A stretch of DNA of 64,000 nucleotides from Chryseolinea sp. H1M3-3. GTDB taxonomy: Bacteria; Bacteroidota; Bacteroidia; Cytophagales; Cyclobacteriaceae. Each line of letters starts with the position of its first letter. Within the stretch, counting starts at the first letter, position 1. Of this stretch, positions 1 through 64,000 are shown piece by piece. A program made the translations under genes and the position numbers. The notes beneath the pieces were generated by a model that was given only the letters and a program-made list of their open reading frames with translations, ran no database searches and was not told the origin of the DNA. The stretch is taken from assembly GCF_029360725.1 (NCBI RefSeq), contig NZ_JARKMY010000001.1:868001-932000 (forward strand), in the 5' to 3' direction.

Positions 1-1022
1 ATGAAACCACCGGCTTTGCGAATTTAAGTCCAAGCCGGTCGGGAAGCTACCGAATATCTTTTCTTACTATTAAAACTGCTTTCAATTCATCCAACAGTAA
101 TACAGAATCTGATGTCTTCAAAACCTTTGAAGAGAATCTCCAAATTTTCCGGGATCGCTTAAGGCTTCGCAATCCCCAAGGCATTGAATATGATTCAGCT
201 TCGCAGGATGTTGTTATTCCAGCATTTATTGCTGCGTATTCAGGAAAAAATCCTGCTACCACAGCACTCACACCTTTTCCAAAAACGCCTCTCCCTAATT
301 GGCGTGTAGACTATACGGGATTAACGAGAATCCCTTTCTTTAAAAATATTTTCCAATCCATTACAGTCTCGCACAGTTATCAATCGTCTTATGCTGTTAC
401 CAACTATTCAAGCTCATTAGACCCTGCGTTTGCCAATCCTTACCAGCTTTCTATTGACCGGCCGGTCACTGAATATAACAGCTCATATTGGGGAGTACAG
501 GGTGCGAACAATACCGTATTACCAACTTATGTTATCAGCCAGGTTTTAATTTCCGAGCAATTTGCTCCTTTGATCGGGATTAACATGCGAACAAAGAGCA
601 GGCTTACTGCCAATTTCCAATATAAAACCAAGCGTGATCTCTCCTTAAATGTTTCCAATGCTCAAATCACTGAAATGAATAGCAAGGATGTTTCCATGGA
701 ACTTGGTTTTACCAAGAACAACATGAAACTTCCTTTTAAGTCTCAGGGCCGACTTATTGTTCTGAAAAATGATGTCACGTTCAGAATGAATGTTACCGTT
801 TCGGATACGCGGACGATTCAACGCAAAATTGCTGAACTCAGCACCATCACCAATGGAAATATCAATTTCCAATTGCGGCCCAATATCAGCTATGTTGTTA
901 ATCAGAAGCTTAATATTCAGCTGTATTTCGAACGCACAATCAATGAACCTCAAGTATCAAACTCCTATCGAAGAGCAACTACTCGTTTTGGTGCCCAGGT
1001 TAGGTTTAGCCTCGCACAATAG
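1..1022 (+). CDS. sprA: SprA, C-terminal fragment (type IX secretion translocon)
   Basis: An open frame enters from the left edge (first whole codon at 3) and ends at 1022, giving about 339 residues of a longer protein. The end, with MRTKSRLTANFQYK, then LSLNVSNAQITE, and a final barrel strand FGAQVRFSLAQ, looks like the C-terminus of SprA/Sov, the very large outer-membrane beta-barrel that forms the type IX secretion channel in Bacteroidota. Family members exceed 2,000 residues, so most of the gene lies outside the window. The alternating hydrophobic/polar strands fit a barrel. gcvH follows after 81 bases. A type IX cargo protein at 44.3 kb supports a working secretion system. The name rests on remembered C-terminal sequence; the type of protein (outer-membrane barrel) is more certain than the exact name. 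Confidence 0.85.
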   Translation, partial: ETTGFANLSPSRSGSYRISFLTIKTAFNSSNSNTESDVFKTFEENLQIFRDRLRLRNPQGIEYDSASQDVVIPAFIAAYSGKNPATTALTPFPKTPLPNWRVDYTGLTRIPFFKNIFQSITVSHSYQSSYAVTNYSSSLDPAFANPYQLSIDRPVTEYNSSYWGVQGANNTVLPTYVISQVLISEQFAPLIGINMRTKSRLTANFQYKTKRDLSLNVSNAQITEMNSKDVSMELGFTKNNMKLPFKSQGRLIVLKNDVTFRMNVTVSDTRTIQRKIAELSTITNGNINFQLRPNISYVVNQKLNIQLYFERTINEPQVSNSYRRATTRFGAQVRFSLAQ

Positions 1023-1103
1023 ATTTTCCAATCTTCTGATTTTCCGTTATTTTTACGCGCGCATTTCAACACTGCGACGCCACCACTTCAACACATAACA
1101 AAC

Positions 1104-1478
1104 ATGAATATTCCCGACTCACTCCAGTACACCAAAGATCACGAATGGATTAAGATTAATGGAAGTACAGCTTTAATAGGTATAACCGATTTTGCACAAA
1201 GCGAATTGGGTGATATTGTTTACCTGGACATTAATACGGTAGGGGAAGAAGTCAAAGAACACGCGGTTTTTGGAACGGTAGAGGCGGTAAAAACGGTTTC
1301 GGATTTATTCATGCCCATTACTGGTAAAGTGTTGGAGGTCAATCCACTTTTGGAAAGCAATCCCGAAAAAGTAAACTCCGATCCCTATGGCGACGGCTGG
1401 ATGATTAAAGCTGAAATAAAAGGTACTGGCAGCGGCTTACTATCGGCGAAGGAATACAAAGAACTTATTGGCAAATAA
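1104..1478 (+). CDS. gcvH: Glycine cleavage system H protein
   Basis: A 124-residue lipoyl carrier, the usual length for H protein. It shuttles the aminomethyl group between the P, T and L proteins of the cytoplasmic glycine cleavage complex. The N-terminus (YTKDHEWIKI) and the FGTVEAVKTVSDL segment are diagnostic; Lys63 in that segment is the lipoylation site. The start ATG follows an 81-base spacer after sprA. lipA, which inserts sulfur into the octanoyl group carried on this kind of lysine, is the next gene, so the pair makes functional sense. No glycine riboswitch is visible upstream. Confidence 0.97.
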   Translation: MNIPDSLQYTKDHEWIKINGSTALIGITDFAQSELGDIVYLDINTVGEEVKEHAVFGTVEAVKTVSDLFMPITGKVLEVNPLLESNPEKVNSDPYGDGWMIKAEIKGTGSGLLSAKEYKELIGK

Positions 1479-1583
1479 GAAAGTTATTAGATTGTAGAAA
1501 TTAGCTTATCGGCTATGTGAGGCTTTCGTGCTCTTCGAAAGGCGCATTATGAATTGACTAACGGGATAACTGATAACGACTCG

Positions 1584-2471
1584 ATGATAGAACTTCCAAC
1601 AATAACACCGGACAACACTCGAAAAAGAAAGCCAGACTGGCTAAGGGTAAAGCTGCCGGTTGGACCAGATTATGCGCGTGTGAGGAAGCTTGTCGATAAT
1701 TATAAACTTCATACGATCTGTGAGAGTGGAAATTGCCCGAACATGGGTGAATGCTGGGGCGCAGGAACAGCAACGTTCATGATCCTCGGTAATGTGTGCA
1801 CGAGAAGCTGTACATTTTGCGCTGTGGCTACGGGGAAACCAACCGAATATGATGTAGAGGAACCTAAACGGGTGGCAGAGGCAATCAAATTAATGCGCGT
1901 AAAACATGCTGTTATTACCAGCGTAAACCGTGATGAATTAAAGGATCGTGGGGCCGAAGTTTGGTATCAAACCGTGATGGAAACAAAAAAAGTTAGCCCA
2001 GAAACGACGATTGAGACCCTCATTCCTGATACGAAAGGAAATTGGGACGCCCTTTACCGCATGATCGCAGGTGGTCAGGAGGTTGTAAGTCATAATATGG
2101 AAACAGTTGGGCGACTTTATCGAATGGTGCGTCCGCAAGCCAAATACGATCGGAGCTTAGAACAAATTAAAAGAATTCGGGAAGCAGGGATGAGAACAAA
2201 ATCGGGCATTATGCTGGGTCTCGGTGAAACAAAGGAAGAGTTGTATAAAGCGATGGATGACCTGGTTGCCAACGGATTGCTTATTCTAACGTTAGGACAA
2301 TATCTGCAGCCCACGAAAATGCATCTTGAAGTAGCGGAGTTTATCCATCCTGATACATTTGAGATGTACAAAGAAGAGGGTTTAAAACGCGGATTAAAAT
2401 ATGTCGAGTCCGGACCCCTGGTGCGATCATCTTATCATGCAGAACGGCATGTAAATGTTCCGTTGGATTAA
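1584..2471 (+). CDS. lipA: Lipoyl synthase (radical SAM)
   Basis: Lipoyl synthase inserts two sulfurs into protein-bound octanoyl chains using two 4Fe-4S clusters. Both cysteine sets are present: the auxiliary-cluster [12 protein letters not shown] (CxxxxxCxxxxxC form) and the radical-SAM CTRSCTFC (CxxxCxxC form). The C-terminal [10 protein letters not shown] carries the RSSY motif whose serine binds the auxiliary cluster. I start at ATG 1584, giving 295 residues ([10 protein letters not shown]...); an in-frame TTG at 1554 would add ten residues that do not look conserved. It follows gcvH by 105 bases and may be co-transcribed. Confidence 0.96.
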
Positions 2472-2520
2472 TATTCTTCATTTTGTTTTTCTTTGTATTT
2501 TCGCAAAACATCCATAACCT

Positions 2521-3027
2521 GTGCTGAGAAAATTCTTCCCACGTGATAAGAATTATGTAGTAGAAAAGGCACAACTTTCCCTGGAAAAATCATTGCTGTC
2601 TTATTTAGTGGATTTTGTAAAAATTGAACACTTGTTGCACAATAATCCGTTAGGTATTATGGATGATACCTTTCTTAAAATTCAGCAGCATCGTGCCAAT
2701 GATTTTTCACATCTGAGCGAATTCTACCTAACCCTCAGCGGCGTCTTTCGATATTTGTATTACGGCGATAATCAACTTGAATTCTCTTTCGATGGACAGG
2801 ATGAATATATTAAGTATCAGCAACAATGGACTGCTACCTTCAAAAACTGGACGAGAGATTTCTGCAAACAAGACACGTTTAGAAGAGCTGTTTTGGAACT
2901 TACAGTGTTTTACCCAGATGATTATACACCTCAAATGGCAGGCTTGCGCCTCAGTGCTTTTATCACAAAGTTTTTTGATTTAAAAATTGATACCGAAAAA
3001 GGTATTTTGAAAAAAAGTATAGCGTGA
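2521..3027 (+). CDS. Conserved-looking hypothetical protein, 168 aa
   Basis: I do not recognise this protein. It starts at GTG 2521 directly after an in-frame stop at 2515-2517, so no longer start exists; the next in-frame ATG (2659) would remove a quarter of the protein. It is soluble, with no signal peptide or membrane segment, mostly helical in composition, and rich in aromatic residues (FRYLYYGDNQLEFSF, then QQQWTATFKNWTRDF). It stands alone between lipA and the convergent acyP. A short frame overlaps its stop as GTGA. Codon use matches its neighbours, which favours a real gene. Confidence 0.6.
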   Translation: MLRKFFPRDKNYVVEKAQLSLEKSLLSYLVDFVKIEHLLHNNPLGIMDDTFLKIQQHRANDFSHLSEFYLTLSGVFRYLYYGDNQLEFSFDGQDEYIKYQQQWTATFKNWTRDFCKQDTFRRAVLELTVFYPDDYTPQMAGLRLSAFITKFFDLKIDTEKGILKKSIA

Positions 3028-3197
3028 AACTATTATTTAGAGCAGGCGATTTCTCGAGTTTAATGTTGTCAGAATCCACTCAACCGTATCGTATTCATTC
3101 TCTTAAAAAACCTTCTCATTTCTCCACCAGCAGCCTGTTGCTCATCGAATTCAAAGGTTGGAAAATCCGTTTACGTTCGATCTCAAAACACATCTGA
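3024..3197 (+). CDS. Possible small protein, 57 aa, overlapping the previous stop
   Basis: A frame of 57 codons begins at GTG 3024 and overlaps the stop of the preceding gene by four bases (GTGA), an arrangement typical of translational coupling. The predicted product is basic and serine-rich (VKLLFRAGDF start, KIRLRSISKHI end) and matches nothing I know. The rest of the interval up to acyP (3198-3260) shows nothing. It may equally be a chance frame or the decayed end of a longer gene. Only the overlap supports it. Confidence 0.25.
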   Translation: MKLLFRAGDFSSLMLSESTQPYRIHSLKKPSHFSTSSLLLIEFKGWKIRLRSISKHI

Positions 3198-3260
3198 TAA
3201 AGCTATTAAGTCCAATGGTATTACCTGCATTTCAGAGCGCCTTTATATCATTAGAACATT

Positions 3261-3530
3261 CTATCGTTGAATTGAAAAATTAGTGAAATTGCGTACCGCA
3301 GATTCTTTGATGTCACACCGGTGTACGCGCGCCAATCGTGGACCCTTCCAGCACCAAGCCGTAAACTGCTTTAAATTTTCCTCCTCTCCCTCTGCTTCGA
3401 TGGTTACGCTTCCGTCTTCATTGTTCCACGTAAGCCCGGTAATGTTAAGTTCATCTGCTTTTTCTTTTGCCGAAGCACGAAAGAAAACACCTTGCACTTT
3501 TCCATAAATATGTATGGACAAATGTTTCAT
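3261..3530 (-). CDS. acyP: Acylphosphatase
   Basis: An 89-residue enzyme of the normal acylphosphatase length that hydrolyses carboxyl-phosphate bonds in small acylphosphates. The phosphate cradle GKVQGVFFRASA holds the catalytic arginine (Arg18), and WNNEDGSV holds the conserved asparagine (Asn36). KGPRLARVHRCDI matches the family's KGPxxARV motif. The start ATG lies only five bases after the stop of the GapN-like gene, so deoC, this dehydrogenase and acyP form one minus-strand operon. Acyl phosphates are products of related dehydrogenases, so an accessory role is plausible, but that is inference. Confidence 0.93.
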   Translation of the reverse strand: MKHLSIHIYGKVQGVFFRASAKEKADELNITGLTWNNEDGSVTIEAEGEEENLKQFTAWCWKGPRLARVHRCDIKESAVRNFTNFSIQR

Positions 3531-3535
3531 GCAAC

Positions 3536-5155
3536 TTAAAAAATATAGTCGGTGCTAAGGAATGCTGACTCGTGATTTCTGATAATCGAACTCATGATTT
3601 GTTTGTTGGAATCTGTACTTTTTGTCGCCACAAGCGTTCGAATTGAAAAAACGCGCAACGCATCGGCAATGGACAGTGTGCCCTCGGCGGAATCCTTTCT
3701 TCCATTAAAAGGAAATGTGTCGGGACCACGTTGACTCTGTGTGTTCAAGTTGATTCTTCCTACCTGATTGACAAAAGCGTCCATCATCCTCGCAACACGT
3801 TTGGAATCCGTTCCAAAAATACTGACCTGTTGTCCAAAGTTAGAATTGAGAACATATTGAATCGGTTCCTCATCATCATCAAAAGGAACGATGGGAATTA
3901 CAGGACCAAATTGTTCTTCTGAATAGAGTCTCATTTTTTCGTTCACCGGATACACGACTGCAGGAAAGAAAAATGTATGCTGATGTTCGCCGCCGTTTTC
4001 ATTGATTACTGACGCACCATATTTTTTTGCATCATCCACCAGTTCAGTAAGATATTCAACCTTGCCTGGTTCAGGCAACGGAGTAAGCGTTACGTCATCA
4101 TCCCAAGGCATTCCTGGCTTTAATTTGCTTACCCGTTCATTAAATCTTTTTATGAATTCATTAACAATGCTGCGATGAATGAACAGAATTTTCAGCGCTG
4201 TACAACGCTGACCGTTAAAAGATAGTGAACCAGTTATACATTCATTGACTGCATTATCGAGGTCAGCATCGGGAAGCACAATGGCTGGGTTCTTTGCATC
4301 CAATCCTAAGATCGCTTTGAGCCGGTGAGGCTTAGGGTGGAGTCTCTTTAAATCATTAGCTCCTTTATTGGTTCCAATAAATGCAAATACATCAACTTTA
4401 CCCGACTCCATTAAAGATCCTACGGTCTCCCTGCCACGTCCATAAATAATGTTAATGACACCAGGCGGAAAGTTTTGCCGGAACGATTCCAGTAAGGGAC
4501 GGATCAGAAGTACCCCATATTTGGCCGGCTTAAAGATTACGGTGTTTCCCATGATGAGTGCTGGGATCAACGTGGTGAAAGTTTCATTCAAAGGATAATT
4601 ATAAGGGCCCATGCACAACGAGACCCCTAATGGCACACGACGGATTTGCGCCATAAACCCTTGTTCTTCTACAAGCTTAGCCGAACTGCGATCAAGCTCT
4701 TTATAAGCCTTGATGGTATCTACAATATAATCGCAGGTCCGGTCAAACTCTCGTTCCGAATCCTTTTGAGATTTTCCAATTTCCCACATCAGTAATTTCA
4801 CTACCTCCTTTCGGGTAGCCCGCATATTTTGAAGAAACCGTTCAACATGCTCTATGCGTTCCGTTACACTCATGGTTGGCCACAAACCATGCCCTAAGTC
4901 ATAGGCTTTAACAGCAGTATCAAGCGCCTCCAAAGATTCTTTTGACGTCAGGAGTGGTGTACTTCCAATCAACTTTTGAACGTAGTGCTCACCCTCCTTG
5001 ACAAAAACGGGACTTAGCACAGGGTTAAGAGGGCCAGTCCAGGTCTTCATTTCTCCATTGATGAGATACTCTCGTTGCTCAATAGGTGTTGGAATTTGGT
5101 AAGGCTGAGGAATATTATTCTCTGAAGGAAAAATAGATGTCAATTGAGTAACCAT
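3536..5155 (-). CDS. GapN-like NADP-dependent aldehyde dehydrogenase
   Basis: A 539-residue member of the aldehyde dehydrogenase superfamily, closest by eye to non-phosphorylating glyceraldehyde-3-phosphate dehydrogenase (GapN). The transition-state asparagine (Asn186 in GPYNYPLNE), the Rossmann-type segment around 225-265 and the catalytic Cys318 in FNGQRCTA are present. The general-base glutamate, normally 34 residues before the cysteine in ELGGK, is Gly284 here (GLDAKNP). The start ATG shares one base with the deoC stop (TAATG), so translation is probably coupled. deoC releases glyceraldehyde 3-phosphate, which fits a GapN substrate. The substrate is inferred from similarity and context. 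Confidence 0.85.
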   Translation of the reverse strand: MVTQLTSIFPSENNIPQPYQIPTPIEQREYLINGEMKTWTGPLNPVLSPVFVKEGEHYVQKLIGSTPLLTSKESLEALDTAVKAYDLGHGLWPTMSVTERIEHVERFLQNMRATRKEVVKLLMWEIGKSQKDSEREFDRTCDYIVDTIKAYKELDRSSAKLVEEQGFMAQIRRVPLGVSLCMGPYNYPLNETFTTLIPALIMGNTVIFKPAKYGVLLIRPLLESFRQNFPPGVINIIYGRGRETVGSLMESGKVDVFAFIGTNKGANDLKRLHPKPHRLKAILGLDAKNPAIVLPDADLDNAVNECITGSLSFNGQRCTALKILFIHRSIVNEFIKRFNERVSKLKPGMPWDDDVTLTPLPEPGKVEYLTELVDDAKKYGASVINENGGEHQHTFFFPAVVYPVNEKMRLYSEEQFGPVIPIVPFDDDEEPIQYVLNSNFGQQVSIFGTDSKRVARMMDAFVNQVGRINLNTQSQRGPDTFPFNGRKDSAEGTLSIADALRVFSIRTLVATKSTDSNKQIMSSIIRNHESAFLSTDYIF

Positions 5156-5814
5156 TATTTCTGTGTGGGGTTTGGTGTTAATATAGAAATACCAGCAGAT
5201 GTGCCGATGCGAATGGCGCCAGCTTCAATCATATTAACGGCTTGTTCATAGGTTTTGATGCCACCTGAAGCTTTTATACCTACGGAACTTGGCAATGCAT
5301 GTTTCATAATTGATATGTGTTTTACTGTCGCCCCTGTTGGGGCAAAACCAGTTGACGTTTTCACAAAATCTGTCCCTGCATCCACACAGATTTTACAGGC
5401 TCTTTCAAGTTCTGCATCTGAAAGATACGCAGTCTCGACGATTACTTTCAAAAGCTTCTGATGCTTATGCGCTAAAGCACTGCATTTAGCAATCTCAATT
5501 TTGACCCATGGTAGCCCGGTTTTAAATGCGCTCACGTTTAGAACTACATCGATTTCATCTGCACCGTTATCGATAGCACGCTGTATTTCATCGAGCTTGG
5601 TTTCTGTCATATTATAACCGAGAGGAAAGCCCGCAACGGTAACTAAAATAATTTTTTCTTTCCCGATTTCACGCCTGGCACGTTTGACCCAAAAAGGTGG
5701 AACACAAATCCCTAAGAAGGAGGATTGCTTTGCTTCTTCAACGAGCTTGTCGATATCACTGATCGTAACAGTAGGCTTAAGATTGGTGTATTCAATGTAG
5801 GAAGCCAGATTCAT
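5155..5814 (-). CDS. deoC: Deoxyribose-phosphate aldolase
   Basis: A 219-residue class I aldolase that splits 2-deoxyribose 5-phosphate into glyceraldehyde 3-phosphate and acetaldehyde in deoxynucleoside breakdown. FVKTSTGF carries the Schiff-base lysine and GIKASGGIKT the second conserved lysine and phosphate loop. NGADEIDVVLN is the usual DeoC core. The length is typical. It is the first gene of a deoC-gapN-acyP operon. Its aldolase product is a candidate substrate for the following dehydrogenase. I see no clear promoter in the 155 bases upstream. Confidence 0.95.
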   Translation of the reverse strand: MNLASYIEYTNLKPTVTISDIDKLVEEAKQSSFLGICVPPFWVKRARREIGKEKIILVTVAGFPLGYNMTETKLDEIQRAIDNGADEIDVVLNVSAFKTGLPWVKIEIAKCSALAHKHQKLLKVIVETAYLSDAELERACKICVDAGTDFVKTSTGFAPTGATVKHISIMKHALPSSVGIKASGGIKTYEQAVNMIEAGAIRIGTSAGISILTPNPTQK

Positions 5815-5969
5815 GCTCCTAAATTAACATGATGCAGCTATTAAATATCATAGTAGGATTAAAATGTGAGGCAACGGTAAAGCTATGAGCTAACTACAGT
5901 GATCCGGAATAATCGAAACTCTTAAAATGAACGTAACCAGCACACGCCCTGTTTTTCAGGCGACGATCC

Positions 5970-6332
5970 TTAATGTCTAATGCCGCATTCCTTGCAGTAT
6001 TTCATTTTATGCGGAGGCCGTTTTTTCGGCGGACGTTTATGTCCAAAATAGGAGGGATCAGAATATTGAGGGCTCATGAGCATCTTCTCATTCTTTCTCC
6101 TGGTTTTAGCAAATGCTTCAACACGCTCATAATATTCCTTCTCACTGTTGTAAGTTGGACCCTTTGATTCTACTCGTTTCCGCGCTTGCTTTGGTAAATG
6201 CCGTTCTTCCCTTGGTAACGGATCTAACGATGTGGGGCCTTGCTGCGTATCTTCTGCACGTTTTTGTTTTCTGCCTTGCGCAAAGGAAGTAAGAACACAA
6301 AGAACAAGTAGTATTGAAAGAGTAAGTCGCAT
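5970..6332 (-). CDS. Small secreted basic protein, unknown function
   Basis: Not recognised. I start at ATG 6332 because it begins a clean signal peptide (MRLTLSILLVLCVLTSFAQG) with likely cleavage after the Ala-Gln region; a start 17 codons upstream would spoil it. The mature part of about 100 residues is very basic and proline-rich (HKRPPKKRPPHKMKYC) and ends CKECGIRH, with two cysteines that could form a disulfide or bind metal. No membrane segment follows the signal. It lies alone between deoC and the nuclease-fold gene, with a terminator upstream. Confidence 0.65.
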   Translation of the reverse strand: MRLTLSILLVLCVLTSFAQGRKQKRAEDTQQGPTSLDPLPREERHLPKQARKRVESKGPTYNSEKEYYERVEAFAKTRRKNEKMLMSPQYSDPSYFGHKRPPKKRPPHKMKYCKECGIRH

Positions 6333-6404
6333 AGTACAATGTAAAACTTTTAAAGAACCCAAATATTGTATTTCCCACTTCAATATTCAGTCTTTACCAT
6401 TAAC

Positions 6405-6447
6405 AATTAAAAAAAGAAAACTACCCTGGTTTCCCTAAAGTAGTTTT
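6405..6447 (-). terminator. Rho-independent terminator after the nuclease-fold gene
   Basis: The arms AAAACTAC (6417-6424) and GTAGTTTT (6440-6447) form an 8-bp stem around a 15-base loop. Read on the minus strand, the stem is followed by a run of seven T with one interrupting C. It lies about 24 bases past the stop of the nuclease-fold gene and separates it from the secreted basic protein. T runs flank both sides, so it could work in either direction. Confidence 0.7.
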
Positions 6448-6470
6448 TTATCCTGCCTCAATTGTAATCT

Positions 6471-7115
6471 TTAACTGCTTTTAGGCTTCAACATCGTTTG
6501 GTTTCGTCTGTAGGTCCAGGGAGGAACCGGATTTTCCTGTTTCCAAAGTCCTCGTCCTTTCCGTTGCGCCCATGTTTTATACGGTTCTAAATCCTCAGGA
6601 GGGTTCTTTTCTGCGGTCCACGCTAGTCCTTCCCTGAGCAATTCAACGCGAGGATCGTTTTTACCATTAATCATGATCACTCCCAAACGATTACCGAAGC
6701 GGTCTTTACCTTTAAATTGCACCACTACATTTTTATTCAGGATCAACTTCTCCAGAAATTTTTTCGCCTGATCGCCATATTCCTGATCAAGTTCCGGACT
6801 GTCAATTCCAACCAATAAAATCTTGTGCGTTTCGTTTGCCTGACTTAAAACTTCAACAGTGTTGCCATCAATAACAGTCGTTACTTTTCCAGTAAAATCC
6901 TGTTGTGCACGCAAACTGTTTGAAATTAGAATTCCAACTACGATACACAGCGAGAAGGCCTTTATATCGAAGGGAAAATCAGCTTTCACATCACAAATGT
7001 GCGATGGAAAGCGTTGGTTTAAGCTGCGCATCCGCTTGTCTCCTTTCTCATGTAAGTTTTCACCTGAAAATTTACCAAGGGTTGTAAGACCTGTGATGAG
7101 CAAAAATTTCTCCAA
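6471..7115 (-). CDS. Staphylococcal-nuclease-fold protein, active site degenerate
   Basis: A 214-residue protein whose second half has the thermonuclease (SNase) fold: DFTGKVTTVIDGNTVEVL, then ILLVGIDSPELDQEYG, then DRFGNRLGVIM and a C-terminal helix KTWAQRKGRGLW. Of the five staphylococcal catalytic positions, by-eye alignment keeps Asp40 (here 105) and Glu43 (108) but has Asn85 for Asp21, Leu100 for Arg35 and Asn142 for Arg87. A hydrophobic stretch at 53-68 could be an uncleaved signal or anchor, so the domain is probably outside the cytoplasm. The start is uncertain: ATG 7115 or Met29 at 7031. A terminator follows. Confidence 0.8.
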   Translation of the reverse strand: MEKFLLITGLTTLGKFSGENLHEKGDKRMRSLNQRFPSHICDVKADFPFDIKAFSLCIVVGILISNSLRAQQDFTGKVTTVIDGNTVEVLSQANETHKILLVGIDSPELDQEYGDQAKKFLEKLILNKNVVVQFKGKDRFGNRLGVIMINGKNDPRVELLREGLAWTAEKNPPEDLEPYKTWAQRKGRGLWKQENPVPPWTYRRNQTMLKPKSS

Positions 7116-7207
7116 TAAAAAATTCGGTTCTCTCGATACTAAAATGTAAGCAATCTCAGTTCACTGTGATAATCGTTTTCAATCTGAGAATGTTAATCAA
7201 ACAGAGA

Positions 7208-10200
7208 TCATTTAGTGCAATACTTTTCAATTTGAAAACGCGCTTTTTGGTCACCAAACTCTACAGCTTTGCGCCAGTCGAAACAAGCCTTGGTGTTTTC
7301 TTTCAATTGGTAGTAGAAATTTCCTCTTTGTTTATAATACATCGCGTTCTTTGGCTCAATGCGGATTGCTTCATCCATATCAGAAACACCAGCACCATAG
7401 TCATCGAGTTGTGATTTACAGGTTGCACGATTATAGAAAGCTAATCCATCATTCGGATTGAGTTGAATTACCTTATTGTAGTCCAGCATAGCTCCTTCGA
7501 AATCTTCAAGACCTTCTTTTATCAATGCCCTGTTAAAGTGCGCATCCACATTCTTTGGATCAATATCCAGGGCTTTATTTAAAGAGGTTACTGCTGACTT
7601 AGTATCTTCTAAAGCGATGTATGCACGTCCCCGATTTAAGTGTAGGGCTACCGTGCTTTCGCCTGCTTTCTCTGCATTTTCAAAATCTACCAATGCTCCT
7701 GGAAAGTCTTCCTCCTCCATCTTCATCAGTCCGCGTTTATAAAACACTTCTTTGTCTTTTACACCTGCGTCTATAAGTTTATCATAATATTCGCGCGCTG
7801 GCGGAAATTTTTCAACATTATAATAGCTATTCCCCAACCACCGATACAGCTCCGGGTCAGGCTTCTCAGTTAGTTTTTCAACCTCTCTAAAATCTTTAAT
7901 GGCTTCTTCATATTTCTTTGAAATAAAATAAGCCTGACCACGATTATCATATGCTCTTGCATAATCTTTTCTGCGGTCTATGGCGCGACCAAAATCAGCA
8001 ATAGCCATCGGATAATTTTCTTGTTTTAAATGAGCTTTCCCTCGATTGTTAAAAAGAACGGCGTCCTCATACCCAAGTGTAACCGCTTGAGTGTAATCCT
8101 GGATCGCATCTGCTAATCTGTTCTGAACAAAGTGAACATCGCCACGATGGAAAAACGCAATTGCAAGTTTTGGATCTTTTTCGATAGCCATATTAAAATC
8201 TCTCATGGCTTCATCCATTTTCTTAGCGTCATACCGGCAATAGCCGCGCATGTCGAATGCTGGCGCAGTTGATGTACCAGAATTTATAGCCTTGTCTAAA
8301 TCTGCAAGCGCGCTGGGATAATCCTTCAATGTATATTTAGCTGTTCCCCGTTTTAAAAAAAGCTCTGAATCTGTCAGCCCACTTTCGATTGCTTTGTTGA
8401 GATCAGGAATAGATTTTTCATACTCCTTTAACTCAATCAGCGAACTTCCCCTTGCCACATAGACATTAATATCTTTACTCGCGTTCTCAACGGCTTTGTT
8501 TAAATCATCAACAGCGCCTTTGTAATCTTTCGTATTGTACTTCGAAATTCCTAATGCGGCAAATTCATCTCCTCCAGCCTCACTTCTGGAAACAACGATC
8601 GCGAGATCAGCAATTACACCGGGATATTCCTTAAGTTGATACCGGGCAGCAGCACGATTTTTCAGTGCCAGCGTGTAATCCTTTTTAATTCCAATGGAGC
8701 GGTCGTAATCAGCAATGGATTCTTTAACCATACCAGCTTTGAATTTCGCTTTTCCGCGGTTATTAAAAATCACTTCATCATTAGCTCCCAATGCAACAGC
8801 CTTGTCGTATGCTTCAATGGCGTTTTTGAAATTATCCTCCTTAAAGCGCGCATTCCCGAGTGGGTAGTAGACATCCTTATTTTTACTTTCAAGGGACGCG
8901 GCCTTTTCCAAGTGTGGCAAAGCCTCTTTTTCTTTTTGCAAGGCCATATACGATAAGGCCAAAGCCTCGTAGATAACTAAGTCGGCCTTATTTGCTTGCA
9001 CACTTTTTTCAAGATCAATAACGGCTGGGCTATATTGCTTTTGCTGATAATATGACAACCCTTTCTTAATGTTAATGTCTATTTCTTTCTCACCAGCTGT
9101 TTCTGCGGCCGTCAAAGCATCCACTGCTCCTTTATAATCGTTGGCTTCATACTTCAGATAGCCTGCATAAAGTGAAACTTTTCCATCTTTTACTCCTGCC
9201 AGCAATGCTTTGTCGAGATAAGTGCGCGCCACATCTTTTTTTCCGATTGCATAATTTGAGATACCAAGCATTCGTAGAACATCAGGTGTCTCCCCTTCCG
9301 TGGCTTTCGTTTTCTCTAAATCTGCAGATGCTCCTGCATAATCCTTCAATTCAAACTTAGCCGTACCGCGGTTCAACAGCGCTTTATCATAACCAGCATT
9401 TAGTTGAATTGCTTTATCATAATCCGCAATCGATCCGGGAATATCATGGGAGTTAAATTTCGCTTTCCCCCGGTTATTAAATATAACAGCATCGTTGGCT
9501 CCCTTACTCACAGCGTTGTCATAGTATTTAATGGCTGCTGCAAAATCATTCTTCATAAACTTTAGATCGCCAAGGTTTTTGAAAGCGTCGATATCATCGG
9601 CACCCATTGAGATAGCCTTTTCAAGATCTTTCATGGCATTGTCATAGTCTTTTTGGATAAAGGACGCATTTCCCTTGTAGAGAAATACTTCTTTCGAAGA
9701 GATACCACTACTGATTGCGCGACTCAGTGACTCTATTGCCGCAACATATTCTTTGTTCTTAAACTGACATATACCCAGGTGGTTAAAAACATCTTTATCA
9801 CTAACTCCCATAGATACTGCCGCTGCTAATGCTTTTGTTGCTTCGGCACAGTTCCCCAACTGTGCCTGGCTCAATCCAAGCATTCTGAAAATCTCTTTAT
9901 CCTTCACATTTTTTTGGACAACGGTATTCAAGGATTCAGCAGCTCCTTTCAAATCTTGCAGCGCATACTTTGCTGCTCCAACCTTTTGATGGATCTCCAC
10001 ATCATTTCTTCCTGCGGCAAGAAGTTTTTCAAAATCAGCAATACTTCCCTTCCAATCCTGCACCTTATATTTTGCTTCCGCGCGATTTTCTATTGCTTTA
10101 TCGTAACTTGAATTAACTTCAATGGCTTTGTCAAAATCTGCAATAGCACCCTTGAAATCTTGCACGTTGTATTTCGCCTTTCCACGGTTATTGTACAAAA

Positions 10201-10684
10201 TCGCATCTGGCTTTCCTGCAGCAATAGCTTTATCATAGCTCGTGATTGCTTCACGATAATTCTCCATCCTGAATTTTGCATTGGCGAGGTTAACAAATGT
10301 TTCAATTTGCTTGGCACCCATGCTTACTGCCTTATCCAGGTCGGTTGCGGCTCCCTGAAAATCGTTGAGGTTATATTTAGTGTTGCCGCGATACTCAAAT
10401 AAATCAACGGTATTGATACGCGCCTTTAGCCCATCGTCCAGATCCGATTTTGCTTTTTCGAAGCTCTTCAAATGATAATATGCAATACCACGTTTCACGT
10501 ATACTTCTTTGTTAGCGAATCCAGAATTAATCAATTGTGTTAATTGTACAGACGCATCGTTGTAATCACCCGCATCAAGTTTTTTTAACGCCGACTCCCA
10601 TTGAACCTGGAGAAGTGAGTCCGTTTTTTGAGCGTATGAATAAGAGATTAAAAAAATAAATCCTGCTAAGAATTTTACTCTCAT
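7208..10684 (-). CDS. Giant exported TPR-repeat protein with 238-residue super-repeats
   Basis: A 1,158-residue protein with a signal peptide (MRVKFLAGFIFLISYSYAQ) followed almost entirely by about 33 tetratricopeptide repeats of 34 residues (pattern NRGxAKxxxxDxxGAIADxDKAI). It should form a long superhelical scaffold, probably periplasmic. The motif NNRGKA recurs at residues 165, 403, 641 and 879, exactly 238 residues (seven TPRs) apart, so the protein grew by duplicating a seven-repeat block. The C-terminus (CFDWRKAVEFGDQKA) is a capping TPR found in related Bacteroidota proteins. The gene stands alone; the anti-sigma gene upstream ends 129 bases before it. Its partner is unknown. Confidence 0.88.
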   Translation of the reverse strand: MRVKFLAGFIFLISYSYAQKTDSLLQVQWESALKKLDAGDYNDASVQLTQLINSGFANKEVYVKRGIAYYHLKSFEKAKSDLDDGLKARINTVDLFEYRGNTKYNLNDFQGAATDLDKAVSMGAKQIETFVNLANAKFRMENYREAITSYDKAIAAGKPDAILYNNRGKAKYNVQDFKGAIADFDKAIEVNSSYDKAIENRAEAKYKVQDWKGSIADFEKLLAAGRNDVEIHQKVGAAKYALQDLKGAAESLNTVVQKNVKDKEIFRMLGLSQAQLGNCAEATKALAAAVSMGVSDKDVFNHLGICQFKNKEYVAAIESLSRAISSGISSKEVFLYKGNASFIQKDYDNAMKDLEKAISMGADDIDAFKNLGDLKFMKNDFAAAIKYYDNAVSKGANDAVIFNNRGKAKFNSHDIPGSIADYDKAIQLNAGYDKALLNRGTAKFELKDYAGASADLEKTKATEGETPDVLRMLGISNYAIGKKDVARTYLDKALLAGVKDGKVSLYAGYLKYEANDYKGAVDALTAAETAGEKEIDINIKKGLSYYQQKQYSPAVIDLEKSVQANKADLVIYEALALSYMALQKEKEALPHLEKAASLESKNKDVYYPLGNARFKEDNFKNAIEAYDKAVALGANDEVIFNNRGKAKFKAGMVKESIADYDRSIGIKKDYTLALKNRAAARYQLKEYPGVIADLAIVVSRSEAGGDEFAALGISKYNTKDYKGAVDDLNKAVENASKDINVYVARGSSLIELKEYEKSIPDLNKAIESGLTDSELFLKRGTAKYTLKDYPSALADLDKAINSGTSTAPAFDMRGYCRYDAKKMDEAMRDFNMAIEKDPKLAIAFFHRGDVHFVQNRLADAIQDYTQAVTLGYEDAVLFNNRGKAHLKQENYPMAIADFGRAIDRRKDYARAYDNRGQAYFISKKYEEAIKDFREVEKLTEKPDPELYRWLGNSYYNVEKFPPAREYYDKLIDAGVKDKEVFYKRGLMKMEEEDFPGALVDFENAEKAGESTVALHLNRGRAYIALEDTKSAVTSLNKALDIDPKNVDAHFNRALIKEGLEDFEGAMLDYNKVIQLNPNDGLAFYNRATCKSQLDDYGAGVSDMDEAIRIEPKNAMYYKQRGNFYYQLKENTKACFDWRKAVEFGDQKARFQIEKYCTK

Positions 10685-10812
10685 AGTGATTCTAAAAAAT
10701 GATGGATTGTAAAGTTATTAAATCCCTAGGATTGAGGAACATGCCCTCTAAACACAAGCCTGCAGGCCTTGTAAGAAATTACGTGATTAAGAACAAAAAT
10801 CCGGAGATTAAA

Positions 10813-11619
10813 TTAGATTTTAACAACATTTCCAACGACTTGCATCGTTTCGAGTGTTGGACTTGTTTTTCCACCACGCGGTTCAACGGTTACCGCAAAT
10901 GTGGCGGCACCCGGTTTGATGTCTTTCATTTTAAGAAGTCCCGAAAAATTACCATCAAAAACACCAGCGTCGACAGGTTTTCCATCAATAATGGCCCACA
11001 GTTGGTATTGGTTTTCCTGAGCCAATTGTTTCATCTCCTGGATACTGAGGTAAACCTCTTTCGTCGATTCGTTCCAATAAACCGAAGCCAGGGAGCCTGG
11101 TGCAATTGGGGTACCTTTCATTACAACCCTGTTGAATGCAGGATTATTGGTAATATTCAAATCTTTTTCAATGGCATCGAGGCGTTTATTGACGGTGTTA
11201 TAATCTTGAGCGATGCGCTGGTTTTGTGCAATAAGGTCTGCCAGATTATTTTCAGAACTTTTCCATTTGTCCCAATAATTATAGGCGAGGTATGAGGTAA
11301 TAAGTGCAAGGGTTATAGAAGCGGCAGCAGCAAATCTCCAGAATGTCAAACGGCCTTTTTCTGCTTTCAGTTCGACAACCTTCGTTACGGGAGTTCGACT
11401 GTCAATGGTGGCGAAAAGTTTTTCTTTAACGGATGCGTTCGGCTGTACTGCAGCTTTCATCAACAATCTTTCTTGTGCTTCCTCAATGAGTTTCAGCTCT
11501 TTTTGAAGCTCAGGATATTGGGCTAGGTTTTTCTCAACCTCAGCACGTTCGCGATCAGAAAGCTCTCCCAATGCGTAAGCTTCCAAAATACCGGACGATA
11601 TGTATGCCTCAACGTTCAC
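10813..11619 (-). CDS. Membrane anti-sigma factor, RskA type
   Basis: A 268-residue single-pass membrane protein. Residues 1-75 are a helical cytoplasmic domain (ISSGILEAYALGELSDRER) without the HxxxCxxC zinc motif of classical anti-sigma factors. A membrane segment lies near 90-108, followed by a coiled stretch. Residues about 165-268 match the anti-sigma-K (RskA) extracytoplasmic domain (YQLWAIIDGKPVDAGVF). It starts with GTG overlapping the sigma-factor stop (GTGA), so the two are co-translated. It probably holds the sigma factor at the membrane until an envelope signal releases it. The divergent DUF4331/TonB genes are the obvious candidate regulon. Confidence 0.88.
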   Translation of the reverse strand: MNVEAYISSGILEAYALGELSDRERAEVEKNLAQYPELQKELKLIEEAQERLLMKAAVQPNASVKEKLFATIDSRTPVTKVVELKAEKGRLTFWRFAAAASITLALITSYLAYNYWDKWKSSENNLADLIAQNQRIAQDYNTVNKRLDAIEKDLNITNNPAFNRVVMKGTPIAPGSLASVYWNESTKEVYLSIQEMKQLAQENQYQLWAIIDGKPVDAGVFDGNFSGLLKMKDIKPGAATFAVTVEPRGGKTSPTLETMQVVGNVVKI

Positions 11620-12131
11620 TCTAATTTTAACAAGTTTCTCAATTCTTTCATGGCCAGCCGCATCCGTGTTTTAACAGTGCCTAAAGGGAGATTAAACTCT
11701 TCAGACATTTCCACCTGCGTATATCCTTTCAGATAATGATGATCTATTACAAAGCGCTGGTCTTCCGGAAGTTGTTTTAATACTTCCTGCAGCCCAATAA
11801 CCTCGACCGACATTTCCGTAAATTCTGCTCGATCCACTTTACTTACGAAGTTTTCAATATCGTCAGTTTTCTTGCTCTTGCTAAATTCTTTTGACCGTGT
11901 TTTATCGATCGCCTGATTTCTTGCAATATTCAACATCCAAGTGAATAGTTTTCCTTTCGTAGCATCATAGCTATCAATTCGATCCCATATCTTCAAAAAT
12001 ACATCCTGGAGAATTTCCTCTGCTAGTTCCTCTTTCTTGATGATTCGGGAAATAACGCCTAGCAACGCTCCTGCATAATGATCATAAAGATATTCAAGCG
12101 CATTTTTCTCCTTGCGCTGCAACGCTGCCAC
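11616..12131 (-). CDS. ECF-type RNA polymerase sigma factor
   Basis: Sigma-70 region 2 (EYLYDHYAGALLGVISRIIK, AEEILQDVFLKIWDRID, LFTWMLNIARNQAIDKTR) and region 4 (LPEDQRFVIDHHYLKGYTQVEMSE, LPLGTVKTRMRLAMKELR) are complete. It directs RNA polymerase to a small regulon and is controlled by the overlapping anti-sigma gene. The first canonical start is GTG 12131 (171 residues), yet the frame stays open upstream to about 12199 and reads ISEEAL just before it, which resembles the usual N-terminus of this family; no ATG, GTG or TTG is available there. It faces the DUF4331 gene across 176 bases. Confidence 0.93.
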   Translation of the reverse strand: MAALQRKEKNALEYLYDHYAGALLGVISRIIKKEELAEEILQDVFLKIWDRIDSYDATKGKLFTWMLNIARNQAIDKTRSKEFSKSKKTDDIENFVSKVDRAEFTEMSVEVIGLQEVLKQLPEDQRFVIDHHYLKGYTQVEMSEEFNLPLGTVKTRMRLAMKELRNLLKLE

Positions 12132-12307
12132 CAGAGCTTCTTCTGAAATATGTTTTGATGTCGATAAAATGATTGACCAGATTGAGTTACGAAAATATCA
12201 AAAAGTAACGGGCAAATTTCATGAACTGAAAAAAAATCATTGCCTGCGGAAATCCAAGCCCTGCTACGATCTCGTAAGTGAAGCAAACAATTTAAATAAA
12301 ACCTATT

Positions 12308-12976
12308 ATGAGATTAAAGTTAAACCTTAAAAGTCTTGGCCTTGCACTGGTGGTTTTTGTCGCTTGTGCTGCAAGCTACCTGATAGCCGCAGATCATATT
12401 GATGCCCCGGCAGTGACAGGTACAGGATCGGATATCACCGATGTATATGCTTTTCAAAGTCCTGCCAACTCCAGTAACATGGTATTTGTCGTGAATGTAC
12501 AGGGACTTCTCGCGCCATCTGCCACTGCTGCCGCCTCTTTTGATGAAGAAGTGATGATTGAAGTCAACATAGACAACTCTTCAACAAAGGACAACATGGA
12601 AGATCTAGTGATTCAAGCAACATTTGATAATGGCAAGGTCAAAGTGTTCGGACCTGAAGCCCCGGCACAAAAAGGACTGATGAGCACGTTGCTAAAGTCA
12701 ACGCCCGCCGAAGCGACAGTAACCAGTTATGGTGCGAATCCTGTGATTGGAGAAAGCAACGGGATAAAAGTGTTTGCTGGCCCACGGGATGATCCCTTTT
12801 TCTTCGACCTGAATCAATTCAAAGCAATCATTGGGGGAACAGCAACGTCTTTCAACAATCCCGGAGCAGATGCTTTTGCTGGTACAAATGTATTGGCCTT
12901 AGTGATTGAAGTCCCCAAATCGATGTTAGGATCTGATGCGATCAATATTTGGGCAACTTCAAATCGTAAAATGTAA
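12308..12976 (+). CDS. DUF4331 protein, N-terminal half, exported
   Basis: A 222-residue exported protein with a hydrophobic signal region (residues 8-28) followed by ADHIDAP, the hallmark start of DUF4331, and GPRDDPFFFDL, its second conserved block. It ends at IWATSNRKM, where a full-length DUF4331 protein would continue. The missing C-terminal blocks lie in the next gene, 16 bases downstream, with its own signal peptide. So the domain is divided into two exported polypeptides that may pair. The function of DUF4331 is not known to me. It is the first gene of a four-gene operon divergent from an ECF sigma/anti-sigma pair. Confidence 0.85.
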   Translation: MRLKLNLKSLGLALVVFVACAASYLIAADHIDAPAVTGTGSDITDVYAFQSPANSSNMVFVVNVQGLLAPSATAAASFDEEVMIEVNIDNSSTKDNMEDLVIQATFDNGKVKVFGPEAPAQKGLMSTLLKSTPAEATVTSYGANPVIGESNGIKVFAGPRDDPFFFDLNQFKAIIGGTATSFNNPGADAFAGTNVLALVIEVPKSMLGSDAINIWATSNRKM

Positions 12977-12992
12977 AACCTGAAAAACTTAA

Positions 12993-13529
12993 ATGATGAA
13001 AACAAATTTGAAATATTTATCCGCGATCGTTCTTTTTGGAACGGCTTTAGTTTTTAGCGCATGCGACGATGATGATAATGACATGCCTGTAACGACAATG
13101 TATGAACAAGAAGACCAAATGGCGAGGCCGGCAATCAATACCGTTTTTGTTTCGACAGGCGAAAAAGACATGTTTAATACTACCACACCTGCACAACAAG
13201 GAGCTGCCTTTGCAACCAAGTTTAAAGACAAATTGCTAGCACTAAATCCCGGCTATACAACCAACCTATTGGGACTGGACGCCACAACGTTTACCGGTGT
13301 ATTAGCAACGGATGTTCTATCCGTATCGTTGACAGCGCCAACCACGTTTTATGATGGAACCAACGTACTCACCGGCCGTAAACTGGATGATGATGTGATC
13401 ACTGTCGAATTGATTTTACTTTTTGGTGGGCCAGATGCGATGGCCAATCCCGGATTAACAGATGACCATGTCGATGCCAATGATAAGACTTTCTTAAATT
13501 CATTCCCTTACCTGGCAACGCCACATTGA
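12993..13529 (+). CDS. DUF4331 protein, C-terminal half, lipoprotein
   Basis: A 178-residue lipoprotein: the signal ends VFSAC with Cys24 as the lipidation site, followed directly by the acidic run DDDDND, which resembles the surface-export signal of Bacteroidota lipoproteins. The body has the C-terminal DUF4331 blocks ARPAINTVFV, GRKLDDDVITVEL and VDANDKTFLNSFPYLATPH. It lacks the ADHIDAP start, which is in the gene 16 bases upstream. The two products together make one complete DUF4331. Exposure at the cell surface is inferred from the acidic residues only. Confidence 0.85.
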   Translation: MMKTNLKYLSAIVLFGTALVFSACDDDDNDMPVTTMYEQEDQMARPAINTVFVSTGEKDMFNTTTPAQQGAAFATKFKDKLLALNPGYTTNLLGLDATTFTGVLATDVLSVSLTAPTTFYDGTNVLTGRKLDDDVITVELILLFGGPDAMANPGLTDDHVDANDKTFLNSFPYLATPH

Positions 13530-13614
13530 TCTATTCATTATGCTGTACTACTCTGTATCTCTGCGAGATAATTTCGCAGAGGTACACGGTGCAGTAAATA
13601 CAAATCACACTGTT

Positions 13615-14907
13615 ATGAAAAATATTCCTCTTCTTGCGTTAATTATTTTTTGTGCGCAATCCTGTAGCGAAAGAAAAATAGATATTACCCACTTCGAAGA
13701 TTATCGACCTTATCTAAGTTCTCATCGGCTGGTAGAAAACGATCCCATCCAGGAAGAAGTCGCCTTTTGGACCAAACGTCTTAAGCAAAACAAAAATGAC
13801 GAAGCTTCCCTTGTAAAATTAGCGGCATTGCACGCTGACCTTTTTAAATTAACGGGACTGGCGAATCACATTCTGCTATCTGATAGTTTGCTTAAGGTGG
13901 TGTTGAAAAAATATCCTGGCGGAAATGTCGAGATCTACCATCAGCTTTCCGCAAATGCCATTTCTCAACACCGATTCCGCGAATCTAAAAGTTTTGCTGA
14001 GGAGGCACTGCGCCTAGGAGATAAAAAAGCAACATCATTGTTGCAGCTGGTAGACGCTTCTATGGAAATTGGAAATTATGCTAACGCCAATCAGATTCTT
14101 CGAAACTTCAAAAATAAAAATTCCTTTGCTTACCTCATTCGAAACGCAAAGCTTCATGATCACAACGGTAGGCTAGACAGCGCAATTACGTGCATGGAAA
14201 AGGCATATCAGCGCGTGAAAGGAAATAAATCGCTGGCACAATGGACGCTCTCAAACCTGGGTGACATGTATGGTCACGCCGGAGATATTAAGAAGAGTTA
14301 TGAAACTTATCTCGAAGTCCTAAAACACAATCCGAATGACGATTATGTATTAAAAGGCATTGCCTGGATTGCAATTTCTTATGATCATAATTTAAAAACT
14401 GCAAAGGCTATCATTAACGCACTGGCCGAACGCAAGAGAACACCGGAATTGCAGTTGATGCTTGCGGAAATCGCGGAAATGGAAGGGAACGAATTCGCGA
14501 AACTACAGCACCTCAAAAAATTTAAGGCACTTGTCGGCCAACCGGAATACAAGGAAATGTATCATAAGTATCTAGTTTTACTGGAAGCGGAAGAATTTAA
14601 TAACGCATATGCAGCAGCAGAAATTGCTAAAGCAGAAGTATTGGAAAGACCCGCCCCTCAATCGTACGACCTATTAGCCTGGAGCTATTACCATCAGAGA
14701 AAATTTAAAGATGCCCTTGATATTGCTGCACGAAAAGTGGAGAACCAAACGTATGAACCTGAAGCCATTTACCACCTGGCAACGATTTACAAGGCAAATG
14801 GTAACACAGAAAAAGCCCGCCATTATTTTACGATGGCGTTGGAAAGTGAGTTTGAGCTCGGACCATCCACCGCGAAAAAAATAAGCGCAGCGCTAGAACA
14901 ATTGTAG
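13615..14907 (+). CDS. TPR-containing lipoprotein
   Basis: A 430-residue protein. I start at ATG 13615 because it begins a short lipoprotein signal (MKNIPLLALIIFCAQSC, Cys17); a start 25 codons upstream lacks one. The body carries helical tetratricopeptide-like repeats, clearest at ALRLGDKKATSLLQLVDA, LGDMYGHAGDIKKSYETY and the C-terminal HLATIYKANGNTEKARHYF. It is third in the DUF4331-DUF4331-TPR-TonB operon, 85 bases after the second DUF4331 gene and 93 before the receptor. It probably acts as a periplasmic or outer-membrane scaffold for the other products. That role is inference from position. Confidence 0.8.
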   Translation: MKNIPLLALIIFCAQSCSERKIDITHFEDYRPYLSSHRLVENDPIQEEVAFWTKRLKQNKNDEASLVKLAALHADLFKLTGLANHILLSDSLLKVVLKKYPGGNVEIYHQLSANAISQHRFRESKSFAEEALRLGDKKATSLLQLVDASMEIGNYANANQILRNFKNKNSFAYLIRNAKLHDHNGRLDSAITCMEKAYQRVKGNKSLAQWTLSNLGDMYGHAGDIKKSYETYLEVLKHNPNDDYVLKGIAWIAISYDHNLKTAKAIINALAERKRTPELQLMLAEIAEMEGNEFAKLQHLKKFKALVGQPEYKEMYHKYLVLLEAEEFNNAYAAAEIAKAEVLERPAPQSYDLLAWSYYHQRKFKDALDIAARKVENQTYEPEAIYHLATIYKANGNTEKARHYFTMALESEFELGPSTAKKISAALEQL

Positions 14908-15000
14908 GATGGACGGGCTATTTTGAGAAACTTTCTGCGATTGGAAAGATTGCAATAGAAGTTAGCGATTGAATTTCAGTTCGAATTTTTTGTAATACTC

Positions 15001-17241
15001 ATGAAAAAGATGTTTCTAACGCTTGAACTACTGTGCATGTGTTTTTTTACTGTTGCACAAGGTATTATCGGCGGTAAAATAATCGATGAAAAAAAAGAAG
15101 TGCTCGCGGGCGCACACGTGTTTTTGAAGGAAGAACCATCGTCAGGTGCAATTGCTGATCTACATGGAAATTTCCAGTTAAAAAATATACCGGCCGGCGA
15201 ATACACCATTATTGTTTCGTTTATCGGATATGAAACTACTTCTCAACAAGTTCAGGTTCGTGATAACTCAATAATCAAATTGGATTTAATACTTATCCCT
15301 GGTAATGTGCAGTTGCGTGACCTTGTAATCAGCGGAAGCGTGGACCAGGCAATTAATACCCTTAGTCAGGTTGACATTAAGTTACGGCCCACGAATACAT
15401 CCCAGGATATTTTAAGAATGGTGCCGGGTTTGTTCATTGCTCAGCATGCAGGGGGCGGCAAAGCAGAACAAATATTCTTACGCGGATTTGATATTGATCA
15501 TGGTACCGATTTAAATCTCGAAGTGGATGGTCTACCCGTTAATATGGTTTCCCATGCGCATGGCCAAGGGTATGCTGACTTACATTTTGTTATTCCCGAG
15601 ATGATTCAATATGTGGATTTCGATAAAGGCCCTTATTATGCTAACAAAGGAAATTTTACTACGGCCGGCTTTGTGGATTTTCAAACAAAAGATGTGCTTC
15701 AGGAAAATTTTGTTAAAGTTGAAGGCGGGCAATTTGGAACACTCCGAACAGTCGCCGGAATAAATTTATTTTCCTCCGATGCCTCGCGCACAAAAGGATA
15801 TGTCGGGACTGAATATTTTATTTCAGAAGGGTTTGTGGAATCACCGCAGAATTTTAACCGGTTTAATCTTACGTCTAAAATTTCTACACGATTAAAAAAT
15901 GATGATGAATTCGTTATAGGTACGTCATTCTTTACAAGCCGTTGGGATGCGTCGGGTCAGATCCCATCCCGTGCAGTTTCAAACGGAATGATTACACGCT
16001 TTGGCTCAGTTGATAACACAGAGGGAGGAAATACCAGTAGAACAAATCTCTTCATAAAACACTTACACGAGTTTTCAAACGGTGCTTATTGGAGCCAGCA
16101 AGCATACGCCGTTCGTTATGACTTTGATTTATACTCCAACTTTACATTCTTTTTAAATGATCCCCTTCATGGCGACCAAATTAATCAAAATGAATCGCGC
16201 ATGATTTACGGTTATAAATCCAACTATCATTATATCGGCAAATTTTTCGGAAAAGAATTAATAACAGAAGCAGGCGTAGGGATAAGGATAGATGATGTTG
16301 ATGACATTAGTTTATCGCATTCGATCAAGCGTTCTTTTATGAATGATAAGAAACGAGGAGATGTAAACGAAACCAATGCACATGCCTACATCAGTGAAAC
16401 ACTCACCTTGTCTGGAAAATGGTCACTCAACGCGGCCCTGCGTTATGATTTCATCAATTTCCGCTACTATGACAAGTTACAGGTTTCAGACCGTTCTGTC
16501 GGAAAATCTATTTTGAGTCCGAAGTTGAATATCAACTATCAGGTGGATAACAACGTCCTAATTTATTTGCGGACTGGAATGGGTTTCCATTCGAATGATG
16601 CACGTGTCGTTACACAGCAATCAGGTGAAGATATTTTACCACGAGCTTTTGGAGTTGATCTCGGTTTTAGTACGAAACTAAGCGACCGGCTTTTTGTACA
16701 CGCCGCACTTTGGCGGCTGGATCTTGACGAGGAGCTGGTTTATGTTGGAGACGAAGGGATCGTTGAGCCAAGTGGAAAAACGCATCGTAGCGGCATCGAC
16801 CTTTCCGTACGGTATGAAATTTTACCATGGCTTTTCCTTGATGGAGATTTGAATCTCACAAAACCCAAAGCAAAGGATGAACCTGAGGGTAAGAATCATA
16901 TTCCCCTTGCTCCCACTATCTCAACCATCGGTGGGCTGTCTTTTAAAATCAAAAATGGTCTTAATGGAGCGTTGCGTTATCGGTACATCGGAGATCGAGC
17001 CGCTAATGAAGATAACAGTGTGGTTGCAAAAGGATATTTTCTGGCAGACGCAGTAGTGAATTACACGCAATCAAAATTTGAAGTCGGATTTTCAGCCGAG
17101 AATATATTTGATGCGAAGTGGAACGAAGCACAATTTGATACAGCATCCAGGTTGCAATATGAAGCTGACGCTGTTTCTGAAATTCATTTTACCCCAGGCA
17201 CGCCGTTGTTCTTAAAAGCAAAGGTGAGTTTCTTCTTCTGA
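15001..17241 (+). CDS. TonB-dependent outer-membrane receptor
   Basis: A 746-residue receptor: signal peptide to about residue 20, a carboxypeptidase-regulatory-like beta domain (21-100, GKIIDEKKEVLAGAHVF), a plug (about 110-230) and a 22-strand barrel ending KAKVSFFF with a terminal Phe as expected for outer-membrane insertion. The plug has the usual FLRGFDIDHG and VDGLPVN segments but is unusually rich in histidine: residues 148, 167, 185, 187 and 195, in part as SHAHGQGYADLH. This could mean a metal or metal-chelate substrate. It is the last gene of the DUF4331 operon and is likely controlled by the divergent ECF sigma factor. The substrate is unknown. Confidence 0.9.
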   Translation: MKKMFLTLELLCMCFFTVAQGIIGGKIIDEKKEVLAGAHVFLKEEPSSGAIADLHGNFQLKNIPAGEYTIIVSFIGYETTSQQVQVRDNSIIKLDLILIPGNVQLRDLVISGSVDQAINTLSQVDIKLRPTNTSQDILRMVPGLFIAQHAGGGKAEQIFLRGFDIDHGTDLNLEVDGLPVNMVSHAHGQGYADLHFVIPEMIQYVDFDKGPYYANKGNFTTAGFVDFQTKDVLQENFVKVEGGQFGTLRTVAGINLFSSDASRTKGYVGTEYFISEGFVESPQNFNRFNLTSKISTRLKNDDEFVIGTSFFTSRWDASGQIPSRAVSNGMITRFGSVDNTEGGNTSRTNLFIKHLHEFSNGAYWSQQAYAVRYDFDLYSNFTFFLNDPLHGDQINQNESRMIYGYKSNYHYIGKFFGKELITEAGVGIRIDDVDDISLSHSIKRSFMNDKKRGDVNETNAHAYISETLTLSGKWSLNAALRYDFINFRYYDKLQVSDRSVGKSILSPKLNINYQVDNNVLIYLRTGMGFHSNDARVVTQQSGEDILPRAFGVDLGFSTKLSDRLFVHAALWRLDLDEELVYVGDEGIVEPSGKTHRSGIDLSVRYEILPWLFLDGDLNLTKPKAKDEPEGKNHIPLAPTISTIGGLSFKIKNGLNGALRYRYIGDRAANEDNSVVAKGYFLADAVVNYTQSKFEVGFSAENIFDAKWNEAQFDTASRLQYEADAVSEIHFTPGTPLFLKAKVSFFF

Positions 17242-17266
17242 CCAGGGACTCACAGTTATTGAATTA

Positions 17267-18043
17267 TCATTTTCTGACAATTAGCAACAGATCAAGTGCC
17301 TCAGAGGCATCGTCGACTAATAGGTAGTCCTCATGTTGGATATTGGAAACAAGTTTGTTATTGCTTGATTGAAGTTTGTTCCTGTTCCAACGATTCAAGA
17401 TCTCATAAGGAATCTTAAGTAAAGACGAAGGCAGTCGATATTGCAGATTTAAAATATCAAACCGTGTGATACGGTTTACGGATTTTTTATTCTGCTCGTA
17501 ATAATCCATCACTTTTTGATTTCCAGTTATACCCTTCATTTCCACATGTGGAAAAATACTGGCTGCTAATTTTTTTAACTCTTCGGGCAAGTATTCACGA
17601 ATGTGCCATGGATTTCTTGAAAGCGACATTTTTCTATTGGGCGTAGTTAATAACGCGATGCCACCTGGCTTAAGTACGCGATGTATCTCCTTCAGGTACA
17701 AGGCATCATTTTCGATATGCTCGATCACTTGAAAACTGACGACACTGTCGTAAGCATTATCCGCCAACGCTTTCAATGGCGGAATATTCATGCTTAAGAA
17801 TCTTCCAGCAGGATATTTCTCCTTCAGTTCCTGAATGGCTGCTTCAATCTTGTCGACGGCTGTAAAGCTTTTGGCATGCTCCATAAGCAGCCCTACGCCC
17901 CTCCCTTCTCCGCAACCTACTTCCAATACATCTCCAAAGACATATGCTTTCGCAAGAACGTAAGCTTTAAAAAGCCGCTGGTGGATTGGATTATCGGAGG
18001 TTATTTGTTCACTTGTGATTTCAGTGGTGTATACTTTAGCCAT
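17267..18043 (-). CDS. Class I SAM-dependent methyltransferase
   Basis: A 258-residue methyltransferase. Motif I (LEVGCGEGRG, residues 40-49) binds S-adenosylmethionine, and SFQVIEHIEND plus VLKPGGIALLTTPN are the usual post-I and motif III segments of the Methyltransf_11/25 group. The substrate cannot be read from the sequence; similar enzymes act on small molecules, quinones or sugars. It is convergent with the TonB receptor and has no co-directional partner. Its start ATG is only five bases after a promoter-like box, so the transcript may be leaderless. Confidence 0.85.
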   Translation of the reverse strand: MAKVYTTEITSEQITSDNPIHQRLFKAYVLAKAYVFGDVLEVGCGEGRGVGLLMEHAKSFTAVDKIEAAIQELKEKYPAGRFLSMNIPPLKALADNAYDSVVSFQVIEHIENDALYLKEIHRVLKPGGIALLTTPNRKMSLSRNPWHIREYLPEELKKLAASIFPHVEMKGITGNQKVMDYYEQNKKSVNRITRFDILNLQYRLPSSLLKIPYEILNRWNRNKLQSSNNKLVSNIQHEDYLLVDDASEALDLLLIVRK

Positions 18044-18048
18044 AGGCG

Positions 18049-18056
18049 CAAAAATA
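18049..18056 (-). promoter_or_regulatory. Bacteroidota -7 box (TATTTTTG) at the methyltransferase start
   Basis: On the minus strand TATTTTTG fits the TAnnTTTG -7 element and ends five bases before the ATG of the methyltransferase. No TTG is seen at the expected distance upstream, so the -33 half is missing. The spacing would put transcription start at or next to the start codon. Confidence 0.4.
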
Positions 18057-18267
18057 AGAAATTGAAGTTGCTGACGTATAAATAATTGATAGCTGCCTCA
18101 TAAGTGAAGTTTCCCGAACAAATCCAAGGAAGGATTGTTTTAATGAAATTTATCGGTCAGATACATCGTTCTATACTCCGCAGGACTAGTCATACATAAT
18201 CTAAAATAGATTACCTATTGTTTCTAGACCTCCTAATTTTAAAAATCCTTGTTATTTTCACACCTAC

Positions 18268-19428
18268 ATGAGATACCTGTTCATTTTCGCGTTAATATCT
18301 TTCAGTGCATCCGGGCAAGCATTGAGAGATATCAATTATAGCTTTCTTTATAATCCAAATGAGCCCATAGAGTTTGACATTAAGGTCATTAGATCGACAC
18401 AAGGCTGGACGGCGTTTTACCGGTTAAGCCCGCGTGATACAACCTCAGAAAATCTTTATGTAATTCAGTGGGAGCTCCGGAAAGACCTTAGTGAAAAAGA
18501 AGGGACACCAGTGAGTCCGGAACAAATTTCCAAAACCACTAAAGCAAATCATGAAACGGAAGGAAGTATAACAATGCCAAATGTGCCCGAAAGGCAATAT
18601 CTAACTGCGAAGGTTCTTAACAATACTGTTAAGCGCGTATGGATTTACCACAAAGTTCTCGACCCCAAATATCCTGTAAATGGATACCTCAGTTCAGACG
18701 GGGTTCCGGTGATAGAGACCTTTGTAAAGGTTAACACGCCGATGACCCTTGGTGGAGAAGGGGAACAAAAAATCGTTTCCTATTACAATGATAATTTTCC
18801 TGCCGCCGTTCCGGGATTCTCGGAGGGCATGGGAAGAGTTGCACGAAGCATGGTGGTGGATTCAACATTTACTAGGCGGGTAGGTGACCAGCTATCTTTT
18901 AATCAAACGGGGTTGTACCTGATTCAATCCGATACAACTTCTGCTGAAGGTCTCGCATTTCGTGTTGAAGAAGATTATCCAAGGCTATCGAAGGTCGAAA
19001 GTCTTGCCGACCCATTAATTTACATCTGCACAAAACAAGAGTTCGCGCGAATCAAACAGGCCAAAGGAGATAAAAAAGCTTTTGACCGGATCATACTCTC
19101 CATTACACAGAACACAGAGCGCGCCAGAACGTTTATGCGCAGTTACTTCCGCCGGGTGGAATTAGCCAATCAATTTTTCACTTCCTATAAAGAGGGATGG
19201 AAAACGGATCGAGGGATGATCTACATTATTTTTGGATTGCCTGACGAAGTTTTCCGGTTCTCTGACCGGGAAGTGTGGAGTTACAAAAACAACTTGTATA
19301 AAGTCAACTTTGATTTCATTAGATCCAGTACACTTTTCGATCCGGAAAATTATGTTTTGATAAGGGACAAAAAATTCCAGGAGACCTGGTATGAAGTGAT
19401 CGATCTTTGGAGAAATGCAAGGTTCTGA
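18268..19428 (+). CDS. GWxTD domain protein, exported
   Basis: A 386-residue exported protein: signal peptide MRYLFIFALISFSASGQA, a beta-rich middle part and a C-terminal GWxTD domain (KEGWKTDRGMIYIIFGLPDE, then EVWSYKNN and FDPENYVLIRD). The domain is named for its GWxTD motif and is found in Bacteroidota and relatives; its function is not established. rsmI follows after 18 bases. The 224-base upstream gap contains only a 6-bp inverted repeat (AATCTA-AAA-TAGATT at 18198-18212) and no clear promoter. Confidence 0.85.
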   Translation: MRYLFIFALISFSASGQALRDINYSFLYNPNEPIEFDIKVIRSTQGWTAFYRLSPRDTTSENLYVIQWELRKDLSEKEGTPVSPEQISKTTKANHETEGSITMPNVPERQYLTAKVLNNTVKRVWIYHKVLDPKYPVNGYLSSDGVPVIETFVKVNTPMTLGGEGEQKIVSYYNDNFPAAVPGFSEGMGRVARSMVVDSTFTRRVGDQLSFNQTGLYLIQSDTTSAEGLAFRVEEDYPRLSKVESLADPLIYICTKQEFARIKQAKGDKKAFDRIILSITQNTERARTFMRSYFRRVELANQFFTSYKEGWKTDRGMIYIIFGLPDEVFRFSDREVWSYKNNLYKVNFDFIRSSTLFDPENYVLIRDKKFQETWYEVIDLWRNARF

Positions 19429-19446
19429 TAGCGCGCATCACGACTT

Positions 19447-20133
19447 ATGGAACCATCCCCGACATCGCTGTATATTATAGCCACGCCTATAGGAAACTTA
19501 GGGGATATTACTTTCCGGGCAGTAGAAATCTTAAAATCAGTTGATCTGATTCTTGCAGAAGACACGCGAACGTCAGGTGTGCTTCTGAAGCATTATGGGA
19601 TCTCCAAACCGCTTCAGAGCTTCCATAATTTCAATGAACATAAAATCGTTGACATGCTCGTGGGGCGACTCAAGCAGGGCGAAAAAATGGCGTTGATATC
19701 AGATGCTGGAACGCCGGGAATCTCAGATCCAGGATTTTTGATCGCGCGTGCCTGCGTGCAAGCAGGCCTAAAAATTGAATGTCCTCCTGGAGCAACGGCA
19801 TTCTTACCCGCTTTGATAAAATCCGGGCTACCGTCAGATCGATTTGTGTTTGAAGGCTTTCTTCCTATAAAAAAAGGAAGACAAACACTTCTAAAACAAC
19901 TTGTCGAAGAAGAACGAACTATGATTTTTTATGAGTCTCCATATCGCCTGGTAAAAACCCTGCAACAGTTTAAAGAATATTTCGGTGAAGACCGGATGGC
20001 ATCCGTTTCCCGCGAGTTAACTAAAGTGTTCGAAGAAACCATAAATGGAACGATAGCTGAAATCCTCAACCACTTTATGGCAAAGGACGTAAAGGGCGAG
20101 ATTGTGATAGTGGTCGCAGGGAAACCAAAATAA
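19447..20133 (+). CDS. rsmI: 16S rRNA (cytidine(1402)-2'-O)-methyltransferase
   Basis: A 228-residue tetrapyrrole-methylase-fold enzyme that 2'-O-methylates C1402 of 16S rRNA at the ribosomal P site. The N-terminal YIIATPIGNLGDITFRA, AEDTRTSGVLL and LISDAGTPGISDPGF are the RsmI signatures, and CPPGATAFLPALIKSGL and FEGFLPIKKGRQ continue the core. The length is normal. It is followed after three bases by a membrane-protein gene and then suhB, suggesting one operon. Confidence 0.96.
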   Translation: MEPSPTSLYIIATPIGNLGDITFRAVEILKSVDLILAEDTRTSGVLLKHYGISKPLQSFHNFNEHKIVDMLVGRLKQGEKMALISDAGTPGISDPGFLIARACVQAGLKIECPPGATAFLPALIKSGLPSDRFVFEGFLPIKKGRQTLLKQLVEEERTMIFYESPYRLVKTLQQFKEYFGEDRMASVSRELTKVFEETINGTIAEILNHFMAKDVKGEIVIVVAGKPK

Positions 20134-20136
20134 ATC

Positions 20137-20919
20137 ATGAGCATTTTTTACAGATTAGGTAAGAACCCAGCGCGACTATTTATCATAGCTCAAACGTTAT
20201 TGCTGATTTCGTTTGTCTGGAGAGAGTTTCCTGTTTTTGTATTTATTGCATTTGCTCCCATGTATGCCCTCACTGATCATCCTTCGGCGTTAAAATACTC
20301 CTACCTGCCTTTTATTGTTGCCATTGGAACTGCTTTTATATTCTACTACACCATGCAGCAAAGCATGCAGCAAAGTAGTGTGCTCTCCTGGATAATTTAT
20401 TTCGCATTACTAGCCACCCTATTTACTGTTTATATCCTTTTGCAACGATGGACAAACAATAGGCTCAACAAATTTACTTTGCTCATCTTCATTTTAGGAA
20501 TGGAATACATGCTATTAAAACTCATGACCGACCCTAATCCAGTGTTCCTTGCAGATCTCCTGCGTTATAAACACACATGGATCCGATGGAATATTTTTAC
20601 GGGTTATACCGGAGCATCATTGTGGATACTTCTCACTAACCTGCTTTTTTATCAGGCACTTTTTAAACAGGAAAAAATAAACTGGATGCTATGCTTCAGC
20701 GCATGTATGATCATCCTGCTGCCGATTTTGTTTTCGATCAGCCAGACTTCAACGGCGTTAACCAAAGGTGATGTATTGGATTTTTATACAAGTGGCAGCA
20801 ATTATAACTCCATCTATTTGCAACGCGGCGAATTAATATCGCGAACAGGTGCATGGGTTTCATTGTTGATCATTATCTTCACCCTTATAAAGGGATTGAC
20901 TAAAAAAGTGTCGAGATGA
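20137..20919 (+). CDS. Polytopic membrane protein, possibly Lnt-related
   Basis: A 260-residue integral membrane protein with about seven hydrophobic segments (roughly 15-30, 55-72, 80-103, 114-130, 158-175, 183-202 and 235-252). The spacing and the segment TGYTGASLWILLTNLLFYQ resemble the membrane part of apolipoprotein N-acyltransferase, but the nitrilase domain with its Glu-Lys-Cys triad is absent. So it cannot be a complete Lnt. It sits between rsmI (three bases) and suhB (four-base ATGA overlap). A function should not be assumed. Confidence 0.6.
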   Translation: MSIFYRLGKNPARLFIIAQTLLLISFVWREFPVFVFIAFAPMYALTDHPSALKYSYLPFIVAIGTAFIFYYTMQQSMQQSSVLSWIIYFALLATLFTVYILLQRWTNNRLNKFTLLIFILGMEYMLLKLMTDPNPVFLADLLRYKHTWIRWNIFTGYTGASLWILLTNLLFYQALFKQEKINWMLCFSACMIILLPILFSISQTSTALTKGDVLDFYTSGSNYNSIYLQRGELISRTGAWVSLLIIIFTLIKGLTKKVSR

Positions 20920-21719
20920 ATTTACAAGAAATAGAAAAAGGAGTCATTGATATTTGTATTGAAGTAGGCCAGTTTATCCGTCACGAAGGTGCAAATTTTG
21001 ACCATGCCCGCATCGAAGAAAAAGATGGTTTCAATAACCTTGTTTCGTATGTCGATAAAGAAGCAGAAAGAAGGTTGGTTACAGTTTTTAAAAAACTTTT
21101 ACCAGAAGCCGGCTTCATTACTGAAGAGGGAACAGTAACACAGTCACAAAATCATGAATACAACTGGATCATTGATCCGCTGGATGGTACAACGAATTTT
21201 CTACATGGCTTACCTATCTATGCGATCAGTGTTGGATTAACACGCGGTCCCAAAGTTATCCTGGGGGTCATCTACCACATCGTTCGTCAGGAATGTTTTC
21301 ATGCTATTGAGGGTGGTCATGCTTATTGCAACGATCAAGTCATTACCGTTTCAAATGTAAGAACGCTACAGAAAAGTTTACTGGCAACCGGCTTTCCCTA
21401 TTATCATTTTGATAAAAAAGAAACCTACCTGGATATCATTCGCGAGTTTCTGGAGAAATCGCATGGCATCCGGAGGCTTGGGAGCGCCGCCATTGATCTC
21501 GCCTACGTCGCGTGTGGGCGCTTAGAAGGATTCTTTGAATACAACCTTAACCCTTGGGATGTTGCTGCTGGTATCTTTATTGTGGAGCGTGCAGGGGGAA
21601 AAGTCACTGATTTTAAGGGAGGAAACAATGTACTCTTCGGCGGCGAACTTTGTGCTGCCAACAGTTCAGTCCATCCTGAAATGTTGGAAATAATTAATAC
21701 CAGGTGGCACCAGAAATAG
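20916..21719 (+). CDS. suhB: Inositol-monophosphatase family protein
   Basis: A 267-residue Mg-dependent phosphatase of the inositol monophosphatase/SuhB family. FITEEG, IDPLDGTTNFLHGLP and NPWDVAAGIFIVERAGG carry the three metal-binding motifs. In bacteria these enzymes hydrolyse inositol 1-phosphate, related sugar phosphates or 3'-phosphoadenosine 5'-phosphate; the sequence alone does not separate these. Its ATG overlaps the stop of the membrane-protein gene by four bases, so the two are translationally coupled. Confidence 0.9.
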   Translation: MNLQEIEKGVIDICIEVGQFIRHEGANFDHARIEEKDGFNNLVSYVDKEAERRLVTVFKKLLPEAGFITEEGTVTQSQNHEYNWIIDPLDGTTNFLHGLPIYAISVGLTRGPKVILGVIYHIVRQECFHAIEGGHAYCNDQVITVSNVRTLQKSLLATGFPYYHFDKKETYLDIIREFLEKSHGIRRLGSAAIDLAYVACGRLEGFFEYNLNPWDVAAGIFIVERAGGKVTDFKGGNNVLFGGELCAANSSVHPEMLEIINTRWHQK

Positions 21720-21814
21720 GTGCAGGTTTGCGATTAGCATGTTCCAGGCTGTAGTTGCAATACATCCTAATCAATAACATCATCCTTGATCCCGACAGTC
21801 AAAATCCCATGCTT

Positions 21815-24619
21815 ATGCGAAACTCATTCTTATACATTTTATTTTTCATTTTAATAACAGTCTGTTCAGTTGCACAGCATAATCTTTCCGATCCATTACC
21901 AATAGATCCCAGAGTAAAGATTGGCAAACTTTCAAACGGGCTCACTTATTACATTCAAAAAAATACACGTCCAGAAAGGAAAGTTGAATTGCGTCTTGTC
22001 GTGAACACCGGATCAATCCTGGAAGATGATGATCAACGAGGGCTTGCACATTTCACAGAACATATGGCCTTTAATGGGTCAAAGAACTTTCAAAAAAATG
22101 ATCTCGTTTCTTTCCTTCAATCCATTGGTGTAAAGTTTGGCGCAGACTTGAACGCTTACACAAGTTTTGATGAAACGGTTTATATTCTTCCAATTCCTAC
22201 AGAAAAAAAAGAAAATATTGAAAAGGGATTTCAAATACTTGAAGATTGGGCAAGTGCTGTATCCTTTGATCACGCCGAGATTGATAAAGAGCGCGGCGTT
22301 GTTTTAGAAGAGCTGCGCCTGGGTAAAGGTGCAGATGACAGAATGAGCAAAATATATTTTCCGAAATTATTTGAAGGCTCTAAGTATGGTGATCGACTTC
22401 CCATTGGTACAGAGGATGTGTTAAAAAACTTCAACTATGAAACCATTAAAAAATTTTATAAGGACTGGTATCGACCAGATCTTATGGCTGTAATTGTTGT
22501 GGGTGACATGGAGGTTGCAGAAGCTGAACAATACATCAAGAAACATTTCGCGCATTTAAAAAATCCGGATCAACCAAGACCAAGACTTGATAGTGAAGTA
22601 ATGCCCAGAAAAAAATCAGAAGGCATCGTGGCAACTGACAAGGAAGCAACGAATCACTATGTCCAAATCTATTACACTACAAAAAAATGGAAGGTAGAAA
22701 CTACGGTGAAGGATTATCGTGATTTTATCATCGAGCGGATATTCACAAGCATGCTGAGTCAGCGCCTGCAGGAGCTCACCCAGAAATCAAATCCACCGTT
22801 TCTCTATGGCGCCAGTAATTTTGGGGAATTCGTTCGTGGATATGAAGCCTATAGCTCATTCGCTGTTTTAGGCAAAGATGGTGTAGAGCCAGCGATTAAT
22901 GCTATCATTCAAGAAAATGAACGTGCGAGAAAATTTGGGTTTACACCTTCTGAACTTGATCGTATCAAAAAAGTATTGATGAAAAATATCGAACGTTCAT
23001 TCAATGAACGAGATAAAACGGAATCGTCTAATCTGGTACAGGAATATGTTAGGAATTTTCTTGAAAAAGAACCAATTCCAGGAATAGAGAATGAATATAG
23101 CTATCACAAGCAATATCTGGACGGAATCACATTGGAGGAAGTCAATCAATATGCCGCAAAAACAATCCCCCCGGATACTGAAAATAAGCTTGTCATACTC
23201 ACCGGACCGGAGAAGGCTGAATTTAAAATACCTTCGAACGAAGAATTATTGACCATCGCAGACAACGCTGCAAAAGTTGAAGTGACGGCCTATGAAGAAA
23301 ATGCCGTTGCCACCTCCCTCATGGAAAAAGTACCTGCACCTGGTAAGATTGTCAGCGAAAAAGTAATTAAAGAACTTAACATAACAGAATTAACCTTAAG
23401 CAACGGCGTTAAGGTTTTGCTCAAGCCTACCGACTTTAAAAACGATCAGATTATCCTAGCTTCCTCGCGATTTGGAGGACAATATTTGTACGACCCGAAA
23501 GATCGATTGGATGCTGAATATGCATCGACTATTGTGACGCAAATGGGGATCGGACAGTTTTCTCCGCTCGATCTAAGAAAAGTGCTTGCCGGAAAAAGTG
23601 CTTCCATAACGCCCAGGCTAGGCACAATTTCTGAGTCGTTAAATGGGCAGTGCAGCGCTGCCGATTTAGAGACTATGTTGCAACTCACACATCTATATTT
23701 CACACAACCCCGGTATGATGCTGAGTTATTTAAATCATTTGTGACCAAGCAGCAAGCTATGTATCAAAACATGAGTTCTGATCCGCAATACACTTTCCAG
23801 GATTCGGTCATGACAATTTTATATCGAAATCATCCGTGGGCACCCCGTGTCCCTAAATCCGAAATTTTCAGCAAAATAAATGACCAGCATGCCTTAAACA
23901 TTTACAAAGAGCGTTTCGGAGACGCCAATGGGTTCACTTTTGTGCTGGTAGGGAAATTCGATGTTGCCACCATCAAACCCTTGCTTGCTACCTATTTAGG
24001 GAGCCTCAAATCTTCATCAAAAAAATCTACATTCAAGGATGTGGGTTTGCGTCCTGTAAAGGGCGTTAAAAAAGAAATATTCAAGGGAACGGAGCCAAAG
24101 AGTTTTATCCGAATGTTTTGGAATGGAGAAGCAACTTATAGCACTGATGAGCAATTGAAAATACAGGCATTAACAGAAGTCCTTAACATTAAACTCATCG
24201 AAAAACTCCGTGAAGATCTGGCAGGAATTTATGGAGGAGGAATGTTTGGATCTTTGAACAAGTATCCGTACAACCATTTTTCACTAGGCGCATCGTTACC
24301 TTGTGGTCCGGAAAATGTAGATAAACTCATTACTGCCACACTCGAGGAAATTGAAAAAATCAAGGCCAATGGCCCGGCCGTCGAGGACTTAAATAAAGTT
24401 AAAGAAACGTGGAGGCAGCAGCATGAAGTAAATCTTAAAGAAAATAATTTCTGGGCACGACAACTCCTTCAAAGTATCGAACTTGGTACGGACTTACAAA
24501 ATGTACTTAGCTATGAAGAGCGAATTGCGCGGCTCACGCCAGCTGATGTAAAAAGCGCTGCCAACAAATATCTGGACATGAAAAATTATGTTCAGATTGT
24601 TTTAAACCCAGAGAAGTAG
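21815..24619 (+). CDS. M16 family zinc metallopeptidase, exported
   Basis: About 934 residues from ATG 21815, which starts a good signal peptide (MRNSFLYILFFILITVCSVAQ); a TTG at 21755 and an ATG at 21809 are alternatives. The N-terminal M16 domain has the inverted zinc motif HFTEH (79-83) with the distal glutamate in VVLEELRLG, while the second M16 half (from about residue 500) lacks it, as in two-domain pitrilysin-like proteases. It should act in the periplasm on peptides. It is convergent with glmS with 32 bases between stops. Confidence 0.92.
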   Translation: MRNSFLYILFFILITVCSVAQHNLSDPLPIDPRVKIGKLSNGLTYYIQKNTRPERKVELRLVVNTGSILEDDDQRGLAHFTEHMAFNGSKNFQKNDLVSFLQSIGVKFGADLNAYTSFDETVYILPIPTEKKENIEKGFQILEDWASAVSFDHAEIDKERGVVLEELRLGKGADDRMSKIYFPKLFEGSKYGDRLPIGTEDVLKNFNYETIKKFYKDWYRPDLMAVIVVGDMEVAEAEQYIKKHFAHLKNPDQPRPRLDSEVMPRKKSEGIVATDKEATNHYVQIYYTTKKWKVETTVKDYRDFIIERIFTSMLSQRLQELTQKSNPPFLYGASNFGEFVRGYEAYSSFAVLGKDGVEPAINAIIQENERARKFGFTPSELDRIKKVLMKNIERSFNERDKTESSNLVQEYVRNFLEKEPIPGIENEYSYHKQYLDGITLEEVNQYAAKTIPPDTENKLVILTGPEKAEFKIPSNEELLTIADNAAKVEVTAYEENAVATSLMEKVPAPGKIVSEKVIKELNITELTLSNGVKVLLKPTDFKNDQIILASSRFGGQYLYDPKDRLDAEYASTIVTQMGIGQFSPLDLRKVLAGKSASITPRLGTISESLNGQCSAADLETMLQLTHLYFTQPRYDAELFKSFVTKQQAMYQNMSSDPQYTFQDSVMTILYRNHPWAPRVPKSEIFSKINDQHALNIYKERFGDANGFTFVLVGKFDVATIKPLLATYLGSLKSSSKKSTFKDVGLRPVKGVKKEIFKGTEPKSFIRMFWNGEATYSTDEQLKIQALTEVLNIKLIEKLREDLAGIYGGGMFGSLNKYPYNHFSLGASLPCGPENVDKLITATLEEIEKIKANGPAVEDLNKVKETWRQQHEVNLKENNFWARQLLQSIELGTDLQNVLSYEERIARLTPADVKSAANKYLDMKNYVQIVLNPEK

Positions 24620-24651
24620 TTACCTCCATTTATTGAAGGCTTTCAAATCCG

Positions 24652-26487
24652 TTACTCTACCGTAACTGATTTCGCAAGATTTCTTGGCTGGTCTACATTA
24701 CAGCCACGCAACACCGCGATGTGATATGAAAGCAACTGCAGCGGAATAACAGAAACCAACGGCATTAATGCTTCGTGAACTGCAGGAACTTCAATACAAA
24801 ACTCCGACATTTTAGGGATATGATCGTCGCCCTCAGTGATGACCGATATTACCCTTCCTTTACGCGCCTTTACCTCTTGAATATTGGAAACGACTTTCTC
24901 ATAAGAGCTGTCTTTTGTCGCGATGAATACAACTGGCATTTCTTCATCAATGAGCGCGATAGGGCCATGCTTCATTTCAGCGGCTGGATATCCTTCGGCA
25001 TGTATGTACGAAATCTCTTTTAGTTTTAATGCGCCTTCAAGGGCAACCGGAAAATTGTATCCGCGTCCCAGGTAAATAAAATTGCGAGCATCTTTAAAGA
25101 GGTGGGCAATTTTTTCAATCTGATCATTAAGCTTAAGAGCCTTTTCAACTTTCGCGGGAATATTTTCCAACTCCACTAGCATTGAATGGAAGGCCTGACT
25201 GGATATCGTGCCATTTTTTTGAGCAACACTTAATGCAATCATACTTAATACGGTGAGTTGAGCCGTAAATGCTTTTGTGCTTGCCACGCCGATTTCCGGC
25301 CCAGCATGTGTATATGCCCCTGCGTGCGTAGCTCGTGCAATCGACGATCCCACTACATTGCAAACGCCAAAGATTATCGCGCCCTTGGATTTTGCCAATT
25401 CAATAGCCGCCAATGTGTCTGCTGTTTCACCTGACTGCGAAATAGCAATTACCACATCTCCCTCACGAATCACGGGATTTCTATACCGAAACTCAGAAGC
25501 ATATTCTACCTCTACGGGTATACGACAAAATTCTTCAAAGAAATACTCAGCTACCAAACCTGCATGCCATGACGTACCACAGGCAATGATCATGATCCGG
25601 TCGGCTTTTACAAGTTTATTGATATATTCCCCAAGGCCACCCAAAACTAATCTGCCGGTTCTAGCATTTAAACGGCCGCGCATACAATCGCTGATAGAAC
25701 GAGGTTGTTCGAAAATTTCCTTGAGCATAAAATGCTCAAAACCACCTTTTTCAATCGCTTCAAGTTCCAAGTCAACGGTCTCAATATACGGAGTAAGCGG
25801 AAGGTTCGCGGTATTCTTGATGCTTAGCTTGCCATCCTTAATGATAGCAATTTCCTGATCATTCAGATATACTACTTCGTTGGTATATTCAATGATAGGG
25901 GTAGCATCCGACGCTAAAAAGAATTCATCCTTCCCTACACCTATTACGAGCGGACTGCCTTTTCGCGCTGCAATTAATAAATTCGGATCTTCCAACGACA
26001 TGATAACAATGGCATACGCACCAACAACTTTTGTAAGCGCCAGTCTTACCGCTTCCTCAAGAGAGCACTGTTCATTTTTTTTTATGTCTTCAATGAAATG
26101 AATAAAAACTTCAGTATCGGTATCGCTTAAAAAAGTGTGGCCCTTCCGGACCAGTTCCAGTTTAAGTGCGCTATAATTTTCAATGATACCATTGTGAATG
26201 ATAGCGAGTTTTTCGGTCGCTGAATAATGTGGATGGGCATTTCGATCACTAGGCTCACCGTGGGTAGCCCACCGTGTATGGCCCATGCCAATAGTACTGG
26301 ATAAATTTTTTCCCTGCAAGTAAGCTTCAAGGTCGGAAACCTTACCTTTCTTTTTATAAACTGATAAGGCACCGTTTAATAATGCAATGCCTGCACTATC
26401 ATAACCCCGATATTCCAGTCTTTTAAGTCCCTTTATAATAACATCGTGCGCCTGACGATGGCCAACATAAGCTACAATGCCGCACAT
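24652..26487 (-). CDS. glmS: Glutamine--fructose-6-phosphate aminotransferase
   Basis: A 611-residue enzyme that makes glucosamine 6-phosphate, the first step to UDP-GlcNAc for peptidoglycan and glycans. The N-terminal glutaminase domain begins with the catalytic Cys2 (MCGIVAYVGHRQ) and has YRGYDSAGIA and HTRWATHGEP. Two SIS sugar-isomerase domains follow (CGTSWHAG, ISQSGETADTLAA, LGRGYNFPVALEGALKLKE), and it ends DQPRNLAKSVTVE as in the family. It is the last gene of a GT5-DUF4270-glmS operon, ten bases after the DUF4270 stop. No glmS ribozyme is visible. Confidence 0.98.
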   Translation of the reverse strand: MCGIVAYVGHRQAHDVIIKGLKRLEYRGYDSAGIALLNGALSVYKKKGKVSDLEAYLQGKNLSSTIGMGHTRWATHGEPSDRNAHPHYSATEKLAIIHNGIIENYSALKLELVRKGHTFLSDTDTEVFIHFIEDIKKNEQCSLEEAVRLALTKVVGAYAIVIMSLEDPNLLIAARKGSPLVIGVGKDEFFLASDATPIIEYTNEVVYLNDQEIAIIKDGKLSIKNTANLPLTPYIETVDLELEAIEKGGFEHFMLKEIFEQPRSISDCMRGRLNARTGRLVLGGLGEYINKLVKADRIMIIACGTSWHAGLVAEYFFEEFCRIPVEVEYASEFRYRNPVIREGDVVIAISQSGETADTLAAIELAKSKGAIIFGVCNVVGSSIARATHAGAYTHAGPEIGVASTKAFTAQLTVLSMIALSVAQKNGTISSQAFHSMLVELENIPAKVEKALKLNDQIEKIAHLFKDARNFIYLGRGYNFPVALEGALKLKEISYIHAEGYPAAEMKHGPIALIDEEMPVVFIATKDSSYEKVVSNIQEVKARKGRVISVITEGDDHIPKMSEFCIEVPAVHEALMPLVSVIPLQLLSYHIAVLRGCNVDQPRNLAKSVTVE

Positions 26488-26497
26488 AGGTATTGAA

Positions 26498-27961
26498 TTA
26501 GTTTAATGGTGTAGTAGGTTTGGTATAATAGATCTTAAGCTTGATGTTGTCTTTTGGAAAAACAACCCGATTGACTGACTTGGTGTTCGGTGAGGATGGA
26601 GACGAAGGATAGAGTACAAAATATTGAAAACGAGGTAAATCTTCCCTAACCAAACTTAATTGTTGAAAAAATAATGCAAAGTTACCGCTATATGATTTTT
26701 TGGTTGACGAGTATCGGATGTATGGGTCCTGATCTCCTCTTACATAGAAAGCAAGATCATCCTCTACGACACTCCCGTCATCCAATGACAACGTTCCGGT
26801 ATGCGCAGGAAACCTGGGATTATAATTACCGATATCGAGTGTGTCCTTAAGGTTTTTAACTTTTCTCAATTCATTATTGCTATTAAGGATTCTCAGTACC
26901 ATGCTTGCAGGAGGAGCCAAGGTAGATTCCGTTACAGATTCGACCGACAATTCTGCCGAAGTAATGATCACATTGGGTACAGTATCACAAAACTCAAAAA
27001 ATTTGCCGAAGTCTAATTTTGTATAAACTCCGGTTCCGGATTCAATGTATCTTAAGTCATCCGGTGGATAAAAATCTTGGGAAGGTGTGGTTAAGCCGGT
27101 GAGACTGCTTGTTGAATGATCGGCTTTTATCTGGCTAAAACTGGTGACGAGTCCAAATCCGAGCGCCACATTTAAACTGTCGTCGGAAGCCGTATGGTAA
27201 TGAAGGTTTATAAAAGAGTTTGGCCTCACACCCAGGATTTTATCGCCATTGTCGGATTTGATTGACAATCCCTTGAAGAGGGCTGTAAATCTTTCAAAAT
27301 CAATAAAGGTCGAATCGTCATTCGTGGCATAGTCGCGCCACCGTAATGCCTGGTTAAAAATCTGTTGTCCGAATGCTTGATCCAGGGATACCCGAACCGT
27401 AACCGACCTGTCAAGATTATTATTGGCAAAGTGATCAAGGCTATCGGTATTAACTGAAAAAACCTTTGCGCCGAGGGGCGTTGGCTTTGTTAAGATCTCT
27501 GAATTACTAAAATAATTTCTTCTCTTCGCGAAATCCAGATCTCCGTCAAGTTCATATACAGAAATACTTTGCTGTGTGTTTTTGTCTTTCGATCCATAGT
27601 TATAAAAGTCCAATGACAACGTAAGCGTTACAGAATCGAATGTAGCGCCGGCTGCAAGTTTTGTGGTAGATATTGCATAAAACTGCGTATAAACGTCGGC
27701 TTTGACGGTCCCGAACTTTTCATCCGGATATTGACCCAGCAATAACCTGTTGGTTTCATTCTCGAAAACATAATTTGACGTACGCTGAGAATCTAAGAGC
27801 AAAACGCTGCTCTCAATCGGTATCTCAACATAAGTAGCATCGAATTTTGGATTTGGATTCTTATATCCTAGAAGACTTGCTTCATCTTCGCATGAAAAAA
27901 AAAATAATAGGGCAACTGGCAGTGCTACCAATTGCCCTATGCGCTTAGCCCATAAGTTCAT
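26498..27961 (-). CDS. DUF4270 family lipoprotein
   Basis: A 487-residue lipoprotein. I start at ATG 27961 because it gives a lipoprotein signal (QLVALPVALLFFFSC) with an acidic CEDEASLLG after the cysteine; a start 15 codons upstream is less likely. The beta-rich body (TYVEIPIESSVLLLDSQRTS, GQYPDEKFGTVKADVYTQF) fits DUF4270, a Bacteroidota family of unknown function. Its 5' end overlaps the GT5-like gene by 17 bases, so translation is probably coupled. The acidic residues after the cysteine suggest surface exposure. Confidence 0.82.
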   Translation of the reverse strand: MNLWAKRIGQLVALPVALLFFFSCEDEASLLGYKNPNPKFDATYVEIPIESSVLLLDSQRTSNYVFENETNRLLLGQYPDEKFGTVKADVYTQFYAISTTKLAAGATFDSVTLTLSLDFYNYGSKDKNTQQSISVYELDGDLDFAKRRNYFSNSEILTKPTPLGAKVFSVNTDSLDHFANNNLDRSVTVRVSLDQAFGQQIFNQALRWRDYATNDDSTFIDFERFTALFKGLSIKSDNGDKILGVRPNSFINLHYHTASDDSLNVALGFGLVTSFSQIKADHSTSSLTGLTTPSQDFYPPDDLRYIESGTGVYTKLDFGKFFEFCDTVPNVIITSAELSVESVTESTLAPPASMVLRILNSNNELRKVKNLKDTLDIGNYNPRFPAHTGTLSLDDGSVVEDDLAFYVRGDQDPYIRYSSTKKSYSGNFALFFQQLSLVREDLPRFQYFVLYPSSPSSPNTKSVNRVVFPKDNIKLKIYYTKPTTPLN

Positions 27962-28748
27962 TATAAAAATTATAATACGATTCAGTCGAGTTTTCGGCGT
28001 TATCAAAGTTCTCTACTTTCTTTTCTTTGATCTTTTTAAAGAGTCCTTCTAACTTCTTGTTTTCACCAGCAACGATGACAGCATCAGAAAATTCCATACC
28101 CAGTTTGATAAATCCCTCAAAGTCAGCTGACTTTAAGTTGCCGAGCATGTTATCTTCAATATCCATCATTTTTACCTTGTCCATTATATCTCCTTTAAAC
28201 TTGTGGGAGAAAGAATTATTGTAAATGGAGAAGACTGTCTTTGCATTTTTAAATAAAGGATCATTCTTGTAAGTAGTTTTTAAATACAAAGGAATAAAAC
28301 TAGTGATCCAGTCATTGCAATGAACGACATCGGGTGCCCATCCTAACTTTCGGACGGTTTCAATTACTCCTTTACAGAAGAAGATGGCGCGTTCGTCATT
28401 GTCCTCATAAAAATTGTTCTCTTTATCGTGAAAAACAGATTTACGATGAAAATAATCTTCATTATCAATGAAGTACACCTGCAACTTAGCATTCGGAATA
28501 GAAGCAACTTTAATAATCAAAGGCTTTTCTTCATCACCAACAGCAATGTTTATCCCGGAAAGCCTCACCACCTCATGCAGCCTGTTCTTGCGCTCATTGA
28601 TGATCCCAAACCGGGGCACCAATATCCTTATCTCCATCCCTCTTTCCTGCATCGCTTGCGGAAGCTTGCGCACAAAGTCCGCTACTTCCGAGGTTTGTAG
28701 AAATGGGTTAATTTCACTGGCTACATAAAGAACTCGAAGTTTTGACAT
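27945..28748 (-). CDS. GT5 starch/glycogen-synthase N-domain protein, short form
   Basis: A 267-residue protein matching only the N-terminal Rossmann domain of glycogen/starch synthase (SKLRVLYVASEINPF, MQERGMEIRILVPRFG, APDVVHCNDWITSFIPLYLK). Full enzymes have about 480 residues and a second domain that completes the active site; that half is missing. The ADP-glucose-binding KxGGL motif near the N-terminus reads QTSEV here. So a glucosyltransferase activity is doubtful, although such short forms are widespread in Bacteroidota. I start at ATG 28748; an upstream start would add 13 residues. It leads the operon with DUF4270 and glmS. Confidence 0.8.
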   Translation of the reverse strand: MSKLRVLYVASEINPFLQTSEVADFVRKLPQAMQERGMEIRILVPRFGIINERKNRLHEVVRLSGINIAVGDEEKPLIIKVASIPNAKLQVYFIDNEDYFHRKSVFHDKENNFYEDNDERAIFFCKGVIETVRKLGWAPDVVHCNDWITSFIPLYLKTTYKNDPLFKNAKTVFSIYNNSFSHKFKGDIMDKVKMMDIEDNMLGNLKSADFEGFIKLGMEFSDAVIVAGENKKLEGLFKKIKEKKVENFDNAENSTESYYNFYNELMG

Positions 28749-28784
28749 AATTTTGATTTTTAATGTAGAATGGAAAACGAGCCA

Positions 28785-28815
28785 CAAAAATACAAATAAT
28801 TCGCCCCTTATTCAA
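28785..28815 (-). promoter_or_regulatory. Promoter of the GT5-DUF4270-glmS operon
   Basis: On the minus strand a TTG (28813-28815) is separated by 20 bases from TATTTTTG (28785-28792), fitting the Bacteroidota -33/-7 pattern TTG-n19-TAnnTTTG. The start codon lies 36 bases downstream. Its TTG sits in the same palindrome as the TTG of the divergent panC promoter. Confidence 0.6.
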
Positions 28816-28816
28816 G

Positions 28817-28843
28817 TTGATTTCAGTTTTCCCTATATCTTTG
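28817..28843 (+). promoter_or_regulatory. Promoter of panC-panD
   Basis: TTG (28817-28819) and TATCTTTG (28836-28843) are 16 bases apart and match the -33 and -7 elements of Bacteroidota promoters. The panC ATG follows 25 bases later. The spacing is slightly short of the usual 19. Confidence 0.6.
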
Positions 28844-28868
28844 CGACCTTTTGCCAAAATGGCCTAAA

Positions 28869-29714
28869 ATGGAGATTTTCAAAAAGATAGCGCCATTAAA
28901 AGCTTTTTTAAAGGAATTTCGCACGGTAGGCGACACAATCGGGCTCGTTCCTACGATGGGAGCGCTCCATAATGGCCACTTATCCCTCATTGACACCTCT
29001 AAGAGCCAAAACTCCCTTACAGTTTGCTCTATATATGTTAATCCTACACAATTCAATAATCCGGTAGATCTTCAAAAGTATCCCCGCAATCTTGAGGAAG
29101 ATGTCAAACTCCTTCAAAAAGTTGGATGCGATGTCGTTTTTTGTCCTTCAAATGAGGAAATGTATACTGGTCAGGCTTCTTTGAAGTTTGATTTTGGGGC
29201 GCTGGATAAGGTGATGGAAGGCAAATTCCGGCCGGGTCATTTTAGCGGAGTCGCACTGGTCGTTTCCAAATTTTTTAATATTGTTAACCCGGATCGCGCA
29301 TATTTTGGACAAAAGGACTGGCAGCAATTTGCGATCATTCAGCAGGTTGTCGAAGAGCTTAAATTTGGACTGACGCTGCATAGCGTGCCTACTTTACGGG
29401 AGGCCGACGGATTAGCAATGTCTTCCCGGAATTTAAGACTAAATGAGCAGGAAAGGCTGAAAGCAACGATATTTCACCAGTCATTGTTAGCAGCCCAGGA
29501 AAATTTGAGGCAGGGAAGAAAGATTACTGACGCCAAAAAGCTGGTAGAAGAAATGATAAAAAAAGTACCAGGGGTAACGTTGGAATACTTTGAAGTTGCA
29601 GACAGCAAAAACTTAAATGTTTTAGAATTCGTTAACGAAGCAGAAAAGCCAATCTTGTGCATTGCCGGATATGTGGGTGATGTACGGTTGATTGACAATA
29701 TGTTTTTGAAATAA
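28869..29714 (+). CDS. panC: Pantothenate synthetase
   Basis: A 281-residue enzyme that joins pantoate and beta-alanine using ATP in the cytoplasm. The HIGH-type nucleotide motif is [14 protein letters not shown], and [23 protein letters not shown] and [10 protein letters not shown] are the other conserved blocks. I start at ATG 28869, which directly follows the promoter and gives a standard N-terminus ([14 protein letters not shown]). panD, which supplies beta-alanine, is five bases downstream. Confidence 0.97.
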
Positions 29715-29718
29715 CAGG

Positions 29719-30066
29719 ATGAGAATAGAAGTATTAAAGTCGAAAATTCATCGTGCAAAAGTTACGCAGGCCGAGCTACATTACGTTGGAAGTGTAACAA
29801 TTGATGAGGATTTGATGGATGCCGTAAACCTGATTGCAGGTGAAAAGGTAACCATCGTGAACGTCAATAATGGTGAGCGGTTGGAGACCTATGTAATTAA
29901 AGGAGAACGAGGCTCCGGTGTTGTTTGTCTTAACGGTCCGGCTGCACGTAAAGCGCAGGTCGGAGACATTGTCATCATCGTATCGTATGCCTCCATGAAA
30001 TTCGAAAAAGCTAAAACGTTCAAACCTTGGATCGTTTTTCCAACACCTGATAATAGGTTACCTTAA
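29719..30066 (+). CDS. panD: Aspartate 1-decarboxylase proenzyme
   Basis: A 115-residue proenzyme that makes beta-alanine for pantothenate. It cleaves itself between Gly24 and Ser25 (YVGSVTID) to create a pyruvoyl group on the alpha chain. [31 protein letters not shown] and [11 protein letters not shown] are family blocks, and the length is typical. It follows panC directly, giving a two-gene pantothenate branch. The flippase-like gene starts 23 bases after it. Confidence 0.97.
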
Positions 30067-30089
30067 CGTCTGAATTAAACCACATCAGC

Positions 30090-31115
30090 GTGTCGCCCAG
30101 ACTCAAAAGTCTCATACAATATGTAATAATACTGGGAGTCACAATCTTACTGATCTATCTTTCTTTACGTGGGTTAAAGGTTGCTGAAGGGGAAAACAAA
30201 TGGGATTACCTGCAACGTACATGGGGTAATGCTAATAAAGGATGGCTAATCGCTATGGCTGTACTTTCCCTAGTCAGTCATGTTATACGGGCAGAACGCT
30301 GGAGGATGCTGCTGGAACCTGTCGGGTATCATGCAAAACTCAGTCACAGCTTTCATTCGTTGATGGTGGGCTATTTAATAAACCTGGTGATTCCGCGAGG
30401 TGGAGAAATTTCCCGGTGTTATAATTTATATAAGCTAGATAAAATACCGGTGATTGAGTCGTTCGGAACGGTTGTGGTGGAACGCGTGGTGGATCTTTTC
30501 TTTTTAGTTCTGCTTATTGCTATTTCGTTCGCATTCGAATCCAAAAAATTATTTGCATTCATCGAAACGTTGCCCTTAACTACCTCGGGTAACTCGAAAA
30601 TAGGGTTGATCATTATTATTCTCGTTGGTATTAGTGCCAGTGTAACACTGCTTTTGTGGTTACTAAAGAAAAATAAAAAGGTCCATACGCTAATTCAAAA
30701 GACGTGGAGCAGTTTTAAAGAAGGCATACTGTCTATTTTCAGGTTAAAAAATAAAGGCTTATTCGTGTTGTATTCGTGCATTGTCTGGTCACTGTATTTT
30801 GCAATGAGCTACACTGTACTAAAAGCTTTTCCGGCAACGGAACGTCTTGATTTTAGTGCTGTACTTAGTTTATTTGCTATTGGTGCTATTGCTATGGCTG
30901 CTCCTCTTCCCGGAGGAACTGGTTCCTATCATGTGTTGGTCCCTCAAGGACTTTTCTTTCTCTATCAGATTCCGTTATCCGATGCTGTTGCGTTCACTTT
31001 CATCTTCCATGGTTGGCAAACCGCCTTGTTTATTTTTTTCGGCGTATTGTCGCTTATCATTACTTCTTTCATCGTAAAAAGAAGACAAACGGCAATCCAA
31101 AATCATCAAAACTAA
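30090..31115 (+). CDS. Flippase-like membrane protein (LPG synthase TM family)
   Basis: A 341-residue membrane protein of the lysylphosphatidylglycerol synthase transmembrane/YbhN group. About eight hydrophobic segments and the family blocks RAERWRMLLEP, GYLINLVIPRGGEISRC, VVERVVDLFFLV and APLPGGTGSYHVLVP are present. The catalytic Lys-transferring domain of MprF is absent, so it is only the membrane unit, often linked to lipid-linked molecule transport. It starts at GTG 30090, 23 bases after panD, and probably belongs to that operon although the function looks unrelated. Confidence 0.85.
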   Translation: MSPRLKSLIQYVIILGVTILLIYLSLRGLKVAEGENKWDYLQRTWGNANKGWLIAMAVLSLVSHVIRAERWRMLLEPVGYHAKLSHSFHSLMVGYLINLVIPRGGEISRCYNLYKLDKIPVIESFGTVVVERVVDLFFLVLLIAISFAFESKKLFAFIETLPLTTSGNSKIGLIIIILVGISASVTLLLWLLKKNKKVHTLIQKTWSSFKEGILSIFRLKNKGLFVLYSCIVWSLYFAMSYTVLKAFPATERLDFSAVLSLFAIGAIAMAAPLPGGTGSYHVLVPQGLFFLYQIPLSDAVAFTFIFHGWQTALFIFFGVLSLIITSFIVKRRQTAIQNHQN

Positions 31116-31169
31116 TTTGCGCTTTAGCAATTAACAATCACGAAGGGTATCTGGTATGCATATCAAGTT

Positions 31170-31177
31170 TATTTTTG
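31170..31177 (+). promoter_or_regulatory. Bacteroidota -7 box (TATTTTTG) at the UbiA start
   Basis: TATTTTTG matches TAnnTTTG and ends four bases before the ATG at 31182. The -33 side holds no clear TTG. If used, transcription would start at or next to the start codon. Confidence 0.45.
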
Positions 31178-31181
31178 TACT

Positions 31182-32021
31182 ATGAATCGATCATTTATTG
31201 AGTCGCTGCTTAAGCTTACCCGGTTCGGTAATCTTATTATCATCGCATTGACTCAATATTTCACGGCGGGTTTTTTGATCGCCATGCATACCTTAAACGA
31301 CTTCAAATTATTTTTGCTTTCGCTCTCCACGGTTTCCATTGCTGCAGGCGGGTATGTCATCAATGATTATTATGATGTTAAGATAGATTACATCAACAAA
31401 CCCGAGCGTGTGGTGATTGGAAAAAGTATTACCCGGCGTTATGCCATTTTATTTCACATTATTTTATCAGCCTTTGGCATCGTATTAGGGTTTTATCTAT
31501 CGTGGCAAATTGCAGCTGTCAATATTCTTTCTGTTTTTTTGTTGTGGCTTTATTCGAACAGTTTAAAACGGCTTCCTTTTATTGGGAATTTAACTGTTGC
31601 GTTTCTTACTGGCCTTTCGGTCATTGTTGTTGATATTTTTTATCGCACGAATAATTCTTTAGTGATCATTTACGCCCTGTTTGCATTTTTCATGACACTT
31701 GTGCGGGAGATCATAAAAGACATGGAGGATTTGCGAGGCGACAATTCATTTGGTTGCAAAACGCTTCCCATCATTTGGGGGATACGGAAAACGAAAATAT
31801 TGCTGTACATCCTTCTCGTTCTATTTGCAGCCATTGTTATTTTATTAAATCAACTGTATCGCGCACTTCCTTTTAAATATCATTTGATATTCCTTTTTGT
31901 TCCCTTGCTTTGGTTGCTCTATCGTCTCATTCTAGCCGATATGAAAAAAGATTTTACACGACTGAGTATTTTCTGTAAGGTTATTATGATGTTAGGAATT
32001 TTAAGCATGGCCTTTATGTAG
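31182..32021 (+). CDS. UbiA-family prenyltransferase
   Basis: A 279-residue polytopic membrane enzyme of the UbiA superfamily. Both aspartate-rich motifs that bind Mg and prenyl diphosphate are present: NDYYDVKIDYINKPER (residues about 61-76) and DMEDLRGDNSFGCKTLP (about 179-195). Nine or so hydrophobic segments follow the usual pattern. The lack of a quinone operon nearby and the overall look suggest the geranylgeranylglycerol-phosphate transferase-like branch found in Bacteroidota, but menaquinone or haem side-chain transfer cannot be excluded. The start ATG sits four bases after a -7 box. Confidence 0.85.
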   Translation: MNRSFIESLLKLTRFGNLIIIALTQYFTAGFLIAMHTLNDFKLFLLSLSTVSIAAGGYVINDYYDVKIDYINKPERVVIGKSITRRYAILFHIILSAFGIVLGFYLSWQIAAVNILSVFLLWLYSNSLKRLPFIGNLTVAFLTGLSVIVVDIFYRTNNSLVIIYALFAFFMTLVREIIKDMEDLRGDNSFGCKTLPIIWGIRKTKILLYILLVLFAAIVILLNQLYRALPFKYHLIFLFVPLLWLLYRLILADMKKDFTRLSIFCKVIMMLGILSMAFM

Positions 32022-32141
32022 CAAGGTTTATCGATGGCATTTTTTATAGCGAGATTTTCAAATGTGTCGAGAAATAATCAGCGTATAAAATTCTTTGCTT
32101 TCTTTGCGACCTCTTAGCACTCATAAACAGCCGAGCTACTC

Positions 32142-32720
32142 ATGATTCAACAATTTCGGATTGCCATTTTTGCTTCTGGCAGTGGAACCAACGCGGAAGC
32201 AATTGTTAGCTATTTTAAAAATCACCCTTCGATAGAAGTTGCGCTTATCTTGAGCAACAATCCCAACGCGTTTGTTTTAGAGCGTGCAAAAAAATTAAAC
32301 ATTCCATGGATCGTTTTTAATCGCGAGCAATTTCATTCGTCCATTCTTTCATCCCTGAAGGAACATGAGATCACGCACATCGTTCTCGCTGGCTTTTTGT
32401 GGCTTGTACCGCCCGCGCTTATTGCAGGCTATCCAGGCAAGATTATCAATATCCATCCGGCGCTGTTACCAAAATATGGTGGAAAGGGTATGTATGGCAT
32501 GAAGATTCATGAATTGATACGTTCTTCAAATGAGACAGAAACAGGAATTACCATTCATTTAATCAATGAAAAATACGATGAAGGACCTGTACTTTTCCAA
32601 GGTAAATGTGAGGTAACAAATACAGACACACCCGAACAAATCGCAATGAAAGTCCATCAATTAGAGCACACCTGGTATCCGCAAATCATTGAGAAATGGA
32701 TTCTCGGAGAAAAAAAATAA
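32142..32720 (+). CDS. purN: Phosphoribosylglycinamide formyltransferase
   Basis: A 192-residue enzyme that transfers a formyl group from 10-formyl-THF to GAR in purine synthesis. The N-terminal loop FASGSGTNAEAI binds substrate phosphate, and INIHPALLPKYGGKGMYG carries the catalytic Asn-His pair with the following conserved region GITIHLINEKYDEGPVLFQ containing the catalytic aspartate. Length and order are normal. It stands alone with 120 bases upstream, containing repeated CTTTG but no exact TAnnTTTG box. Confidence 0.96.
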   Translation: MIQQFRIAIFASGSGTNAEAIVSYFKNHPSIEVALILSNNPNAFVLERAKKLNIPWIVFNREQFHSSILSSLKEHEITHIVLAGFLWLVPPALIAGYPGKIINIHPALLPKYGGKGMYGMKIHELIRSSNETETGITIHLINEKYDEGPVLFQGKCEVTNTDTPEQIAMKVHQLEHTWYPQIIEKWILGEKK

Positions 32721-32735
32721 ACTCTTAATCTCCGG

Positions 32736-34358
32736 CTACATTTCCGTTCTGTTCAACTCTGCGGGCATGCGGTCGAATAATTTGATTGCATGCTGAAGAA
32801 TTTCGTTGGTTTCGTTCATGACAGGGAAAAAACCTTCATTATTCCAGAGTTTGCGACCGATCTGTGCTTTGATGTGAACCTTGAAAAGTTTTTCTTTTTT
32901 TCTTAGTTCTTTTCTGTCCGCTTTTACTTTGTTGCGTTCTCCTACTTGCACGAGTTCCTCCAACATCTTGTCCGTCACAACAAACTTATTTAGAAAATCA
33001 TCAAACCCTTTTTTAATGAGTTCTTCTCGATGCGCTTCCCCATAGGCGAAAGTATATTCCTGAATGGACGTTGAGGTATAAAGTTCATTCAAATAGTAGC
33101 TTGTCAGTGTTGTGTCAAGCGGGACAAAGTAATCGGGCATGATCCCTCCTCCGCCATAAACTGTACGACCCTTTGGCGTGGTGTATTTTAAGCTATCATT
33201 AAAATGTATACTATCAGCATGAAAGAACTCTCCATGGTTATAACGGCTCAGGATGTCGCGGGAATATTCATCTCCATCTTCATAAGGCTTTTGGATCGAT
33301 CTTCCGGTAGGCGTATAGTAGCGAGAAATAGTCAGTCTGAGTTCAGACCCATCGCTTAAGTCGAAAGGAGATTGCACCAAACCCTTTCCGAAACTTCTGC
33401 GACCGACAATTAATGCCCGGTCGTTATCTTGTAACGCACCAGCCAGAATTTCCGATGCTGAAGCACTCCCTTCATTTATCAGTATGATTAAATCGCCTGA
33501 TTCAAAATCACCCTTGGAGGTTGAAATTGCCTGAGAATCGTATTTTTTTTCTTTCCCATGTGTAAAGACGATCTTCTTTCCAGATGAAAGGAAATCATCG
33601 GCCATATCGATGGCAATGTTCATATAGCCTCCTGGATTGCTTTGAAGGTCGAGCACCATTTTTTTCATTCCCTTCTCTTTTAATTTCGAAAGCGCTGCCC
33701 GAAATTCGTCGAAGGTGGTGGCGGCAAACCGGTTTACCTTGATGTACCCAATTTCGTCATCGATCATATATGCCACATCGACGGAATACTGAGGAATCTT
33801 ATCTCGGATAATGTTATAATCTATCTCTTGATCTCTTCGCAATACGGTGACTTTTACTTCGGTTCCTTTTGGGCCTTTTAATGCCTTCATCACATCATTG
33901 GAAGTAACGCCAATTCCGGCTAAGTTTTTATCATCCACTTTAATGATTTTGTCTCCCGATTGAATGCCCAGGGCTTCTGACGGGCCACCGCTCAAAGCGG
34001 AAACGACCACAATTGTGTCGTGGAAAATATTAAACTCAACGCCAATTCCATCGAAATTTCCCCTTAAATCCTCATTTGCGGCAACGCGGTCGCTGGCCGG
34101 AATATAGGCCGAGTGAGGATCCAGTTTATTGAGCATGTGCTGGATGGCGTCGTCAACCAGGCTGTTGGTGTTCACTGTGTCAACATATTCAGTTTGAATT
34201 TGTGTGAGCACATCCCTGAATTTTTGAACATCCTTACCTATTTCGCCGGTACCCTTACGATTATTAAATCCAGCGCCAACCAATACACCGGCAGCAAGTC
34301 CAAGACACAATACAAGGGGTAATCTTATCTGAAATTTTGAATTCTGTGGTTCGCTCAT
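32736..34358 (-). CDS. S41 family carboxy-terminal processing protease
   Basis: A 540-residue CtpA-like serine protease. Residues about 14-30 are a membrane anchor or signal, a PDZ domain follows (about 95-170, LSGGPSEALGIQSGDKIIKV), then the peptidase domain with the catalytic serine in NEGSASASEILAGAL and lysine in RSFGKGLVQ. The C-terminal 150 residues are a Bacteroidota-type extension. It should cut periplasmic or outer-membrane proteins after recognising C-termini through PDZ. It is convergent with purN (15 bases between stops) and divergent from the hemerythrin-like gene. Confidence 0.94.
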   Translation of the reverse strand: MSEPQNSKFQIRLPLVLCLGLAAGVLVGAGFNNRKGTGEIGKDVQKFRDVLTQIQTEYVDTVNTNSLVDDAIQHMLNKLDPHSAYIPASDRVAANEDLRGNFDGIGVEFNIFHDTIVVVSALSGGPSEALGIQSGDKIIKVDDKNLAGIGVTSNDVMKALKGPKGTEVKVTVLRRDQEIDYNIIRDKIPQYSVDVAYMIDDEIGYIKVNRFAATTFDEFRAALSKLKEKGMKKMVLDLQSNPGGYMNIAIDMADDFLSSGKKIVFTHGKEKKYDSQAISTSKGDFESGDLIILINEGSASASEILAGALQDNDRALIVGRRSFGKGLVQSPFDLSDGSELRLTISRYYTPTGRSIQKPYEDGDEYSRDILSRYNHGEFFHADSIHFNDSLKYTTPKGRTVYGGGGIMPDYFVPLDTTLTSYYLNELYTSTSIQEYTFAYGEAHREELIKKGFDDFLNKFVVTDKMLEELVQVGERNKVKADRKELRKKEKLFKVHIKAQIGRKLWNNEGFFPVMNETNEILQHAIKLFDRMPAELNRTEM

Positions 34359-34549
34359 GTCTATCCGTTAATTCCGCTATAACTAAAATGTAAAATTAAA
34401 TGTTGAGGTGTAAACTCTAAAGCCAAGTGCATGCCATTAATCGTATTTAGTGTAGAATCAAATAATTTGTCATTCATTAAAATTAAATCAACCTCTTCCT
34501 GCCACAATGCCTGACTTAGCCCGAATTTTCATTTATCTTTACCTTTAAC

Positions 34550-35305
34550 ATGAGTAAGACAGCTCTGAAAGATACGCGGATTTCTGTACTGGTGGACCAA
34601 AACTATGTTCACGCATATGTGCTGTATTACTTCGGTATACGATTTTTTGATTACTCCGAATTAACCCTTGCCCAGGTTTGCAAAAAATGTGGGTTAAAGG
34701 TAGAGCAGGTTATCCGGGAAATGGAAGATCCTACGCATTTACGCGAAGCAGATCTGCCTTTAATGTCATACCCGATTGATCTTATTATAGAATACCTGAA
34801 GCATTCACATTTCCTTTTTATTAAACATAAACTTCCCTACATCGCGCGATTAGTAGAAAGCTTCAAAGCCAATCACGATGATTATCGTGCTGTAGAGCGT
34901 GATTTAAAAATTGTCTTTCCACTTTTTGTAGAGGATTTCATCCAGCATATTTATGAAGAAGAGGATACACTTTTTGTCTTTATAAATTCACTCGAACGAG
35001 CCACCAAAGAGAAATTTATTCCTACAAAGCTTTATTTTTTACTCGAACGGAATTCGGTTCAAAAATTCGCGATGGAACATGAAGTGCATGACGATGAAAT
35101 GCAAGGTATCAGAAACATAACCAAGGATTATTCCTTGCATTCCAATGCGCCGCTACACGTGAAGGTTTTATATAATGAATTGAAGGATTTTGAAAAAAGT
35201 CTAATTACCCATGCCCGCATCGAGAACGAGATTCTTTTTCCGAAAGCTATGGCACTGGAGAACAAAGTCAAGCAGCTATTTTTCGAGAAAATAAAGTTTA
35301 ATTAG
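34550..35305 (+). CDS. Hemerythrin-like di-iron protein (RIC/YtfE-like)
   Basis: A 251-residue protein resembling iron-sulfur cluster repair proteins. A short N-terminal helical domain (FFDYSELTLAQVCKKCGLK) is like the ScdA N-domain. The C-terminal four-helix bundle has the ligand pattern of YtfE: histidines at 85/87, His133 with Glu137 (HIYEEED), His177/180 and His221 with Glu225 (HARIENE). The His-x3-Glu spacings match those of E. coli YtfE. Such proteins act on Fe-S clusters damaged by nitric oxide or oxidation. No known stress gene is adjacent, and an upstream TATCTTTA is only a near match to a -7 box. Confidence 0.78.
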   Translation: MSKTALKDTRISVLVDQNYVHAYVLYYFGIRFFDYSELTLAQVCKKCGLKVEQVIREMEDPTHLREADLPLMSYPIDLIIEYLKHSHFLFIKHKLPYIARLVESFKANHDDYRAVERDLKIVFPLFVEDFIQHIYEEEDTLFVFINSLERATKEKFIPTKLYFLLERNSVQKFAMEHEVHDDEMQGIRNITKDYSLHSNAPLHVKVLYNELKDFEKSLITHARIENEILFPKAMALENKVKQLFFEKIKFN

Positions 35306-35349
35306 CTTCTTAGGCACCTAATTATTTCTCATTTGCGTATTCATTTGCT

Positions 35350-35856
35350 ATGCGAAAAGTAGTTTTAAACTTGGCCGTATCCCTTGATGGATATATCGCC
35401 GGCCCTAACGGCGAATATGACTGGTGTTTTACTGACGACGACTACGGAATGACCGAGTTCCTCAACTCTGTTGATGCCACGCTCATGGGCGGGAAATCAT
35501 ACCGGATTGTGACGAAGTATGGGCCTCCTTATCCTGAATTTACCAACTATGTATTTACGCGAACGGAGAAGGAAACTCCTTATCAAAATGTTGTGTTGAC
35601 ATCGGAGGATATTCCTGACTTTGTCAGATCGCTGAAGACTAAAAAAGGTAAAAATATCTGGCTCTTTGGCGGAAGTGAGATCATACACCCATTGATCCAG
35701 GAGGATCTGGTTGACGAAATGATGCTGGCTATACACCCAATCCTGTTGGGACGTGGCATACCCATGTTTAAAAATTTAGACGAACGAAAAACACTACAAC
35801 TTTCAGATAGTATTACCTATCCGTCCGGGCTTGTACAGCTGATTTATAAAAAATAA
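35350..35856 (+). CDS. Dihydrofolate-reductase-fold (RibD C-terminal) protein
   Basis: A 168-residue protein of the RibD_C/DHFR-like family: N-terminal LNLAVSLDGYIAGPNGEYDW, LMGGKSYRIV, KNIWLFGGSEIIHPL and LAIHPILLGRGIPMF. The family binds NAD(P)H; the members in this group have no assigned substrate. It is a single-domain form without the deaminase domain of RibD, so it is not the riboflavin enzyme itself. It sits between a di-iron repair gene and ruvX with 44 and 36 bases of spacing and may be co-transcribed. Confidence 0.85.
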   Translation: MRKVVLNLAVSLDGYIAGPNGEYDWCFTDDDYGMTEFLNSVDATLMGGKSYRIVTKYGPPYPEFTNYVFTRTEKETPYQNVVLTSEDIPDFVRSLKTKKGKNIWLFGGSEIIHPLIQEDLVDEMMLAIHPILLGRGIPMFKNLDERKTLQLSDSITYPSGLVQLIYKK

Positions 35857-35892
35857 ACTTTTGGATATCATTAACGTGTTGTACGCCTGACT

Positions 35893-36309
35893 ATGGGAAG
35901 ACTTTTAGCCATTGATTACGGTTTGAAGAGAACTGGTATCGCTGTAACAGATCCTCTACGAATTATTGCGACTCCACTGGAAACTGTGGCAACCTCAACG
36001 CTAATACCCTTTCTTTTAACGTATGTGCAAAAAGAAGGTGTGGATGAGTTTATTGTAGGAATGCCAAAGACGCTTCTGAACGAGGACTCGCAGATCACAC
36101 CGATGGTGAAGAAGTTTGTTGAGGAGCTAAAAATAAAGTTCCCCGGAAAACCCATCCATCTTGCTGACGAAAGGTTCACCAGCAGCATGGCCATGCAAGC
36201 GATGATAGATGGAGGTATGAAGAAGAAAGACCGCCAAATTAAAGGCAACGTAGACAAAATCAGTGCTACCATAATTTTACAATCTTTTCTTAATGCAGTC
36301 AGGCGTTAG
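35893..36309 (+). CDS. ruvX: Putative Holliday junction resolvase / pre-16S rRNA nuclease
   Basis: A 138-residue YqgF/RuvX family protein with an RNase-H-like fold. AIDYGLKRTGIAVTDP carries the first catalytic aspartate, DERFTSSMA the middle motif and NVDKISATIILQSFL the last acidic residue. The E. coli homologue matures the 5' end of 16S rRNA; a role in junction resolution was proposed first. Length and motifs are typical. def follows 43 bases downstream under its own -7 box. Confidence 0.93.
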   Translation: MGRLLAIDYGLKRTGIAVTDPLRIIATPLETVATSTLIPFLLTYVQKEGVDEFIVGMPKTLLNEDSQITPMVKKFVEELKIKFPGKPIHLADERFTSSMAMQAMIDGGMKKKDRQIKGNVDKISATIILQSFLNAVRR

Positions 36310-36340
36310 TACTTGTGGCAAAACTTTCAACGATATCAAT

Positions 36341-36348
36341 TAACTTTG
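36341..36348 (+). promoter_or_regulatory. Bacteroidota -7 box (TAACTTTG) at the def start
   Basis: TAACTTTG matches TAnnTTTG and ends four bases before the def ATG (36353). A TTG at 36313-36315 is 25 bases upstream, longer than the ideal 19. The geometry suggests a leaderless or near-leaderless transcript. Confidence 0.45.
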
Positions 36349-36352
36349 CGAT

Positions 36353-36907
36353 ATGATTTATCCCATTGTCATGTATGGTGACCCCGTACTGCGTCAACGA
36401 GCAAAAGACATACAAGCTGGTACTGATATTACCGCATTGGTTGGTGACATGTTTGAAACAATGCATGCCGCCAATGGTGTGGGCCTTGCCGCACCGCAGA
36501 TAGGAAAAAGCATCCGGCTTTTTGTGGTCGATGGAAGTGTAATTGAAGATGAGCCGGGGATGGAGGATTTTAAGAAGGTCTTTGTAAATCCAATTATGTT
36601 GGAAGAACTGGGTACTCCCTGGGACTACGAAGAAGGTTGTCTTAGTATTCCAAACATTCGCGAAAAAGTTTCACGCAAAGAACGACTACGCATTAAGTAT
36701 CTGGACGAGAACTGGAATCCGCACGAAGAGTCATTTGATGGCATGAAAGCGCGGATCATTCAGCATGAATATGATCATATCGAAGGGAAAATGTTTGTGG
36801 ATTACCTCACGCCGTTAAAAAAGCGTTTGCTGAAAGGAAAACTATCTGATATTTCTAAAGGAAAGGTAGATACGGAATACCGCATATTAGCTCCTTTAAA
36901 AAAGTAA
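36353..36907 (+). CDS. def: Peptide deformylase
   Basis: A 184-residue metalloenzyme that removes the N-terminal formyl group from new proteins. The three signatures are complete: GVGLAAPQIG, EEGCLSIP with the metal cysteine, and QHEYDHIEG with two metal histidines and the catalytic glutamate. Length fits the type I enzyme. It probably has its own start of transcription close to the ATG. A palindrome-bracketed element follows nine bases after the stop. Confidence 0.97.
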   Translation: MIYPIVMYGDPVLRQRAKDIQAGTDITALVGDMFETMHAANGVGLAAPQIGKSIRLFVVDGSVIEDEPGMEDFKKVFVNPIMLEELGTPWDYEEGCLSIPNIREKVSRKERLRIKYLDENWNPHEESFDGMKARIIQHEYDHIEGKMFVDYLTPLKKRLLKGKLSDISKGKVDTEYRILAPLKK

Positions 36908-36915
36908 CGCTTTTT

Positions 36916-36997
36916 TATACTGACATTATTTCCGATTCGTTGCCTAAACCTGACTCTAGCTAAGGGGTAGCTAAGGGTTAGCTCCGCTGTCAGTATA
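36916..36997. repeat. 10-bp inverted repeat enclosing an 11-bp tandem repeat
   Basis: TATACTGACA (36916-36925) and TGTCAGTATA (36988-36997) are perfect reverse complements 62 bases apart. Inside lie TAGCTAAGGGG (36957-36967) and TAGCTAAGGGT (36968-36978), with a third partial unit TAGCTCCGCTG (36979-36989) running into the right arm. The block lies between the convergent stops of def and the DUF2721 gene. It could be a two-way terminator, a short repeat family or a protein-binding site. There is no T run right after the right arm. Confidence 0.6.
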
Positions 36998-37032
36998 CTT
37001 TAGATGCTGGGGGATTTGCCGATGTATTTTGA

Positions 37033-37455
37033 TTATGCCTTAACCTCGCCTTCACCCTCGAGCATATCCTTTAACTCGATTTCAAGAGCCCGGGTGCTAA
37101 TAAAAATTTCGCTTAATGAGAGTGCCAGCGACAACAAAAGAAACAACAGGCTTAAGCCAAACGTAATGTATGCCCAAAGTTGGTATTCAAGAAAAATAAA
37201 CAGCATGCATAAGACGCATAAAAAGAAGCTGGTGATGCCGCTCCCCTGCATTTGCTTTACCAGCAGCAATCGCTTTTTTAAGTTTTGAATTTGTTCTTTT
37301 ATAATACTCCTTTCTTCACCCACCTGTTTGTATTTCGCGTGCAGGTTCCGGATCAGACTTGCTAATGCCAGGAAGCGATTGGTATATGCCAGCATTAATA
37401 ATGTTATGGCTGGAAATAATAATGCCGGAGTATTGATGGATATCTCTCTTTCCAT
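37033..37455 (-). CDS. DUF2721 membrane protein
   Basis: A 140-residue membrane protein beginning with the DUF2721 block TPALLFPAITLLMLAYTNRFL (first 20 residues of that block are typical), a basic helical linker and two more hydrophobic segments at about 75-95 and 98-118. The C-terminus is acidic (ELKDMLEGEGE). The function of DUF2721 is unknown. It follows the MFS gene on the same strand by 12 bases, so it may be part of the NadR-type kinase/MFS operon. Confidence 0.8.
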   Translation of the reverse strand: MEREISINTPALLFPAITLLMLAYTNRFLALASLIRNLHAKYKQVGEERSIIKEQIQNLKKRLLLVKQMQGSGITSFFLCVLCMLFIFLEYQLWAYITFGLSLLFLLLSLALSLSEIFISTRALEIELKDMLEGEGEVKA

Positions 37456-37467
37456 AGTTTATTGATT

Positions 37468-38706
37468 TCAATGGATACGCTGTAACGTCCTTAACGATTT
37501 TGCCACCCAACCCGTGACACCTACAACAAAGATGGTCATGCACCCTCCAAAAATAACCGAAGGTACAACGCCCATCAATCGCGCTGCAACACCAGATTCA
37601 AACATTCCAATTTCATTGGATGACCCAATAAATATGTGGTTAACTGCCGAAACACGTCCTTTCATATTTTCGGGCGTTAGCGTTTGAAGCAGTGTGCCCC
37701 TGATGATAACACTGATACAGTCAAACATTCCGCTCATCATCAATAAACCCAACGAGAGCCAAAAGTTTGTTGACAGCGCAAATAAGATCATGCTTACCCC
37801 AAAGCCAGCCACACAATACAGAAGAATTTTGCCCGTATTTTTAGTAATGGGATGATGTGTTATGTAGAAGGCCATTAGTAAAGCACCTACTGCCGGTGCC
37901 GATCGTAAAACGCCTAGCCCGACCTTTCCTACCATGAGAATTTCGTCGGCGAAAATAGGAAGCAAGGCCACCGCTCCTCCAAAAAGCACTGCGAAAAGAT
38001 CAAGTGAAATAGCACCCAGAATGATCGGGTGACGAAAGACAAATCGTAAACCCGAACGTATTTTCTCGATGACCCCCTGTTCTTCGGTTTTTTCCGGCAG
38101 CGATTTATTAGCAATACCCATAGCCAATATTAATCCCGTTGCCATGAGCAGCACGTCTGTCAGGTATGATGCAGTTATGCCTAGAAACCCATAGATAACT
38201 CCACCCAATGCAGGACCACCGATGGCGGCGGTCTCCCACAATGTACTATTCCATGTTACAGCATTTGGATATAATTCGCGAGGTATCAGTTGAGGCATGT
38301 ACGAAAAGATTGCAGGTGTTAAAAATCCTCTTGCTATTCCGCTGAGAAAGATAACGGAGTAGATAGGCGTCACGCCATAAGCGACTAGAACGTCACCAAT
38401 ATCTAACGTAAAGGACAACAGGGCAATTGAACATACGAGCAATGTTGTAAGACAAATTAGAATTATTCTTTTTCTTTGGAAGGAGTCTGCGATATGGCCA
38501 GCATAAAGCGAAACACCAATGGAAGGAACGGCCTCAGCAAGTCCAATCAAGCCAAGTGACAGCGGATCTTTTGTGATTTCATATACCTGCCACGCCACGA
38601 CTACCGCTTGAATTTGGATAGCGAGGGTAACACAAAAGCGGGCTGATATGAATAACCGGAAGTCAGGTATTTTTAGAGCCGCGTAAGGGCCGGAAGGTAT
38701 GCTCAT
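37468..38706 (-). CDS. MFS transporter, EntS-like
   Basis: A 412-residue major facilitator with about twelve hydrophobic segments. FRLFISARFCVTLAIQIQAV and AGHIADSFQRKRIILI are the N-terminal and loop 2-3 blocks of the MFS_3/EntS exporter group. Its ATG overlaps the stop of the NadR-type kinase gene by four bases (ATGA). This coupling is not the usual NadR-PnuC pairing, but the transporter could still serve a related metabolite; the substrate is unknown. Confidence 0.88.
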   Translation of the reverse strand: MSIPSGPYAALKIPDFRLFISARFCVTLAIQIQAVVVAWQVYEITKDPLSLGLIGLAEAVPSIGVSLYAGHIADSFQRKRIILICLTTLLVCSIALLSFTLDIGDVLVAYGVTPIYSVIFLSGIARGFLTPAIFSYMPQLIPRELYPNAVTWNSTLWETAAIGGPALGGVIYGFLGITASYLTDVLLMATGLILAMGIANKSLPEKTEEQGVIEKIRSGLRFVFRHPIILGAISLDLFAVLFGGAVALLPIFADEILMVGKVGLGVLRSAPAVGALLMAFYITHHPITKNTGKILLYCVAGFGVSMILFALSTNFWLSLGLLMMSGMFDCISVIIRGTLLQTLTPENMKGRVSAVNHIFIGSSNEIGMFESGVAARLMGVVPSVIFGGCMTIFVVGVTGWVAKSLRTLQRIH

Positions 38707-39245
38707 TTTTTAAAGACGATTTTTTCAATTGCGTCTACGGCCATGCGGCGACGTGCGTCACCTTGTCCTTTAATTTCAACACAGGGTACAGGTTGATTTT
38801 TCATTTCCTTCAAATATATATGATATAGTTCTTCGCGTTTGTGGGGATGTTCTCTCTGAGGATCCTCGACCCACGGTAGGTCTATGTGTGTAAGCAAATA
38901 CAGATCATATTTGCGAGTTGTCAGGTATTTCAGAATCTCAGGATGACAATTGCCAAACTTGAATTCACTCCAAACCTTAATGACATACAAATTTGTATCG
39001 CAAATCATGAGATTATTGGCACTCATTTCATATTTATCTTCAAGCCTGATTTGGCCGTGAGCAATGGTAAGCAAGTCGTGCTGCTCGTATGGCCGGACAA
39101 GATTATCAAGATAACCTCGGGCATATTCGGGTACCCAGCTCGTGTTATAATGCGTGGCTAGATACGCCGACAGATCGGATTTTCCAGTACACTCCGGACC
39201 AATTACCGCGACTTTTCTAACCATTGAAGCCCGTTTTAAATTCAT
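38703..39245 (-). CDS. NadR-type ATP-binding kinase (nicotinamide riboside kinase-like)
   Basis: About 180 residues from ATG 39245, or 173 from ATG 39224, which lies closest to the fold. The P-loop is GPECTGKSDLSAYLA; WVPEYARGYLDN, MICDTNLYVIKVWSE and YLLTHIDLPWVEDPQREHP match the kinase domain of NadR, which phosphorylates nicotinamide riboside in NAD salvage. The adenylyltransferase and DNA-binding domains of full NadR are absent. It is coupled to an MFS gene. The longest frame, from 39299, adds an N-terminus that looks unrelated. Confidence 0.82.
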   Translation of the reverse strand: MNLKRASMVRKVAVIGPECTGKSDLSAYLATHYNTSWVPEYARGYLDNLVRPYEQHDLLTIAHGQIRLEDKYEMSANNLMICDTNLYVIKVWSEFKFGNCHPEILKYLTTRKYDLYLLTHIDLPWVEDPQREHPHKREELYHIYLKEMKNQPVPCVEIKGQGDARRRMAVDAIEKIVFKK

Positions 39246-39311
39246 AGGCCGAAAATCGTTTATATTTCCGTAAAATCTGAGCGATACTTGAGTTTCCAAA
39301 ACGATTGATTT

Positions 39312-40790
39312 GTGAAACGAAGAATTGCTCTTAAACAGATAGGCTTGGGGGTGTCCGGAGGGCTGATATTACCGTCTTGGTTAGCAGCATGCAGTGGCAC
39401 AGAAGATCCAATACCTGATATGAACAATGCCAGCGACATCGTTATCATTGGCGCTGGCGCTGCCGGATTGTATGCAGCGGATATACTTCAAGCTGGTGGA
39501 GCTAAGGTTACCTTGCTGGAAGCTTCCGACCGGGTTGGCGGACGTCTGCGAACGTTGAAGTTATCTGATAAACCTTCTCAGTCTCTTTTGTTCACTTCTC
39601 CATCCCCTTTAAGCAATGATTTCCCTATTGAGCTGGGTGCCGAACAAATCCTTGGATCAGATTCCATTTGGAGCAAAATTATCAGCCAGCTAAACTTATC
39701 AACTGTAGATCTTGAATCTATCGCATCAGACAATTATTTTCTCGACAATACCTTTATTCGATCCACCGACGCCCAGGCCGACAGTGATTTTATTACAGCA
39801 AAAAGTTTCCTGGAAAATCTGGCGTCATATTCCGGTTCAAATATTTCCGTGCAGCAGGCTATTCAGACAGCCGGGATAAATCCCAGGGTACATGCCATTT
39901 TGAACTCATGGATTGGAAATTCTTATGGAACGACAAACGAACTACTTGGTATCAAGCCGTTGGCCGAAGGTTTAAGTCAGCTTACACGAAACAAAAAAAG
40001 ATTGTTGCTTACCGACAATCCCATGCAAGACGCTTTGTTATCCAGGTTCAGCAAGGTTGTGCCGTTGGTACAGGTTAATAAGGTTGTGAAATCAATTGAC
40101 TATTCAGGATCGAAAGTGATTATTACGGGCGAAACCATTCTGCCGGGAGAAGCGGAACCTTTTTCCATTGAAGCCGAAAAGGTTATTGTTACGGTACCTG
40201 TTTCAATCTTAAAGGCAGGCGACATATCGTTCAATCCTGCGCTGCCTGCTGATAAGCTAAGCGCGTTGTCAAACATAGAAATGGATGCATCGTTTCGTGT
40301 TTTGCTGGATTTTAAAATGAACTTTTGGGGCTTGGACGCCGGATTTTTATTTGGAGGGTCAACGTCTCCTGAGTATCTGAATACTGGCGTGGGCAGAAGT
40401 GAAGGCAGCAGAACGCTTAGCCTAACCGTGAATGGTTCTAAAGCTTCATCGCTCTCCCTTCTGGGAAAGGATGCCGTACCCGTGCTGCTCAAGGAAATGG
40501 ATAGCATTTTCGGGGGCAAGGCCTCATTGAACGTAAGAAGGGATATGAACGATAATATCATTAGCGTCATCCAGGATTGGACCAAAGAAAGATTCATTCG
40601 CGGAGGTGTGTCACATATCAAACCTCAAGGCTCTAATCAGGACCGTATCCACCTGGCAACGCCTGTAAACAACAAAGTATTTTTTGCAGGAGAGGCTACA
40701 GATGGCAAGGGTGAATCAGGAACGATAAATGGGGCGCTGCTTTCGGCCGAACGGGTGTCAAGTGAAATCCTAAAGTTGAAGATAGGCTAA
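39312..40790 (+). CDS. Exported FAD-dependent amine-oxidase-like protein
   Basis: A 492-residue flavoprotein starting at GTG 39312. The N-terminus (KRRIALKQIGLGVSGGLIL, then WLAAC) has twin arginines plus a lipobox-like cysteine at about residue 27, so a folded, FAD-loaded protein could be exported by Tat and lipidated. The dinucleotide fold VIIGAGAAGLYAADIL, EASDRVGGRLRTL and the C-terminal FFAGEATDGKGESGTINGAL are those of flavin amine oxidases. The substrate is unknown. Its stop overlaps that of the convergent TauE gene by four bases. Confidence 0.85.
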   Translation: MKRRIALKQIGLGVSGGLILPSWLAACSGTEDPIPDMNNASDIVIIGAGAAGLYAADILQAGGAKVTLLEASDRVGGRLRTLKLSDKPSQSLLFTSPSPLSNDFPIELGAEQILGSDSIWSKIISQLNLSTVDLESIASDNYFLDNTFIRSTDAQADSDFITAKSFLENLASYSGSNISVQQAIQTAGINPRVHAILNSWIGNSYGTTNELLGIKPLAEGLSQLTRNKKRLLLTDNPMQDALLSRFSKVVPLVQVNKVVKSIDYSGSKVIITGETILPGEAEPFSIEAEKVIVTVPVSILKAGDISFNPALPADKLSALSNIEMDASFRVLLDFKMNFWGLDAGFLFGGSTSPEYLNTGVGRSEGSRTLSLTVNGSKASSLSLLGKDAVPVLLKEMDSIFGGKASLNVRRDMNDNIISVIQDWTKERFIRGGVSHIKPQGSNQDRIHLATPVNNKVFFAGEATDGKGESGTINGALLSAERVSSEILKLKIG

Positions 40791-41587
40791 AGTGACTGCG
40801 GTGCAAACAAAGTTTCCCGAAGGAGGATCAGTATCCCGATTACAAATACAAACCAGCCAAACGCTTTTCTGAGTTTGACACCCGATATAACTTTCGTAAG
40901 CCGGTTTCCAATTAAGATCCCAAGTGATGCGAGCGCGGTTATAGAAAGCAGAAAAGGCCAATCCATGACGTAATTAAAAACATCACCCAGAAAGCCGGTT
41001 AATGCATTAATCGCTATCACAAAAAGTGACGTTCCAACAGCAGTTTTAAATGGTAAGCCTGTAAGAAAAACTAACGCGGGAATAATTAAGAAACCACCGC
41101 CGGCGCCGACCAATCCAGTGAGGAATCCAATTAAAGTTCCCTCGACAATTGCCAGAAAGATTCTTGGGTCTTTTTCAACTTCTTCAGTTTCCTTTTTTGC
41201 CGCAATCATGGAAATCGAGGCGATGATCATCAGCACCGCAAAAAGCGCCAACAGCAAAAAGCGTTTCGTCAGGACAAATGTGTCGAATTGGATAATAATT
41301 TCCGGAATCGCGGGGATGAGCCATTTGCGCGTAGCGAAAATGCTGAGAATGGAAGGCACTCCAAATAGCAAACCCGCTTTAATGCTTACCAGGTGATCTT
41401 TATATTTGGGAACGGCTCCAATAAAACTTGTAATACCTACGATGAACAGCGAGTAAGCCGACGCGAGTACTGCGTCTATCTTGAAAAAATAAACTAGAAT
41501 TGGAATTGAAAGAATTGATCCACCGCCTCCCAAGAGTCCCAGAATAATTCCAATAAAGATCGAAAGTATATAACCAATAATTTCCAT
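40787..41587 (-). CDS. TauE/SafE family sulfite/anion exporter
   Basis: A 266-residue membrane protein with about eight hydrophobic segments. GIILGLLGGGGSILSIPILVYF and LTGLVGAGGGFLIIPALVFLTG are the two internally repeated TauE/SafE motifs. Family members move sulfite, sulfonates or related anions across the inner membrane. No sulfur-metabolism gene is adjacent to narrow this down. RlpA lies upstream on the same strand with a 63-base gap. Confidence 0.9.
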   Translation of the reverse strand: MEIIGYILSIFIGIILGLLGGGGSILSIPILVYFFKIDAVLASAYSLFIVGITSFIGAVPKYKDHLVSIKAGLLFGVPSILSIFATRKWLIPAIPEIIIQFDTFVLTKRFLLLALFAVLMIIASISMIAAKKETEEVEKDPRIFLAIVEGTLIGFLTGLVGAGGGFLIIPALVFLTGLPFKTAVGTSLFVIAINALTGFLGDVFNYVMDWPFLLSITALASLGILIGNRLTKVISGVKLRKAFGWFVFVIGILILLRETLFAPQSL

Positions 41588-41650
41588 GCCATCAGCGGAT
41601 TGCCACGTTATTCACTACCCCAACACCACATCCGGGAACAGCCATGACCA

Positions 41651-42337
41651 TTAAAGTCGATCATACTCCACGATGAAGACGTCCGGAAACTTACTTCTTA
41701 ATTCATCCCGGAAATCTTCAGCTTTGGCGCGCGAATTAAACTGCCCCAAAATCAACCCATAGTATTTCACTCCATTTATAATTTTTACTTGTACCCTGAC
41801 TTGTTTTTGGTATGAATTTTTCAAGTTATCTGCCAACCTCATCAGATTGACAAGTTCAAGATATGTACCTATCTGAACGCCATAGCCCTTTGGTTTCAGT
41901 CTTGAAATTTCAAATTCATAGAATTCTTTTTCTTCAACTGTGACTTGGTCAATTGTCCGCATCGGTTGTTCTTTAACTTTGCCGTCGCCCGGATCAACAA
42001 CTTCGATTTTCACCTCTGCGAGGCCTTTATTTACAAAGCCAAGCTGCTCAGCTGCTTCCTTTGAAAGGTCAATAATCCGATCTTCTACATAAGGGCCACG
42101 ATCGTTGATAACAACCTCAACCGATTGATTATTCTCCAAATTGGTGACCCGTACTTTTGTTCCGAAAGGAAGTGTTTTGTGTGCTGCCGTCAATTTGTTG
42201 TGCTTATACTTTTCACCACTGGCTGTATAAACGCCGTCGAACTTGTCAGCATAAAAAGATGCTTTTCCTGTTTGAACCTGGGCTACCAAAGAGAGTGAAC
42301 AAATAACAAGAAAGGATGTAAAGTATAAATGCTTCAT
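41651..42337 (-). CDS. rlpA: RlpA-family septal protein with SPOR domain
   Basis: A 228-residue exported protein: signal peptide to about residue 20 (MKHLYFTSFLVICSLSLVAQ), a double-psi beta-barrel RlpA domain (about 25-110) with GKASFYADKFDG and the catalytic-type NDRGPYVEDRIIDLS, and a C-terminal SPOR domain (about 150-228) that should bind stripped septal peptidoglycan. RlpA of some bacteria is a lytic transglycosylase acting at division sites. It is divergent from guaB; a TACTTTTG box (42357-42364) lies 19 bases upstream of its start. Confidence 0.92.
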   Translation of the reverse strand: MKHLYFTSFLVICSLSLVAQVQTGKASFYADKFDGVYTASGEKYKHNKLTAAHKTLPFGTKVRVTNLENNQSVEVVINDRGPYVEDRIIDLSKEAAEQLGFVNKGLAEVKIEVVDPGDGKVKEQPMRTIDQVTVEEKEFYEFEISRLKPKGYGVQIGTYLELVNLMRLADNLKNSYQKQVRVQVKIINGVKYYGLILGQFNSRAKAEDFRDELRSKFPDVFIVEYDRL

Positions 42338-42506
42338 AAGCAGAATTTGATTGCAGCAAAAGTATGCAAATCACTTACAAATTTTAAAGGTATTTAATGT
42401 CCAGAAAGGGCGGGATGAGAAAGAAGAGAAATATGTGTGTAGTACAGGTATGAATGAGCGGACCTGCTTGCGTTCTAAGGAATCTTCATGTATTTGTCGA
42501 GCTTCA

Positions 42507-42536
42507 TTGTTAATTGCCAATTAAAATATACCTTTG
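42507..42536 (+). promoter_or_regulatory. Promoter of guaB
   Basis: TTG (42507-42509), exactly 19 bases, then TACCTTTG (42529-42536) is a textbook Bacteroidota promoter. Transcription should start near 42541-42543. This rules out the in-frame start at 42488 and leaves 42548 or 42569. Confidence 0.75.
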
Positions 42537-42568
42537 CCCGGCAAATAATGAATCGTAAATTATTTGCC

Positions 42569-44041
42569 ATGCCAATCAACAATTCCAAATTTCTTTTTGA
42601 AGCACTTACTTATGACGACGTGCTTCTTGTTCCAGCATATTCTGAAGTCCTTCCCCGCGAAACCAATACTTCAAGCCAGCTAACACCAAGCATTAAATTA
42701 AACATTCCAATCGTTTCCGCTGCGATGGATACGGTAACGGAGGCGGAATTGGCCATTAGTATTGCTATGGAGGGGGGAATAGGATTTATCCATAAAAACA
42801 TGAAAATCAATCTGCAGGCCGAGCATGTGCGGAAGGTCAAGCGTTCGCAAAGCGGATTGATTATCGATCCGATCACCCTTGGTGTAGATGCAACCGTACA
42901 GGAAGCGGACGATATTATGAGCGAATTCAGGATTGGCGGTATTCCAATCATAGATCACAATGGAAAATTGGCAGGCATCATTACAAATCGTGATTTGCGT
43001 TTTCAACGCGATATGAATGTTCCTGTAGAGCGCATCATGACAAAAGAAAATCTTGTGACAGCTCCGGAAGGCATAACTTTGGAAAAGGCGGAAGACACGC
43101 TCAAGAAATATAAGATAGAAAAATTACCTATTGTTAATAAAAAAGGAAAGCTCGTTGGACTAATAACCTTTAAAGATATTCAGAAGAAGAAGAATAAACC
43201 CACTGCATGCCAGGACGAATTTGGCCGTTTGCGTGTAGGCGCTGCGGTTGGCGTGACACCCGACATCTTAGACCGTATAGATGCGTTAAAAGCAGCCGGC
43301 GTAGATGTTATAAGTATTGACACGGCACACGGACATTCAAAAGGAGTAATCGACGCTGCTAAACGTGTCAAGAAAAAATATCCAGAACTGGATTTAATCG
43401 TTGGTAACATTGCGACAGGAGAAGCGGCAAAAGCATTGGCTAAGGCTGGCGTAAGTGCTGTAAAAGTGGGCGTTGGTCCTGGAAGCATTTGCACTACCCG
43501 GGTCGTTGCGGGTATCGGCATGCCGCAGTTGTCAGCAGTGTATGAGGCATCTACTGCGTTGAAAGATTCCGATGTTTGCATCATTGCCGATGGTGGAATT
43601 CGATTCTCAGGTGATATTGTAAAAGCTATCGCTGCAGGTGCCGATACGATCATGATTGGTTCTCTTTTAGCGGGAACAGAAGAAGCGCCTGGTGAAGTGA
43701 TCATCTACGAAGGCAGAAAATTCAAAAGTTATCGAGGAATGGGATCATTGGAAGCCATGGAAGATGGCTCAAAAGACCGTTATTTTCAGGATGTGGAAGA
43801 CGATGTTAAGAAATTAGTACCTGAAGGCATTTCCGGCCGCGTTCCTTACAAAGGATTGGTATCCGAAGTGCTCTACCAGCTCACGGGAGGACTAAAAGCT
43901 GGAATGGGATATTGTGGTGCTAAAACCATTGAGGATCTGAAGCAGGCAAAGTTTGTAAAAATCACATCTGCCGGTGTTGCCGAGAGTCATCCACATGATG
44001 TTACGATCACCCGGGAGGCTCCAAACTATAGCAGGAAATAA
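42569..44041 (+). CDS. guaB: IMP dehydrogenase
   Basis: A 490-residue enzyme, the standard length, that oxidises IMP to XMP with NAD in guanine nucleotide synthesis. The N-terminal barrel (FEALTYDDVLLVPAYSEVLP) is interrupted by two CBS domains (about 95-205, RIMTKENLVTAP and GKLVGLITFKDIQ). The catalytic loop GPGSICTTRVVAG holds the active-site cysteine, and GSLLAGTEEAPGE is the phosphate site. I choose ATG 42569; ATG 42548 also lies downstream of the promoter. A weak hairpin (ACCCT-GAC-AGGGT, 44064-44076) follows the stop. Confidence 0.97.
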   Translation: MPINNSKFLFEALTYDDVLLVPAYSEVLPRETNTSSQLTPSIKLNIPIVSAAMDTVTEAELAISIAMEGGIGFIHKNMKINLQAEHVRKVKRSQSGLIIDPITLGVDATVQEADDIMSEFRIGGIPIIDHNGKLAGIITNRDLRFQRDMNVPVERIMTKENLVTAPEGITLEKAEDTLKKYKIEKLPIVNKKGKLVGLITFKDIQKKKNKPTACQDEFGRLRVGAAVGVTPDILDRIDALKAAGVDVISIDTAHGHSKGVIDAAKRVKKKYPELDLIVGNIATGEAAKALAKAGVSAVKVGVGPGSICTTRVVAGIGMPQLSAVYEASTALKDSDVCIIADGGIRFSGDIVKAIAAGADTIMIGSLLAGTEEAPGEVIIYEGRKFKSYRGMGSLEAMEDGSKDRYFQDVEDDVKKLVPEGISGRVPYKGLVSEVLYQLTGGLKAGMGYCGAKTIEDLKQAKFVKITSAGVAESHPHDVTITREAPNYSRK

Positions 44042-44312
44042 TTGGTCCCATTTGTCGGGGGTTACCCTGACAGGGTTTTATTCCATTAACTGTTGCAGAG
44101 CTTGAACTCGTAGTAGCTCAGACAGTTACTAAAATTGAAAAATCATACCTCTGTAGGTTCAGCCTGGGATAAATGCGTTCCAATTTGGGCCTTATCAAAC
44201 GTTAATCTTTTATTTATAGCGCAATTTGGCCCAGTTGTATACTGGCTTAAAATTATAGTGAATTACAGGTTACAAGTGATAATGCATTGGATGTGATTAA
44301 TTCAAACCGACT
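44042..44312 (+). other. Intergenic region between guaB and the type IX cargo gene
   Basis: 271 bases without a gene. Near the left end is a 5-bp stem (ACCCT at 44064-44068, AGGGT at 44072-44076) followed by three T, too weak to call a terminator. No TAnnTTTG box, tRNA or long repeat is visible before the ATG at 44313. Otherwise I see nothing. Confidence 0.5.
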
Positions 44313-47303
44313 ATGAAGCAAGTTTTTTACTTCGCAATATTTTTTTTGGCAACCGTAACAGCGAATGCCCAGTTGTGGACCGAAGATTTTTCGGCTGAGG
44401 CCGATGGCGCTCAAAGCGGTACGGCTGGTGGTACATTAGGTGGCACATGGTCAGTCACGGTGGATCCTAGCGGAACGTTTGCAAAAGGTGCAGCCGATGC
44501 ATTTTATGTTAATAATACAAATACAGAAGGTACTTGGACTTCCAATGTGATTGATATTTCTTCAGTGGGTTATGCAATTCTAGATATTGAGGTGATAACC
44601 CTTGGTTTTGGCTTCTCCGCATCCGACTACCTACGTTTTTACTATAGATTGGATGGAGGCCCGGAAATTATGTTCAGCGATGTTGACGGAACCCTTATAT
44701 CGGTGACGACACAGGTCAGTGCCATTGTTGCGGGCAGTACCTTGCAGCTTATCGTTAAAGGTGTTGATAACAGTTTTTTGGGTATCATTGCCTTCGATAA
44801 CGTTACAGTTACTGCTGCTCCTATTATTTACTCTCGAAAAAGCGGGATCTGGACTGATGTAGCTGGCGGCTTTGGTGGAACTGGCACTTGGTCGCTGACG
44901 GGTCATACAGGAACCGCTTGTGGTTGCTACCCCCTCAACAGCCAGGTCGCAATTATTGGTAGCGGTCATACGGTGACATTACCGGCAAGTCAAACTACTA
45001 TCGGAACACCTCCAACTACAAACTTGGCGCCTGGAGCCGTAGATGTTTATGGTACCTTACAATACAACACTAGTACTGTTACATTGGGAGTTCAACAAGG
45101 TTTATTCCGAGTAAGAAGTGGAGGCGCGGTAAATAGCAGCAGTGGTGCAATAACGGGAGAGCAAGTGTCATTCCTTGCAGACGTGGGTGGTGCTACTTTT
45201 CAAGTTGATGCGGGTGGGACCGCGTCGATTGAGGATTTAGTCATAGAAACAGGTGCAACAAATTTTCATTATCTCTCTGGCGGTGGTTCATTAACCATTA
45301 CCGACGATATACTTATTAATGCGGACGGAGGGTCATTAACTAACAACCGCACTGCTTCTTTCACGGTGGGTGATGATCTTGATTTTAATGCAGCGAATAG
45401 CGGCTTTACGAATAACGGCACCATGACAATTTCTGACGACGTCACGGTTGATGCTAATAATGTTATAGTAGCCAACAGTTCATCTTCGAATTTAACCATT
45501 ACTGATGATCTAAACTTTAGTGGAACAAACAGTATTTTCAGTAATAATGGCACCAGTACTGTGGGAGACATTTTAGCCACTGCTGCTACTGATGACGACA
45601 ATGTTATTACTAATGGAACTGGCGCTACACTGAATGTCGGCAGCTTTACGCCGACGGATGCTGATATGGATGTTCTGAACTCTGGTACTATTAATCAGAG
45701 TGGAAATTTCACAGGCATAAACACTGCGGATACTAATTTCGATAATTTATCCAACGCGACGTGGAATTGGTCACTAACACCTAACACTACCTTTGATACC
45801 GACATTGCAACCGTACTGAACCTTACCGCATCGGGCAATACTTTTAATTACAACGGGGCTGGAGCTCAGCGCATCATACCTACAACGCATCATCATATTA
45901 CGCTTTCAAACTCCGGAGCAAAAGAATCTAATAATGCTTCCTTCGCGGTTCAGGGAAATTGGACGGTCTCGGGCACCGCAACTTTTACGGAAGGAACTGG
46001 AACCATAACGCTAAACGGCTCAGTTGCCCAGTCGATAACCAATACTGCGGGGGAGACATTTTATAATCTCACTATCAACAATTCATTTGGCGCCTCTCCC
46101 CAAATTACACTTAATGATGGTGTCAGTGTATTAGCAACTTTGACCATGTCTGACGGAAATGTCAATCTAAACGGCAATAATTTTACCATAGGAACGTCTG
46201 CAGCTTCCACTGGGACGTTAAGCCACGCCGGTGCCAGCACCAATGGATGGATGTATGGAGGAAATTTAATTCGCTATATGTCCACTGCTGCCACGACCAT
46301 TGGAACGGCGGATCAAAATGAAGGATTTTTCCCCCTAGGAAGCGCTTCAGACTGGCGACCATTTTATGTAGGAAAAAGCAACACAGCAAATAGTGGCGGA
46401 CGCATAACAGTATCGCACACCAATTCTACATCAACTAGTGATGTCAATATCGCAGATACTAATCCAGCCGCCACGATCAGGAGAAGGCACGACTCCTTTT
46501 GGACTGTATCCACGTCGGGGATAAGCGCGGGTACCTGGGCACTAAGGGCGGGGGGTACTAATTTCGGTACCATTGGAAACGTCTCTCATCTACGCATGAG
46601 TACTTCCTCGGGTGTTGTAGCAACAAATAGTGCTGGAACTAACACAACAGCAGATCCAAGAGTAAATCGGACGGGATTGACTGTAGCGCAGCTAGCGAAC
46701 AATTTTCACCTTGCCTCCACAAACGCCGCAAGCTCACCACTTCCCATTGAACTTCTTGCTTTCACTGCGTTACTCAACAACAGTGAAGTGAATTTAAGAT
46801 GGTCGACAGCAGCAGAAACCAACAATGACTATTTCACCGTAGAACGAGCATCGGACATAGAACATTTTGAGCCCCTCCTTGAAATAGATGGCAAGGGCAC
46901 AACCAAAGAACTTAATGATTACGCTGTAACTGATCCCTCACCAATGTATGGGCGGTCTTATTACCGTCTAAAACAAACGGACTTTGACGGAAAATTCTCC
47001 TATTCTTCCGTACAAGTTGTTAACTATGAAGGGCCACAGTTTGCAACTTTAAGTGCTTACCCCAGTCCATTAAAGTCAGGCTCAAAGTTGACTATCAAGA
47101 TTGAAGGACTGCGCGAAACAACCCGTGTACCTGTACAAATCCTGAACATCCAGGGACAAAAGTTATATGACAAGGTTCTTGAAGTAAGAACTCCTGGTAC
47201 GATTACGGAAGAAATATCAGCAGATAATTTCCTTACCTCTGGTTTATACATCATCAAAGCAGGCGAGACGATATACCTGACTAAGAAAATTGTGGTTGAA
47301 TAA
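44313..47303 (+). CDS. Large secreted protein with type IX C-terminal sorting domain
   Basis: A 996-residue protein with a signal peptide (MKQVFYFAIFFLATVTANAQ), a lectin-like beta domain at about 25-165, a beta-solenoid-like region (about 250-470) and a C-terminal type IX sorting domain (about 915-996, ending LYIIKAGETIYLTKKIVVE). In the solenoid, four consecutive units of 21-23 residues each start with DD (331, 354, 375, 398) and contain NN-x-T. It should be exported by the SprA translocon and cut or attached at the surface. The middle is rich in Thr, Ser, Asn and Gly, as in adhesins. Its ligand is unknown. Confidence 0.88.
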   Translation: MKQVFYFAIFFLATVTANAQLWTEDFSAEADGAQSGTAGGTLGGTWSVTVDPSGTFAKGAADAFYVNNTNTEGTWTSNVIDISSVGYAILDIEVITLGFGFSASDYLRFYYRLDGGPEIMFSDVDGTLISVTTQVSAIVAGSTLQLIVKGVDNSFLGIIAFDNVTVTAAPIIYSRKSGIWTDVAGGFGGTGTWSLTGHTGTACGCYPLNSQVAIIGSGHTVTLPASQTTIGTPPTTNLAPGAVDVYGTLQYNTSTVTLGVQQGLFRVRSGGAVNSSSGAITGEQVSFLADVGGATFQVDAGGTASIEDLVIETGATNFHYLSGGGSLTITDDILINADGGSLTNNRTASFTVGDDLDFNAANSGFTNNGTMTISDDVTVDANNVIVANSSSSNLTITDDLNFSGTNSIFSNNGTSTVGDILATAATDDDNVITNGTGATLNVGSFTPTDADMDVLNSGTINQSGNFTGINTADTNFDNLSNATWNWSLTPNTTFDTDIATVLNLTASGNTFNYNGAGAQRIIPTTHHHITLSNSGAKESNNASFAVQGNWTVSGTATFTEGTGTITLNGSVAQSITNTAGETFYNLTINNSFGASPQITLNDGVSVLATLTMSDGNVNLNGNNFTIGTSAASTGTLSHAGASTNGWMYGGNLIRYMSTAATTIGTADQNEGFFPLGSASDWRPFYVGKSNTANSGGRITVSHTNSTSTSDVNIADTNPAATIRRRHDSFWTVSTSGISAGTWALRAGGTNFGTIGNVSHLRMSTSSGVVATNSAGTNTTADPRVNRTGLTVAQLANNFHLASTNAASSPLPIELLAFTALLNNSEVNLRWSTAAETNNDYFTVERASDIEHFEPLLEIDGKGTTKELNDYAVTDPSPMYGRSYYRLKQTDFDGKFSYSSVQVVNYEGPQFATLSAYPSPLKSGSKLTIKIEGLRETTRVPVQILNIQGQKLYDKVLEVRTPGTITEEISADNFLTSGLYIIKAGETIYLTKKIVVE

Positions 47304-47328
47304 TTTTACCGATTATTCCTATACTTGT

Positions 47329-47357
47329 AAGCCAATCTCAGGATTGGCTTTTTTTTT
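47329..47357 (+). terminator. Strong Rho-independent terminator
   Basis: A perfect 9-bp stem, AAGCCAATC (47329-47337) and GATTGGCTT (47342-47350), encloses a TCAG loop and is followed by seven further T, so the T tract is nine long including the stem end. It lies 26 bases past the cargo-gene stop. It ends only 14 bases before the GTG start of the phosphatase gene. Confidence 0.92.
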
Positions 47358-47371
47358 AACAATCTAAGGCT

Positions 47372-49432
47372 GTGCGGTCCAAGGCGATCTCCCGATTACT
47401 TTTTTCAGTGGGTGTAATAACCTGGCTGGCCTTACTTTTTACGGATATTTCAACATTGTTGTCTTCCGTAAACCAGCTAAAACCAGATATACCGGTTTGG
47501 CTTCCTGGTGTTATCCTTAACCTGTTTATCGTTTCCTTATTTTATTACTATAGAATCAAAATCGGGCGTGACGAGGTCTTAAACTTTGTCGATTTGCTTT
47601 GGCGCGTGTTCGCGACCGGATTAATAGCGACAGTGATTTCCTTGGGACTGCGATTGGTTGAGTATCTGCTGGGCGACACCAGCCTCACCCGAAACATTGT
47701 TTTCCGCGACCTGATATACCTGATCAACGTGGGGTTAATGATTGGCTTCTTAATGATGGCCTTCGCCGCCTGGAAGCGTCTCATCCTGTATCAAAAATCT
47801 AAATGGTTGTTAAGGCTCTGGGCTTTTTTTGAAATCGGTCTTTTGATTTCGCTGGTATATAACAGCTTCAAAGTACCCATAGTAGAATGGCTCTATGGAA
47901 CCATGCTAGGAATTTTTGTTATTGTCGGACTTGTACTTTCTGGCAATATGAAGTGGGTTGCGTTTCTGAATTTCCGTCAGAAATGGACGAGCCTTTTGTT
48001 ATTGCTCCTAACGGTTTTCTATCTGCTTTATATTCTTTACACAAACAGCTCCTATTCAGAAGACATCAGTAATGCGTCACCTTACTTCACCGATTATCGA
48101 TATCACATTTTTATTCTTTCCCTTATTGTATTTGTAACCGTCTATAGCATCTTTTCCTTTCTTGTCATTTTGTTTAACCTGCCAACTACGTCAGTTTTCG
48201 AACAAAAGCTTGAAGAAGTTGTAAACTTTCAACGCATCAGTCAATCTATTCAGACAGAGCAAAGTGAAGAGAGTGTTTATAATATTCTATTGGAAACCTC
48301 AGTAAGTTCAGTATTTGCTGATGCCGCGTGGCTTGAAATTAACAGCAATGCTCACGAACACAAACTTTTTACTTATAAGATTACCGAAAAAGAATCCTAC
48401 GACATCATCAATCATTTAAAAGCGCACAACGTAAAAGGTGTGTTGGACCAGGGAAGTGAAAAGACAAAAAATTTGTCTAAGCATTTAGCTTCTTTAAAAG
48501 GTTCACGCTTTCGATCCATTCTTGCATTTCCAATTTATGTCAAGGGACAGAACATTGGAACTTTAGCGTTACTAAAAGAGTTACCAGAGAGTTTCAACAA
48601 AGAGATGACGAAGATCGTCTCAACGTTCTCGAATCAAGCGGGCATCTCCATCGAAAATTTTCGCCTCATGGAGGAGGCGCTTCAGAATGAGCGTTATAAG
48701 GAAGAGTTGAAGATTGCCAAGATGGTGCAAAAGAGTTTATTGCCGACCATCCTGGAGCAAGACAACGATTTTGAAATCGCGGCATTCTCTGAATCAGCTG
48801 ACGAGGTGGGTGGTGATTATTACGATACGCTTCGTGTTGACAAGCATCTTATTTCAATCATCATCGCCGATGTTTCCGGTAAAGGAACTACCGCAGCCTT
48901 TCACATGTCGCAGATGAAAGGAATTTTTCACAGCCTGGCGCAGCGTGATATTGAACCGAAAGAATTTATGGTTCAGGCGAATCAGGCGTTGATTTATTGC
49001 TTAGAGCGAGGATCATTTATCTCTGCTACATATTTTATCATTAATACCCAAACCAAAACCATTCAATATGCCCGGGCCGGTCATTGCCCAGTGCTGTACT
49101 ACTGCGCTGAAAAAAAATCCTCTCAGTATTTTAAAGACAAAGGTGTGGCTCTTGGCATGGTGAGAAATAAATCGTACAGCAGCTTTATTCAATCTAATGT
49201 ATTTCAGTATAAAGCGGGAGACATTATGGTGCTTTATACGGATGGCATCACCGAAGCAAAAGATGGCAAGGGTGATGAGTTTGGTTATGAAAGGTTAGTT
49301 GAAATTATAAATCATTCTAATGGAATGTCTCCACTGGAAATTCAGAATCATTTAATCAATAAGCTGTATGAGTTTTCGGGGACAACCAACATCAATGATG
49401 ATTACACGACGATGATTGTAAAATTTAAATAA
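47372..49432 (+). CDS. RsbU/SpoIIE-type PP2C phosphatase, membrane-anchored, with GAF domain
   Basis: A 686-residue protein. Residues 1-280 contain seven or so hydrophobic segments, 285-440 a GAF-like sensor (QRISQSIQTEQSEESVYNIL, AGISIENFRLMEE), and 455-686 a PP2C-type Ser/Thr phosphatase with the metal sites GGDYYDTL and IIADVSGKGTTAAFHM and the DGITEAKDGKGDEFGYERL end. It should dephosphorylate the STAS protein encoded next and so trigger a partner switch. It starts at GTG 47372, directly behind a terminator, so its own promoter is hard to place. Confidence 0.88.
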   Translation: MRSKAISRLLFSVGVITWLALLFTDISTLLSSVNQLKPDIPVWLPGVILNLFIVSLFYYYRIKIGRDEVLNFVDLLWRVFATGLIATVISLGLRLVEYLLGDTSLTRNIVFRDLIYLINVGLMIGFLMMAFAAWKRLILYQKSKWLLRLWAFFEIGLLISLVYNSFKVPIVEWLYGTMLGIFVIVGLVLSGNMKWVAFLNFRQKWTSLLLLLLTVFYLLYILYTNSSYSEDISNASPYFTDYRYHIFILSLIVFVTVYSIFSFLVILFNLPTTSVFEQKLEEVVNFQRISQSIQTEQSEESVYNILLETSVSSVFADAAWLEINSNAHEHKLFTYKITEKESYDIINHLKAHNVKGVLDQGSEKTKNLSKHLASLKGSRFRSILAFPIYVKGQNIGTLALLKELPESFNKEMTKIVSTFSNQAGISIENFRLMEEALQNERYKEELKIAKMVQKSLLPTILEQDNDFEIAAFSESADEVGGDYYDTLRVDKHLISIIIADVSGKGTTAAFHMSQMKGIFHSLAQRDIEPKEFMVQANQALIYCLERGSFISATYFIINTQTKTIQYARAGHCPVLYYCAEKKSSQYFKDKGVALGMVRNKSYSSFIQSNVFQYKAGDIMVLYTDGITEAKDGKGDEFGYERLVEIINHSNGMSPLEIQNHLINKLYEFSGTTNINDDYTTMIVKFK

Positions 49433-49508
49433 TAAAAAGTTCCTTTCAGATGAGAAAAGAGCTGAAGTTTTAGTTTTAACATAAAATATTAAACCACGTT
49501 AAAAACCT

Positions 49509-49853
49509 ATGATCCACATCAAACGACTACAGGAAGAAGGCGCGGACATTATTGCCTTAATTGGTGAGATTGACGCTAGCTCTTCTATTGAGCTTGACCT
49601 GTCCATTGCAAAAAGTGTGGGGGAAGGATTTAAGAAAATCCTCGTCGATTGCAGCGCGCTCGATTATATTTCATCTGCAGGATTAGGTGTTTTTATGTCC
49701 TATATCGAAGAATTCAAAGACCGAAACATAAGAATGGTATTGTTTGGGATGAGCGATAAAGTGGCAAACACGTTTAATATTTTAGGACTTAATGAGCTGC
49801 TGCAAATCGGAAAAGACAAGGTTCAAGCAAAGCAATTGATCAATGAAGTATAA
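49509..49853 (+). CDS. STAS-domain anti-sigma antagonist (RsbV/SpoIIAA-like)
   Basis: A 114-residue single STAS domain. DCSALDYISSAGLGVFMSY holds the conserved phosphoserine region of SpoIIAA-type antagonists. When dephosphorylated it should bind the RsbW-like kinase. It lies between the RsbU-type phosphatase and the HATPase gene, which it overlaps by 11 bases. The 76-base leader contains TAGTTTTA, a near match to a -7 box. Confidence 0.9.
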   Translation: MIHIKRLQEEGADIIALIGEIDASSSIELDLSIAKSVGEGFKKILVDCSALDYISSAGLGVFMSYIEEFKDRNIRMVLFGMSDKVANTFNILGLNELLQIGKDKVQAKQLINEV

Positions 49854-50268
49854 GTATAAATATAAGGTCGGATGTAGTATCGAAAACCTAAAGGGTGTTC
49901 GAGATTTTATTCGTGCTTCGTTGAAGAATCACGACATTCCCGATCTTCAGGTTAGCGAAATTGTGTTAGCGCTGGATGAGATGTGTTCCAACCTAATGAT
50001 CCATGCCCACCATTGTAAAAATGAAGACTTGTTTGAGCTTATCATACATGTAGAAAACAATCATCCACTTGTTTTCGAAATTATTGATGATGGTACTGTG
50101 TTTGATATCAATGAATTTAACACACCTGCAATCGACAACATTATTCATGAAAAACGAAAAGGCGGTTTAGGCATTCGTTTGGTTAAATCCATCATGGATA
50201 AAGTCGAATATCAAAAAACAAGCGAACACAATATTTGCCGCCTTGTCAAAACCATCCGAAATAAATAG
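49843..50268 (+). CDS. RsbW-like HATPase anti-sigma kinase
   Basis: A 141-residue ATP-binding protein of the anti-sigma regulatory kinase type. The N box is ALDEMCSNLMIHAH, G1 is EIIDDGTVFDIN and G2 is KRKGGLGIRLVKSIMD. It should phosphorylate the STAS protein and bind a target when free. No sigma factor lies beside it, so the target is open; in Bacteroidota these sets often control something other than sigma-B. It overlaps the STAS gene, and the next gene starts 22 bases downstream. Confidence 0.88.
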   Translation: MKYKYKYKVGCSIENLKGVRDFIRASLKNHDIPDLQVSEIVLALDEMCSNLMIHAHHCKNEDLFELIIHVENNHPLVFEIIDDGTVFDINEFNTPAIDNIIHEKRKGGLGIRLVKSIMDKVEYQKTSEHNICRLVKTIRNK

Positions 50269-50290
50269 TTATTCAGAACCTTTTAGAAAT

Positions 50291-52270
50291 ATGTTGAAAC
50301 GTACAGCTATCACGTTAATATGCAATGTGCTGTTTATTCTATGCGCTTTCGCTCAAGCCTCGACGGAAAGCGCGAAAGCAAAAAGTAATTCACTCACGCT
50401 TTTTACTGTCAACAAAAAACCTGTGACTGTGGAGGAATTTATTTACCTCTATAAAAAAAATCACCAGGATCCTGGCAAAGATTTTACGCAAGAAAAAATC
50501 AATGAATACCTGGCACTATTTATCAACTTCAAGCTGAAAGTCGAAGAAGCAAAAAGAAGGAGATTGGATACCACACAAGTTTTTTTAAAAGAGTTCAATG
50601 GTTACAAAGATGAACTTCGGAAACCTTACTTACCGGATTCCAAGCTTGTTGACAGCCTTGTGAAAATGACTTATGAAAGGATGCAGGAAGAGATAAATGC
50701 ATCGCACATACTTATCTCCGTAAAGCCCGACGCAGCTCCGGCTGATACGCTGAAAGCGTACTCTAAAATTTCTGAACTAAGACAAAAAATACTGGCCGGC
50801 GAATCATTTGAACGTGTAGCTGAAACGTCATCTGACGACCCCTCCGCAAAAACCAACAAAGGAAACCTTGGTTATTTTACTGCCATGCAAATGGTGTATC
50901 CCTTTGAAAATGCGGCTTACACCACCAAGGTCGGAGATGTTAGCCCTCCCGTGAGAACCCGCTTTGGTTATCATATTTTAAAAGTTTCCGATCGAAGAGC
51001 CAGTCGCGGAGAAGTGGAAGTAGCACACATTATGCTGCGCACAGGAAACACCAAAGAAAATGATAAGGTAAAAGATACCATTTTTAGTATATACGATCAG
51101 TTGCAGGCTGGTATGAAATGGGAAGAGTTGTGTCAACAATTTTCAGAAGACGCCACGTCTAAAGAAAACGGGGGCAAACTCCGGCCATTTGGCGCAGGCG
51201 CGATGGCAGCTGTTCCCGAATTCGAAAAGACAGCCTTCAATTTAGAGAAGCCTGGGGATATTTCAGATCCCTTCCAGACGCAATATGGGTGGCATATCAT
51301 GCGATTGGAACGAAAGATTCCCGTACCCCCATTCGCGGAGATTACAGCGTCTCTGAAGACGCGGGTCGCCCGGGATGAGCGGACTGAACTTTCCAAACAA
51401 GATTTGCAGAACAAGCAACGGAAAGAATATCAATACCAGGAAAATCGAGAAGTAAAATCACGGCTCATGAACTTGGCTGATTCCAGTCTTCAAAAAGGAA
51501 AATGGAAGCCAGTGGTGACCTCGAATTTCGGTAAGGAGGTCCTATTCACCTTGAAACAAAAAAAATATCTGGTGAGAGATTTTACACGTTACGCAGAAAA
51601 AAACCAGCGCAACAATGCGCTTGCGCCAACAAAATACTTAGACCAGTTGTACCAACAGTTTGTGGACATGCACATCGGACAGTTGGTTGAGCGAGAACTC
51701 TTGGACACACAGCCAGAATACAAGTATTTGCTTCAGGAGTACTACGAAGGGATTTTACTTTTTGATATTATGGAGAAAGAAGTTTGGAGCAAAGCTTCTC
51801 AGGATTCAGTCGGTCAACGGTCATATTATGAAGGCCATAAGACAGATTACCAAACGACAGAACGCGCTAAGGCTGTTTTTTATTCGTCGAATAAGAACGA
51901 GTTCAGGACACCCTTGCAGGAATTGATCGCTGACAGTTCAACACAGAAGATAGATGAGTACCTTTTGAAACACAAAATTAAGGCGGAATCAGGATACTTC
52001 AAGAAAGACGAAAGAGCAGTTCTTCAAAAGGTTCCTTGGTCAAAGGGCGTTCATTCGACGGAAAACAACGGAATATATTACCTTGCATGGTTAAAAGATA
52101 TACTGCCCCCCGGTGTTATGTCGTTTGAGGAAGCAAGACCCTCGGTAATTTCGGATTATCAATCGTTTTTAGAGAAAAATTGGATTTCACAGTTAAAGAA
52201 AAAATATTCAGTTAAAGTGAATGATAAAGGCAAGCAATACATATTGCAACAACTTCAGACTAAGGGGTAG
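50291..52270 (+). CDS. Periplasmic peptidyl-prolyl isomerase with two parvulin domains
   Basis: A 659-residue protein; the start ATG 50291 gives a signal peptide (MLKRTAITLICNVLFILCAF) whereas an upstream start does not. After an N-terminal chaperone region come two parvulin rotamase domains at about 137-240 (ASHILISVKP, NLGYFTAMQMVYPFE, FGYHILKV) and 245-345 (VAHIMLRTG, GKLRPFGAGAM, YGWHIMRLE). The remainder is a large helical C-terminus. It should help fold outer-membrane proteins like SurA/PpiD. It is the first of three related genes. Confidence 0.9.
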   Translation: MLKRTAITLICNVLFILCAFAQASTESAKAKSNSLTLFTVNKKPVTVEEFIYLYKKNHQDPGKDFTQEKINEYLALFINFKLKVEEAKRRRLDTTQVFLKEFNGYKDELRKPYLPDSKLVDSLVKMTYERMQEEINASHILISVKPDAAPADTLKAYSKISELRQKILAGESFERVAETSSDDPSAKTNKGNLGYFTAMQMVYPFENAAYTTKVGDVSPPVRTRFGYHILKVSDRRASRGEVEVAHIMLRTGNTKENDKVKDTIFSIYDQLQAGMKWEELCQQFSEDATSKENGGKLRPFGAGAMAAVPEFEKTAFNLEKPGDISDPFQTQYGWHIMRLERKIPVPPFAEITASLKTRVARDERTELSKQDLQNKQRKEYQYQENREVKSRLMNLADSSLQKGKWKPVVTSNFGKEVLFTLKQKKYLVRDFTRYAEKNQRNNALAPTKYLDQLYQQFVDMHIGQLVERELLDTQPEYKYLLQEYYEGILLFDIMEKEVWSKASQDSVGQRSYYEGHKTDYQTTERAKAVFYSSNKNEFRTPLQELIADSSTQKIDEYLLKHKIKAESGYFKKDERAVLQKVPWSKGVHSTENNGIYYLAWLKDILPPGVMSFEEARPSVISDYQSFLEKNWISQLKKKYSVKVNDKGKQYILQQLQTKG

Positions 52271-53147
52271 TCTGGTCTTAAAAAGTATTTTAGCCCTGTT
52301 TATAGGATTTTTCTTTTCCGGATGTGAACTCATTAAAATCAAGGGAGAAAATTCAGGCAGTGATGAAACCAGGCAACCGGCAGCCCGAGTGAATAATTCT
52401 TTTTTGTATAAAGATGAGCTCAATGGTATTGTCGCCCCCGGAGCACCTTCTGAAGATAGTGCAAAACTTGTAGAAGCCTATATTAATAACTGGATCAGAA
52501 AGCAGTTGCTAATACAGGAAGCTGCTAGAAAAATTGATATTAACGAAGCCGAAGTAGAGCGGAAAGTCCTGGATTACCGTTATAGTATTATAGCTTACGA
52601 ATATCAGAACTATTACGTAAACAAGAATCTCGACACCGTAGTGTCGAATGCCGAAATAGAAAAGTACTACAATGATAACGTAGACAACTTTATTCTGAAG
52701 CAGAACATTGTACAGGCTACTTTTATCAAAGTTCCACAAAACGCCCCCAAGACTAATAAAATTAAAGAACTGATTTATTCTGATCGGGAAAAAGAAGAAC
52801 GTGAACTCAAGTCCTATTGCCTCAGTTTCTCGGCCGCTTATCACATTTCTGACTCCACATGGATGGTTTTTGATGAACTTGTTAAGAACTCGCCATTGGC
52901 TGAAATACCAAATAAAATTCAGTTTCTTAAAACTAATCCGTACTATGAAACCTCCGATAATAACTTTCTGTACTTTTTGAAGGTTGATCGTTACAGGATA
53001 TCCGACAACGTTTCACCATTGGAATTTGTAAGAGATGATATCCGGAATATTATTTTAAACAAACGTAAAGTAGATTTGGCGAAACAATTAGAGGACGCGG
53101 TATATAAGGACGCAATGAATGATGACAATTTTGAGATATATAAATAG
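52221..53147 (+). CDS. SurA-like lipoprotein without a clear rotamase domain
   Basis: A 308-residue lipoprotein whose only start, ATG 52221, overlaps the previous gene by 50 bases. A long 18-residue N-region precedes the hydrophobic core and FFSGC (Cys35). The body has SurA-type helical segments (KLVEAYINNWIRKQLLIQEAA, shown here in part, and VSNAEIEKYYNDNVDNF) but I see no parvulin core such as GxGxxGWF. It may be a chaperone-only member of the trio, or a periplasmic partner of its neighbours. It belongs to the same operon. Confidence 0.75.
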   Translation: MIKASNTYCNNFRLRGSLVLKSILALFIGFFFSGCELIKIKGENSGSDETRQPAARVNNSFLYKDELNGIVAPGAPSEDSAKLVEAYINNWIRKQLLIQEAARKIDINEAEVERKVLDYRYSIIAYEYQNYYVNKNLDTVVSNAEIEKYYNDNVDNFILKQNIVQATFIKVPQNAPKTNKIKELIYSDREKEERELKSYCLSFSAAYHISDSTWMVFDELVKNSPLAEIPNKIQFLKTNPYYETSDNNFLYFLKVDRYRISDNVSPLEFVRDDIRNIILNKRKVDLAKQLEDAVYKDAMNDDNFEIYK

Positions 53148-53151
53148 AATA

Positions 53152-54507
53152 ATGAGCACAAAGATCAGATTTCTTGTATTGATTTTAGCCAGTGTAGTCT
53201 GCCTACAAACGCAAGCTCAAGAGCAGGAAACGCAAGGTTTTGTCGTCGACAAAATTATCGCGAAGGTTGACAACTACATATTGCTTAAGTCAGAGTTAGA
53301 GCGTGCCTACCAGGATTATCTTACAAACGGAGGTTCCCCTTCCCAGGAAGCGCGCTGTCAGTATTTAGCCATGTTGATTCGCAACAAACTTATGCTCGCC
53401 AAAGCGGAAATCGATTCGGTTGTAGTATTAGACGCTGAGGTCGATCTGAACACTCAAAACCGTATGGATATGATTTTGGCGCAATCGGGACGAACTGCGG
53501 ATGAACTGGAAGCTTTATATGGTAAACCGCTGGAACAGGTGAGAATGGAACTCCGGGAGCAGATCAGGGAGCAGATGATCGTCAGTAAGATGGAGGATGA
53601 AATGACCAAGGGACTTGCTGTTACACCCGCTGAAGTGAAGCGGTTCTTTCATAAAATACCGAAAGATAGTTTACCGTATTTTTCAGCCTCCGTACAAGTA
53701 GCACAGATCGTCAAGATTGCCGAGGTAAGTGAAGTGCAGCAAAGTAAAACAATAGCAGAGCTGATTGATATCCGCAACAAAATTTTGGCCGGTGAAGACT
53801 TTGCTACTGTCGCAAAAAAATATTCAGATGATCCTTCCGTGATTTCGAACGGAGGGGATATGGGCTGGTCTTCGCGTGGCAGAATGGTTCCGGAATATGA
53901 AGCCATGGCCTTCAAACTAAAGCCAAAGGAAATTTCCATGCCTTTTAAATCTGCGTTTGGAATCCACATTATGCAATTAATTGAGCGACGTGGAAATGAA
54001 TATAATTCCCGTCACATCCTTATTTCACCAAAACCCTCGCAGGATGATTTGAACAAAGCGACGCGTTACCTTGACAGCATTAGAACATTAGTTGTCAATG
54101 ACAGCATAACATTTGAAAAGGCAGCAAAAGAATATTCAGACGATGTAGAAACAAAAGGAAACGGCGGATATTTCAGCGACCGTGAAGGTGGTTTAAATCT
54201 TACGGTCGATGAACTGGATCCGATTGTATTTTTCAAACTTGACTCCATGGAGATAGGCGCAATCTCGGAACCCATTACCTATCGTACGGATGACGGAAAA
54301 GATGCTGTGAGAATATTATATTATAAAGCACGGACGCCTCCACATCAAGCCTCGTTAGAAGCAGACTGGACAAAGATCCAGGCGGCAACATTAAATGAAA
54401 AGAAAGATAAAATACTTCAAAGATGGTTTCAGAAAGCCAGAATGGACGTTTTTATCAATATAGATCCGGCGTATGATAATTGTGGAATATTAGACGAGCG
54501 ACAATGA
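53152..54507 (+). CDS. SurA-type peptidyl-prolyl isomerase
   Basis: A 451-residue exported protein starting at ATG 53152 (signal MSTKIRFLVLILASVVCLQT). The N-terminal SurA chaperone domain (VVDKIIAKVDNYILLKSELE) is followed by two rotamase domains: VAQIVKIAEV with DMGWSSRGRMVPEYEAMAF, and SRHILISPKP with GGYFSDREGG. This is the domain order of E. coli SurA, which guides outer-membrane proteins. The stop overlaps the MoxR start by four bases. It starts four bases after the previous stop. Confidence 0.93.
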   Translation: MSTKIRFLVLILASVVCLQTQAQEQETQGFVVDKIIAKVDNYILLKSELERAYQDYLTNGGSPSQEARCQYLAMLIRNKLMLAKAEIDSVVVLDAEVDLNTQNRMDMILAQSGRTADELEALYGKPLEQVRMELREQIREQMIVSKMEDEMTKGLAVTPAEVKRFFHKIPKDSLPYFSASVQVAQIVKIAEVSEVQQSKTIAELIDIRNKILAGEDFATVAKKYSDDPSVISNGGDMGWSSRGRMVPEYEAMAFKLKPKEISMPFKSAFGIHIMQLIERRGNEYNSRHILISPKPSQDDLNKATRYLDSIRTLVVNDSITFEKAAKEYSDDVETKGNGGYFSDREGGLNLTVDELDPIVFFKLDSMEIGAISEPITYRTDDGKDAVRILYYKARTPPHQASLEADWTKIQAATLNEKKDKILQRWFQKARMDVFINIDPAYDNCGILDERQ

Positions 54508-55472
54508 CAAAATTTGCTTCAGATGTTGATGCAGCCAACGCTTTGGCTGATGGTTACAAAAGACTTAAAACCGAAATTTCCAAGATTGTCATCGGGCAAG
54601 AGGAAGTAGTAAAGCAAGTGCTGACCAGTATTTTTTGCCAGGGTCATTCCTTGTTGGTAGGCGTGCCTGGTTTGGCAAAAACATTGTTGGTACATACCAT
54701 TGCCACTTCACTTGATCTTCAATTCAAACGCATTCAGTTTACGCCTGACTTAATGCCTTCAGATATTGTTGGTGCTGAAACGATGGACAAAGAAAGAAAC
54801 TTCAAGTTTGTTATGGGCCCAATTTTCGGCAACATCATTCTCGCGGATGAAATTAACCGTACACCTCCCAAAACACAGGCGGCGTTGTTGGAGTCAATGC
54901 AAGAGTATGCCGTTACAATTGCCGGACAACGATACGAATTGCCAAGACCGTTTTTTGTATTAGCTACTCAAAACCCAATTGAACAAGAAGGCACGTATCC
55001 ACTTCCGGAGGCGCAGCTTGACCGGTTTATGTTTAACATTCAGTTAACCTATCCATCTTTTAAAGATGAAGTAGAGGTGGTAAAAAATACAACATCCGAT
55101 GAAACACGCTCCGTGAGCAAAGTTCTTACCGGAGAAGAAATTTCATATTATCAACACTTGGTCCGCCGGGTTCCAATTGCTGACAATGTTATAGAATATG
55201 CTGTTACGCTTGCTAATAAGACAAGGCCGGGCATCACAGGAGCTTCTGCGATTGCCAATGACTACTTGGAATGGGGTGCCGGCCCTCGGGCTTCGCAATA
55301 CCTGGTGATGGGAGCGAAATGCAATGCATTGCTTAGAGGCAAGTATTCTCCTGATATCGAAGATGTGCAGGCGATTGCAAAGCCAGTTTTGCGCCACCGT
55401 ATTGTGAGGAACTTTAAAGCAGAAGCCGAAGGAATCACGGTTGACAACTTAATCGAAAGACTAATGGTGTAG
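54504..55472 (+). CDS. MoxR-family AAA+ ATPase
   Basis: A 322-residue AAA+ ATPase. Walker A is GVPGLAKT, Walker B is IILADEINR, sensor 1 is VLATQNPIEQEG and arginine-finger-region GTYPLPEAQLDRFMF is as in MoxR. These chaperone-like ATPases usually activate metal-dependent or von Willebrand-domain proteins. No DUF58 or VWA partner follows; the next gene is on the other strand. I start at ATG 54504, which overlaps the SurA stop (ATGA); an upstream start at 54480 adds eight unconserved residues. Confidence 0.93.
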   Translation: MTKFASDVDAANALADGYKRLKTEISKIVIGQEEVVKQVLTSIFCQGHSLLVGVPGLAKTLLVHTIATSLDLQFKRIQFTPDLMPSDIVGAETMDKERNFKFVMGPIFGNIILADEINRTPPKTQAALLESMQEYAVTIAGQRYELPRPFFVLATQNPIEQEGTYPLPEAQLDRFMFNIQLTYPSFKDEVEVVKNTTSDETRSVSKVLTGEEISYYQHLVRRVPIADNVIEYAVTLANKTRPGITGASAIANDYLEWGAGPRASQYLVMGAKCNALLRGKYSPDIEDVQAIAKPVLRHRIVRNFKAEAEGITVDNLIERLMV

Positions 55473-55501
55473 GGACCCAATGTCTTGGATTAACGTCCTG
55501 G

Positions 55502-58033
55502 CTACTCCAGCCCTTTCGCTTTCATTTTCTTAAACTCGCGGATTCGTCGTGTTGCAGCAACGCCAAATCCAACCATTAGCACCAGCGTACCGATCCAAAG
55601 GACGTTGATAAAAGGTTTTTCCATTGCTTTAATGACAACCCAATCTTTTTGGCGGGTGTTAATACCTAATGAAAATTCGTTGGTTTCCGGATGAATATTC
55701 ATCAGTGTTATCCGAACTCCTAAATCAGAAATTTCGTCAGGAATACGACCGACCATTTTATCTCTTATTAGAAAAATTGGCTCTGCGATATAGTCGCCTT
55801 TTTCACCCTGAATTCGGACACGTGCTTTAACAGCAACGTCCTGATCACCGAGCTCCAATCCAAATACATTGTAGATGCGGTCGACCGATTCCAGAATGCC
55901 GACATAGTCATTCGCAAAAAATTCTTGCGCTTGTTTTACTTTCATTTCTTCTAATTTACTCCACTCGGCTTCTTCTGATGGGTCCATTACAGAAGACACG
56001 TGTGTGTATAGATCGGCCGTTACAGCGCGGTAAATATCGGGCGAGGCCAGTAGCCCACCCATCTCCGGGTTAATCTGCGCTCGCGGAAATAGTTTATATT
56101 TTTTATCGCCTTTTCTAAGTTCGATTTCAAAAAATGTATTCTCTCCTTGCACTACGATTGTATCGTTCTGATTATATTTTTTTGAACCTACCTTCAACTC
56201 GCGTTTGGCAACCACGAGATTTTGATCTTCGGTTTCATGTACATCACTCGTTCGAATAAACCCGCTATGATATCTTGGCTCTAATCGTTCGCCCAGGTAT
56301 TCTATTTCAAATCCCCACATCGTACGCGGTTCGTGAATAAATAGTAATAAATTATCACGATTAAATTCTTCGCTGAACTCTTTTGATATCTGAAGGCCCG
56401 TGTTATTTAAAGAAACCACCCGTGAGTAACCCGCCGAAAACATTACTCCTATCAGCATAAGTCCCACACCTATATGTGCTATGGCCCCACCAGATAACGA
56501 AGGACTGGATTTTAGCAAACCGAAAAGAATCTTTGCGTTTGCGAAAACAGTAAAAAATCCTGCAAGCATCATTAATGCATACGAAAGGTTGAATACTTTG
56601 AAGATGTTGACAGCTAACAAGGAAACCAACAAAGCAGCGGTTGCGGGAATGAACAACTGATTCATCAGCACCTTGCGGTCAATTTTTTTCCACCAGAAGA
56701 ATTGTCCTACAGCCGAAAGTATACCTACGGCGATAGCAAACCAGATTTGGAATTTGGAATAAAATGCAACGGCGTCAGTAGGCGGCGCAAGTTTTTTCTC
56801 AAAACCCAGGTTACTCAGAATCGTGTTAACCACAGGAATAGACGTTCCTGCTAAAACCTGGAATCCCATTAGGCATAGCGTTGTTGCACCGATGAAAATC
56901 CAGAATTCTCTTGAATATGTTGATGCTTCTTTTTCCGTAAATGGTATTTGCTTCCAACGGATTGCTGAAATCACAATTGATCCAATCAGGAAAACAAGCA
57001 GATACATCAATAACTGACCCGATAAACCCAAATCAGTAAAAGAGTGGACAGACGACTCTCCAAGAATTCCGCTTCTCGTCAGAAATGTTGAATACAGAAT
57101 ACCTATAAAGACACTAATCACAAGGATAATGGATGCTTTTAATGCCGTCTCACTATTCTTATAAGTAATCATCGTATGCAACGAAGCAACCAGGATCAAC
57201 CAAGGAACATATACCGCATTTTCTACAGGGTCCCAGTTCCAATATCCTCCAAAGTTTAAGGTCTCGTAAGCCCAATATCCTCCCATCAAGATTCCCAAAC
57301 CTAAGACGCCACATCCTATTAAAGTCCACGGTAAGGCTGGACGTATCCAATCGCTATATTTTTTTAGCCAAAGGCCAGCAATACAGTATGAAAACGGAAC
57401 AACGGTAAGCGCGAAGCCCAGAAATAATGTAGGTGGATGTATTACCATCCAATAATTTTGCAACAAGGGATTTAACCCCTGGCCATCTTTTGGAATAAAT
57501 TCGGGTTGCGCTTTAAAAATCGGGGCATCATGCATAGCCTCACGCAGCAAGATGAAAGGCGAACTCCCGATTTTGAACTCCAAACCCGGTATTACCACAC
57601 CTAAAATCATTGAAGCAAGAAAAGCCTGGACCAGCGAAAAGACCGTCATTACGGGTGCTTCCCAAAACTTATTGGTCAGAATGATAATGATTCCAAGCAC
57701 CGCGTGCCAAAACATCCATAATAAAAAGCTTCCCTCCTGTCCGTTCCAGAAAGTTGAGATCAAATAATACGTTGGAAGTTTCTTATCGGAATAGTTATAG
57801 GCGTAATGATATTCAAAATAATGGTTGGAGATAATCACGAACAGCGTAACGCATATTCCAAGGACGGAGGCGGCATGGAGATAGAAGCTAACTTTTCCAT
57901 TCGATCGCCATGCTTCCTGCTTGACCAGGTCCAAAACCGTGGTAGCTTTCAGGTAGGCAAAAGAAGCGATCAATGCCGATATGAAGGACGTTATAACAAA
58001 AAGGTGACCAAGGTCACCAATGAAATAGTGCAT
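55502..58033 (-). CDS. ccmF: CcmF-like cytochrome c haem lyase
   Basis: An 843-residue membrane protein of the CcmF/CcsA family. The haem-handling WWD motif is GGYWNWDPVENAVYVPW (about 262-278), and QNYWMVIHPPTLFLGF carries a conserved haem-ligand histidine. About fifteen membrane segments are followed by a periplasmic domain at 570-800. It ligates haem to apocytochromes. It is the last gene of the ccm run, and its longer size than the usual 650 residues comes from the C-terminal part. No ccmH is present beside it. Confidence 0.92.
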   Translation of the reverse strand: MHYFIGDLGHLFVITSFISALIASFAYLKATTVLDLVKQEAWRSNGKVSFYLHAASVLGICVTLFVIISNHYFEYHYAYNYSDKKLPTYYLISTFWNGQEGSFLLWMFWHAVLGIIIILTNKFWEAPVMTVFSLVQAFLASMILGVVIPGLEFKIGSSPFILLREAMHDAPIFKAQPEFIPKDGQGLNPLLQNYWMVIHPPTLFLGFALTVVPFSYCIAGLWLKKYSDWIRPALPWTLIGCGVLGLGILMGGYWAYETLNFGGYWNWDPVENAVYVPWLILVASLHTMITYKNSETALKASIILVISVFIGILYSTFLTRSGILGESSVHSFTDLGLSGQLLMYLLVFLIGSIVISAIRWKQIPFTEKEASTYSREFWIFIGATTLCLMGFQVLAGTSIPVVNTILSNLGFEKKLAPPTDAVAFYSKFQIWFAIAVGILSAVGQFFWWKKIDRKVLMNQLFIPATAALLVSLLAVNIFKVFNLSYALMMLAGFFTVFANAKILFGLLKSSPSLSGGAIAHIGVGLMLIGVMFSAGYSRVVSLNNTGLQISKEFSEEFNRDNLLLFIHEPRTMWGFEIEYLGERLEPRYHSGFIRTSDVHETEDQNLVVAKRELKVGSKKYNQNDTIVVQGENTFFEIELRKGDKKYKLFPRAQINPEMGGLLASPDIYRAVTADLYTHVSSVMDPSEEAEWSKLEEMKVKQAQEFFANDYVGILESVDRIYNVFGLELGDQDVAVKARVRIQGEKGDYIAEPIFLIRDKMVGRIPDEISDLGVRITLMNIHPETNEFSLGINTRQKDWVVIKAMEKPFINVLWIGTLVLMVGFGVAATRRIREFKKMKAKGLE

Positions 58034-58117
58034 GCGTAGAAGTTTTAGTGTCTAAGCTTTCCGAAACAACGCAAAGCAAAGTATGTGTGATGTTGTGAGT
58101 GTGCAGTCAACCAAATG

Positions 58118-58522
58118 TCAGACGTTAATCGTTTCTTCCTGGTACTTGGAAGGGCATTTCAAAATAATCTTTGAGGCGTGAAAAACGTCCCCCTTGTAAC
58201 TTCCGATTACTACTACTTTTTCAGATCGTGTAAAATCCGGGGGCATGGGTTGATTATAAGTTACTTCTTGTTCTTTCCCCTCATCATCAACCATCGTGAA
58301 AGAAAAAGATACTCTGTCCTCACCTTCTTTAATACCGATGATATGGCCATTGGGGTCTTTCTTTAACTGTCCCACCACGTGAATTTCTTTTTTATTTCCA
58401 GCGGTAGACATTGCCCATGCCTCACTGAAACCAACATATGTGCTGGCGTCATCTGCTGTTGAAACAATTATGCCTATGGCAACTGCAATAACAATCAACA
58501 AGAATATATGGGATTTCTTCAT
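58118..58522 (-). CDS. ccmE: CcmE haem chaperone, CxxxY variant
   Basis: A 134-residue membrane-anchored OB-fold protein (anchor at residues 5-22). It should carry haem from CcmC to CcmF. The C-terminal haem-binding motif of most CcmE proteins is HxxxY; here it is CPSKY, so cysteine replaces the covalent haem-binding histidine. CxxxY forms are known from archaea and some bacteria such as Desulfovibrio. It lies between ccmD and ccmF. Context and fold support the name strongly. Confidence 0.9.
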   Translation of the reverse strand: MKKSHIFLLIVIAVAIGIIVSTADDASTYVGFSEAWAMSTAGNKKEIHVVGQLKKDPNGHIIGIKEGEDRVSFSFTMVDDEGKEQEVTYNQPMPPDFTRSEKVVVIGSYKGDVFHASKIILKCPSKYQEETINV

Positions 58523-58604
58523 GATGTTTTCGGAGAATTATACGGCAAACTTAGGCACAAATGGCTAAAAAATTAGTGATTTGTACGAAAAACAGAAGCT
58601 ATGT

Positions 58605-58841
58605 TTAATTGGTTTCTTTTTTTTGCCCGGAAACCAATTTCTCTAGTTTTTTCACCTTCCTGTCCATTAAGAAAAGGTAAAAAATGAGTCCAGCAAGGAT
58701 GATTAAAACGATGGAGACTACTACATAGATTTTACCTTCAGCCCTGAATTTATCGGCCATTTCTACCTGGCTTTGGCCATAGACGGGCAGAATAACGAAG
58801 AAAAATAAGCCAGCTGTGAGTAATTTAATGAATCTGATCAT
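58605..58841 (-). CDS. ccmD: CcmD-family small membrane protein
   Basis: A 78-residue protein with a signal-like hydrophobic start (residues 5-21), a short linker and one membrane segment (about 38-58), then a basic tail (MDRKVKKLEKLVSGQKK). The position directly after ccmC, which it overlaps by 17 bases, and the topology fit CcmD, which stabilises the CcmC complex. The sequence itself is poorly conserved, so the call rests on context. Confidence 0.72.
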   Translation of the reverse strand: MIRFIKLLTAGLFFFVILPVYGQSQVEMADKFRAEGKIYVVVSIVLIILAGLIFYLFLMDRKVKKLEKLVSGQKKETN

Positions 58842-59502
58842 GTTGAATATCTAGAATTTTTTCTTCTAACTCCCTTACCTTGATTCTTAATCCCGCAATC
58901 CATACACCAATTAGAAACCATCCAATGACCGCCGGATAAAACACCAAACGCATTTTACTGTCGAGATCGTACATATTAAATCCTGGATTGCCTCCGCTGC
59001 CGGGGTGCATGGAACTTGTCATTCGGGGGATAATAAAAATCAGCGGTATCATCGCGGTGAAGGCAAAGATGTTGTAAACGGCACTCAATCTTGCTTTTTG
59101 CTCCTCATTTTGTATGGAACCCCGAAGAATAAAGTAGGCCAGATAAACCAATAGGGCGATTGCTGCCATGTTTTGTTTCGGGTCGCCATGCCATGGGGAG
59201 CCCCAAGTATAATTAGCCCAAAGCATTCCAGTGACCATTCCCAATATTCCAAAAACCAGCCCAACGTTCGCAAACTCGACTGATTTAGCATCGAGGTTGG
59301 AAGAGGGTTTCAATAAGTAAAGGATGGCATAAACCGAGGAGACCAAAAAAAGCAATACCATTCCAAACCACATTGGTACATGAAAGTACAGGGCCCTAAT
59401 TGTTTCATTCAAGATGTTTAATCGCGGCACATCCAGGAGCAGTCCTCCGATGTGTACATAAAGCAAAAGCGCGATGGCCAGAATTTTGACCCATGTTTTC
59501 AT
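58825..59502 (-). CDS. ccmC: CcmC haem exporter/transferase
   Basis: A 225-residue membrane protein with six hydrophobic segments. The tryptophan-rich motif is WGSPWHGDPKQN and conserved histidines flank it (ALYFHVPMW, RMTSSMHPG). It loads haem onto CcmE. I start at ATG 59502, which gives the usual N-terminus (MKTWVKILAIALL); a TTG 17 codons upstream would extend into ccmB. It lies 38 bases after ccmB. Confidence 0.92.
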   Translation of the reverse strand: MKTWVKILAIALLLYVHIGGLLLDVPRLNILNETIRALYFHVPMWFGMVLLFLVSSVYAILYLLKPSSNLDAKSVEFANVGLVFGILGMVTGMLWANYTWGSPWHGDPKQNMAAIALLVYLAYFILRGSIQNEEQKARLSAVYNIFAFTAMIPLIFIIPRMTSSMHPGSGGNPGFNMYDLDSKMRLVFYPAVIGWFLIGVWIAGLRIKVRELEEKILDIQHDQIH

Positions 59503-59540
59503 ACTCGAGGAAGGTAAGTATTTTAGCTTAGCGCTCACCT

Positions 59541-60197
59541 TCAGCTGCGCCAAATATAGGGGAATAGAAGGTAAGCCAGTGCTACCATAATGGAATTTAT
59601 GGCAAGTAAATTCCAGAGTTCGTCCTGACTGTCATCCCAGGCTAAGCCATCCAATGCATTTTTCGTAAGTTTGATAGCCATAAGTAAGAGGGCAATAATT
59701 ACCGGAAAGCTTAACACGGCCATCAGGATATTACTGTTATTTGTTTTTGAGGCTATCGCGGATATCAGACTCAGGCACGCAGAAAATCCAAATGAACTTA
59801 GTAATAGCGTTAGCAGAAAAAGCCCTTTATCCTGCAGCGGATTATCAATGAAAATCGAAAAAAGAACATAACCCATTACCGAAAGCGCAAGGCTTAGAAC
59901 AACGTTGTATATGATTTTTGAGAGGATAATCGCCTGGGGGCTGGCGATTGAATAATAGTAAATAAGCAAGCCCTGTTTTTCGCCGATAAAACTTTTGGCA
60001 ATACCATTTACGTTGGCAAATAAAATGGATAGCCAAAACAACGCTGACCATGTAGCTTCATTGATTGAGCTTTGGCGAAGACTGAAGGTGAGGTAGCAGA
60101 TGAAAATAATGCTTACGAGATACAGGCTAATGCCGGAGATCACAGCTTTCCGGCGAAGCTCAAGGATAAATTCTTTTTGAATGAGGTTGAGGATCAT
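59541..60197 (-). CDS. ccmB: CcmB haem exporter membrane subunit
   Basis: A 218-residue six-span membrane protein: KEFILELRRKAVISGISLY, ALFWLSILFANVNGIAKSF and GLLIYYYSIASPQAI are CcmB blocks. It normally works with the ATPase CcmA; no ccmA is within the window. The ATG overlaps the stop of the Wzz-like gene by four bases (ATGA). Confidence 0.9.
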   Translation of the reverse strand: MILNLIQKEFILELRRKAVISGISLYLVSIIFICYLTFSLRQSSINEATWSALFWLSILFANVNGIAKSFIGEKQGLLIYYYSIASPQAIILSKIIYNVVLSLALSVMGYVLFSIFIDNPLQDKGLFLLTLLLSSFGFSACLSLISAIASKTNNSNILMAVLSFPVIIALLLMAIKLTKNALDGLAWDDSQDELWNLLAINSIMVALAYLLFPYIWRS

Positions 60198-61039
60198 TGT
60201 TTGGGCTTAACCTCATGGGCCATGTTTAATAATTTTCTAACAGTTTTAAAAGCAATTAGAATACTGACCAACACCAGTCCGACGAATGATCCTGAAATTA
60301 ACGAAACGTAGAGGCGAGGTGTGGACGGTCTATCGAATTTCGGAAAACCTTCTATTACCTGGACGCTATTTATTAACTTGAGATTCGTTTGAACAAGAAG
60401 CTTTTCTTTTGTCAATTCTAAAATTTTTGTATTGACGGTAGTTGGATCAAACATGATGTTTCCATTTGCACGCTCGAAAAAATTACCGTCGATGATTTTT
60501 TCCTTCAAAGCTTCAATATCTTTAATTTCTCTGTTTAGCTGCGCGAGCGTTTGTTCGAGTGACGATTTATTCTCTGCTACCCGAATTTTGACATAATCGT
60601 TATTTTCGAGATAATAAATTATGCCTTGTTCTAAACCTTGTAATATTTCAGGAGTATACACCTGGGCAGTGATCACAAATTTGTCTGGCTCTTTTAGATC
60701 ATCTACTCTAGACAGATTTTCAACTTCTAGGTGAACAATGTTCGTCGCAATTTCTTGTGACACATTAAGCAAACTTCGTACTGTTTCAATATTTGATTCT
60801 CGCCTGTGTCTGTTTAAATTGTCGATCAATGCTTCGCTGAACGACCTTGTTAAGATCGTAGAACTGACTACAATCCGTGATTCGTAAATTTTTTTTGAGG
60901 AATAATAGTAGACAAGTCCGATTGCTGTACCAACGCAAAAGAATAGGAGAATAAGCCAAAAATTTGCTCGTAGTGTATTAACCCCTCGGAGAAATAATTC
61001 GAATAAATCGACTTCATCCGGTTTGTTCGCTTTTTCCAT
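60194..61039 (-). CDS. Wzz/chain-length-determinant-like protein
   Basis: A 281-residue inner-membrane protein with two membrane segments (about 30-47 and 248-268) and a long helical periplasmic domain between, the Wzz layout. It begins with DVDLFELFLRG-like residues and ends with the PxxP-like FDRPSTPRLYVSLISGSFVG that characterises the second segment. It should set glycan chain length. It is translationally coupled to ccmB yet faces the sugar genes divergently, so it may belong to the polysaccharide cluster. Confidence 0.82.
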   Translation of the reverse strand: MEKANKPDEVDLFELFLRGVNTLRANFWLILLFFCVGTAIGLVYYYSSKKIYESRIVVSSTILTRSFSEALIDNLNRHRRESNIETVRSLLNVSQEIATNIVHLEVENLSRVDDLKEPDKFVITAQVYTPEILQGLEQGIIYYLENNDYVKIRVAENKSSLEQTLAQLNREIKDIEALKEKIIDGNFFERANGNIMFDPTTVNTKILELTKEKLLVQTNLKLINSVQVIEGFPKFDRPSTPRLYVSLISGSFVGLVLVSILIAFKTVRKLLNMAHEVKPKQ

Positions 61040-61053
61040 TTTTAGTATTAATT

Positions 61054-61088
61054 GGTCGAAAAATAGAAAATAAAAATTAAAATCGACC
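61054..61088. repeat. Inverted repeat between wzz-like and epimerase genes
   Basis: GGTCGA (61054-61059) and TCGACC (61083-61088) are reverse complements with 23 A/T-rich bases between. It lies in the divergent 86-base region, 15 bases from the wzz-like start. A TAGTTTTG box (61097-61104) follows, 21 bases before the epimerase ATG. It could be an operator, but the arms are short. Confidence 0.35.
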
Positions 61089-61125
61089 TAATCTATTAGT
61101 TTTGTGCGCTAACTATTTGGACTTT

Positions 61126-62154
61126 ATGAAGTCAAATCCTACAACTGTATTGATCACAGGAGCAGCTGGGTTTATCGGATTTCACCTCTCGCAAAAACTT
61201 TGCGACGAAGGCTATACCGTGCTTGGAATAGATAATCTGAACGATTATTATGACGTGACGCTAAAAGAATCGAGGCTTAGGATATTACGAACGCTTCAAG
61301 GGTTTGAATTTAAGAAATGCGATTTGACTGACTATGCCGGACTCGATAATCTTTTCAGGCAAAATGCGGTGACATATGTTGTAAATCTAGCGGCGCAAGC
61401 TGGCGTCCGTTATTCTTTGACAAATCCTCACGCCTACTTAGAAAGTAATCTCCGTGGATTTTTGAATATATTAGAGGTTTGCCGCCACCACAATACAAAG
61501 CATTTAATTTATGCTTCCTCCAGTTCTGTATACGGCGCAAACAAAAAAATGCCTTTTTCAGTTCATCACAATGTGGACCATCCGATTTCTTTATATGCAG
61601 CGTCCAAAAAGTCAAACGAACTTATGGCCCACACCTATTCAGCATTATTCAGCTTGCCGACAACGGGGCTAAGGTTTTTTACCGTCTATGGGCCTTTTGG
61701 AAGGCCGGATATGGCGTTGTTTCTTTTTACTAAAGCTATTGCAGAAGGCAAGCCAATTAATGTCTTTAACAATGGTAAAATGAAACGTGACTTTACATTC
61801 GTGGATGATATTGTTGAGAGCATCGCTCGATTAATTAAAAAAATCCCTACGCCGAACCAGGATTGGTCAGGTTTGTCACCAGATCCTTCGAGCAGTTTCG
61901 CGCCGTACAAGGTTTACAACATCGGTAATAATAAGCCGGTCGAGTTGCTTCATTTCATTGAAATTATTGAACAAAAGTTGGGTAAGAAAGCGATTAAAAA
62001 TTTTCTTCCAATCCAAGACGGTGACGTCCCTGAGACATATGCGGACGTTACAGATCTGATACGGGACATCGATTTTAAGCCAACAACGCCCATCGAAGTG
62101 GGTGTTTCCAAATTTGTGGAATGGTATAAAGATTATTATAAACTAAACCTGTGA
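61126..62154 (+). CDS. UDP-glucuronate 4-epimerase-like SDR protein
   Basis: A 342-residue extended short-chain dehydrogenase. The NAD motif is [11 protein letters not shown]; the catalytic parts are SSSSVYG and YAASKKSNE (Tyr-x3-Lys). The blocks [21 protein letters not shown] and [18 protein letters not shown] are those of UDP-glucuronate/UDP-GlcNAcA 4-epimerases. I start at ATG 61126; an upstream TTG adds eight residues. The next gene is a UDP-sugar 6-dehydrogenase, so epimerisation of a UDP-uronic acid fits. Confidence 0.88.
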
Positions 62155-62163
62155 TTTTTTAGC

Positions 62164-63414
62164 ATGGAAAAAATAGGCATCATCGGGCTCGGTTATGTAG
62201 GCCTACCGTTAGCAGTAGAATTTGGAAAAATCTTAGATGTAATTGGCTTCGATATAAATGAAGAACGAATCAAACAACTCAAAGCTGCCTTCGATCGGAC
62301 ACGCGAAGTTGAACCAGAAGAGTTAATTCTCTCTAAAAAACTAAAATATTCGAGCCTTGTCGAAGACCTGAAAGATATAAACTATTTTATCATTACAGTT
62401 CCCACACCTATCGATGAATTTAAAACCCCTGATTTAAGTCCACTGAAAAGTGCTAGTAAAACGGTGGGTCAAGTATTAAAAAAAGGAGACATTGTTATTT
62501 ACGAATCCACCGTATACCCCGGTTGTACAGAGGAGATCTGCGTTCCGATTTTAGAACACGCTAGTGGTCTCACTTTCAACCATGACTTTTTTTGTGGCTA
62601 TTCCCCGGAACGAATAAATCCTGGAGATAAACATCATCGTGTAACTACCATTAAGAAAGTAACAAGCGGAAGTACGCCTGAAGTTGCTGATAGAGTTGAT
62701 CTTTTGTATAAAAAGATTATCGTAGCTGGAACCCATAAGGCATCGTCTATCAAGGTAGCAGAGGCTGCAAAAGTTATTGAGAATTCACAACGTGACCTAA
62801 ACATCGCCTTTGTCAATGAACTAGCGCTTATCTTTGAGAGGATAGGGATTGATACTCATGAAGTGTTGGAAGCGGCCGGCACGAAATGGAATTTTCTACC
62901 GTTTAAGCCAGGGCTCGTGGGTGGACATTGTATTGGCGTTGATCCATATTATCTAACTCATAAAGCCGAAAGTCTAGGTTATCATCCAGAGGTAATCCTA
63001 TCTGGCCGGAGAATAAATGATAACATGGGGGTACACGTAGCAAATTCAGTTATTAAACTCATGGCGCAACACGAACTCCCAATTAACAAGGCTAATATTC
63101 TAATACTTGGTATAACATTCAAAGAAAATTGTCCTGACATCAGGAACAGTAGAGTAATCGATGTCATCAGAGAGCTTGAAAGCTTTGGAACAGATATCGA
63201 TATTTATGATCCAGAGGCCGACGCCAGCGAAGTGAAGCATGAATATGGTTTAACGCTTATTAGTGCACTTGATAAAAAATATCATGCGGTGGTACTTGCA
63301 GTAGGACATCACGTTTTTAATGAGATTGATTGGAGTGTCATTACTTTTGAAAACTCCGTCATCTACGACGTGAAAGGAATTCTAGATAAAAGTAAAATTA
63401 CAGCGCGCTTATAA
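62164..63414 (+). CDS. UDP-N-acetylhexosamine 6-dehydrogenase-like
   Basis: A 416-residue UDP-sugar dehydrogenase of the WbpO/TviB type. The NAD motif is IGLGYVGLPLAVEFG, the catalytic cysteine is in GLVGGHCIGVDPYY, and YESTVYPGCTEEICVPIL and CGYSPERINPGD match the subgroup oxidising UDP-GlcNAc or UDP-GalNAc at C6. A C-terminal UDP-binding domain follows. It starts ten bases after the epimerase. The two could make UDP-GlcNAcA/GalNAcA for a surface glycan; galE follows directly. Confidence 0.9.
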   Translation: MEKIGIIGLGYVGLPLAVEFGKILDVIGFDINEERIKQLKAAFDRTREVEPEELILSKKLKYSSLVEDLKDINYFIITVPTPIDEFKTPDLSPLKSASKTVGQVLKKGDIVIYESTVYPGCTEEICVPILEHASGLTFNHDFFCGYSPERINPGDKHHRVTTIKKVTSGSTPEVADRVDLLYKKIIVAGTHKASSIKVAEAAKVIENSQRDLNIAFVNELALIFERIGIDTHEVLEAAGTKWNFLPFKPGLVGGHCIGVDPYYLTHKAESLGYHPEVILSGRRINDNMGVHVANSVIKLMAQHELPINKANILILGITFKENCPDIRNSRVIDVIRELESFGTDIDIYDPEADASEVKHEYGLTLISALDKKYHAVVLAVGHHVFNEIDWSVITFENSVIYDVKGILDKSKITARL

Positions 63415-64000
63415 ATGAAAGCAAAAAAAATTCTTGTTACAGGTGGGGCCGGATATATTGGAGCTCATACTGCTGTTGAATTGATAAACGCAGGATACGA
63501 TGTCGCTATCGTTGATAATTTGTCGAGAAGCGACAAACGCCTGTTGGAGGGGATTGAAAAAATAACGGGAAAACCTGTAAAATTTTTCGAAGGGGATTGC
63601 CGCGATAGAAATTTCCTTTTAAAAGTTTTTCAGTCCGAAGGTCCTTTCTCCTGCGTCCTTCATTTTGCTGCTTACAAAGCAGTAGGTGAATCGGTCGAGA
63701 AGCCCCTCCTTTACTACGAGAACAATTTGAATTCGACGATTGCGCTCGTTGAAATAATGATAAAATGTGGAGTCACGGATTTTATATTTTCATCTTCGTG
63801 TACCGTGTATGGTCAACCAGACCAAATTCCAGTGAGCGAGGCTGCCCCATTCAAAAAGGCGGAGTCTCCATATGGAGCTACAAAACAAATGAGCGAACGT
63901 ATTTTAGAGGATGTTTCCAGAAATAATATACGAATAATCACGTTGCGCTACTTTAATCCAATTGGCGCGCATCCATCAGCACTAATTGGAGAAATTCCGC
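63415..64000 (+). CDS. galE: UDP-glucose 4-epimerase, N-terminal fragment
   Basis: The frame begins with ATG 63415, directly after the stop of the dehydrogenase, and runs off the right edge after 195 codons. The NAD motif is TGGAGYIGAHTAVEL; HFAAYKAVGESVEKPLLYYE, SSSCTVYG and the catalytic YGATK match GalE. The family has about 340 residues, so about 57 percent is seen. It interconverts UDP-glucose and UDP-galactose (or the N-acetyl sugars). It extends the polysaccharide operon. Confidence 0.92.
   Translation, partial: MKAKKILVTGGAGYIGAHTAVELINAGYDVAIVDNLSRSDKRLLEGIEKITGKPVKFFEGDCRDRNFLLKVFQSEGPFSCVLHFAAYKAVGESVEKPLLYYENNLNSTIALVEIMIKCGVTDFIFSSSCTVYGQPDQIPVSEAAPFKKAESPYGATKQMSERILEDVSRNNIRIITLRYFNPIGAHPSALIGEIP

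Follow-up and report, generated by a model that had tools for sequence, protein, structure and literature searches.

The closest described counterpart of the regulatory genes studied here is the mpt83-sigK-rskA cassette of the SigK-RskA regulon, which is known from M. tuberculosis and Yersinia and extends to Gram-negative bacteria (PMC7509140). The target genes resemble in part the SusCD and BtuB-BtuG systems (PMC10404256) and in part the anglerase-HupE/UreJ, DUF4198 and DUF6702 proteins, which are exported, have an N-terminal His-based metal site and are linked to HupE or TonB genes (PMC12537917). For DUF4331, no papers naming the domain were found in our literature search.

In the window (the whole analysed stretch of 64,000 nucleotides of Chryseolinea sp. 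H1M3-3), a sigma/RskA gene pair faces an operon encoding two DUF4331 halves, here called D1 and D2, a TPR lipoprotein and a TonB receptor (Table 1). This layout had been proposed in the first-pass annotation and was borne out: all six open reading frames were located as described, 176 bases separate the sigma start (12131) from D1 (12308), and the domain identities were supported by Pfam. As in the mpt83-sigK-rskA cassette (PMC7509140), the ECF sigma gene overlaps that of an RskA-family anti-sigma factor, and fasciclin genes carry the promoter in related loci. However, the main target here appears to be the DUF4331-TPR-TonB set, no fasciclin gene is present in the window operon, and the sigma factor lacks Cys and stays below the cut-off of the SigK model (PRK09646.1, its best NCBIfam match by score; 124 bits, cut-off 226 bits). 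Similar to SusCD and BtuB-BtuG, a TonB receptor shares one operon with a probable surface lipoprotein, but this lipoprotein is DUF4331 instead of SusD or BtuG and would require a second exported half. Neither D2 nor the TPR protein gave a Pfam match to SusD. The same gene set is found in the single-chain DUF4331-TPR-HupE-TonB loci of Bacteroidota (for example L066, L072 and L111), many of which harbour the promoter motif. These loci differ in their one-piece DUF4331, in many cases with a C-terminal extension instead of a lipoprotein anchor. Tandem DUF4331 pairs are frequent there, as are HupE and a small protein that contains His.

Table 1. Genes and predicted promoter of the DUF4331 locus (positions in the window)
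Feature	Position	Strand	Evidence
RskA-type anti-sigma factor, 268 aa	10813..11619	-	PF10099 (RskA_C), E 3e-18, above cut-off
ECF sigma factor, 171 aa, no Cys	11616..12131	-	Sigma70_r2/r4 (regions 2 and 4); overlaps anti-sigma start
Predicted ECF promoter, ATCCA (12252-12256), N16, CGTA (12273-12276)	12252..12276	+	Motif recurrence
D1, N-terminal DUF4331 half, signal peptide	12308..12976	+	PF14224 match, positions 2-84 and 154-237
D2, C-terminal DUF4331 half, lipoprotein	12993..13529	+	PF14224 match
TPR lipoprotein, lipobox AQSC	13540..14907	+	TPR Pfam matches
TonB-dependent receptor, CarbopepD_reg_2 N-terminal domain	15001..17241	+	PF00593, PF07715, PF13715 (TonB barrel, TonB plug, CarbopepD_reg_2)

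The two halves had been read as successive parts of DUF4331. Indeed, D1 (E 2e-26, 93.8 bits) and D2 (E 6e-15, 55.9 bits) both matched PF14224 above the Pfam cut-off of 27, and a genome profile search placed them on consecutive, non-overlapping regions of the profile, D1 on positions 2-84 and about 155-240 and D2 on positions 250-421. Combined, the two matches span 2-84 and about 154-421. The accompanying claim that other DUF4331 members are single proteins was contradicted, and the idea that this arrangement is unlike theirs was not supported: the split form is widespread, being present in 26 of the 48 DUF4331-positive genomes of a phylum-wide sample and in nearly all of the 38 positive Cyclobacteriaceae genomes. 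A TPR gene was found in 52 of 57 split loci and in 73 of 90 single-chain loci, and a TonB receptor gene in 40 of the split ones. DUF4331 also occurs in Actinomycetota, there without a TonB receptor, and no relatives were found in viral contigs.

In all 35 Cyclobacteriaceae loci checked, the split point is identical, with D1 ending just past the same conserved Trp. The D1 and D2 genes are always adjacent, and key invariant residues are divided between the two proteins. A single-chain homologue was predicted by AlphaFold2 with a pLDDT of 91 and a pTM of 0.92, and in this model the split maps to the hairpin loop between strands 231-245 and 254-265. Because of this confident fold and the position of the split in a hairpin loop, D1 and D2 quite probably form a single two-piece domain, as had been suggested. 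D1 alone was predicted only modestly (pLDDT 64, pTM 0.63), possibly caused by a shallow, distant alignment, and this counts against our best explanation. Compared to the nearest relative, dN was 0.07-0.08 for D1 and D2 while dS was saturated, which precludes a dN/dS ratio but shows that both halves are under purifying selection. When searching the PDB with the single-chain model, no fold match below E 0.003 was found (TM-score on the query at most 0.13), and PDB sequence searches with D1 and the family profile gave nothing significant. Some D2 proteins carry an extra PKD domain.

Upstream of D1, the sequence ATCCA-N16-CGTA was found 56 nt before the ATG. The motif, with a spacing of 15 or 16, recurs upstream of DUF4331 operons throughout Bacteroidota and in one Pseudoalteromonas locus. 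When 140 upstream regions were searched for A[AT]CCA-N-CGTA, a spacing of 15 was found in 23 loci and of 16 in 28, whereas other spacings were found in 0-4 loci and the reverse strand gave a single match. Among the split loci, 30 of 57 harbour the motif, versus 0.6 in shuffles; its absence from the upstream stretch read in about a third of them counts against our best explanation. The motif also precedes TPR, TonB and fasciclin genes located apart, and the operons of three sister species (G001-G003) in which the sigma pair is elsewhere. The window copy appears, from its sequence and recurrence, to be an ECF-type promoter of the operon, and the link of such a motif to DUF4331 operons across the phylum is new. 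The defining paper for the experimental SigK promoter -35/-10 consensus is reportedly Veyrier 2008. In the window genome, six matches to the strict pattern were found, and the D1 site was the sole promoter-like one. A wider regulon in this genome was rejected, since the other five matches are not promoter-like. Autoregulation of the sigma gene via the same motif was likewise rejected, as no site precedes this gene in the window.

The sigma/RskA pair adjoins 29 of the 57 split loci, in three arrangements and in several orders and families. Because of this linkage and the shared promoter motif, which is kept even where the pair lies elsewhere, we regard the sigma link as real, and the operon is very probably under the control of the neighbouring ECF sigma factor. 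The earlier proposal that the pair belongs with the operon is supported by these data, but the pair is not exclusive to it. Sister species keep the pair without the operon, and RskA is present in 194 of 358 DUF4331-negative Cyclobacteriaceae genomes, compared to 37 of 38 positive ones. The anti-sigma gene of the window is the only RskA_C copy in its 6.88 Mb genome.

As had been noted, each half has its own export signal. The signal peptide of D1 is of the ordinary type (...SYLIA|ADHIDAP), giving a predicted mature N-terminus A-D-H-I-D-A-P, whereas D2 has a lipobox (FSAC) followed by the acidic stretch DDDDND after the Cys. D2 is a lipoprotein in 35 of 35 loci, always with a run of acidic residues resembling that of surface lipoproteins, which fits the published lipoprotein export signal (PMC5080379). 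At positions +2 to +7, D2 proteins have 3.3 acidic residues, compared with 2.6 in SusD of the window genome and 1.2 in neighbouring TPR lipoproteins. A long C-terminal extension is present in roughly half of the single-chain members, and the single one that was scanned is a type IX sorting domain. D1 has neither a type IX tail nor a lipobox, and this counts against D1 reaching the outer face together with D2. Overall, these signals make a location on the outer face rather likely.

The most likely function is surface capture of a transition metal or metal complex for TonB uptake, in which the ligand is the inferred part. HupE_UreJ_2 or NicO genes lie beside 32 of 90 single-chain loci, and the sole invariant His of DUF4331 is at predicted mature position 3, in an X-X-H sequence that stands beside a fitting cleavage site in all 145 N-termini. 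Because of these permeases and this His, an ion or complex of a transition metal (Ni, Co or Cu) is a plausible, if tentative, ligand. DUF4331 resembles the anglerase, DUF4198 and DUF6702 type of protein (PMC12537917) in being an exported family with an N-terminal His and HupE or TonB linkage. It differs in that the His is at position 3 (X-X-H, ATCUN-like) and not His1, and in its predicted fold, which has no match among solved structures. No HupE/UreJ or NicO permease was found by Pfam in the window locus, and the only HupE copy of the genome is located elsewhere, adjoining DUF6702; this absence counts against a metal. A need for nickel in urease can be rejected as the explanation in this family, because DUF4331 was found in none of the 14 Cyclobacteriaceae genomes with a true urease.

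A rather unlikely alternative is that the locus serves envelope or oxidative stress, with a SigK/RskA-like regulon placing DUF4331 and fasciclin on the surface for envelope protection or remodelling and import being secondary. The promoter is common to fasciclin genes, which often come first in the operon, and Actinomycetota DUF4331 does without a TonB receptor. Moreover, motif sites precede peroxiredoxin genes in G001-G003, and these sites suit stress just as well as uptake. In the window genome, however, the strict pattern gave no peroxiredoxin site, and most Bacteroidota loci retain the TonB receptor while many others have a metal permease.

It is improbable that D1 and D2 are independent proteins from a divided gene that form no single domain. 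Their separate and unlike export signals and the PKD domain on some D2 would suit this, but the constant adjacency, the fixed split in a hairpin of one predicted fold and the distribution of invariant residues over both halves argue against it. Another reading, which is very improbable, has the operon regulated by other means, with the sigma pair beside it by chance as a remnant of an older locus of TPR protein, anti-sigma, sigma and methyltransferase genes. In G002 and G003 the pair stands between the same outside neighbours with the operon absent, as this would predict, and RskA is common among DUF4331-negative genomes. Yet the linkage recurs in several families and orders, the promoter is kept where the pair is distant, and the unlinked pairs of G001-G003 nest within the clade of linked pairs. 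The first-pass annotation had also proposed that the sigma pair may read the availability of the ligand. A TonB receptor adjoining ECF sigma/anti-sigma genes recalls classical FecA-FecR-FecI signalling, in which the receptor senses the ligand and signals via the anti-sigma factor. This route is equally improbable here, since the receptor gave no STN match in the Pfam scan and the anti-sigma factor is RskA rather than FecR, with no FecR match in the locus; the pair is also retained without the operon.

Our preferred reading, with a probability of about 0.5, is that the locus is a surface uptake operon under ECF sigma control and centred on a two-piece DUF4331 domain. The sequence itself documents the divided domain, the distinct export signals, the recurring neighbours and the common promoter motif, and the mechanism built on them is as follows. 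RskA would free the SigK-like sigma factor, after which RNA polymerase would initiate at the predicted promoter and transcribe D1-D2-TPR-TonB. The X-X-H N-terminus of a soluble D1 would be free, and D2 would be anchored as a lipoprotein in the outer membrane, probably facing outward. The two may close up as one domain, in which a strand from D2 completes the final D1 hairpin. Tethered in this way, the domain would then capture the ligand in a SusD- or BtuG-like manner and pass it to the TonB receptor. By tying DUF4331 to a SigK/RskA-like regulon, the phylum-wide promoter gives a direct route to its trigger and ligand, and may illuminate the role of the SigK-RskA-fasciclin regulon in other bacteria. 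Dividing a conserved domain so that one half is soluble and the other a lipoprotein would be an unusual route for placing a protein on the surface. A broader and unlikely extension is that this type of regulon is a surface transition-metal acquisition response in Bacteroidota, in which DUF4331 captures metal via its X-X-H N-terminus and is split into soluble and surface-lipoprotein halves that assemble outside the outer membrane. The TPR lipoprotein could help with assembly or docking; the true translation start of its open reading frame may be internal.

All six genes that the first-pass annotation had described were present as stated, as checked by ORF analysis and Pfam. In the PF14224 profile search that it had proposed, D1 and D2, the N- and C-terminal DUF4331 halves encoded by neighbouring genes, matched consecutive and not identical regions: D1 aligns to profile positions 2-84 and about 155-240, with no match to positions roughly 85-150, and D2 aligns to positions 250-421. 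These ranges indicate that the two proteins are successive pieces of one DUF4331 domain. The signal peptide of D1 is of the ordinary kind; D2 has a lipobox, after which some D2 proteins have acquired a PKD domain. Between the window and its nearest relative, protein identity is 88% for D1 and 85% for D2, with synonymous sites saturated; judged from these sequences, the DUF4331 locus is real and under selection. The division point is constant, as in 35/35 loci of the family Cyclobacteriaceae D1 stops just past the same conserved tryptophan and D2 starts as a lipoprotein.

DUF4331 was found in 38/396 genomes of the family, nearly all of them encoding D1 plus D2, and in a phylum-wide sample 26 of the 48 positive genomes, from at least four families, carried the split form and 22 a single chain. 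The earlier statement that other DUF4331 members are single proteins was therefore wrong. The split arrangement is common, not a one-off, and its links exceed what could be seen from the window. No paper found in a search of the non-subscription literature names DUF4331 or PF14224, and we have not seen the shared promoter and the constant domain division described before.

No similar solved structure was found for the DUF4331 fold by sequence, profile and fold searches of the PDB. A single-chain homologue (L094) was predicted with a mean pLDDT of 91 and a pTM of 0.92. When aligned to this model, the division point falls in the loop that joins strands 231-245 and 254-265, and D2 would therefore provide the strand that pairs with the final strand of D1. 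D1 modelled alone reached a pLDDT of 64 and a pTM of 0.63, which would fit a half that depends on its partner but is confounded by the distant alignment.

Side-by-side comparison of upstream regions revealed the motif AAATCCA[AG]-N-CGTA[AG][AG]T. Among 140 upstream regions the block spacing was 15 in 23 loci and 16 in 28, other spacings occurring 0-4 times, and the reverse strand contained the motif once. The motif was present in 30/57 split loci compared to 0.6 expected from shuffled sequence, a count that includes some of the sequences from which the pattern was picked; two checks stand outside that choice, namely the single-chain loci and the profile of spacings. A fasciclin-type gene lies between promoter and D1 in L158 (Pfam-confirmed), L152, L157, L161, L163, L164 and L168-L170, being the first operon gene in two genera, and in such loci the motif site is upstream of the fasciclin gene. 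Three of the 30 matches (L152, L157, L163) fall inside the 3′ end of this gene and are probably due to chance, with the true site further upstream. The motif also precedes TPR, TonB and small His-containing genes in separate transcription units and, in L193, a fasciclin gene adjoining a second RskA pair. Taken together, these occurrences indicate that the DUF4331, TPR, TonB and fasciclin genes make up one regulon. In the three sister-species genomes a peroxiredoxin (AhpC-TSA) gene has a site 27-54 nt upstream (L273 in G002, L274 in G003, L275 in G001; identity Pfam-checked in L274). The strict pattern did not detect a peroxiredoxin site in the window genome, where it gave six matches, the D1 site alone being promoter-like.

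RskA_C occurs in a single copy in the window genome, adjoining the operon. A sigma/RskA pair is located next to 29/57 split loci (divergent upstream, co-directional upstream or downstream) and beside 10/90 single-chain loci, including one on a Pseudoalteromonas plasmid. By raw counts that ignore kinship, RskA is found in 37/38 DUF4331-positive versus 194/358 negative family genomes. At the corresponding site in G002 and G003 the pair, with the operon absent there, has the TPR protein gene on one side and the methyltransferase gene on the other, and in the tree the unlinked pairs of G001-G003 fall inside a supported clade of operon-linked pairs. Irrespective of whether the DUF4331 operon is present, the gene for the 1158-aa TPR protein adjoins the anti-sigma gene in the sister species and in a further genus.

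Among known systems the mpt83-sigK-rskA cassette comes closest; its conservation is said to extend even to Gram-negatives, and its signal to be unknown (PMC7509140). Both have an RskA-type pair, but the window lacks a fasciclin gene and its sigma factor scores below the SigK model cut-off. By its proposed function the locus resembles the SusCD and BtuBG capture-and-import pairs (PMC10404256), although its lipoprotein places it in neither family.

Of the six residues after the lipidated cysteine of D2, an average of 3.3 are acidic, compared to 2.6 in SusD proteins of the window genome and 1.2 in TPR lipoproteins of the same loci (D2 versus TPR, Mann-Whitney P 2e-9), in agreement with the published Bacteroidota lipoprotein export signal (PMC5080379). 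More than 60 residues follow the domain end in 54/101 single-chain Bacteroidota members left after redundancy filtering, and a Por_Secre_tail type IX sorting domain was identified in the one extended member that was scanned. By these sequence signals both routes would lead outward; D1 has neither. Tandem DUF4331 genes occur in 47/90 single-chain loci (e.g. L072, L085), and in the pairs inspected (e.g. L029) only the second gene has the C-terminal extension.

HupE/UreJ or nickel-transporter genes adjoin DUF4331 and TPR genes in other, mostly non-split, loci of Bacteroidota and of Proteobacteria and Actinomycetota plasmids. The predicted mature N-terminus is SSHREAP or ADHIDAP, with a fitting cleavage site in 145/145 sequences. 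This layout corresponds to the amino-terminal Cu/Ni-binding (ATCUN) arrangement (PMC7701195), and DUF4198, DUF6702 and anglerase-HupE proteins have been shown to follow a comparable logic (PMC12537917). The N-terminal histidine is the sole invariant one of the family, an invariance that is partly selected, since most single-chain members were retrieved by the SSHREAP pattern and all were chosen by a His motif; plasmid and split members were retrieved without that pattern. Against nickel in particular, DUF4331 occurs in 0/14 true-urease genomes of the family, and HupE is missing from the window locus. We therefore give a metal ligand about even odds or less. The only HupE/UreJ gene of the window's genome is head to head with a gene for DUF6702, which has been reported to sequester metal. 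Small membrane-anchored His-containing proteins, without a Pfam family and not present in the window, are encoded just upstream of the TonB receptor in two loci. A distinct single-chain DUF4331 protein, whose N-terminus is predicted to be HHYE and which has a hydrophobic helix at its C-terminus, is encoded immediately next to a probable YHS-domain protein (under the Pfam cut-off).

Positions of additional genes in the window and in compared loci
Feature	Locus	Positions
TPR protein gene	window	7208-10684
HupE/UreJ gene	L145	6888-8093
Small His-containing protein gene	L027	9091-9444
Small His-containing protein gene	L071	4496-4870
Distinct single-chain DUF4331 gene	L150	5746-7053
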